Shown piece after piece: positions 1-32,946 of a stretch of DNA of 32,946 bases. The first letter of the stretch is position 1, and every line of letters begins with the position of its first letter. This DNA is from Lachnospiraceae bacterium (lineage in GTDB: Bacteria > Bacillota > Clostridia > Lachnospirales > Lachnospiraceae), in NCBI GenBank assembly GCA_021203465.1, contig JAJQBC010000154.1, positions 1-32,946 of the forward strand, in the 5' to 3' direction. Position numbers and translations under genes: made by a program. The notes beneath the pieces are model-generated. The model was not told the DNA's origin. It was given only the letters and a program-made list of their open reading frames with translations, and searched no databases.

Positions 1-38
1 ACGAGTACGTGAATATTAACGCTGATTATCGCAGCTAG
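1..38 (+). CDS. argJ: ArgJ C-terminus (partial): ornithine acetyltransferase / N-acetylglutamate synthase
   Basis: Only the last 11 codons and a TAG stop are in the window. In the third frame they read EYVNINADYRS. That ending resembles the conserved C-terminus of ArgJ proteins (…YV.IN..YR[ST]), the bifunctional enzyme that moves acetyl groups between N-acetylornithine and glutamate. The call rests on this short tail plus its position directly upstream of argB and argD, the usual argC-argJ-argB-argD order. The gap to argB is unusually long, about 320 bases, because a structured repeat element lies between them. Confidence 0.72.
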   Translation, partial: EYVNINADYRS

Positions 39-54
39 AATAAAAGCAAAATAT

Positions 55-88
55 TCTCCAGATATTTTATTTGTAACTTATCTGGAGA
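55..88 (+). other. 10-bp inverted repeat after argJ
   Basis: Perfect 10-bp arms TCTCCAGATA (55-64) and TATCTGGAGA (79-88) are separated by 14 bases and start 17 bases after the argJ stop. No T-run follows on the + strand, so it is not a standard terminator in that direction. On the - strand the hairpin is followed by a T-rich stretch. It may stabilise or help process the argJ mRNA 3' end. Its function is inferred only. Confidence 0.5.
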
Positions 89-158
89 TATCGTATCTGA
101 CATCTACCAATATAGCAGCTCCATCAGGTGGCTGTATCAGACACTTGCCAGTGAACCA

Positions 159-307
159 GCTCCGCCGTCGGATATATCTGAAAGCGGACCATTGTGCAGC
201 GTCGGCACTTAGCGAAGTCGAGCCGTCAGGCGAAGACTGAGCTTAGTACCGCTACGCCGTACACTGAGCGAGAGCGAGTCCGCGTCAGATATATCCGGCG
301 GCGGAGC
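159..307 (+). repeat. Structured repeat element, copy A (short form), between argJ and argB
   Basis: The outer arms 159-180 and 286-307 pair over 22 bp with one G-U type pair. After a small internal loop, GCGGAC (184-189) pairs with GTCCGC (278-283). The core 203-242 matches copy B (23002-23041) at 38 of 40 positions, and 264-281 matches 23139-23156 at all 18. A small internal stem, CTTAGT (242-247) with ACTGAG (263-268), has a counterpart of different sequence in copy B. The outer-arm sequences also differ between copies, although each pairs within its own copy. No reading frame in it looks coding. It lies in the argJ-argB gap in the direction of transcription, so it would be part of the arg mRNA if the operon is read through. 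Family and role are unknown. Confidence 0.72.
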
Positions 308-339
308 GTCCCCTTAGCCAAAGAGCGTCCCCTTAGCCA
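304..339 (+). repeat. 17-bp tandem repeat just upstream of argB
   Basis: GAGCGTCCCCTTAGCCA occurs at 304-320 and again at 323-339, separated by AA. The first unit overlaps the 3' arm of structured element A. The repeat ends about 10 bases before the AGGAGG ribosome binding site of argB, so it sits in the immediate argB leader. Confidence 0.85.
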
Positions 340-360
340 GAAAAGTAACAGGAGGAACCC

Positions 361-1257
361 ATGAGAGAAGACTACGAAAAATATATGGAGAAGGCAGCCG
401 TCCTGATCGAGGCGCTGCCCTACATCCAGAAGTTCAACCGGAAAATCATCGTCGTCAAGTACGGCGGCAGCGCCATGGTCGACGAAAACCTGAAAAAGAG
501 CGTGATCAGCGATGTAACGCTCTTAAAGCTCGTCGGTTTTAAACCGATCATCGTCCACGGCGGCGGCAAAGAGATCAGCAAGTGGGTCGGCAAAGTCGGC
601 ATGGAACCGCGATTCGTAAATGGCCTGCGTGTGACCGACGAGGCCACGATGGAGATTGCCGAGATGGTTCTGGGACGTGTGAACAAGAGCCTCGTGACGA
701 TGGTGCAGGAGCTTGGCGTCAAAGCGGTCGGTATCAGCGGTAAGGACGGCGGCCTCCTGAAAGTACATAAAAAATATTCCGACGGGCAGGACATCGGCTA
801 TGTCGGGGAGATCGAGGAGGTCAATCCGAAGATCCTTTACGACCTGCTGGAAAAGGACTTTCTCCCCATCGTGTGCCCGATCGGCCTTGACGAGCATTTC
901 GAGACCTACAATATCAACGCTGACGATGCGGCCTGTGCGATCGCACGTTCCGTGAAGGCGAATAAGCTCGCGTTCCTGACAGATATCGAGGGCGTGTATC
1001 GGGATTTTGGTGACAAGGATTCCCTGATTTCCGAGATCTCCGCCAGCGAGGCGAGAGAGCTGATCAGCGGCGGGACGATCGGCGGCGGTATGCTTCCGAA
1101 GCTCGCGAACTGTATCGACGCGATCGAGGCGGGTGTATCCCGCGTCCATATCATAGACGGGCGTATCCCGCACAGCGTACTGATGGAAGTATTTTCAAAC
1201 CGGGGCGTCGGCACGGCGATCCTGGGGGATGGAGAGGAGAGATTTTATCATGAGTAA
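361..1257 (+). CDS. argB: Acetylglutamate kinase
   Basis: ArgB phosphorylates N-acetyl-L-glutamate with ATP, the second committed step of arginine synthesis, in the cytoplasm. The 298-residue protein shows the amino-acid kinase fold signatures: KYGGSAM with Lys33, the HGGGKEI glycine loop near residue 66, VNGLRVT, and GGMLPK near the C-terminus. The N-terminal helix before the kinase core (residues about 8-25) is typical of arginine-inhibited hexameric forms, so feedback inhibition by arginine is likely; this is an inference from the family. The ATG follows a clear AGGAGG at about 350-355. The stop overlaps the start of argD, indicating translational coupling. Confidence 0.97.
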
Positions 1258-2434
1258 TCCCTATATCGAGCAGGCGGAGGAAGCCATCCTTCACACTTAC
1301 AACCGTTATCAGATTGTGCTGGATCACGGTGAGGGCGTACATCTTTACGATGTAAACGGCAAGGAATATCTGGATTTTGCGGCAGGCATTGCGGTGCAGT
1401 CGCTCGGCTACAATAATAAGAAATACACGCAGGCCCTGAAGGATCAGATCGACAAGCTGACGCACATTTCCAACCTGTACTATTCGGTTCCGATGATGGA
1501 GGCCGCGCAGAAGGTAAAGAAGGCCAGCGGTATGGAGAAAGTATTCTTCACGAACAGCGGCACCGAGGCGATTGAGGGTGCGCTGAAGGTCGCGCGGAAA
1601 TATTCTTATGGAAAATACGGGAAGGATCGCTACGAGATCATCGCGATGAACCATTCCTTCCATGGCAGGAGTATGGGTGCGCTCTCCGTGACCGGCAACG
1701 CGCATTACCGCGAGCCCTTTGAACCGCTGATCGGCGGCGTGCGCTTTGCGGATTACAACGATCTTGAGAGCGTGAAGGCGCAGGTGACGGATAAGACCTG
1801 CGGGATTATTCTCGAGACGCTACAGGGCGAGGGCGGCATCTATCCGGCCACGGAGGAGTTCCTGAAGGGGCTGCGCGTGCTCTGCGATGAGAAGGACCTG
1901 ATTCTGATCCTTGATGAGATTCAGTGCGGCATGGGTCGGACCGGTTACCAGTTTGCCTGGCAGGAGTACGGTGTGGAGCCAGATGTGATGACCTGCGCAA
2001 AGGCGCTCGGTTGCGGCGTGCCGGTGGGAGCTTTCGTCGTCGGGAAAAAGGCGGCGGAGAGTTCGCTTGCGCCGGGGGATCATGGCACGACCTACGGCGG
2101 CAATCCCTTTGTCTGCGCGGCGGTGAGCGTCGTGTTTGATCTCTATGAGGAGGAACGCATTCTGGAAAATGTCCGTGAGGTCGGCGCATATCTCACCGAA
2201 AAGCTGGACGCGCTTGTGCAGAAATATGAGTTCTTCGCAGAGCGCCGTGGCAAGGGGCTGATTCAGGGCATCGAGGTGACAGGTCGCCCGATCGGCGAAA
2301 TTGTGACTCGTGCGCAGGAGGAAGGACTGCTGATTATCACGGCGGGAAGCAATGTGCTGCGCTTCGTGCCGCCGCTCGTGATCACGGAGGCGGACGTGGA
2401 CGAGATGGTCCGGAAGCTGGAGAAGGCTTTGTAA
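1250..2434 (+). CDS. argD: Acetylornithine aminotransferase
   Basis: A PLP-dependent class III aminotransferase that converts N-acetylglutamate semialdehyde and glutamate to N-acetylornithine and 2-oxoglutarate. The protein has 394 residues, normal for ArgD. Recognisable parts are [14 protein letters not shown] (cofactor phosphate loop), [12 protein letters not shown], the [14 protein letters not shown] aspartate motif, and Lys251 in TCAKALGCG as the Schiff-base lysine. The ATG at 1250 is chosen because the family starts here and a GGAGAGGAGAG stretch lies just upstream. An in-frame start at 1229 would add an unconserved MERRDFI. It overlaps the end of argB by 8 bases, and no further arg gene follows. 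Confidence 0.96.
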
Positions 2435-2454
2435 AGATTCTCTGGAGCGTCGTA

Positions 2455-2477
2455 TGCCATCCTGTGTTATGATGGCA
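2455..2477. other. 7-bp inverted repeat upstream of the solute-binding protein gene
   Basis: TGCCATC (2455-2461) and GATGGCA (2471-2477) form a perfect inverted repeat with a 9-base spacer, 25 bases before the next start codon. It overlaps a TATGAT (2468-2473) that could be a -10 box, but no good -35 was found. It could be an operator or a weak hairpin. Confidence 0.35.
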
Positions 2478-2501
2478 ATAGATTTATAGAAAGGATACTG
2501 C

Positions 2502-3815
2502 ATGAAAATACCGTGGAAAAAGCCGCTCATTGCACTGCTCGCGCTGATGTTTCTGGCGCAGTGCATCCACTCCGCCCTGAAAAACAGGCCGGTGGAGCCC
2601 GAGCTTGTGGAAGAGCAGCCGATTCTGGTCTGGTATACCGACCCGGAGCTGCAGGAATACATGGAGACGGCGGCAGCTGAGGCCGCTGCGTCCTACGGTA
2701 TTGAGGTGACCACGGAGCTTGTCTCGGAGGTGGACTACATCGAGACGATCGGTGAACGGTCGATGGCGGAGGAGATGACCGGACCGGATCTTTATATAGC
2801 ATCGAGTGCGCAGCTTGAGAAGGCATATCTGGCTGGACTTGCGTCCCGGCTGGGTGATGATGGTATAGTGGAGGATTATTCGGAAAAGGCGGCTCATGCG
2901 GTGACCTACGACGGGGAGTGCATTGCAATACCATTCTACATAGAGACTTGCTTTCTTCTCTATAATCAGTATTATACAGAAGAAGCCCCGGCTACGATCG
3001 ACGACATTCTGACTTACGCGGAGGCTTTTGAATCGGATGATGTAACCTCTCTGGTGGAAAGCATTTTTGCGTGGAATGTGGCTGATGTAATCGACAATTA
3101 TATGTTCCTCGGTGCGTATACCCAGCTGGGAGGCGAGGACGGCGACGATAAGGAACAGGTATCGATGGATCTCCAGAAGATTGAGGAGTGCCTGAGCTAT
3201 TACCAGAGCCTGAACGAATACTTTGCAATCGATGCGGATACGATCACTTCCGATGATGTGATTCAGGATTTCATAGATGGTAAGACCGTGTTTGTGATCG
3301 CCAATGTCACCATGCTTGCGCAGCTCGATCAGGCGGTGGAGGATGGAGAATTGCCGGAGTATCCGACAGAGCGTACGGTGACGGATGAGGACGGCGAGGA
3401 GACGACGGAGGAGCTCTCTTATGAACCGTTCTACGCGGCGGCTGTCCTTCCGAATCTGACTTCGGAGCTCGCATCACAGGGGCTTTCCGTGACGAACTCG
3501 ATTGTGGTAAACCCGTACTCAGCGAATACGGAGATGGCGGAGGCTGTCGCCCACTATTTCACGGAGACCAGGGCAGACGAGCTGTACAGTACGGTCGGGA
3601 AACTCCCGGCTTATCGAAAGCTTGCGGAAGATCCGACGCCGGTCTGGGAGGCTGTCTGTGCGGCCTATGACACGTCGGCGGAAACGCCGAAGATCATCGA
3701 ACTCTCCGACATGTGGCTGAATCTGGAGGCCACGCTGGCCGATATCTGGCGCGGTGAGGACGCGGGGGAAGAGATCGCGGAATTTGTGGAATTACTGGAG
3801 AGTCGACTGGATTGA
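2502..3815 (+). CDS. Extracellular solute-binding protein, sugar ABC type
   Basis: The 437-residue protein has a Lys-rich N-terminus and one hydrophobic segment (about residues 9-21) that is a signal peptide or membrane anchor. The cysteine in LAQC does not fit a lipobox well. The rest resembles family 1 (MalE-like) periplasmic-type binding proteins: an ILVWYTDPELQEYM opening strand, GPDLYIASSAQLEKAYLAGL, an AIPFYIETCFLLYNQ hinge region, and a late YRKLAEDPTPVWEA segment. It is acidic and secreted or surface-anchored. No permease or ATPase gene is next to it, so it either serves a transporter encoded elsewhere or acts as a sensor. The ligand cannot be told from the sequence. Confidence 0.75.
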   Translation: MKIPWKKPLIALLALMFLAQCIHSALKNRPVEPELVEEQPILVWYTDPELQEYMETAAAEAAASYGIEVTTELVSEVDYIETIGERSMAEEMTGPDLYIASSAQLEKAYLAGLASRLGDDGIVEDYSEKAAHAVTYDGECIAIPFYIETCFLLYNQYYTEEAPATIDDILTYAEAFESDDVTSLVESIFAWNVADVIDNYMFLGAYTQLGGEDGDDKEQVSMDLQKIEECLSYYQSLNEYFAIDADTITSDDVIQDFIDGKTVFVIANVTMLAQLDQAVEDGELPEYPTERTVTDEDGEETTEELSYEPFYAAAVLPNLTSELASQGLSVTNSIVVNPYSANTEMAEAVAHYFTETRADELYSTVGKLPAYRKLAEDPTPVWEAVCAAYDTSAETPKIIELSDMWLNLEATLADIWRGEDAGEEIAEFVELLESRLD

Positions 3816-3880
3816 AAACAGAGAAAAGCATAGAATCCGGCCATATGGGAATACTTCCATGGAAAGAAGGAGGTTTCCCT

Positions 3881-4315
3881 ATGGTTGGATTTTTTATTGC
3901 CCTGATATCTGGGGCGCTCATGAGTATTCAAGGCGTTTTCAACACCGAGGTGACGGAGCAGAGCAGCGTCTGGGCTTCGGCTTCGTGGGTACAGTTTTCA
4001 GCGCTGCTGACCTGCCTTGCAATCTGGGCGTTTTTCGACCGTGAGAGCCTGCTGAACGTCGTGCGGGTAACACCGAAGTACATGCTGCTCGGCGGGGTGT
4101 TTGGTGCGTTCATCACCTACACAGTCATTCAGGGTATGTCCGCCCTTGGCCCGGCTCGCGCGACGATGCTGATCGTCATTGCGCAGCTTGCGGTTTCGTG
4201 GGGAATTGAGCTGCTTGGCCTTTTTGGCGTGGATAAAGTAGAGTTCTCATTAAGAAAGCTGCTAGGCCTGCTTGTTGCCGTGGTCGGTGTTGTAGTGTTT
4301 GAATGGGAAAGATAG
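3881..4315 (+). CDS. Small DMT-family (YdcZ/DUF606-like) inner membrane protein
   Basis: A 144-residue, very hydrophobic protein with about five membrane segments. It opens MVGFFIALISGALMSIQGVFN and contains GVFGAFITYTVIQGMSALGPARATML, which fit the short DUF606/YdcZ members of the drug/metabolite transporter superfamily; such proteins often act as dimers. The substrate is unknown. The ATG at 3881 is preferred because AAGAAGGAGG lies 8 bases upstream. A TTG at 3812 in the same frame would overlap the previous stop and add 23 polar residues before the first membrane segment. Confidence 0.8.
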   Translation: MVGFFIALISGALMSIQGVFNTEVTEQSSVWASASWVQFSALLTCLAIWAFFDRESLLNVVRVTPKYMLLGGVFGAFITYTVIQGMSALGPARATMLIVIAQLAVSWGIELLGLFGVDKVEFSLRKLLGLLVAVVGVVVFEWER

Positions 4316-4341
4316 CGCATTTTGATTAAATGAAAAACTTC

Positions 4342-4370
4342 TTGACAGATTTTGCGAAATTTTATATTCT
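4342..4370 (+). promoter_or_regulatory. Sigma-A type promoter upstream of the 249-aa hypothetical gene
   Basis: TTGACA at 4342-4347 is a perfect -35 box, followed after 17 bases by TATTCT (4365-4370) as -10. An overlapping TATATT (4363-4368) would give a 15-base gap. It lies about 100 bases before the start codon at 4472, leaving a long untranslated leader with no obvious structure. Confidence 0.65.
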
Positions 4371-4471
4371 GGATATGTCTTAAAAAACAGATCAGAGGTC
4401 GAGATTTCTGACCAAAATACCCTGGTTACTCTGCTCGTATGACACGTTTGACAGCGAAGAGGAAGTGAACA

Positions 4472-5221
4472 ATGGATCTGAGTGAAGACATCTGGATGCT
4501 GAGAGAGATCTTTCAGCTTTCGAACCATGCCCTTTTGAGGATGGTGAATCGGTTGTTTGGTACGACATATGAAGACACTGAGCCGATATGGCGGGAACAG
4601 GAAAGCAGGAGCGTATACCTGCGAATCGGCGAGGAAGGCCGTTACGAGTTTCAGGTGCACCGGTTGGATGGCTGCTTTCGGGTTAGCGCGGAAGAGCATC
4701 GGTATATTTTTGACTATGAGAGCCGTATGGAAAGGTCGGTCATAGAGATTCGGGAACCGCGCGTACTCTGCTTTGGGAAAAAAGAGGAGGAGCAGCGTGC
4801 AACACTGGAATTTCCGGGGAAGGAGCGGGTTATGCTGAAGGTTCATACGCTTGGGCTGGAGGAACATTCGCCGGAAAAGCTGGAAGAACAGGGATTAGTC
4901 TTATTCCTGCCGTTTTTGTTTTACAGTTTTGCGGGGAAGCGGCACAGGAGAAAGGAGGAGTGGGAACGCTTTCTGATTCAGGATGTCTCTGGTGCGCTGG
5001 AGAGGGGATTTCGAAAGGGAAGCCTGACGGCCTTTGATCAGCAGCGTATGAAGCAGCTCTGCCGTCATATGGCCTGGAAGCTGCTGTGCCGGGAGAGCTG
5101 GATGAGTGACATTGAAAATCAGGAGATGATTTTACATGCGCTGGAAGCGGATTTGGATTTTCTCCGTCGAATCAGCGTGTCCGCCGCTCCTCGCTGTGCT
5201 CGAATCCCTGATTCAGAATGA
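4472..5221 (+). CDS. Hypothetical protein, Lachnospiraceae-type, possible PD-(D/E)XK-like fold
   Basis: A 249-residue soluble, charged protein with no signal peptide. I do not recognise a characterised family with certainty. The layout is an N-terminal ALLRMVNRLFG segment, then YEFQVHRLDGCFRV, an EFPGKERVMLKVHTLG strand, a hydrophobic LVLFLPFLFYSF helix, and a helical C-terminus. The pattern of a short N-terminal helix, E-x-Q in a strand (EFQ) and a later helical tail is reminiscent of Rpn/transposase-like PD-(D/E)XK nucleases, but the match is weak and the full catalytic set is not evident. It has its own promoter and stands alone between a membrane protein and an exporter operon. The ATG at 4472 follows AAGAGGAAG. 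Confidence 0.6.
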   Translation: MDLSEDIWMLREIFQLSNHALLRMVNRLFGTTYEDTEPIWREQESRSVYLRIGEEGRYEFQVHRLDGCFRVSAEEHRYIFDYESRMERSVIEIREPRVLCFGKKEEEQRATLEFPGKERVMLKVHTLGLEEHSPEKLEEQGLVLFLPFLFYSFAGKRHRRKEEWERFLIQDVSGALERGFRKGSLTAFDQQRMKQLCRHMAWKLLCRESWMSDIENQEMILHALEADLDFLRRISVSAAPRCARIPDSE

Positions 5222-5275
5222 CGGTTCAAGGTGCAGGGCGGGAGACTTTTGCCGGATTGTCCGAAGAATTCCGAG

Positions 5276-5308
5276 ACATCTGCATGGATTCAATATTCAT
5301 GCAGATGT
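5276..5308. other. 11-bp perfect inverted repeat in the 5222-5474 intergenic region
   Basis: ACATCTGCATG (5276-5286) and CATGCAGATGT (5298-5308) are perfect inverted arms around an 11-base spacer. Only a run of four T follows, so it would be a weak terminator for the upstream gene. The symmetry also suits a dimeric regulator. The rest of the 253-base gap shows no convincing promoter; TACAAT at 5404-5409 lacks a good -35. Confidence 0.55.
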
Positions 5309-5474
5309 TTTGGGGTTACCACAAAGTCTGAAGCATCCGGCTCCTCCAATCAAAGTTCACAGTTTGAACACAGACTTATCAATTTTTTCACACACTTGCC
5401 CGATACAATGAATGGGAAAAATGTGAGCGGTCAGGCCGCATGCGCTGTGAAGACAGTATGAGGAGGATTTTTCT

Positions 5475-7202
5475 GTGAAGTTACCCAATTTATCAAAAGC
5501 TACAAAAGAAGAGAAAGCCGCCCTGAAAGCGGAAAAGAAAGCGAAAAAACAGGCTGCGGAAGCCGAGAAGATGAAGGTAAAGAAGCCGGGACTTGGATAT
5601 AAGCTGAAGAAACATAAAAAACTGCTTATCGTTCTCGGCGTCATTATTGTCATCGCGGCGGTGTTGGGAGTTCGCCAGTATATGAAGTATCAGGCGAGGC
5701 AGGCCATGCTTACCCAGATGACGCAGGTAGAGACGGTGCAGGTGACGAAACAGAACCTGATTGAGTCCATCAGCGTGACCAGAACGATCGCGAGCGCGGA
5801 CGCCTGGGATGTGTCGACGACCGCGTCGGATGTCGAGGTGCTGGAGGTCAACTATGAGGTGGGCGACTATGTGAATGAGGGCGACATCATTGTTGTACTG
5901 GATACCACGGATCTAGAACTCAAGCTCACGGAGGCGCAGAACAGTCAGGCGCTCAGTGAGTATAACGAGAATAAATCTATTGCGAGCGCGCAGGATAATT
6001 ATGATGAAGCGGTGAACGATGGAACGGACGACTATCAGAAAGCGTTGGAAAACGTGGAGGACGCCAAGGAGGCGCTGGCGGATGCGGACGCGGATCTGAG
6101 CTCCGCGGCGAAAACGCTGAAGAGCCGTGAGGAGGACGTCTATGAAGCCGAGGATGCGCAGGCGGCAGCCTATGAAGCGTGGCAGGCGGCAGGCGGTGGC
6201 CAGAGCACCGAGGAAGAAAAGGAGCTTTATGCTGCCTATGCGGCAGCATCGGAGGCGCTGGCTAACGCAAACACTTCCTATACGGCTGCACATCAGGAGT
6301 ACCTGCAGCTCAAGGAAGTAGACGACAATGCGGTGGACGCTTATGAAGCCGCGGTCGAAGCGCTTGAGGATGCGGAGGAACAGAACGAGAAAAACATTTC
6401 CAATGCTGCGGATTCCCTGGAGCAGGCAGAAATGGAACAGAAATATTCGAATGATTCCAGCGACCAGACGATCCAGAATTATCAGGAGCAGATCGCGGAC
6501 TGCACGGTGACAGCGCCGATTTCCGGTGTAATCACGGCGATGAACGTCTCCGTTGGGGATACCTATACCTCGGCCGGCTCCACGCTGTTTAGTATCGCGG
6601 ATGATGAGAATTTCATCGTGGAGGCCAGCGTGGACGAGTACGATATTGGTAGTATCGAGAAGGGACAGACGGCGGCGGTGATCGTCGAGGCTGTCGGCGA
6701 GGATGAGCTGCCGGCGACTGTCTCCTTCGTCTCGCCGACTGTGTCCAGCGCCAGCATGGGCAGCTCGACTTATTCGATCGAGATCGCGCTCGACGACGCG
6801 AACACCGATCTGCGCATCGGTATGACGGCCAAGGTCAGTATTATCCTGGAGGCGGCTTACGACGTGTTGACCGTGCCCTACGACTGCATCACGACGGACG
6901 AGGAGGGCAACTCCTGAGTGACGATCGACCAGAATGGTGAAGAGGTTACGGTACAGGTCGAGACCGGCATGGAAGGCGACTACTATACCGAGATCTCCGG
7001 CGACGGCATCGACGAGACGACGATGGTCTATTACAACACGATGATGGTGAACAATGAAGCGACGAGCAGTTCTTCTTCCGATGATTCCAGTTCCCTTCTG
7101 AACTTTGACATGGGCGGCGGTATGACCGGCGGCGGTGGCGGAGGAGGCATGAACGGAGGCGGCGGAGGCGGCGGCATGCCCGGTGGTGGTGGCGGCTTTT
7201 AG
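5475..7202 (+). pseudogene. MacA/HlyD-type efflux adaptor interrupted by in-frame TGA
   Basis: This reads as one adaptor of about 575 residues with a TGA at 6915-6917 (codon 481); the frame continues unbroken on both sides. Order: a Lys-rich cytoplasmic start, a membrane helix near residues 50-70, a lipoyl-type half with EVNYEVGDYVNEGD, a long coiled coil (about 160-330), the second lipoyl half CTVTAPISGVITAMNVSVGD, a beta-barrel, then after the stop a membrane-proximal domain and a Gly-rich C-terminal tail. Such adaptors link an ABC exporter to the cell exterior. The start is GTG at 5475 behind AGGAGGA. The 94-residue remainder could be re-initiated at GTG 6918, which touches the stop and has AGGAGGG at 6901-6907. 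Nonsense mutation, sequencing error and a genuinely split protein all remain possible. Confidence 0.85.
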
Positions 7203-7216
7203 TCCGGAGGTGTCGT

Positions 7217-7930
7217 ATGGCTGAAAATGAGAGACAGGTAATCATAGATCTTCGCGGCATTGTGAAGCGTTTCTATATCGGCATGCCAAATGAGCTGGAG
7301 ATTTTGCATGGCATTGATCTGCAAGTTCGCGACGGGGAGTTTGTCTCCATCGTGGGAGAGTCCGGCTCCGGGAAATCGACGATGATGAACATCATCGGGA
7401 TTTTGGATCGACCGACGGAAGGAGAGTACACGCTCGAGGGCGTGGATGTCGCGCGGGCGAAGGATAAGGATCTTTCGCTCATCCGAAATAAGAAAATAGG
7501 CTTTGTATTTCAGACCTACAATCTGATCAGCCGCACCAGCGCGATCAAGAATGTGGAATTGCCGATGCTGTACGCCGGCGTCGGCAGGAAGGAGCGCCAT
7601 GAGCGCGCGAAGGAGCTGCTCGCCATGGTCGGCATGGCGGAGCGCATGAGCCACAGCCCGGATGAACTCTCCGGCGGACAGAAGCAGCGTGTGGCGATCG
7701 CGCGGGCGATGGGGAATGACCCTTCCATTATTCTGGCGGATGAGCCGACCGGCGCTCTGGATTCCCAGACGGGACGCATGGTCATGGATATTTTTCATAA
7801 ACTGAATGAAGAGCAGGGAAAGACGATCGTGCTGATTACGCACTCGCAGGAGCTTGCGGAGGAGACGTAGCGCATCGTGACGCTCAAGGATGGACGGATC
7901 ATCGGCGAGAGGAGGGGTTCAGGATGCTGA
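7217..7930 (+). pseudogene. MacB-type ABC exporter ATPase truncated by in-frame TAG near its C-terminus
   Basis: This is the nucleotide-binding subunit of the exporter, ending at TAG 7868-7870 after 217 residues. The same frame then continues for 19 codons (RIVTLKDGRIIGERRGSGC), the usual last strand of this family, and closes at TGA 7928-7930, overlapping the next gene. The truncated part still holds Walker A GESGSGKST (47-55), Q-loop FQTYNL, signature LSGGQKQR, Walker B IILADEPT and the H-loop ITHS, so it could keep activity. Alternatives are a real nonsense mutation, natural readthrough or a base error. Its position between adaptor and permease is the standard exporter order. The ATG follows CCGGAGGTG. 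Confidence 0.85.
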
Positions 7931-9213
7931 TCGGCGAAAACATCATGCTGGCCCTGAACGGCCTGCGTGCGAATAAGATGCGCTCCATGCTGACGATGCT
8001 TGGCATCATCATCGGCATCGCAGCGGTGATCGCGATTATGACGCTGGGCGACTCCATCAGCGGTTCGGTGACGGATTCCATGTCCTCTATGGGTGCCAAT
8101 AATATCACGCTCGGCGTTTCGCAGAAGAGCACGACGGAAGAGACGACCGAGAGCGGCCTGACCTTTTCCTCGGGACCGCGTTTTACAGTTATGCAGGACG
8201 ACGATTATATTACAGATGAGATGCTCGACGACCTGATGGAGCGTTACCCGGATGACATCGAAGGCTATGTGCTGGAGGAGTCTGTCGGGAGCGGCACGGC
8301 GCAGGACGGGGATCTCTATGCCTACGTGACGGCGACGGGACTCAACGCGGACGGTATCGAGAATGAGGAGCTGAATATTCTGGCGGGACGGACGCTGACG
8401 GAGCAGGACCAGGAGGAGGCCCGGAAGGTCTGCCTGGTGTCGGATCTCTTTGTAGATAATATGTTCGACAGCAACAATATGTCGGCGATCGGGCAGGCGG
8501 TCGATGTGCTTTTTAACGATCGTTATTACACCTACACGATCGTGGGCGTCTACGAGTATGAGAGCACCTTCTCCTCCTCCTCGGATGAGGATACGGAGAC
8601 GACACTGTACCTGCCGCTGCTGACGGCGCGGGATCAGAACCACACGACGACTGGCTACAGCCAGCTCACCTTGCTGATGAATACGAGTTCGGATGTAAGC
8701 ACAAGCGATTTCTGCGATACGCTGGAAACCTACCTGAATAATAATTATTATGCTGACAATGAGAGCTATGAGATCAGTGCGACGAGTCTGGAGTCCGTGG
8801 TGGAGAGCCTAACGGAAATGCTTTCGACAATCACCCTTGCAATCTCAGCGATCGCGGCGATTTCCCTGCTGGTGGGCGGTATCGGCGTCATGAATATCAT
8901 GCTGGTGTCCATCACGGAGCGCACACGGGAAATAGGCACCCGCAAGGCGCTGGGCGCTACGAACGGCTCGATTCGCTTTCAGTTTATCGTGGAGGCAATC
9001 GTGCTCTGCATCGTCGGCGGTCTCATTGGCATCATTCTGGGAATCGCCCTCGCGACAGTGGCTATGAATTTTATGGGATATTCGGTGAAGCCGTCCGTAA
9101 CGGGTATTATTATATCGGTCAGTTTTTCGATTTTTATCGGCGTATTCTTTGGATATTATCCGGCGAACAAGGCTGCGAAGCTGAACCCAATCGACGCGCT
9201 GCGCTACGAATAA
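7924..9213 (+). CDS. FtsX/MacB-type ABC exporter permease
   Basis: The 429-residue permease has the MacB layout: one N-terminal membrane helix (LTMLGIIIGIAAVIAIMTLG), a large extracellular domain (about residues 55-285), and three C-terminal helices. It contains the conserved ERTREIGTRKALGAT coupling segment that contacts the ATPase. It forms the membrane part of a tripartite-like efflux or lipoprotein/peptide export pump; the substrate is unknown. The ATG at 7924 lies inside the full-length ATPase frame, with GAGAGGAGGGG just upstream, so it can start translation even if the ATPase stops early. It appears intact, unlike its two partners. Confidence 0.9.
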   Translation: MLIGENIMLALNGLRANKMRSMLTMLGIIIGIAAVIAIMTLGDSISGSVTDSMSSMGANNITLGVSQKSTTEETTESGLTFSSGPRFTVMQDDDYITDEMLDDLMERYPDDIEGYVLEESVGSGTAQDGDLYAYVTATGLNADGIENEELNILAGRTLTEQDQEEARKVCLVSDLFVDNMFDSNNMSAIGQAVDVLFNDRYYTYTIVGVYEYESTFSSSSDEDTETTLYLPLLTARDQNHTTTGYSQLTLLMNTSSDVSTSDFCDTLETYLNNNYYADNESYEISATSLESVVESLTEMLSTITLAISAIAAISLLVGGIGVMNIMLVSITERTREIGTRKALGATNGSIRFQFIVEAIVLCIVGGLIGIILGIALATVAMNFMGYSVKPSVTGIIISVSFSIFIGVFFGYYPANKAAKLNPIDALRYE

Positions 9214-9217
9214 GCGG

Positions 9218-9246
9218 TTGAATCAGGGCAGTTTTTGTGGTATTCT
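9218..9246 (+). promoter_or_regulatory. Putative promoter for the NlpC/P60 gene
   Basis: TTGAAT (9218-9223) and TATTCT (9241-9246) are spaced 17 bases, each matching 4 of 6 consensus bases. They lie immediately after the permease stop and about 20 bases before the hydrolase start. This suggests the hydrolase can be transcribed separately from the exporter. Confidence 0.45.
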
Positions 9247-9263
9247 GTAGTTGGAGGTGCTTT

Positions 9264-10445
9264 ATGAGGATAAGTCGCAGAAAAATATGTGGTATCATAT
9301 TGGCGGCGGCGCTGGCGGCGGGTTTTTCTGTCTCGGCGTCCAGTATCACGAGCATCCAGAAACAGAAAGAAGAGACGGAGCAGGCGCTGTCGGACGTTCA
9401 GTCAGAGATCAGCAGTCTGGAGGAGCAGAAGAGCGAACTCAGCAGTGAAATCAACAGCCTGAGCGATGAACTGACAGAGACGATCCTGAACATTGCAGTG
9501 CTGGAGAGCGATCTCGAGGACAAAGAAGTTGAGATCGAGGAAGCGGAAGAGGATTATGAGGAGGCGAAAGCGACCGAGGAGAAGCACTATGAGTCCATGA
9601 AGCTGCGCATCCAGTATCTGTATGAATCGGAGCAGGAGAGCTATCTCGAGATGCTGCTGACATCGGACAGCGTTGCGGAGCTGATCAATAAGGTAGACTA
9701 TGCGGAGGAGCTTCAGGAATATGACCGCTGCCTTCTGGAGGAATATAAGGAGGCAAAGGAGACTGTGATCGCGCTGCAGGAGCAGCTGGAGGAAGAAAAA
9801 TCCGAGCTTCTTGAGATGGAGGAGCAGCTGGAGGAAGATAAAGCCAGCCTTGAGACGATGATCGCCCAGAAGGAGAGCGAGATCGAGGATTTTGACAGCC
9901 AACTGAGTACGGCGCAGACGAAGGCCAGTGAATACCAGAAGAAGATTAAGGAACAGACAGCACAGATCAAAAAACTGCAGGAGGAAGCGGCGAAAGCGGC
10001 ATCGACATCAAGCAGTTCATCGAGTAGCAGCTCGAGCAGCAGCTCAAGCAGCAGTTCATCAAGTAGTAGTTCAAGCAGTAGTGCGACTGTATCCGGTGGA
10101 AGTGGGTTGGGTGCGTCGATCGCGTCATTTGCCCTGAAATATGTCGGTTATCCGTATGTGGCCGGCGGGAATAGCCTCACAAACGGCACAGACTGTTCAG
10201 GTTTTGTACATCTAGTGTATGCCAATTTCGGGATTTCTGTTCCACGGCAGTCCGGTTCTCTGGCAGTCGGAGGCACGGAGGTCAGTGACGCGGACAAACA
10301 GCCGGGCGATGTAGTCTGTTATTACGGTCATGTGGGAATCTATATAGGAAATAATCAGATCGTCCACGCCAGCACGCCGAGTTCCGGGATCAAGGTCAGC
10401 AACATGTATTATCGGAGCATCCGCTGCATCCGGAGATACTGGTAA
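9264..10445 (+). CDS. Secreted coiled-coil NlpC/P60 peptidoglycan endopeptidase
   Basis: A 393-residue secreted protein. It has a signal peptide (MRISRRKICGIILAAALAAGFSVSAS), then a long coiled coil (about 30-245) like that of PcsB/CwlO-type hydrolases. A run of 25 serines (codons 10008-10082) links this to a C-terminal NlpC/P60 domain. The catalytic set is Cys311 in DCSGF, His356 in HVGIY and His368 in VHAS, expected to cut gamma-D-Glu-diamino-acid bonds in the cell-wall peptide. Coiled-coil hydrolases of this kind are often switched on by FtsEX-type ABC complexes. The upstream FtsX-like permease makes that link tempting, but the exporter is MacB-like rather than FtsEX-like. The ATG at 9264 follows TTGGAGGTG. 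Confidence 0.93.
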   Translation: MRISRRKICGIILAAALAAGFSVSASSITSIQKQKEETEQALSDVQSEISSLEEQKSELSSEINSLSDELTETILNIAVLESDLEDKEVEIEEAEEDYEEAKATEEKHYESMKLRIQYLYESEQESYLEMLLTSDSVAELINKVDYAEELQEYDRCLLEEYKEAKETVIALQEQLEEEKSELLEMEEQLEEDKASLETMIAQKESEIEDFDSQLSTAQTKASEYQKKIKEQTAQIKKLQEEAAKAASTSSSSSSSSSSSSSSSSSSSSSSSSSATVSGGSGLGASIASFALKYVGYPYVAGGNSLTNGTDCSGFVHLVYANFGISVPRQSGSLAVGGTEVSDADKQPGDVVCYYGHVGIYIGNNQIVHASTPSSGIKVSNMYYRSIRCIRRYW

Positions 10446-10454
10446 AAAAATGAT

Positions 10455-10483
10455 TTGACAAAAACGCCCTGTGTGTTTATGAT
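10455..10483 (+). promoter_or_regulatory. Strong sigma-A promoter of livJ
   Basis: TTGACA (10455-10460) is a perfect -35 box, followed by a 17-base spacer and TATGAT (10478-10483). It lies 68 bases before the livJ start and 10 bases after the NlpC/P60 stop, so livJ begins a new transcription unit. Confidence 0.8.
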
Positions 10484-10551
10484 GGTAACTGGTATACTTT
10501 TGTATGTTGGTTACTTTTTTCATAAAACAGTATAGAAGGAGGAGAAACATT

Positions 10552-11766
10552 ATGAAAAAGTTACTTTGTCTCATGATGACCGCAGTGCTTGCTCTCTCTG
10601 TGGTTGCATGTGGGAGCTCCAGTTCGAGTTCCAGTTCCAGTTCTGATTCGTCCGAGGCGACAGAGAGCACGGATGATGCTGAGGAGAGCACCGCGGACAG
10701 CGGCGAGACCTTCAAGATCGGCGTGATCGGACCGATGACCGGCGATTACGCGCAGTATGGCCTTGGCGTTTACAATGCGGCTGTGATCGCGGCGGAGGAG
10801 ATCAATGCCGCGGGCGGCATCAATGGCTATCAGATTGAGATTCTGGATGCCGGCGATGATCAGGGCGATCCGGAGAAGGCGGTCAACGCTTACAACGACC
10901 TGCTCGACAAGGGTATGCAGATTCTTGACGGTACCGTGACGAGCGCGGCCTGCATCGCTGTGGCGGCTGAGGCTGCGGAGGAGACCTTCCTCTTCACCCC
11001 GTCCGGAAGCGCGGTGGACTGCATCACGGCCGGTTCGAACCAGTTCCGTATGTGCTTTACGGATCCGATGCAGGGAACGAAGTCCGCACAGTACATTTCC
11101 GAGAATGGCCTTGCAACGAAGGTCGCTGTGATTTATGACTCTGCGGCGGATTACAATGTTGGTATTCATGATTCCTTTATCGAAGCGGCGGCGGAGTACG
11201 GCCTGGAGGTCGTGGCTGATGAGGCTTACACGACCGACAGCAACACGGACTTCTCTGTGCAGCTGAACAAGGTGAAGGAGAGCGGCGCGGAGCTTCTGTT
11301 CCTGCCGAACTACTACTCTGACGACGCGCTGATCCTTCAGCAGGCGGCTGACATCGGACTTGACATCCTGTTCTTCGGCGTGGACGGCATGGACGGTATT
11401 CTTGCGGTGGAGAACTTCGACACGAGCCTTGCGGAGGGCGCGATGCTGCTGACCCCGTTCTCGGCGACCGCAGAGGATGAGCTGACGCAGTCCTTTGTTG
11501 CGGTCTATGAGGAGGCTTACGGTGAGACCCCGAACCAGTTTGCGGCGGATTCTTACGATGTGATCTATGCGATCAAGCTTGCGGCTGAGGATGCGGGCAT
11601 CACTCCGGATATGAGCAACGCGGAGATCAGCGAGGCGCTGACGGCATCCATGCTGAACATTACGCTGGAGGGCCTGACCGGTACTTCTACCTGGACCGAG
11701 GACGGCGAGTGTGACAAGTCCCCGAAGGCTGTCGTGATCGAGAACGGCGCTTATACGATGATGTAA
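10552..11766 (+). CDS. livJ: Branched-chain amino-acid ABC transporter substrate-binding lipoprotein
   Basis: The receptor of the high-affinity Leu/Ile/Val-type importer (periplasmic-binding type I fold), anchored outside the membrane. It has 404 residues, with a signal peptide and lipobox ending at Cys20 (LSVVAC), a Ser/acidic linker, then KIGVIGPMTGDYAQYGLGVYN, a glycine-rich INAAGGINGYQIE segment, and AVIYDSAADYNVG. These are typical of LivJ/LivK and related amide-binding proteins. The ATG at 10552 lies behind AGAAGGAGGAG. The gene is separated from livHMGF by a strong terminator, which probably lets the receptor be made in excess. The exact ligand (Leu, Ile, Val or another amino acid) cannot be fixed from sequence. 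Confidence 0.93.
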   Translation: MKKLLCLMMTAVLALSVVACGSSSSSSSSSSDSSEATESTDDAEESTADSGETFKIGVIGPMTGDYAQYGLGVYNAAVIAAEEINAAGGINGYQIEILDAGDDQGDPEKAVNAYNDLLDKGMQILDGTVTSAACIAVAAEAAEETFLFTPSGSAVDCITAGSNQFRMCFTDPMQGTKSAQYISENGLATKVAVIYDSAADYNVGIHDSFIEAAAEYGLEVVADEAYTTDSNTDFSVQLNKVKESGAELLFLPNYYSDDALILQQAADIGLDILFFGVDGMDGILAVENFDTSLAEGAMLLTPFSATAEDELTQSFVAVYEEAYGETPNQFAADSYDVIYAIKLAAEDAGITPDMSNAEISEALTASMLNITLEGLTGTSTWTEDGECDKSPKAVVIENGAYTMM

Positions 11767-11779
11767 TGAGCGAAAGCGA

Positions 11780-11806
11780 GTCAGAGAGAGCTTGCTCTCT
11801 CTTGAC
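11780..11806 (+). other. Hairpin at the 3' end of livJ mRNA
   Basis: AGAGAGAGC (11783-11791) pairs with GCTCTCTCT (11794-11802), extended by GTC/GAC around a single bulged T to about 12 bp. It starts 14 bases after the livJ stop. No T-run follows, so it is more likely an RNA-stabilising or processing hairpin than a terminator. The 15 bases just before it (GAGCGAAAGCGAGTC) resemble a block of the structured repeat elements, with GAAA in place of GAGA. Confidence 0.6.
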
Positions 11807-11816
11807 GAGCGGCGAA

Positions 11817-11846
11817 TTGGATCGCGAACGAAGTTCGCGATATAAT
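11817..11846 (+). promoter_or_regulatory. Promoter with a palindrome filling its spacer, livJ-livH gap
   Basis: TTGGAT (11817-11822) and TATAAT (11841-11846, perfect) are 18 bases apart. The spacer is filled by an inverted repeat, TCGCGAAC (11822-11829) and GTTCGCGA (11833-11840), where a dimeric repressor or activator could sit. Transcription would start near 11852, just before the long hairpin described next. Confidence 0.5.
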
Positions 11847-11851
11847 GTTTA

Positions 11852-12020
11852 CAGTGTCAAAAGTCTGAATCCCCGCCATGCTTGCATGGCAGGGGATGAA
11901 GGACTTTATGACACGCCGGGATATGAGGAAGGAGCGGGGCAGGGACCCCGCGGATTCCGAATAGATTATAGGATTGTGGGCGACGGTGCCTTCGGGTAAG
12001 GCGCCGTCGTCTCTTTTTTT
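11852..12020 (+). ncRNA. Candidate structured RNA between livJ and livH
   Basis: About 169 bases run from a predicted start to a strong terminator. The first domain is a long hairpin: GTGTCA (11854-11859) with TGACAC (11909-11914), AAAGTC (11860-11865) with GACTTT (11902-11907), ATCCCC with GGGGAT, and GCCATGC with GCATGGC capped by a tiny loop. The second is a stem with GCGGGG (11934-11939) and CCCCGC (11946-11951), a GGA/GGA internal loop that could form purine pairs, and GGAA/TTCC below it. The last is the terminator. It could be a free small RNA or a leader that attenuates livHMGF. I do not recognise a known family; a 77-codon open frame across it (11766-11999) has no coding look. Confidence 0.5.
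11981..12020 (+). terminator. Rho-independent terminator upstream of livH
   Basis: A 12-bp stem, 11981-11992 with 11998-12009, contains one G-U type pair, has the loop CGGGT, and is followed by TCTCTTTTTTT. It ends 44 bases before livH, so it separates livJ and the candidate RNA from livHMGF, or acts as an attenuator. Confidence 0.88.
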
Positions 12021-12028
12021 CAAAATGC

Positions 12029-12042
12029 CGCCCGCGCGGGCG
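12029..12042. other. 14-bp perfect GC palindrome upstream of livH
   Basis: CGCCCGCGCGGGCG is its own reverse complement and lies between the terminator and the livH ribosome binding site. It could be an operator or a short hairpin near the start codon. No clear promoter was found between the terminator and livH. Confidence 0.5.
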
Positions 12043-12064
12043 CGAAAGTTTTACGAGGTGTACT

Positions 12065-12949
12065 ATGAGTTTTCTTTCTTATCTAAAAGACGGAATCAGT
12101 CTGGGCAGCGTCTACGCGATTATCGCCCTCGGCTACACGATGGTGTACGGAATCGCGAAGATGCTGAATTTCGCGCACGGAGATGTCATCATGGTGGGCG
12201 CGTTTGTGATCCTCACAGCGATCACAAAGGCGGGACTCTCCCCGGCGGTATCCATTCTCCTGGGCGTGGTATTCTGTACAGTCCTTGGCATCACGATTGA
12301 GATGGTCGCGTACCGGCCACTTCGGAAGGCGGCTTCCAAGCTGGCGGTGCTGATCACAGCGATCGGTGTCAGTTACCTCCTGCAGAATCTGGCGCTGCTG
12401 ATCTTTGGGGCGGACGCGAAGAGTTTTGTGACGGTGATTGATGTCCCCTCGCTCAGTCTGTTCGACGGACAGCTGACGATCAAGGGCATCGCGATCGTGA
12501 CGATTCTGGCGTGTATCGTGATCATGATTGCCCTGACCTGGTTTGTGAAGCGGACAAAGCCGGGACATGCCATGCAGGCGGTTGCCGAAGATCAGGATGC
12601 CGCGCGGCTCATGGGCATCAATGTCAACGCGACGATTTCCCTTACCTTTGCGATCGGTTCCGGGCTTGCGGCGATCGCAGGACTGCTGCTCTGTTCCATG
12701 TACCCTTCCCTTTCACCGTACACAGGCTCGATGCCGGGTATCAAGGCATTTGTCGCTGCGGTCTTCGGCGGGATCGGTTCGATTTCCGGCGCAATGATTG
12801 GCGGGCTTTTGCTCGGAATCATTGAAATTTTTGGAAAGGCCTATATTTCTTCCCAGGTGGCGGATGCGATCGTGTTCGCGGTGCTGATTCTTGTGCTCCT
12901 GATCAAACCGACCGGGCTCTTCGGAAAAAATATTCAGGAAAAGGTGTAG
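12065..12949 (+). CDS. livH: Branched-chain amino-acid ABC permease LivH
   Basis: One of the two membrane subunits of the importer, 294 residues with about eight hydrophobic segments. It shows the family features GLGSVYAIIALGYTMVYGI-like opening (here SLGSVYAIIALGYTMVYG), NFAHGDVIMVGAF, AVAEDQDAARLMGINV (the EAA-like loop that docks on the ATPase) and FVAAVFGGIGSISGAMIGG. It starts at ATG 12065 after ACGAGGTG, with 10 bases between its stop and livM. Expression must come through the terminator upstream or from a promoter not identified here. Confidence 0.95.
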   Translation: MSFLSYLKDGISLGSVYAIIALGYTMVYGIAKMLNFAHGDVIMVGAFVILTAITKAGLSPAVSILLGVVFCTVLGITIEMVAYRPLRKAASKLAVLITAIGVSYLLQNLALLIFGADAKSFVTVIDVPSLSLFDGQLTIKGIAIVTILACIVIMIALTWFVKRTKPGHAMQAVAEDQDAARLMGINVNATISLTFAIGSGLAAIAGLLLCSMYPSLSPYTGSMPGIKAFVAAVFGGIGSISGAMIGGLLLGIIEIFGKAYISSQVADAIVFAVLILVLLIKPTGLFGKNIQEKV

Positions 12950-12959
12950 GGCAGCGGAC

Positions 12960-14036
12960 ATGAAGAAGAAAATGATAAACAGTACATCGAAAAACAATCT
13001 GCTGACATATCTGATGGTGCTTGTGATTTTTGTGATCGTGCAGACCCTGTCCGCGACCGGAAATCTCTCAAATCTGCTCACAGGCCTGCTCGTTCCGCTC
13101 TGCGTCTATACGATCGCTGCGGTATCGCTGAATCTGGTGGTGGGATTCTCCGGGGAGCTGAGCCTTGGACATGCGGGCTTCATGTGTGTGGGCGCTTTTT
13201 CGAGCGCAATTTTTTCTAATGCGATGGCGGACGTGCTCCCATCGCTGCCAAGACTGATTCTTGCGATTCTGGTCGGAGCCTTTGTGGCTGCCGTATTCGG
13301 CCTGCTGATCGGCATTCCGGTGCTGCGTTTGCGTGGCGATTATCTCGCGATTGTCACTTTGGCCTTTGGCGAGATTATCAAGAATCTGATCAATGTCATG
13401 TATGTCGGCGTGGATGAGACCGGGCTCCATGTGGCAACGGATTCGGCGGGGCTGGGTCTCTCAGAGAACGGGCAGGAGATCCTGAAGGGAGCGCTTGGAA
13501 TCTCCGGAACCTCAGCGCTCTACAGCGATATCAAGAGCTGGTTTTTCCCGATTGGAATTGTGCTCTTGCTGATCACTTTGTTTATCGTGCAGAATCTGGT
13601 GAATTCACGGAGCGGTCGCGCGATTATGGCAGCGCGCGACAACCGGATCGCGGCGGAGTCGAACGGCATCAACGTAACGAAATACAAGCTGATGGCTTTT
13701 ACGATCTCGGCGGCGCTGGCCGGTGTGTCGGGTGTGCTCTATGCGCACAACCTCTCGATGCTGAAGGTCTCGGTTTTCGACTATAATATGTCCATTCTCA
13801 TTCTTGTATATGTGGTGCTGGGCGGCATTGGAAACGTGCGTGGCTCCATCATCGCGACGATCATCCTGTACGCGTTGCCGGAGCTGTTGCGCGGCTTCTC
13901 GACTTACCGCATGCTGATCTATGCGGTCGTGCTGATCGCGATGATGCTCTTCAACTGGGCGCCCGCGGCGCGCGACTGGAGGAGCAGGGTGCTGGAGGAT
14001 ATCAAAAGGCTCCTGCCGAAGAAGGGGGTGGAGTGA
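12960..14036 (+). CDS. livM: Branched-chain amino-acid ABC permease LivM
   Basis: The second membrane subunit, 358 residues and mostly hydrophobic. The family core is clear: SLNLVVGFSGELSLGHAGFM, PVLRLRGDYLAIVTLAFGEI, the ATPase-docking loop AARDNRIAAESNGINV, and VLGGIGNVRGSIIATI. The N-terminal 20 residues are Lys/Asn-rich and cytoplasmic. The stop overlaps a possible GTG of livG, so the operon is tightly coupled. Confidence 0.95.
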   Translation: MKKKMINSTSKNNLLTYLMVLVIFVIVQTLSATGNLSNLLTGLLVPLCVYTIAAVSLNLVVGFSGELSLGHAGFMCVGAFSSAIFSNAMADVLPSLPRLILAILVGAFVAAVFGLLIGIPVLRLRGDYLAIVTLAFGEIIKNLINVMYVGVDETGLHVATDSAGLGLSENGQEILKGALGISGTSALYSDIKSWFFPIGIVLLLITLFIVQNLVNSRSGRAIMAARDNRIAAESNGINVTKYKLMAFTISAALAGVSGVLYAHNLSMLKVSVFDYNMSILILVYVVLGGIGNVRGSIIATIILYALPELLRGFSTYRMLIYAVVLIAMMLFNWAPAARDWRSRVLEDIKRLLPKKGVE

Positions 14037-14038
14037 TC

Positions 14039-14803
14039 ATGGCGATGCTGGAAGTCAAAAACCTGGGGATCTCCTTCGAAGGACTTCGCGCGGTCGATGA
14101 TTTCAATCTGACGATCGAGGAGGGACAGCTCTACGGACTGATCGGGCCGAACGGAGCGGGCAAGACGACAGTTTTCAATATGCTGACCGGCGTCTACAAA
14201 CCGACGGACGGCAAGATTCTGCTGGATGGCGAGGATATTACGGGAAAGAATAATGTTGAGATTAATAAGGAAGGTATTGCCCGAACCTTCCAGAATATCC
14301 GTCTGTTCTCGGATATGACAGTGCTGGACAATGTAAAAGCGGGTCTTCACAATCAGAAGGAATACATTTACTCGACGCTTACCGGTATCCTGCGGCTGCC
14401 GCGTTATCGTCAGGCGGAGCGTGCCATGAACGAAAAGGCAATGGAACTTCTGAAGGTCTTCGATCTGGACGGTGAGTCCGATTATAAAGCTTCCAATCTG
14501 CCTTATGGGAAACAGCGCAAGCTGGAGATTGCCAGGGCGCTTGCGACGAATCCGAAGCTGCTGCTTCTGGACGAGCCCGCAGCGGGCATGAATCCAAACG
14601 AGACGCAGGAGCTGATGAAGACGATCCGCTTTGTGCGGGACGAATTCCACATCACGATCCTGCTGATCGAGCACGACATGAAGCTGGTCGCCGGTATCTG
14701 CGAGGAGCTGACGGTGCTGAATTTTGGGCAGATTCTGACGAGCGGAGAAACTTCCGATGTGCTGAAGGATCCGAAGGTCATCACGGCCTATCTCGGAGAG
14801 TAG
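14039..14803 (+). CDS. livG: Branched-chain amino-acid ABC ATPase LivG
   Basis: An ATP-binding subunit of 254 residues. It has Walker A GPNGAGKTT, Q-loop FQNIRLF, signature-type LPYGKQRKLEIARAL (the LivG variant of LSGGQ), Walker B LLLLDEPAAGMNP and switch histidine in LLIEHDM. The insertion around residues 105-140 (HNQKEYIYSTLTGILRLPRY) is typical of LivG and absent from LivF. The ATG at 14039 follows AGAAGGGGGTGGAG; a GTG two codons earlier overlaps the livM stop and is a less likely start. Confidence 0.95.
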   Translation: MAMLEVKNLGISFEGLRAVDDFNLTIEEGQLYGLIGPNGAGKTTVFNMLTGVYKPTDGKILLDGEDITGKNNVEINKEGIARTFQNIRLFSDMTVLDNVKAGLHNQKEYIYSTLTGILRLPRYRQAERAMNEKAMELLKVFDLDGESDYKASNLPYGKQRKLEIARALATNPKLLLLDEPAAGMNPNETQELMKTIRFVRDEFHITILLIEHDMKLVAGICEELTVLNFGQILTSGETSDVLKDPKVITAYLGE

Positions 14804-14815
14804 GAGGGACGTAAG

Positions 14816-15526
14816 ATGGCAATGCTGGAAATCAAAGACCTGGAGGTCTATTACGGCGTGATTCAGGCGATCAAGGGAATCTCCTTTGAGGTGAACGAGG
14901 GAGAAGTCATCGCCCTGATCGGTGCGAACGGCGCGGGTAAGACGACGATCCTTCACACGATATCAGGCCTCATCGCTCCGAAGAGGGGCAGCGTGAGTTT
15001 TGAGGGAAAGGAAATCACGAAAACACCTGCTCACAAGATTGTCGAGGCGGGTATCGCGCAGGTGCCGGAGGGGCGTCGCGTGTTCGCTTCTTTAAGCGTG
15101 CTGCAGAACCTGCGGCTCGGCGCTTACACGAGGAAAAACAAGCAGGAGATCGAGCAGACGCTGCAGATGGTCTACAGCCGTTTCCCGCGTCTCGAGGAGC
15201 GCAAAAATCAGCCGGCCGGAACGCTTTCCGGCGGCGAACAGCAGATGCTCGCGATGGGGCGTGCGCTCATGTCGGAGCCGCGCATCCTGCTGATGGACGA
15301 GCCCTCGATGGGACTCTCCCCGATCTTCGCCAACGAGATTTTCGATATCATCCAGAAGGTCAGCGAGGCCGGGACGACGGTGCTGCTTGTGGAGCAGAAC
15401 GCCAAAAAGGCTCTTTCGATCGCGGACAGGGGTTACGTACTTGAGACTGGACGCATCGTGCTGGAGGGAAAAGCCTCCGAGCTGATGAACGACGAGTCGG
15501 TGAAGAAGGCGTATTTAGGAGAATAA
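14816..15526 (+). CDS. livF: Branched-chain amino-acid ABC ATPase LivF
   Basis: The second ATP-binding subunit, 236 residues, normal for LivF. It has Walker A GANGAGKTT, QVPEGRRVFASLSVLQNLRLGAY typical of LivF, signature LSGGEQQMLAMGRAL, Walker B ILLMDEPSMGLSP and LLVEQNA in place of the usual switch histidine region. It is the last gene of the liv operon, followed 12 bases later by a strong terminator. Its opening MAMLEIKDLEVYYG parallels that of livG, as expected for paired paralogs. Confidence 0.95.
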   Translation: MAMLEIKDLEVYYGVIQAIKGISFEVNEGEVIALIGANGAGKTTILHTISGLIAPKRGSVSFEGKEITKTPAHKIVEAGIAQVPEGRRVFASLSVLQNLRLGAYTRKNKQEIEQTLQMVYSRFPRLEERKNQPAGTLSGGEQQMLAMGRALMSEPRILLMDEPSMGLSPIFANEIFDIIQKVSEAGTTVLLVEQNAKKALSIADRGYVLETGRIVLEGKASELMNDESVKKAYLGE

Positions 15527-15538
15527 TTTGGACTGTCA

Positions 15539-15590
15539 AAAACCGTCGGCATGTGATAGAATGAAAGAAATCACATGTCGGCGGTTTTTT
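15539..15590 (+). terminator. Rho-independent terminator of the liv operon
   Basis: A 19-bp stem, 15539-15557 with 15570-15588, contains two G-U type pairs and a 12-base loop, and ends in TTTTTT. The A-run on the left arm makes it potentially bidirectional. It separates livF from glgB. Confidence 0.92.
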
Positions 15591-15615
15591 ATTCCGGCGG
15601 CGGAAGGGGAGGCTT

Positions 15616-17550
15616 ATGGGAAAGCAGTCATTGAGCGAAGCGTCAGGAGGAAAGCTTTGGTGTGCAGTCACGGACATGGATCAGTACCTTTTCAGGCAAG
15701 GAACTCACTATGAGATCTACAAAAAGCTCGGAGCGCATCCGGCTGAGTACGAGGGGGAGCAGGGCATTTACTTTGCGGTATGGGCGCCGAATGCCAAAGG
15801 CGTGCGCGTGGTCGGCGACTTCAACAGCTGGGGCAGTGACGGTTACAAAATGCAGCGCCTCGAGCCACTTGGCATCTATGAGGTCTTTATACCGGGACTG
15901 AAGGCGGGAAACCTCTATAAATATCTGATCGAGACAAAAAAGGGGGACTATCTTTATAAAGCCGATCCCTTTGCGTTTTATACAGAGATGCGTCCGGGCA
16001 CGGCTTCGCGCATCGCAGATATCGACCATTTCATCTGGAGCGATGAGCGCTGGATGGAGAAGAGAAAGGACTGGAATGCCGCCGAGTCCCCGATGTCGAT
16101 TTACGAGGTGCATCCCGGCTCCTGGAGGCGGCATGAGCATGACAAGGACGAGGATGGCTATTACAATTACCGCGAGTTTGCAGTGGAGTTGACGAAGTAT
16201 GTAAAAGAGATGGGCTATACCCATATTGAGCTGATGGGGATCGCTGAGCATCCCTTTGACGGTTCCTGGGGCTATCAGGTGACCGGTTATTTCGCGCCGA
16301 CCTCACGCCATGGCTCGCCTGCAGATTTCCAGTATATGATGGATTATTTTCATAAAAACAATATCGGTGTCATTCTGGACTGGGTGCCGGCACACTTTCC
16401 GCGGGATGCACACGGACTCGCGAATTTCGACGGGACGCCGCTTTATGAGCATCCGGACTCAAGACGCGGGGAGCATCCCGACTGGGGCACGAAGATTTTC
16501 AACTATGAAAAGTCGGAGGTACGGAATTTTCTGATTGCGAACGCGCTCTATTGGCTGAACCATTATCATGTGGACGGACTGAGAGTGGACGCGGTGGCCT
16601 CGATGCTCTATCTTGATTACGGCAAGCGTGACGGCCAGTGGCTGCCGAATAAGTACGGTGGAAATCAGAACCTCGACGCGATCTGGTTCTTTAAGCACCT
16701 GAATTCGATTATCCGCGGCCGTAAGGACGGTTCGATGATCATCGCGGAGGAGTCGACGGCCTGGCCGGGTGTCACGAAGGATCCGGAGGAGGACGGACTA
16801 GGCTTCACCTTCAAGTGGAATATGGGTTGGATGAACGATTTCCTCGAGTATATGAAGCTTGACCCCTATTTCCGCAAGGACAATCACAATAAGATGACCT
16901 TTGCGATGAGCTACGCCTACAGCGAGAACTATATCCTCGTGCTGTCGCACGATGAGGTCGTCCATCTGAAGTGTTCGATGCTGAACAAGATGCCGGGCTA
17001 TCTGGTGGACAAGTTTGCGAATCTCAGGGCCGGGTACACCTTTATGATCGGCCATCCGGGCAAGAAGCTGCTCTTTATGGGCAATGAGTTCGCGCAGCTG
17101 AGGGAGTGGAGCGAGGATCGGGAGCTCGACTGGTACCTGCTCGATGAAGAACGGCATCGGCAGATGCAGAACTACGTGAAGGTGCTGCTGCATTTATATC
17201 GGAAATATCGCTGCCTCTACGAGCTGGACGATCACTGGGACGGTTTCCAGTGGATCAACGTGGACGACTGCTTCCGCAGCATCTTCAGCTTTGTGCGCTA
17301 CAGCAAGTCGAAGCGGAAGAGCCTGCTGTTTGTCATGAATTTCACGCCGATGGAGTACCCGGATTATCGGGTCGGTGTGCCAAAGAAAAAGAACTATCGT
17401 CTTGTGCTCGACGGCGATGCCGCGGAGTTCGGCGGAAATGGCCGTGAGAAGCCGGAATTTTTTGAGGCAAAGAAGGGCGCCTGCGATAACCAGCCTTATT
17501 ATCTGGAGTACCCGCTCTCGCCCTACGGAGTGGCAGTGTTTGAATTTTAG
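15616..17550 (+). CDS. glgB: 1,4-alpha-glucan branching enzyme
   Basis: GlgB cuts alpha-1,4 glucan chains and rejoins them as alpha-1,6 branches during glycogen synthesis. It has 644 residues, with an N-terminal CBM48-type module (YFAVWAPNAKGVRVVGDFNSWG), a GH13 barrel and a C-terminal beta domain. Catalytic motifs are DWVPAHFPRDAHG, GLRVDAVASM with nucleophile Asp325, IAEESTAWP with acid/base Glu378, and LSHDEVVH with Asp446. It appears complete. The ATG at 15616 is supported by AAGGGGAGG; an in-frame ATG at 15676 (MDQYLF) is where conserved sequence begins, so the first 20 residues are extra. No other glycogen gene is next to it. Confidence 0.96.
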   Translation: MGKQSLSEASGGKLWCAVTDMDQYLFRQGTHYEIYKKLGAHPAEYEGEQGIYFAVWAPNAKGVRVVGDFNSWGSDGYKMQRLEPLGIYEVFIPGLKAGNLYKYLIETKKGDYLYKADPFAFYTEMRPGTASRIADIDHFIWSDERWMEKRKDWNAAESPMSIYEVHPGSWRRHEHDKDEDGYYNYREFAVELTKYVKEMGYTHIELMGIAEHPFDGSWGYQVTGYFAPTSRHGSPADFQYMMDYFHKNNIGVILDWVPAHFPRDAHGLANFDGTPLYEHPDSRRGEHPDWGTKIFNYEKSEVRNFLIANALYWLNHYHVDGLRVDAVASMLYLDYGKRDGQWLPNKYGGNQNLDAIWFFKHLNSIIRGRKDGSMIIAEESTAWPGVTKDPEEDGLGFTFKWNMGWMNDFLEYMKLDPYFRKDNHNKMTFAMSYAYSENYILVLSHDEVVHLKCSMLNKMPGYLVDKFANLRAGYTFMIGHPGKKLLFMGNEFAQLREWSEDRELDWYLLDEERHRQMQNYVKVLLHLYRKYRCLYELDDHWDGFQWINVDDCFRSIFSFVRYSKSKRKSLLFVMNFTPMEYPDYRVGVPKKKNYRLVLDGDAAEFGGNGREKPEFFEAKKGACDNQPYYLEYPLSPYGVAVFEF

Positions 17551-17560
17551 AGGAAAATAA

Positions 17561-19009
17561 ATGGCTCCCAATATTATGCTGACGCTCCTCTTCCTCGCCG
17601 CGCTTCTAGTCGTTTACTATCTGGTGCCGGAGCGGGCGAGATGGGGAATTCTGCTGGCGGCCAGCCTGCTCTTCTATATCAGCGCGGACTCGCGAATGGC
17701 GGCGCTGGTTGTGGCGTCGGCAGTCTGGTCCTGAATCATCGGAAGGAAAATAGAACAGGCAAAAAATAAAAGGGGAAAAAGAGGTTGGCTGCTGGCTTGC
17801 ATCCTGCCTCTTTTGGGTATCCTTTTTTTATTCAAATATTTCGATTTTTTCCGTGCGTCGATCGCGGCGTTTCTGATCTGGGCGGGACTCCCCGCGGATT
17901 CCCTGACGTTAAGTATCGCTCTGCCTGTGGGGATTTCCTATTATACGTTTAAGATGATCAGCTACGCGGTCGATATTTATACGGGAAAGCGAGGGGCGGA
18001 GCCTCACGCGGGCTACTATCTGGTCTATGTGCTTTTCTTCCCGCAGATCCTCGCTGGACCAATCGAGAGATCCGAGAGTTTTCTTGGGCAGATCCGCGGG
18101 GGTCTCCATTACGATTCCGCCCTCTTTGCGGAGGGATTGCAGAGACTGGTTCTGGGGCTGTTTAAGAAGATGCTGATTGCGAACCGTCTGTCCTCCTATG
18201 TGGACACCGTTTTTGCGTCGCCGGATTCTTATCCTGCGTTGGCGGCCTTGATGGCTCTGGTATTCTATTCCTTCCAGCTCTACTGCGATTTCTCCGGCTA
18301 TTCGGATATTGTCATTGGCATGGGAAATCTACTCGGCATTCGCAGCAGGAAGAATTTTAATTGTCCGTATTTTGCCAGAAATATCAAGGATTTTTGGGCT
18401 CGCTGGCACATCTCCCTCTCCAGCTGGCTTAAGGACTATGTTTACATTCCGCTGGGCGGCAATCGCGTATCGAAGGAGCGTAAGGTTCTGAACGTGATGT
18501 TTACTTTTCTGGCGAGCGGCTTGTGGCATGGAAATACCTGGAACTTCCTTGTATGGGGAGGGATTCACGGTGTATGGAATAATCTCAACAGGAAGCGAGA
18601 GTGCAGTGACTGCGGCGTGCTGCGCATGGTCTGGCAGACACTGCTTACTTTTCTGGGCGTGACTGCGACCTGGGTTTTCTTCCGGGCAGAGAGTATAGGG
18701 AAGGCTTTCGCCTACTACCGAAGGATGCTCTTTGGCTTTTCCCTTTCTCTGGCGGATATTCAAAATTCGATTTTGCCATTCACCAGTGACAACACCTGCG
18801 CTGCTTATTTTCTGACGGTCTGTCTGTTTCTGTTCCTTCTGCTTCTCTATGAGTGGGGACAGGTCTATGGCAGGGGAAAGCTGCGCGCAGGAGAAGGGGC
18901 GTACGCGGAGGGATTTTCCCTGTCTAATTTCTGGCTGGCGCTCATGGCAGCGAGCATAGTGTTGTTCGGCATGTTCGGGGAGTCCGGTTTCCTGTACGCG
19001 CAGTTCTGA
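17561..19009 (+). pseudogene. MBOAT-family O-acyltransferase (DltB/AlgI-like) interrupted by in-frame TGA
   Basis: Membrane-bound O-acyltransferases move acyl groups across the membrane onto extracellular polysaccharides or teichoic acids. Reading from ATG 17561, the frame gives the normal N-terminus (YYLVPERARWGILLAASLLF), then TGA at 17732-17734 (codon 58), then continues for 424 codons. Conserved parts after the stop are PVGISYYTFKMISYAVDIY, FFPQILAGPIER, DFWARWHISLSSWLKDYVYIPLGGN and GLWHGNTWNFLVWGGIHG with likely catalytic His336. The next gene encodes the usual SGNH-like partner. Restart from TTG 17813 would lose the first membrane helices. The stop is a single codon in otherwise good sequence: nonsense mutation or base error are both possible. 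Confidence 0.85.
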
Positions 19010-19024
19010 CGGAGGGAATGTGAT

Positions 19025-19957
19025 ATGAAACGAGTGATAAGAACGGGGGTCATCGTGCTTCTGACCACGCTGGCTCTTCTGTGGGTCAAAAATGAGTATG
19101 CCAGACTGCTTCCGGTTTCGGCTTACGGAATGCAGGCGGCGATCCGTAAAAAGAAGATTGACAACCTGTTTATCGGGTTGTCCATGTTTCGTCAGGGGCT
19201 TTCTATTGATGTGTTGGAGGAAGAGCTTCCCGGTGTCAGCTATATTCTGTCCTACAATGGCAACCAGCCCGTGTTTATGGCGATGGAACTACAGTATATG
19301 CTGGAGGAAGGGCTGGAGGTGGAGAATCTGTATATTGATCTCTACCCCTATATGGCGGCCGCGACGCCATGGATCAGCGATACGAAGATCCTGCTGGACA
19401 CTGATCTTGACTTCAAGATGGAGACCTGGAAGCTGCTGTCCGCCGACGGGGAGGCGACGCCTCTTGATTTCTATGAGATGTTTGTCACGGCCAATAACGA
19501 ACAGCTTCTGACCTGGCCTGTCAACAATCGTCTCATATCCTCTCAGTTCCGCAATGGAGGTACATTGTTGGTGAGCAGCGGGCAGACGGCGGAATATCTG
19601 GATTCTCTGGAGCTTCTGGGAAGCAGGGATGGCCTGAATGACGTGCAGATCGATGGATATCGGGAGATTATGGAGCTGGCGGATGCATATGGGATGAATC
19701 TGTATTTTCTCGAAACGCCGAAATATGTACGGATGTATGAGGACGCGGACTACAGGGAACTCTATGAGGCTTGCGTGGGCGCCGTCAGGGATCTGGCGGC
19801 GCAGACGGAGACAGAGGTGAAATGGATTTTTGCGGAAGATCTGGATTTTGATAACACGGATCCGTCCTGCTATCAGGATCTGATTCATTTGTCTACAGAA
19901 GGACGGACCGTTTATACCAGACGGCTCTGTGAGGCTGTCGCGGCGAATCAGGACTGA
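19025..19957 (+). CDS. SGNH-like membrane-anchored acyltransferase partner of MBOAT
   Basis: A 310-residue protein with one N-terminal membrane anchor and an extracellular domain. The SGNH-type elements are the candidate nucleophile Ser53 in FIGLSMFRQG (the family usually reads GSS), SYNGNQP, and Asp285/His288 in CYQDLIHLSTEG. By analogy with AlgJ/AlgX-type and DltD-type proteins it would complete acyl transfer begun by the MBOAT protein encoded 15 bases upstream. The acyl group and the glycan are unknown. It starts at ATG 19025 after GGAGGG. Its 3' end overlaps the convergent gene at 19948 by 10 bases. Confidence 0.75.
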   Translation: MKRVIRTGVIVLLTTLALLWVKNEYARLLPVSAYGMQAAIRKKKIDNLFIGLSMFRQGLSIDVLEEELPGVSYILSYNGNQPVFMAMELQYMLEEGLEVENLYIDLYPYMAAATPWISDTKILLDTDLDFKMETWKLLSADGEATPLDFYEMFVTANNEQLLTWPVNNRLISSQFRNGGTLLVSSGQTAEYLDSLELLGSRDGLNDVQIDGYREIMELADAYGMNLYFLETPKYVRMYEDADYRELYEACVGAVRDLAAQTETEVKWIFAEDLDFDNTDPSCYQDLIHLSTEGRTVYTRRLCEAVAANQD

Positions 19958-20745
19958 GCGTCTTCTCCGCCTGCGATCACCTTTGGAATTCCTCGCATGT
20001 CGGCGGCAATATCGGTGAAGGAGCTGAAGTAGCTGCCGATGATCTTGCGCGTATTTGCCAGACAGTAGAGATCCAGCAGGGCATCGTGCATACCCTCGGC
20101 GCTGTCTCTGCGAAGACAGCGTTTTTCATTGGAGAGGATGCGATCCGGGAAGGCGCTCCGAAGCGCGGCTTCTTCGGCTAGATCGTCGGTCGCGAGGTAA
20201 AACATAGTATTCGGATCGTCCTTGAGCTCCCGTCTCATGGAGCGAAGAAATGCCTCGGTCGAGCTTCCACAGATCGCGGGCTGATTGTCCGTGCGGCGGA
20301 TGTGTACGCCGACACAGGAAGAGCCGAAGCGCGCGGTCATCTCGTCAATGCGCTCCTGCAGCGCCTTCGTGGGGCGAAAGAGATGATAGTCCTGTGCGGG
20401 GTAAAACCATTCCCAGGTGAAAATATAGGTATTGCCGTGAAATGTGGCGGTATATTCCGGATCCAGCCCTCCACCGGGAAGACGGTGAGCCCTGATTTCC
20501 TCATTGCCCAGATGTGTGCGTGCAGTTCTCTGATAAAACAGCTTGCGAGGGTCGGCCACGGAATGAATATCCGTGATCAGGAATTCGTTTACAGGCTGGA
20601 ACAGCGATACAAACGGGCAGTTCAATTCCTCATTGCAGAGCCAGAAGACACGCAACTCTTCATGAAGCTCTCTGGCCAGCCGCCAGCCGGAATTTATCAC
20701 CCGCATTCTATTGCATAAACCGCCCGAAGGTTGTATGATTAGCAT
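19948..20745 (-). CDS. Fucosyltransferase-like glycosyltransferase (NodZ/GT11-type superfamily)
   Basis: The only - strand gene in the window. The 265-residue protein opens with LIIQPSGGLCNRMRVI, a GG.xNRM motif, and has VGVHIRRTDN near the middle, which is the HxRxxD signature of the alpha-1,2/alpha-1,6/O-fucosyltransferase superfamily that binds GDP-sugar. Later it has FYLATDD and a C-terminal DLYCLANTRKIIGSYFSSFT, also typical. The sugar is probably GDP-fucose or a relative, but this is inference. ATG at 20745 is preferred (AGAGGT six bases upstream); an earlier in-frame ATG at 20760 would add five residues. It faces the rest of the glycan locus, so it is transcribed independently. Confidence 0.75.
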   Translation of the reverse strand: MLIIQPSGGLCNRMRVINSGWRLARELHEELRVFWLCNEELNCPFVSLFQPVNEFLITDIHSVADPRKLFYQRTARTHLGNEEIRAHRLPGGGLDPEYTATFHGNTYIFTWEWFYPAQDYHLFRPTKALQERIDEMTARFGSSCVGVHIRRTDNQPAICGSSTEAFLRSMRRELKDDPNTMFYLATDDLAEEAALRSAFPDRILSNEKRCLRRDSAEGMHDALLDLYCLANTRKIIGSYFSSFTDIAADMRGIPKVIAGGEDAQS

Positions 20746-20789
20746 TGTATGACCTCTCATGTATAAAGATATACAGGAATCCGGCTGAC

Positions 20790-20864
20790 GCCGCTGTGAC
20801 CCTGTCTCCTAGCTCTTTAGAGTATGCAGTTCACATAGCCGTCGTCCGGAGCCTTTACAGTATA
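20790..20864. other. Divergent intergenic region with a long imperfect inverted repeat
   Basis: The 157-base gap between the - strand glycosyltransferase and the next + strand gene must carry promoters in both directions. TCCGG…GTGA near 20780-20800 and TCAC…CCGGA near 20830-20850 pair at about 15 of 20 positions. No clear -35/-10 pair was found. Exact arm limits are approximate. Confidence 0.35.
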
Positions 20865-20902
20865 GCACAGCGGGCAGGCATCTTGCAACGGACGGTAGAA
20901 AA

Positions 20903-22126
20903 ATGGCGATAAAGGTTTTGGAGATCAATACGGTTTGTCAGGGCGGCAGTGTTGGGCGTATCACGGTGGATATTTGCCGTGCTTTGGAAAAGAACGGCGA
21001 TAACTGCCTGATCGCGTATGGGCGCCGCGGCGCGCCGGAGGGCGTCCCCGCATTCCGTTTTGGCTCGAACCTCAGCATGGGTCTGCACGTGCTGTCCACT
21101 TTCCTGAAGGGAGAGCACGGCTTTGCTTCAGGGCGGCAGACGCAAAGACTGCTTGATAAAATAAAAGACTACGATCCGGACGTGATCCAGCTTCACAATA
21201 TTCACGGCTTTGTGCTGCAGACGGAGCTGTTGTTCAACTATCTGAAAGATGCGGGGAAGCCGGTCATCTGGACGCTGCACGACTGCTGGCCCTACACGGG
21301 CCACTGCGCGTTTTATGATTACAATGCCTGTGCGGGCTGGAAAGAAGGCTGTAGATCCTGCCATGAGTGTCGAAAGACCTATCCCTATGCTCTTTTTCGG
21401 AACAATGCAGCGCAAAATTTTGAGCGGAAGCGCGCCGCCTTTACGGGCTTGCCAAAGCTGACGATCGTGACGCCGTCCGCCTGGCTGGCCGGGCAGGTCT
21501 CGGAATCTTTTCTGCGGGAATATCCGGTGAAGGTCATCCCGAACGGGATCGACCGCAGCATATTTCAGCCGCGGGAGAGTGAACGCAGACGACAGCTCGG
21601 TCTTGAGGAAAACTTCATTGTACTCGGTGCGGCGAATGTTTGGGAACGCAGGAAAGGACTTGCATATTTTCAGAGGATGGCAGAAATGCTGCCGGATGAC
21701 GTCCGGATCGTGCTGATCGGCCTAGACAAAAAGCAGCGGCGCGGTTTGCCCGCGAAGATAATCGGTCTTGGAAAGACAGAAAATGCCGCGGAGCTTGCCG
21801 AATATTATACGATGGCGGATGTATTTGTGAACGCGACGCTCGAGGACAATTTCCCGACGACGAATCTTGAGGCGCTTGCCTGCGGCACGCCGGTCATCAC
21901 TTTCGACACGGGCGGAAGCCCGGAGAGTCTCGATGAGAGTTGTGGGCGCGTCGTGCAGAAGGGCGATCTTAAGGCGCTGTGCGAGGCCATTTTAGCGGAA
22001 AAGGAAGCGCCGCATGGGAAGGAAGCCTGTTTGAAAAGGGCGGGGCTGTACGGGAAGAACGAGCGCTTTCAGGAATATGTGACACTCTATCATGAGCTGG
22101 CAGATAGGCCGCAGGCCCATGCATGA
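20903..22126 (+). CDS. Family 4 glycosyltransferase (GT-B fold)
   Basis: A 407-residue cytoplasmic, membrane-associated glycosyltransferase of GT4 type. It has an N-terminal Rossmann half opening KVLEINTVCQGGSVGRI, the VIWTLHDCWPYTGHCAFY segment common in WcaC-like enzymes, then the linker VIPNGID and a C-terminal half with GAANVWERRKGLAYF, FVNATLEDNFPTTNLEALACGTPVITFDTGG (the nucleotide-sugar EX7E-type region). A cysteine cluster at about residues 148-160 (CAGWKEGCRSCHEC) could bind zinc. It belongs to the surface-glycan locus and starts at ATG 20903. The sugar transferred is not known. Confidence 0.88.
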   Translation: MAIKVLEINTVCQGGSVGRITVDICRALEKNGDNCLIAYGRRGAPEGVPAFRFGSNLSMGLHVLSTFLKGEHGFASGRQTQRLLDKIKDYDPDVIQLHNIHGFVLQTELLFNYLKDAGKPVIWTLHDCWPYTGHCAFYDYNACAGWKEGCRSCHECRKTYPYALFRNNAAQNFERKRAAFTGLPKLTIVTPSAWLAGQVSESFLREYPVKVIPNGIDRSIFQPRESERRRQLGLEENFIVLGAANVWERRKGLAYFQRMAEMLPDDVRIVLIGLDKKQRRGLPAKIIGLGKTENAAELAEYYTMADVFVNATLEDNFPTTNLEALACGTPVITFDTGGSPESLDESCGRVVQKGDLKALCEAILAEKEAPHGKEACLKRAGLYGKNERFQEYVTLYHELADRPQAHA

Positions 22127-22189
22127 AAATACCGGGAAGTTGACGATTTTTATGTCACATATGAGGCAAATTACCCATCAGGAGAGAAA

Positions 22190-22939
22190 ATGAACAACAA
22201 CCTGAAAGTTTCGGTCGTCACGACCACTTACAATGATATAAAAAATCTGAGGCGTATCCTCACGCAGGTGCGGAGCCAGTCCTATCCCAATATCGAGCAC
22301 ATCGTCGTCGACGGCGGCTCTACGGACGGTACAGTGGAGCTCCTGCGCGAAGCCGCCCTCGGAAATGCGGAAAGCTTTCGCTGGATCTCGGAGCCGGATC
22401 AGGGCATCTACGACGCGATCAACAAGGGAATCCGGCTTGCCACCGGCGATATCATCGGCTACTGCTGCGACCGCTATGCCCATGAGCAGGTTGTGGAGCA
22501 CATGGTCGATATCATGACGCGCGAGGGGACGGACGGCGTCCACGGCGATCTTTGTTACATGGACGGCGAGCGCGTCGTCCGCACCTGGAAGCAAGGGCAG
22601 GGGCATATTCGCAGCGGCTGGATGCCCGGCCACCCGACGCTGTACCTGCGCCGCGAGGTCTACGAGCGCTACGGCCTCTACAAGACTGATTATCGGATTT
22701 CCGGCGACTATGAGTTCATGGTACGAATATTATACAAAAATCAGGTAAGATTATCCTATCTTTCGGAAACACTGATTTATATGAGTTACGGCGGCACGAG
22801 CAACAAGAGCCTTGGCGCCTATCTTGAGTCCCTGAAGGAAGGTCACCGTGCTCTGAAAGAAAACGGCGTACCCTTCGCCTGCGTCACGGACGTGCTGCGT
22901 ACGTTTCGTGTACTGGTACAGTTTTTGCCCTTTCATTGA
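22190..22939 (+). CDS. Family 2 glycosyltransferase (GT-A fold), atypical DxD region
   Basis: A 249-residue enzyme with the usual GT2 opening VSVVTTTYNDIKNL, IVVDGGSTDGT and EPDQGIYDAINKGIRLATGDIIG. Where the metal-binding D-x-D normally follows (GWLNSDD-type) it reads GYCCDRY, with one Asp. The later segments GWMPGHPTLYLRREVYERYG and ISGDYEFMVRI (catalytic-base region) are normal. So it may be active with altered metal use, or impaired. The ATG follows AGGAGAGAAA. It is followed by structured element B rather than by the next gene. Confidence 0.88.
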   Translation: MNNNLKVSVVTTTYNDIKNLRRILTQVRSQSYPNIEHIVVDGGSTDGTVELLREAALGNAESFRWISEPDQGIYDAINKGIRLATGDIIGYCCDRYAHEQVVEHMVDIMTREGTDGVHGDLCYMDGERVVRTWKQGQGHIRSGWMPGHPTLYLRREVYERYGLYKTDYRISGDYEFMVRILYKNQVRLSYLSETLIYMSYGGTSNKSLGAYLESLKEGHRALKENGVPFACVTDVLRTFRVLVQFLPFH

Positions 22940-22954
22940 GTGGTGACGTTGCTT

Positions 22955-23186
22955 CCGCCCGGCGCCCCGCGAGTATCTGTCTCAGGACCATCGTACGGCG
23001 CCGGCACTTGGCGAAGTCGAGCCGTCAGGCGAAGGCTGAGCCTGTGCGGGCAACGAGCCAAGCGCGCATGCTTGCGTACGCATTTGGCGACTGCCGCGAC
23101 AGCGAACGGAAGTGAGCGTGTACCGCTGCGACCGCACGCTGAGCGAGAGCGAGTCCTGAGACAGATACCCGCGGGGCGCCGGGCGG
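22955..23186 (+). repeat. Structured repeat element, copy B (long form), in the glycan locus
   Basis: The outer arms 22955-22988 and 23153-23186 pair over 34 bases with a single A-C mismatch. They share little sequence with the arms of copy A. The core 23002-23041 is 38 of 40 identical to copy A, and 23139-23156 is identical to 264-281. An internal stem, AGCGTG (23115-23120) with CACGCT (23135-23140), occupies the place of a different-sequence stem in copy A. Copy B has about 74 extra bases (23042-23120) forming a nested arm: GCGGGCA with TGCCGC, GCCAA (23057-23061) with TTGGC (23094-23098), and an inner GCG…CGC hairpin. Open frames here on both strands look non-coding. It fills most of the 317-base gap before the next gene, in the same orientation as transcription. 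Confidence 0.75.
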
Positions 23187-23256
23187 TCGGAACACTGGCA
23201 TAATTTGTGAAAGTATGATATTCTTAGGTGAGTAATTACAGGAGATCTGTATTTGT

Positions 23257-23958
23257 ATGAAGAAACTTGTCATCATCCCTGCCTACAACGAGAGCGGCAA
23301 CATCCTTCGCGCAGTTGCGGACATTCGCGAGCATGCGCCGGATTTTGACTATGTGATCGTGAATGACTGTTCCACAGACACGACCCTGCGCCTGTGCAGG
23401 GAGCACGGCCTGAACCATGTGAACCTGTCCGTGAACCTCGGCATTGGCGGCGCGGTGCAGACCGGCTATCTCTACGGCATACAGAACGGTTACGATCTGG
23501 CGGTGCAGTTCGACGGGGACGGGCAGCACGATGCGGTCTACCTGCCGCAGATGGCGGACGTGCTTCTTAGCAGCGGCAGCGATATGGTCATCGGTTCACG
23601 TTTCATTGAGAAGGAGGGCTTCCAGTCTTCCGGGTTGCGGAGGCTTGGCATCCGTTACTTTTCAGGACTGATCCGGCTGCTGACCGGCGCCAGAGTGACT
23701 GACCCGACCTCGGGCATGCGTATGGTGAACCGGGATGTGATGACAATCTATGCGAATAATTATCCGAAGGATTATCCAGAGCCGGAGAGCGTGGTCGCAA
23801 TCCTGCGCATGGGGAAAAAGGTGACGGAGCTTCCGGTGGTCATGCGTGAGCGTAGGGAGGGCGACTCTTCGATCGGCGGCTTAATCTCTGCTTACTATAT
23901 GATCAAGGTGACGCTTGCGATTCTGATGGAGTGCCTGCGAAAGGAGCATGCCTTATGA
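23257..23958 (+). CDS. Family 2 glycosyltransferase, DPM1-like (polyprenyl-phosphate sugar synthase)
   Basis: A 233-residue cytoplasmic GT-A enzyme that resembles dolichyl/undecaprenyl-phosphate mannose or glucose synthases. It has LVIIPAYNESGNI, IVNDCSTDTT, NLGIGGAVQTGY and the metal-binding VQFDGDGQHD, then TDPTSGMRM. No membrane helices follow, so it is the soluble type. It likely makes a lipid-linked sugar donor used by the GT-C protein encoded downstream; this is inferred from family and context. The stop overlaps the start of the DUF2304 gene in ATGA, so the two are translationally coupled. Confidence 0.88.
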   Translation: MKKLVIIPAYNESGNILRAVADIREHAPDFDYVIVNDCSTDTTLRLCREHGLNHVNLSVNLGIGGAVQTGYLYGIQNGYDLAVQFDGDGQHDAVYLPQMADVLLSSGSDMVIGSRFIEKEGFQSSGLRRLGIRYFSGLIRLLTGARVTDPTSGMRMVNRDVMTIYANNYPKDYPEPESVVAILRMGKKVTELPVVMRERREGDSSIGGLISAYYMIKVTLAILMECLRKEHAL

Positions 23959-24383
23959 TGACATTCAAGCTGCAGATTGTGATTGGCATCGCGTTGCTTG
24001 CAGTCTTCGTGACTCTTGTCAACATGATACGGAAGAGGAGTCTGGAGCTGAAATATGCGCTTGTCTGGATGTTGATGTTGATTGCGCTGTTGATCTTTGA
24101 CTGTGCGCCCTCGCTTCTGAATGTTGTCTCGGGTCTGGTCGGCATCTACGCGCCGGTCAATATGATCTTTTTTCTGGGTTTCTGCTTCTCCCTGCTGATC
24201 ATTTTTTCCTTGACCGTGGCGCTTTCGCGGTTGTCGAACAGCATTCGGACGCTGGATCAGATGGTGGCGCTGAATGAGAAGCGTCTGCAGGATCTGGAAA
24301 ATCAGCTCGGACAAAGACGGGAAGAGGAATACGAGAAGGAAATGAGCGCGTCCTCTGAAGTGGATATTGCTGGAGGCGATTAA
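23955..24383 (+). CDS. DUF2304 membrane protein
   Basis: A 142-residue membrane protein with three hydrophobic segments and a C-terminal coiled coil (LDQMVALNEKRLQDLENQLGQ). The opening LQIVIGIALLAVFVTLVNMIRKRSLELKYALVW and LVGIYAPVNMIFFLGF match DUF2304, a family regularly found directly after DPM1-like glycosyltransferases. It probably assists or anchors the enzyme encoded before it. The ATG at 23955 overlaps the previous stop. The exact role of the family is not established. Confidence 0.85.
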   Translation: MMTFKLQIVIGIALLAVFVTLVNMIRKRSLELKYALVWMLMLIALLIFDCAPSLLNVVSGLVGIYAPVNMIFFLGFCFSLLIIFSLTVALSRLSNSIRTLDQMVALNEKRLQDLENQLGQRREEEYEKEMSASSEVDIAGGD

Positions 24384-24479
24384 CCAGCCGCAACGCGATT
24401 GTGCACTGAAGGGCATTTATACGTTTGGGTACAGGCGTTGCTTGTTTATACAATTTGGCCGGGGAAAGGGAGATACAGG

Positions 24480-25436
24480 ATGGAACGGGAGAGAAATCAG
24501 ATTTTATATTTGGTCATTCCCTGCTACAACGAGCAGGAGGTGCTGCCGGAGACTTCAAAGCGTCTGAAGGAGAAGATGGAGAGCCTGATGGAGCGGGAAA
24601 TGATTTCTCGAGACAGTAAGATCATGTTCGTCAACGATGGCTCGAAGGATCGAACCTGGGAGCTGATCGAGGAGCTGCATGCGGAGGATCCAATTTTTCA
24701 GGGCGTGAAGCTTTCGCGCAACCGCGGGCATCAGAACGCGCTGCTCGGCGGTTTGATGACGGCGAAGGAGTATGCGGATATGACGATCTCGCTTGACGCG
24801 GATCTGCAGGATGACATCGACGTGATTGACCAGTTCGTAGAGAAATATTACGAGGGCTGCGAGATCGTTTACGGCGTGCGCAGCGCGCGGACGACGGATA
24901 CTTTCTTTAAGCGTTTTACCGCGGAGGGTTTCTATAAGCTGATCAATTTCATGGGCGGTGAGGTTGTGTTCAATCACGCGGACTATCGCCTGATGAGCAA
25001 ACGCGCACTGGATGAGCTGGAGGGTTATAAAGAGGTGAATCTGTTCCTGCGCGGTATTGTCCCGATGATCGGTTTCAAGACCGACGTCGTGACCTATGAG
25101 CGCCATGAGCGCTTTGCGGGGGAGTCCAAGTATCCGCTGAAAAAGATGCTGGGACTTGCGGTGGATGGCATCACATCTCTGTCGATCAAACCGATTCGCT
25201 TCATTATGCTCACAGGCGCGCTGATTTTCCTCTGCAGTATTGTAATGCTGATCTATTCGCTTGTGCAGCACTTTCTTGGCAATACAAGCGTCGGCTGGAC
25301 TTCGCTTATCGTATCGATCTGGGCGCTTGGCGGCCTGCAGCTGCTCGCGATCGGTGTGATTGGGGAGTATATCGGTAAGATCTATCTGGAGACTAAGGAA
25401 AGACCGAAATATATCATCGAGAAGGTACTGCGGTAA
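24480..25436 (+). CDS. Family 2 glycosyltransferase with C-terminal membrane helices (GtrB-like)
   Basis: A 318-residue polyprenyl-phosphate glycosyltransferase. It has a GT-A domain with LVIPCYNEQEVLPE, MFVNDGSKDRTWELI, LSRNRGHQNALLGGL and the metal-binding ISLDADLQDD, then two C-terminal membrane helices (IMLTGALIFLCSIVMLIYSLV and a second near VSIWALGGLQLLAIGVIG), the GtrB/ArnC-type layout. It transfers a sugar from a nucleotide donor to undecaprenyl phosphate. ATG 24480 is chosen because conserved sequence begins here and GGGGAAAGGGAG precedes it. The 96-base gap before it holds no clear feature. Confidence 0.9.
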   Translation: MERERNQILYLVIPCYNEQEVLPETSKRLKEKMESLMEREMISRDSKIMFVNDGSKDRTWELIEELHAEDPIFQGVKLSRNRGHQNALLGGLMTAKEYADMTISLDADLQDDIDVIDQFVEKYYEGCEIVYGVRSARTTDTFFKRFTAEGFYKLINFMGGEVVFNHADYRLMSKRALDELEGYKEVNLFLRGIVPMIGFKTDVVTYERHERFAGESKYPLKKMLGLAVDGITSLSIKPIRFIMLTGALIFLCSIVMLIYSLVQHFLGNTSVGWTSLIVSIWALGGLQLLAIGVIGEYIGKIYLETKERPKYIIEKVLR

Positions 25437-25476
25437 GCGGGACGGACATTCGGAACAACAGAAAGGAAAATGCGGG

Positions 25477-27717
25477 ATGGACGACGCAGCGCACAGAAAT
25501 GTGCTGAAAAAGAAAATCTGGATTGGGAGTTATGAGACAGAGCTCTCCTCCATTTTCTTTCTGGTGGCGGTCACGCTGCTGGCATTTGGCGTGCGCGTTT
25601 GCCTGCGGACTTTCATTTCTGATGATTGGACCATCTATTGGAGCGACTGGCTCTCGCAGCTTTCGGAGCGCGGTTTCGGAGCGCTGGCGGATGATTTCTA
25701 TGACTATGCGCCACCGGTTATGTATCTCCTGTATCTGATCACATTGCTGCCCCTGAATGCAATGACTGCGTTCAAGGGGATTTGCTGCCTCATGGATTTT
25801 GTGGGCGCAGTGTTCGTCGGAAAGCTGGTATTTGTCTGTACGGGCAGCGAAAGGCGGAGTATGCTGGGCTACGCCTGTTTTTTGTTTTTGCCGACGGTCA
25901 TCTTAAATTCAGCGGCCTGGGCGCAGTGCGACATTCTCTATACGGTGCTGATTCTGGTAAGCGTATACCTCTTGCTCACGGATCGAAGCTGGGCAGGTAT
26001 GTGGTTTTATGGGGCTGCATTCGCGGTAAAACTGCAGACGCTATTCATTTTCCCCTTTCTAGTCATTTTGTGGGTGCGAAAAAAGGTCGACCTAAAGCAG
26101 TTTCTCACGCTCCCGATTATGTATTTTCTCGGCATCCTGCCCGCGTGGATCGCAGGCAGGCCGCTTGCGGAGCTGATCGGGATTTACGCGTTTCAGGGGA
26201 GCAAGGATCGATGGTCGCTGTCCATCAAATTTCCGAATATCTATCAGATTATCGGTAATAATTTCTTCTTGGATGAGTATGCCGCCGCGGGGGTGTATCT
26301 GATTCTCGGCATCCTGATGATCCTGATGTTTTATCTGGCGTATCGGCGTGTACGCGTGACGAAAGAGTATGTGCTTCTCCTGATTGTTTTTTTCGGTATG
26401 GTGGCAACCTATTTCTTGCCGCACATGCACGAGCGTTATCTTTATGTGAGCGACGCCTTCCTGCTCGTCTACGCGCTGACACGTGTGCGGCGTTTTCCAT
26501 GGTTCGTCGCGTCGAGCTTTCTGGGTGTCGTCGGCTATGGGCAGTATCTGACGAAAAATGATCCGCTGGTGCCCTACTGGGCGCTGGCTTTTGTGCAGCT
26601 TGCGCTGATCGTGCGCATCGGGCTCGATCTGTGGGCATATGTCCATGACCCGGCGAATCTCTCCGACGAGGGAGAGGAGACAGTGACGTCCCTTCGCACG
26701 TTGATTTTTCATCGTTTCCATATCGGGAGCTTTTCCTTTGATTTTCTGGAGGCGCTGCTCGCCGTGTGTATTACCGTGACCGGCGTGCTGCTGCGGACGA
26801 CGCTTCCGGCGAACGGCGCGCCTTTCTGGCTCTTCCTGATCGTGGTCGCGACCCTGCTGGTGTGGAAGCTGACGCGGGATGGGCGGCGGACATTGTTTGC
26901 CTACGCGGTTTTCATGATCCTGCCGACAATTGTCGCGGATGCGACGATTCTGACCGGGAGCACCGCAGTGGGGGCCGAGCTGTTCGTCTGTGCTCTGACT
27001 GTGCAGGGAGAGAGAGGCACTCGGGATCGAAATGTTGGATTTGGGGAGGGAACACAGCGGTGGATCTTTACGGCGCTCGCTGCCCTGACGCTGCTTCTGG
27101 ACGTACGCTATGTGGGGCTTATGTTTCTGTGCGCGCTGCTCTGGCAGGGCGGAAGGCTGCGGACGAGTCAATTCCTTGTAACGCTGACCGCGGGGCTGGC
27201 GCGTCTCATTTACAGCTACCGTATCTGGCTGTGGGGCGGATACACGCTGACGACCTTTCACTGGCCGAATATCTATGAGATCGTGGGCAAAGCGGCGGTT
27301 ACGACGCAGCAGGTCGATCCGATTGCGCTCGTTGGGCTGTTTCTTGCGGCGGGGCTTCTGCTTCTCGCGCTGTGGATCTTCGCGCAGGGGAACGTTCCGA
27401 CGGATGACGCCTCGTTGCTGCGTTTCTGTCTGTTCTTCGGGCTTGCGGCGGGCTTTTTCCTTCCCTATATGGATCAGTCCTATGGCTATGTCTACTGTGT
27501 GATTGCAGTTGTCTTGGCGATGCGGGAGCCACGCGAGTTCTGGATTCCGCTGCTTTTGCAGATTACGACATACGTCGGCTATCAGGACTGTGTGAATGGG
27601 GAGTCGATGACGCCGCTGTGGGTGTTCGCGCTGCTTCAGCTCGGCATTCTGACCTATCTGGGCGTGCGTCTGCTGCGCGAGGCAAAGGTGGTGAATCTGT
27701 GCGCCGGGAAAAATTAG
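25477..27717 (+). CDS. GT-C type polytopic glycosyltransferase with internally duplicated second half
   Basis: A 746-residue membrane protein with many hydrophobic helices. The first half fits GT-C enzymes that use lipid-linked sugars on the outer face: an early acidic pair Asp49-Asp50 in FISDDWTIYW, YAPPVMYLLYL, and FLPHMHERYLYV with His318-Glu319-Arg320. The second half repeats the plan: PNIYQIIG (residue 253) recurs as PNIYEIVG (597), FLPHMHERYLYV as FLPYMDQSYGYV, and a VGYGQYLTKNDPLVPYWAL segment as VGYQDCVNGESMTPLWVF. The second copy lacks the acidic pair and has Asp-Gln-Ser (666-668) in place of His-Glu-Arg, so it is probably non-catalytic. The ATG at 25477 is in a weak AAAGGAAAATGCGGG context. 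Donor and acceptor are unknown. Confidence 0.8.
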   Translation: MDDAAHRNVLKKKIWIGSYETELSSIFFLVAVTLLAFGVRVCLRTFISDDWTIYWSDWLSQLSERGFGALADDFYDYAPPVMYLLYLITLLPLNAMTAFKGICCLMDFVGAVFVGKLVFVCTGSERRSMLGYACFLFLPTVILNSAAWAQCDILYTVLILVSVYLLLTDRSWAGMWFYGAAFAVKLQTLFIFPFLVILWVRKKVDLKQFLTLPIMYFLGILPAWIAGRPLAELIGIYAFQGSKDRWSLSIKFPNIYQIIGNNFFLDEYAAAGVYLILGILMILMFYLAYRRVRVTKEYVLLLIVFFGMVATYFLPHMHERYLYVSDAFLLVYALTRVRRFPWFVASSFLGVVGYGQYLTKNDPLVPYWALAFVQLALIVRIGLDLWAYVHDPANLSDEGEETVTSLRTLIFHRFHIGSFSFDFLEALLAVCITVTGVLLRTTLPANGAPFWLFLIVVATLLVWKLTRDGRRTLFAYAVFMILPTIVADATILTGSTAVGAELFVCALTVQGERGTRDRNVGFGEGTQRWIFTALAALTLLLDVRYVGLMFLCALLWQGGRLRTSQFLVTLTAGLARLIYSYRIWLWGGYTLTTFHWPNIYEIVGKAAVTTQQVDPIALVGLFLAAGLLLLALWIFAQGNVPTDDASLLRFCLFFGLAAGFFLPYMDQSYGYVYCVIAVVLAMREPREFWIPLLLQITTYVGYQDCVNGESMTPLWVFALLQLGILTYLGVRLLREAKVVNLCAGKN

Positions 27718-28856
27718 TTTATTTGGACGGCATCCGGGGGCTGGGCTGTGCCATCGTGTTTTTGTGTCATTTTGTATATGCTTTTTATTATGGAATGTAC
27801 CAGTATCAGGAGGCGGCTTGTCATCTGCCGGGAAATTTCGATATCGTGATCGGGAAATCGCCGTTGAACCTGTTTTTCAACGGGAATACGGCGGTGCGTT
27901 TATTTCTTGTGTTGAGCGGCTATCTGCTCTGCAGGAATTATTTTCTGAGCAGTGATAAGCGGGCGCTGGGGAAGAGCACGCTTCGACGCTATCCGCGGCT
28001 AATGCCGCCGATACTAGTGGTGAATCTGTTCATATTCATCCTGATGACGCTGGGTCTGTATCAGAATGGAGCGGCTGCGGCGCTGGCCGGCTCGGAGGAA
28101 TGGTTTGCGGGCTTCAATTCATTTTCCCCCTCTTTTCCGGGGATGCTTTGGGAGTCGCTGGTCGGCTGTTTCCTGTTCGGCAGCAACGATTATCTCGGTG
28201 TGCTCTGGACGATGCGGGCGTTGTTCCTCGGAGCATTTCTCGACTACGCGCTGGCAGCACTCGTCGGAGGGCGGCGCTGGCGCTGGACGGTGTATGCTGT
28301 GCTTGCGGCTCTTCTTTTGAGAACAGATTTCCTTGCGATTTTCCTCGGCTATGTGTTATGCGATTTTGTGCACACAGGGGGAAAGCTGCGGGATGCGCTG
28401 TGTGGGAACAGGGCGCTGAACTGGCTGTTCTTTGCGGCGGGGCTCTACTTTATGAGTTACCCATCGGCTGGCTTCGGCTATGAAAGGACGATCTGGGGGG
28501 GTTTGCCCTTTGTCTTTGTCAATTACTACCATGTCCTTGGCGTACTCTGCTTCGTGTTTGCGGCGCAGAACCTTGAGGCTGTGCAGCGATTTTTCTCTCT
28601 GGGTCCGTTCCGTTTTCTTGGGAGAATTTCGTACTCGCTGTATCTCATTCATTTTCCGGTCATCGCGACCTTTGGCACCTGGTTTCTGTTGAGCTTTGAA
28701 GCAAGGCTTGGATACAATCTGGCAAGCCTGCTGAATCTGATATTGGTCGGCCTTATCACAGTGGGTCTGTCAGAGCTGAGCGCACGCTATATTGAGCCGC
28801 TTGGAAAGAAAGGGGAGGTGCTGCTTGGACGCATCGTCGGCAAAAAAAGAGCATAG
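27699..28856 (+). CDS. Acyltransferase 3 family membrane protein (OafA/YrhL-like), first of two
   Basis: A 385-residue polytopic protein of the acyltransferase-3 family, which adds O-acetyl or other acyl groups to surface sugars. It opens with VYLDGIRGLGCAIVFLCHFVY (the D-x-x-R…H signature), followed by a VRLFLVLSGYLLCRNYF segment and a C-terminal ISYSLYLIHFPV motif, all typical. GTG 27699 is chosen because it precedes this signature directly with AAAGGTGG upstream. It overlaps the end of the GT-C gene by 19 bases. The longer in-frame start at 27618 would add an Arg/Ala-rich stretch read from within the previous gene. Confidence 0.85.
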   Translation: MRREKLVYLDGIRGLGCAIVFLCHFVYAFYYGMYQYQEAACHLPGNFDIVIGKSPLNLFFNGNTAVRLFLVLSGYLLCRNYFLSSDKRALGKSTLRRYPRLMPPILVVNLFIFILMTLGLYQNGAAAALAGSEEWFAGFNSFSPSFPGMLWESLVGCFLFGSNDYLGVLWTMRALFLGAFLDYALAALVGGRRWRWTVYAVLAALLLRTDFLAIFLGYVLCDFVHTGGKLRDALCGNRALNWLFFAAGLYFMSYPSAGFGYERTIWGGLPFVFVNYYHVLGVLCFVFAAQNLEAVQRFFSLGPFRFLGRISYSLYLIHFPVIATFGTWFLLSFEARLGYNLASLLNLILVGLITVGLSELSARYIEPLGKKGEVLLGRIVGKKRA

Positions 28857-29886
28857 CAGACTTCTCTGGCTTGATTTCGGGCGTGCGGTCGGCATTCTTG
28901 TCGTGTTGCTCGTACATGCGGGCGCAGGCCCCGGTGTGGTCAGATACTACGGTGGGATGTTCTATATGCCGATTTTTTTTGTGGCGGCCGGCTACGTATA
29001 CCGTCGCCGACAGGGGGAAGCCTTTGGAATAATTCTTAAGAAAAAAGCGACGCGGCTTCTACTTCCGTATTTTGGGACGAGTGCCTTTCTGTGGCTGTTT
29101 TTCTGTGTGAAGGATACGGAACTGAAGCTGTCCTCACTCCTCGGAATCTTTTATTCGCGGAATCAGATGTATCAGGCTGGATTTGCGGGAGAGAATCCGG
29201 TGCTGCTTGACGTCCTGAATTCCCCGCTGTGGTTTCTGACGGCGCTCTTCCTCGTATATTTGTGGTATGAGGCTCTGGAGCGCAGCGGGAAAAAGGAGCT
29301 GCTGCTCGTGCTGGGGCTGCTCTTTTCGATCTTGTGGCATTATGGAACAGAACTTTTACTTCCCTGGAGTTTGGATGCGGTTCCGTATTTCGCCTGTTTT
29401 TTCTTCACGGGGGAGAAGCTTCGCGGGCGGTGTGATGCTTTGCATAATGTCCCTGACAGGCAGACTTGTGAGCGGAATAACACCTTTGGTTCGGTTGTGG
29501 GTGAGGCTGCTATTCTGGCCGTGCTCATCGTCTTTGTCATTGCTGCAAGACTGAACGGCAGTGTCAATCTTTCCTGCGGAGACTATGGGAGGAGCATGCT
29601 GCTCTATCTTGTGGTGGGGACGACCGGTTCCCTTCTGGTATTTGCCGTTGGCATATGGTTGGAAAAATGCTGCAGGCCGATCGCGCGTGTCATTTCACTG
29701 GTCGGCCAGGATACTCTGATGATTCTCTGTTTTCATATGTTTCTTTACATGTTTATCCGCGCGGGTGCATCCCTGCTGGGCCTTGGAGGGAGGCTGACGA
29801 ATACGCTGCTCGTCGTGGGAAGCCTGATAATCCTGACGGCGGCGGGGAGAATATGGCGCGGAATGAAACGAATGTTTTTGCGGTGA
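28825..29886 (+). CDS. Acyltransferase 3 family membrane protein, second of two
   Basis: A second, shorter and divergent acyltransferase-3 protein of 353 residues. It begins LLWLDFGRAVGILVVLLVHAG (the D-x-x-R…H signature), then YMPIFFVAAGYVYRRR and a C-terminal LMILCFHMFLYMFIR. This layout is like the Fucose4NAc/WecH-type subgroup. The start is a TTG at 28825, with AGGGGAGGTG placed correctly upstream; it overlaps the first acyltransferase gene by 32 bases. Different acyl donors or acceptors for the two are likely but cannot be told. Confidence 0.8.
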   Translation: MDASSAKKEHSRLLWLDFGRAVGILVVLLVHAGAGPGVVRYYGGMFYMPIFFVAAGYVYRRRQGEAFGIILKKKATRLLLPYFGTSAFLWLFFCVKDTELKLSSLLGIFYSRNQMYQAGFAGENPVLLDVLNSPLWFLTALFLVYLWYEALERSGKKELLLVLGLLFSILWHYGTELLLPWSLDAVPYFACFFFTGEKLRGRCDALHNVPDRQTCERNNTFGSVVGEAAILAVLIVFVIAARLNGSVNLSCGDYGRSMLLYLVVGTTGSLLVFAVGIWLEKCCRPIARVISLVGQDTLMILCFHMFLYMFIRAGASLLGLGGRLTNTLLVVGSLIILTAAGRIWRGMKRMFLR

Positions 29887-29911
29887 ACGGTAATCTCGGC
29901 GAAAAAAGCCC

Positions 29912-29941
29912 TTGACTTCCTGTATATGCCTGTGTTATAGT
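29912..29941 (+). promoter_or_regulatory. Promoter of the rpmG-secE-nusG operon
   Basis: TTGACT (29912-29917) and TATAGT (29936-29941) with an 18-base spacer lie between the acyltransferase stop and rpmG. The predicted transcript would begin near 29948. Confidence 0.75.
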
Positions 29942-29952
29942 AGACAAATGAG

Positions 29953-29981
29953 TGAAGTCAAGCGCTTTTTTTTTGACTTCA
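29953..29981 (+). promoter_or_regulatory. Leader hairpin in the rpmG 5' region
   Basis: TGAAGTCAA (29953-29961) pairs with TTGACTTCA (29973-29981) across an 11-base T-rich loop. It lies within the first bases of the predicted transcript, and TTGACTTC also forms the -35 region at 29912-29919. No T-run follows the hairpin on the + strand (AAAA follows), so it is not a standard terminator. Confidence 0.55.
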
Positions 29982-30018
29982 AAAATGGTGTAGAAAGACA
30001 AAAGCGAGGTGGAAGGTT

Positions 30019-30168
30019 GTGCGCGTAAGAATTACATTGGCATGTACGGATTGCAAGCAGCGTAATTACAACATGACAAAGGAAAAAAGGAATCACCCGG
30101 ACAGGATGGAGACGAAGAAATACTGCCGTTTCTGCAAGAAACATACACTTCATAAGGAAACGAAGTAA
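30019..30168 (+). CDS. rpmG: 50S ribosomal protein L33
   Basis: A 49-residue protein read from GTG 30019 after GAGGTGGAAGG. It has the L33 sequence pattern [14 protein letters not shown]…[16 protein letters not shown], including the zinc-binding cysteines 9, 12, 36 and 39 of the C+ form. L33 is a small protein of the large ribosomal subunit. It lies just before secE and nusG, a standard order in Firmicutes. The gene is short and therefore easy to miss. Confidence 0.95.
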
Positions 30169-30198
30169 TTCTGCTACAGGGTAAAAGGAAGCGACGAT

Positions 30199-30408
30199 AT
30201 GGGAGAAACAAAGAGTGCCGACAAGGACCGCAAGCAGAGCTGGTTCAAGGGCATGAAAGCCGAATTCAAGAAGATCGTCTGGCCGAGCAAAAGTGATCTC
30301 ACGAAGCAGACTATCGCAGTCGTGAGCGTTTCCGTTGTGCTGGCTCTCATCATCAAGGTGCTGGATATCATCCTATCCTACGGGATCGACTGGATCCTGA
30401 CACTGTAG
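30199..30408 (+). CDS. secE: Preprotein translocase subunit SecE
   Basis: A 69-residue single-helix protein that stabilises SecY in the protein-export channel. A charged N-terminus with FKGMKAEFKKIVWPSKSDL, the conserved amphipathic segment, precedes one membrane helix (TIAVVSVSVVLALIIKVLDIIL). It is the short Gram-positive form. It lies between rpmG and nusG with 30- and 16-base gaps. Confidence 0.95.
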   Translation: MGETKSADKDRKQSWFKGMKAEFKKIVWPSKSDLTKQTIAVVSVSVVLALIIKVLDIILSYGIDWILTL

Positions 30409-30424
30409 GAGGAAGGGTGAGCGT

Positions 30425-30943
30425 ATGGCAGAAGCAAACTGGTATGTAGTACATACCTATTCCGGGTATGAGAACAAGGTAAAGGCGAATATTGAGAAGG
30501 CGATTGAGAACAGGCATTTGGAGGAGCAGATTCTCGAGGTGAGAGTTCCCATGCAGGATGTGGTTGAGCTGAAGGACGGGGCAAGCCGTCAAGTTTCGAA
30601 GAAGATGTTCCCGGGCTATGTCCTGATCAATATGGTTATGAACGACGACACCTGGTATGTTGTGCGCAACATCAGAGGCGTGACCGGCTTTGTCGGACCG
30701 GGTTCCAAACCGGTTCCGCTGAGCGACGAGGAGATGCGTCCGCTCGGCGTTCATTCGGATGCGATCAAATTTGATTTCGCGGAGGGCGACACGGTTGTCG
30801 TCATTGCCGGTGTCTGGAAAGACACGATCGGCAAGATCCGCGCGATCAATGAGAACAAACAGAGCGTGACGATCAATGTCGAACTGTTTGGCCGTGAAAC
30901 TCCGGTAGAGATCAGTTTCATGGAGATAAGAAAGATGCAGTAA
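30425..30943 (+). CDS. nusG: Transcription termination/antitermination factor NusG
   Basis: A 172-residue elongation factor that binds RNA polymerase. The NGN domain begins WYVVHTYSGYENKVKANIE and contains KMFPGYVLINM and WYVVRNIRGVTGFVG. A KOW domain follows (FAEGDTVVVIAGVWKDTIGKI) and ends NVELFGRETPVEISF. The KOW loop has VWKDTI where many relatives have a Gly- or Glu-containing variant. Otherwise it is normal in length and order. Confidence 0.96.
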   Translation: MAEANWYVVHTYSGYENKVKANIEKAIENRHLEEQILEVRVPMQDVVELKDGASRQVSKKMFPGYVLINMVMNDDTWYVVRNIRGVTGFVGPGSKPVPLSDEEMRPLGVHSDAIKFDFAEGDTVVVIAGVWKDTIGKIRAINENKQSVTINVELFGRETPVEISFMEIRKMQ

Positions 30944-30976
30944 GCAATGGTTCGCGCGGCAGTAGCTTCGCGGATC

Positions 30977-31012
30977 GTGGGAGGGGAATTTACCTGAACC
31001 CGACATTACCAC
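30977..31012 (+). promoter_or_regulatory. L1-type autoregulatory stem motif in the rplK leader
   Basis: GTGG (30977-30980) pairs with CCAC (31009-31012). Then comes an internal loop GA opposite GACATTA, then GGG pairs with CCC (30999-31001). From memory, the L1-binding site of 23S rRNA has the similar arrangement GUGG-GA-GG…CC…AUA-CCAC. It lies just before the AGGAGG of rplK, so L1 binding would block translation. A second copy precedes rplA. Confidence 0.65.
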
Positions 31013-31030
31013 AATAGGAGGTGCCTAAAA

Positions 31031-31459
31031 ATGGCAAAAAAAGTTACAGGTTACATCAAGTTACAGATTCCTGCGGGGAAAGCGACACCGGCTCCCCCGG
31101 TAGGACCGGCGCTCGGCCAGCACGGCGTGAACATCGTGCAGTTTACGAAGGAGTTCAACGCGAGGACGGCTGACCAGGGCGACACCATTATTCCGGTAGT
31201 TATTACCGTATATGCCGACAGAAGCTTCAGCTTCATTACCAAGACTCCGCCGGCAGCAGTTCTGCTGAAGAAGGCATGCGGACTCAAGAGCGCGTCCGGC
31301 ACGCCGAACAAGGACAAGGTCGCGACGATCAAGAGATCCGAGGTGCAGAAGATCGCCGAGCAGAAGATGCCAGACCTGAACGCGGGCAGCATCGAGGCAG
31401 CCACCAGTATGATCGCGGGCACCGCAAGAAGCATGGGGATCACCGTTGTAGACGACTAA
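31031..31459 (+). CDS. rplK: 50S ribosomal protein L11
   Basis: A 142-residue protein of the GTPase-associated region of the large subunit. It has [29 protein letters not shown] at the start, the flexible Pro-rich linker ([15 protein letters not shown]) and the RNA-binding C-terminal domain with [19 protein letters not shown]. The order with rplA is standard. The ATG follows TAGGAGGTG. Confidence 0.97.
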
Positions 31460-31483
31460 AGAGACTGTTGCTGTAAGAAAGAT

Positions 31484-31511
31484 GTGGGAGGGAGAAACCC
31501 GCAATTACCAC
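31484..31511 (+). promoter_or_regulatory. L1-type autoregulatory stem motif in the rplA leader
   Basis: GTGG (31484-31487) pairs with CCAC (31508-31511), with GA opposite GCAATTA, then GGG (31490-31492) pairs with CCC (31498-31500) around AGAAA. The same layout is found before rplK. It is directly followed by the AGGAGG of rplA. Confidence 0.65.
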
Positions 31512-31527
31512 CAGGAGGTTAAATATT

Positions 31528-32217
31528 ATGAAACATGGTAAGAAGTACGCCGAAGCAGTAAAATCTTATGATAAGCAGAACCTTTATGATAAGGACGAGG
31601 CGATCGCGATCGTGAAGAAGCTCTCGACCGCGAAGTTCGACGAGACCATCGAGGCGCACATCCGCACGGGTTGTGACGGACGCCATGCGGATCAGCAGAT
31701 CTGCGGCGCGGTTGTCCTGCCGAATGGAACGGGCAAGCAGGTGCGTGTGCTCGTGTTCGCAAAGAGCGCGAAGGCCGAGGAGGCCGAGGCGGCGGGCGCC
31801 GAGTTCGTTGGAGCCGAGGAGCTCGTACAGAAGATTCAGGGCGGCTGGTTCGATTTCGACGTGGTCGTCGCGACACCCGACATGATGGGTGTGGTTGGAC
31901 GTCTGGGCCGTCTGCTTGGACCGAAGGGTCTGATGCCGAACCCGAAGGCCGGTACCGTCACGATGGATGTGGCGAAGGCGGTCAAGGAGATCAAAGCAGG
32001 TAAGATCGAGTACAGACTGGACAAGACGAACATTATCCATGTGCCGGTTGGAAAGGCTTCCTTTACGGAAGAGCAGCTCTCCGAGAACTTTCAGACGCTG
32101 ATCGACGCGATCAACAAAGCACGTCCGTCGGCTGTGAAGGGCCAGTTCCTGAAGAGCGTGGTGATCGCTCCGACCATGGGGCCGGGTGTGAAGATCAACC
32201 CGATCAAGCTGATGTAA
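31528..32217 (+). CDS. rplA: 50S ribosomal protein L1
   Basis: A 229-residue protein of the L1 stalk that also represses its own operon by binding mRNA. It has [20 protein letters not shown], the two-domain layout, and conserved [37 protein letters not shown] and [21 protein letters not shown]. Normal length. Confidence 0.97.
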
Positions 32218-32224
32218 GTCGGGC

Positions 32225-32254
32225 TTGACAGGCGCATATCGTCTGTGCTATTTT
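32225..32254 (+). promoter_or_regulatory. Promoter of the rplJ transcription unit
   Basis: TTGACA (32225-32230) is a perfect -35, followed after 18 bases by TATTTT (32249-32254). It lies directly after rplA and before the L10 leader. Confidence 0.7.
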
Positions 32255-32264
32255 AATACCGTTG

Positions 32265-32428
32265 AAGATGACTGACCGAAGACAGCAGGTGCTCTTTTGA
32301 GCGTAAGCAGTATACGCCTGCCGAGGAATGCATTCGATTTAAGAATGAATGACGTCCCTCTGTGTCTTACGGCATGGAGGGATTTTTGGTGGTCTCTTTA
32401 TAAAAATCTTAGAAGGAGGAAACCATTC
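32265..32428 (+). promoter_or_regulatory. L10 leader RNA with attenuator
   Basis: The leader contains the conserved run GACCGAAGACAGCAGGTGCTC followed later by CGCCTGCCGAGG. GCAGG (32285-32289) pairs with CCTGC (32317-32321), enclosing a GCTC/GAGC hairpin. This is the typical binding region of the L10-L12 complex. It is followed by a terminator-like hairpin, TCCCTC (32355-32360) with GAGGGA (32377-32382), then TTTTT. The leader lets L10/L12 feed back on rplJ-rplL synthesis. Confidence 0.85.
32355..32387 (+). terminator. Attenuator terminator inside the L10 leader
   Basis: TCCCTC (32355-32360) pairs with GAGGGA (32377-32382) and is followed by TTTTT (32383-32387). The stem may extend inward by a few weak pairs. 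It ends 41 bases before rplJ, as expected for attenuation of the L10 operon. Confidence 0.7.
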
Positions 32429-32917
32429 ATGGCAAAAGTGGAACTGAAGAAGCCGATTGTGGAAGAGATTGCCGCGAATCTGGAAGGCGCTGATGGTGTG
32501 GTGCTGGTAGACCACTGTGGTCTGACCGTAGAGCAGGACACGCAGCTTCGCAAACAGATGAGAGCGGAAGGGATCATCTACAAGGTTTATAAGAACACCA
32601 TGCTGAATTTCGCGATCAAGGATACGGAGTTCGAGCCGCTTTCCAAACATCTGGAAGGGCCGTCCGCCGTCGCCATCTCAAAAACGGACGCGACCGCTCC
32701 GGCCAGGATCATCGCGAACTTCGCGAAGACCGCGCCGCAGCTTGAGATCAAGGCCGGTGTTGTCGAGGGCAAGTATTACGATGCGAAGCAGATGGAAGCT
32801 GTCGCAAATATCCCGTCCAGAGAAGTGCTTCTCGGAAGACTGTTCGGCAGCATGCAGAGCCCGATCGCGAATTTCGCGCGTGTGCTTAATCAGATCGCCG
32901 AGAGCAAAGAGGCGTAA
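32429..32917 (+). CDS. rplJ: 50S ribosomal protein L10
   Basis: A 162-residue protein that anchors L12 dimers to the ribosomal stalk. It has the N-terminal rRNA-binding domain (VLVDHCGLTVEQDTQLRKQMR, YKVYKNTMLNFAIKDT) and a C-terminal helix that carries L12. The ATG at 32429 follows AGAAGGAGG. A longer in-frame opening (from 32297) reads through the leader and is not part of the protein. rplL is presumably just past the window end. Confidence 0.97.
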   Translation: MAKVELKKPIVEEIAANLEGADGVVLVDHCGLTVEQDTQLRKQMRAEGIIYKVYKNTMLNFAIKDTEFEPLSKHLEGPSAVAISKTDATAPARIIANFAKTAPQLEIKAGVVEGKYYDAKQMEAVANIPSREVLLGRLFGSMQSPIANFARVLNQIAESKEA

Positions 32918-32946
32918 TTATCAGGAAACTTATTTATTGGATTCAG

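Follow-up and report, generated by a model that had tools for sequence, protein, structure and literature searches.

A probable REP/MITE-like hairpin repeat with a conserved branched core and sequence-free paired arms in gut Lachnospiraceae

Among the described systems closest to the element reported here are the REP/BIME repeats of the GTAG and CGTC super-families, which are many intergenic hairpins, often arranged in opposite-orientation pairs and carrying a short end motif (PMC3733652). GTAG REPs are mobilised by RAYT, and the linked Y1 gene is flanked by the repeat. The CGTC class is reported in that survey without a dedicated transposase, and its members have stems of 8-9 bp, loops of 4-5 nt and a total size of 20-40 bp (PMC3733652). 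A word search of the survey's main text finds no mention of Firmicutes or clostridia. The hairpins of IS200/IS605 ends and of RAYT-mobilised REPs are about 20-65 nt long, have a guide tetranucleotide at the foot and are described as being recognised as single-stranded DNA (PMC6006769). In Firmicutes, bcr1 and other Bacillus stem-loop repeats are structured, intergenic, about 150-170 nt long and present in tens of copies (PMC2267715). Template-switch repair, as described for RNA stems, explains matched multi-base changes in the two arms and perfect stems (PMC8794818), and template switching is reported both to homogenise the arms and to invert the spacers of inverted repeats (PMC8604942).

We analysed a window of 32,946 nucleotides (the whole stretch of DNA studied, contig JAJQBC010000154.1 of the Lachnospiraceae bacterium assembly GCA_021203465.1), in which two structured elements, copy A and copy B, had been predicted from the letters alone. 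Both were located at their predicted positions (Table 1), and they share a 40-nt core with 38 identical positions and an 18-nt block, CTGAGCGAGAGCGAGTCC, that is the same in both. The two copies are members of a repeat family. In their own genome (G000) blastn gives 27 matches, several of which are parts of one copy, and a covariance model gives 25. The best reading is that the element is a REP/MITE-like hairpin repeat and not a gene-specific regulator. This is based on its mixed orientation to genes, on the fact that no mobile gene was seen to recur nearby and on its absence at the same site in near relatives. On balance we favour the explanation that it is a dispersed, non-coding repeat with a conserved branched core, whose paired arms are free in sequence and are kept by selection together with template switching or recombination. 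Some gut Lachnospiraceae genomes carry tens to hundreds of dispersed copies of this family, which is apparently undescribed. The element is probably mainly selfish.

Table 1. Positions of copies A and B, their parts and the gene downstream of copy A in the window
Feature	Position	Strand	Evidence
Copy A, whole element	159..307	+	fold z -10.4; model R1 match 171-295, E 5.8e-28
Copy A, variable outer 5' arm (P1)	159..181	+	unbroken run of 23 pairs with 285-307, one of them G-T
Copy A, variable outer 3' arm (P1')	285..307	+	pairs with 159-181
Copy A, inner P1 strand GCGGACC, partner 276-283	184..190	+	consensus structure
Copy A, 40-nt conserved core CGGCACTT...GAGC (P2/P3, tandem G-A mismatches)	203..242	+	38/40 identical to copy B
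Copy A, P4 hairpin GC-GAGA-GC with GNRA tetraloop	268..275	+	GNRA in 126-128/129 distinct rows
Copy A, 5' foot CCAG	156..159	+	read from sequence
Copy A, 3' tag CGTCC	307..311	+	CGTC near 3' arm end in 69/188 copies
Copy B, whole element	22955..23186	+	fold z -10.0; blastn pieces 22985-23041, 23113-23167
Extra module inside copy B (approximate limits)	23044..23118	+	missing from G012 ortholog
Gene downstream of copy A, presumably argB	361..1257	+	ORF; orthologs in 15/17 genus genomes searched

The element is about 150-230 nt long, non-coding and palindromic, and its sense strand is defined here as the one with the GNRA loop. In copy A the outer arms are paired as predicted. The stem has 23 pairs, one of them G-T, and not the 22 originally counted; further in, the helix is interrupted by a bulge, which is asymmetric, and then continues with the inner pairs GCGGAC/GTCCGC. 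The outer arms of copy A are also fully paired in four orthologs of differing sequence. In copy B, 33 of the 34 outer-arm positions pair, in agreement with the prediction. Both copies fold much better than their shuffles, with z = -10.4 on the plus strand and -9.3 on the minus strand for A (0/200 shuffles as good on each strand) and z = -10.0 for B (0/200). A further internal stem had been proposed to differ in sequence between the copies and to keep its pairing. Pairing is indeed present (five Watson-Crick pairs and one G-T in A, 6/6 in B), but covariation is not. Across 33 copies the stem proposed in A has zero double changes and a score exactly equal to that of its shuffles, and we rejected it. 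In A, three of its bases (AGT) are part of the conserved CACTTA/TTAGTA helix region, and the 5' side of the stem in B borders on an extra core module.

The extra module (GCAACGAGCC...) is about 75 nt long and occurs in copy B, in two more copies in G000 and in the G011 copy at site L020. Orthologs of copy B, and likewise those of the L020 copy, differ by its presence. The same module is gained or lost between orthologs at 23044-23118 and at L021, L022 and L333. Copy B is flanked by two ORFs that we take to be glycosyltransferase-like.

For the consensus structure we aligned 33 copies collected from eight genomes, with orthologs included and rows that are not independent. RNAalifold gives a consensus structure of 44 pairs, and double changes are seen in 30 of these. 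Pairing is found in 94.0% of cells, compared with 76.1% after shuffling; covariation is 0.493 against 0.160 in shuffles, and none of 500 shuffles reached as high. When the partner is slid by 1-3 columns, pairing falls to 30-42%. P1 is the closing stem, with a fairly conserved inner part (GGACC/GGTCC) and a free outer part. P2 contains CACTTA/TTAGTA; its mismatches are conserved and it has a bulge of two bases. P3 has tandem G-A mismatches and a variable tip. Both helices, which make up the 40-nt core, covary across copies. The short P4 hairpin ends in a tetraloop. Among 130 distinct rows from many genomes this loop is GNRA in 126-128 of the 129 rows with letters, and each of the four bases is found at N. 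The prediction that pairing is kept while the arm sequence changes is supported, as is statistical covariation. It was made from two copies, a small sample at the time; 33 are now aligned, and the arm analysis started from 194 located copies. Neither conserved arm sequence nor missing covariation, the two outcomes that the original prediction had set against itself, occurred.

A known RNA family was ruled out by the absence of Rfam covariance-model matches. Within the window no model reached its gathering score over either element. Positions 100-360 gave no match at E<=10, and seven other copy-bearing loci gave none at E<=1. The suggestion of a possible undescribed element family is supported in so far as the family is absent from Rfam. 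We found no earlier description of the repeat in the open-access literature searched. Elsewhere in the window, Rfam matches above the gathering score are a Clostridiales-1 RNA (11846-12003, +) and a ribosomal protein L10 leader (32258-32396, +).

The arms were analysed in 188 anchored copies of the 194 located (six dropped), which gave 184 distinct arms. Their median length is 33 columns, mostly 30-36 (range 16-46, as a bounded alignment length), and arms of at least 20 columns are present in 186 of the 188 copies. Among 6,230 gapless columns of the distinct arms, 5,458 are Watson-Crick and 772 are not. If one strand were under selection, G-T would be expected far above A-C among these mismatches. 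The raw counts do lean toward the sense strand, with 206 G-T, 118 A-C and 448 others, which include fixed internal-loop positions and frayed ends. Isolated mismatches, each counted once, are nearly strand-symmetric (68 G-T, 48 A-C and 71 others, p = 0.08). In the model alignment we counted 60 G-T, 34 A-C and 134 others in the arms, and 59 G-T, 41 A-C and 107 others in the core helices, where a single column holds 21 of the 41. Thus, the strand bias predicted by selection on a single strand is modest here. With the isolated mismatches nearly symmetric and only the raw counts leaning toward the sense strand, the idea that pairing by itself shows selection on RNA is not supported.

Changes between close orthologs were counted in 31 stricter pairs, which are not phylogenetically independent. 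They comprise 31 compensated doubles (19 transitions and 12 transversions), 86 unmatched singles (40 G-T, 19 A-C and 27 others) and 17 mixed changes; 10 of the 12 transversion doubles come from one site set (L161 with L171, L152 and L142). Since singles outnumber compensated doubles, the constraint on the arms is not tight. In a looser ortholog set (53 of 85 pairs past the filter), which may include paralogs, we counted 46 doubles by transition and 51 by transversion. Copy B differs from its G012 ortholog by double changes at three pairs, and two of these are transversions. Because compensated transversions cannot pass via a G-U step, they support the caveat raised with the original prediction, namely that the arms may correct each other.

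The same caveat is strengthened by inversion of the core. The core is reversed at five sites, which account for 6 of the 70 reciprocal ortholog pairs. Three of these sites were inspected and all are clear, with the core inverted between unmoved arms; the other two may be clustered paralogs. The arms therefore take part in DNA exchange. At L008, G000 and G012 have the same arms and flanks and a reversed core, parts of one arm are left in G011 and G008, and nothing is left in G001 and G014. The core is also reversed at two further sites. The L020 site, upstream of what is presumably tgt, is filled in G000, G011 and G012 and has no match in G008. It is empty in G014 and G001, where only hairpins of 4-5 bp (-4.4 and -4.9 kcal/mol) are found, either as remnants or by chance. 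At L006 the element is present in G000 and G008; the other four genomes have different upstream DNA, and therefore no inference is drawn there. Near relatives thus differ by the presence, absence, core inversion and partial deletion of the element.

From these observations we infer arm-to-arm copying, which the core inversions make likely, combined with moderate selection on the folded single strand. On this reading the folded single-stranded core, as RNA or single-stranded DNA, would be recognised by a trans-acting machine and the element would spread. The arms would need only to pair, with their sequence otherwise free. They would stay matched partly via selection and partly via template switching during replication or arm-arm recombination, and the same exchange between the arms may flip the core. 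In a bolder and less probable version, the repeat would represent a new class of mobile structured element. Its branched core would be RNA- or ssDNA-like, its sequence-free arms would be rewritten in each copy by arm-to-arm DNA exchange, and its core would flip without a site-specific recombinase. In an operon, such a flip could switch which strand of the hairpin is in the transcript.

The arms could instead be matched purely by mutation, through quasipalindrome template switching, with a functionless long stem and selection on the core only. We consider this unlikely. It would account for the core inversions between the arms, the compensated transversions at copy B and the near symmetry of isolated mismatches (68:48), and published accounts of such a process deal with RNA genes (PMC8794818) and with inverted repeats whose spacer is inverted (PMC8604942). 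Against it stand the arms obtained from 188 of the 194 located copies, which span 20 columns or more in 186 cases, the end motifs found just outside the arms in some genomes and the raw mismatch bias of 206:118.

Copy A lies between the stop codon of the upstream gene (36-38), whose last codons resemble argJ and which we take to be that gene, and the presumed argB at 361. Among the 15 argB loci of the genus, four have the element (G000, G008, G011 and G012) and 11 do not; in G001 and G014, argJ and argB nearly abut. The arms differ among the four genomes, strongly in G008. They form 23 paired columns in G000, G011 and G012 and 24 in G008, and every deviation is a G-T (one in G000, none in G011, two each in G012 and G008). 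We found no match to an intrinsic terminator or a sigma-70 promoter in window 1-420. Upstream of copy A, at 56-87, there is a second hairpin, CTCCAGATA/TATCTGGAG, followed by a TATCGTA-CTGACATC-like sequence, and this region is largely kept across the four argJ-argB orthologs. Right after copy A a direct repeat, GAGCGTCCCCTTAGCCA, occupies 304-320 and 323-339; the three orthologs have a single unit.

A cis-acting structured RNA that serves in mRNA stabilisation, processing or attenuation, and that selection on the transcript maintains site by site, would fit the very stable fold, the GNRA loop and tandem G-A, the pairing kept in four genomes at argJ-argB with only G-T deviations, and the raw excess of G-T over A-C. 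Even so, such a role is quite improbable. Copies have no uniform orientation relative to genes, their core is flipped between orthologous sites, most argB loci in the genus lack the element, isolated arm mismatches are nearly strand-symmetric, and window 1-420 has no terminator- or promoter-like match. Under the repeat reading that we prefer, the element in the argJ-argB gap would simply be transcribed as a stable hairpin.

The genomic context was taken from named records, in which a crude ORF caller placed a gene on either side of 67 copies. Copies are mostly between genes, in all orientations, and stand singly or as divergent pairs. Of the 56 outside called ORFs, 18 have both genes on the element's strand, 15 have both on the other strand, 14 are convergent and 9 divergent; the remaining 11 lie inside a called ORF, and those ORFs may be false. 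By eye, no transposase-like or mobile cluster was seen among 755 ORFs near copies. Ten members of the larger clusters, checked against Pfam, are housekeeping or regulatory proteins: an ABC transporter, class II tRNA synthetase, UvrA, a glycosyltransferase, RF3, GatC, two purine enzymes (AIRS and AIRC), a dehydrogenase and a response regulator. We therefore rejected an autonomous element with its own gene, and no mobiliser was found. Linkage to a Y1 (RAYT) transposase was also rejected, as Y1 genes do not track the element. There was no Y1 match in the element-bearing genomes G001, G008, G011, G012, G014, G017 and G018, and no element copy on 12 of the Y1 loci, the ones scanned from element-bearing genomes. 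No recombinase-like neighbour was seen to recur near copies. A recombinase-driven inverton, whose inverted repeats would be one shared recombinase site, does not fit either, the arm sequences being different in each copy.

The original prediction reasoned that transposon ends would be conserved. This needs qualifying, because some genomes have motifs just outside the arms, with CAG/GTAG before the 5' arm and GCGTCC after the 3' arm, most strongly in G005. In that genome 65 copies were found in 40 fetched loci, and 50 of them form 25 divergent pairs, in most of which the two starts lie about 263 bp from each other. When the 25 composites are aligned, the hairpin columns are mostly 90-100% conserved, the spacer about 40-100% and the flanks about 20-80%; the left edge is sharp at GGACG and the right edge is softer after CGTCC. 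As in a MITE, the composite is a discrete unit of about 430 bp with terminal inverted repeats (GGACG...CGTCC), as examined in the 25 composites of G005. These composites, one of which has no right flank, show no target-site duplication, the mean best direct repeat being 2.72 nt against 2.57 nt in shuffled flank pairs. Outside G005 the arms often come after CAG or GTAG and are followed by GCGTCC on the 3' side. Of the 188 copies, 69 have CGTC close to the end of the 3' arm, compared with 199 of 3,760 random 15-mers (5.3%). The tag is unevenly distributed, with 43/64 in G005 and 4/6 in G016, and it is weak in G032 (6/29) and in G000 (3/21). A YAG/GTAG-like 5' foot was found in 93 of 188 copies, a raw count without a control. 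At L072 and L082 (G005) the 3' arm and tag recur once just downstream, resembling a partial duplicate end.

Model R1 matches 15 of 41 genomes, the own genome included. Copy counts are 25 in G000, 20 in G008, 17 in G012, 16 each in G011 and G016, 8 in G014, 3 each in G001 and G009, 2 in G002 and 1 in G010, with zero in six congeners. G005 has at least 85 copies (85/85 scored candidates matched) and G032 at least 150 (150/150 scored candidates matched, from 1,025 first-look candidates). G032 (loci L174-L193) may hold several hundred copies in one genome. In a class-wide search of 391 genomes, with eight candidates scored per genome, nine genomes (own included) have a match at E <= 1e-6, and all nine are of the same family. 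A DNA pattern found at least 114 stretches in named genomes; the 80 listed are, by title, from Lachnospiraceae, Mogibacterium, Oribacterium parvum, Butyrivibrio, Blautia, Eubacterium and others, many of these records being MAGs whose bins are possibly wrong. L244, L252 and L278, from two Eubacterium sp. records and one Lachnospiraceae FE2018 record, have flanks and core in common and adjoin apparent coding sequence; they are possibly one orthologous site. Phage, plasmid or viral cargo was ruled out by searches that gave 0 viral contigs, 0 plasmid records and, among phages, one weak partial match of 42 bases. That the copies are independent trans-acting small RNA genes, many per genome and each with its own promoter, is very improbable: the conserved sense-strand core with its GNRA loop would suit them, and the partly conserved common spacer of the G005 divergent pairs could hold two promoters, but window 1-420 has no promoter-like match and copy number ranges from 0 to at least 150 among relatives, with presence/absence and flipping.

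Covariation is usually taken as the best evidence of RNA function. Here hundreds of natural copies combine very strong covariation with arms that also take part in DNA exchange, and selection on structure and mutational repair might therefore be separable in this family. In addition, the family is apparently a large one, lacks an Rfam entry and occurs in bacteria that are common in gut and rumen; beside core genes, its copies mark places where inversion, deletion and gain of a module have occurred.

The nearest described class is that of the REP/BIME repeats, above all the CGTC super-family (PMC3733652). The element resembles them in its many intergenic hairpins, its opposite-orientation pairs and, for some copies only, a short motif at one end (3' GCGTCC, 5' CAG/GTAG). 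Its arms, with a median of 33 columns, and its branched core exceed the size given for CGTC REPs. Since the REP definitions of stem, loop and size do not fit, we call it REP-/MITE-like in behaviour and a member of neither. A Y1 gene flanked by the repeat, as in GTAG REPs, was not found, since none of the 12 Y1 loci scanned has a copy. With IS200/IS605 ends and RAYT-mobilised REPs (PMC6006769) it shares a hairpin with a short motif at the foot, but those hairpins are smaller and our element has no linked Y1 gene among the loci scanned. It is similar to bcr1 and its Bacillus relatives in size, structure, intergenic position, host phylum and copy number; compared by description, the account of bcr1 (PMC2267715) does not mention variable arms, a conserved branched core or core inversion. 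Finally, template-switch repair of RNA stems would explain the matched arm changes seen here, although it was described as a mutation process in RNA genes (PMC8794818), whereas the element is a repeat family.
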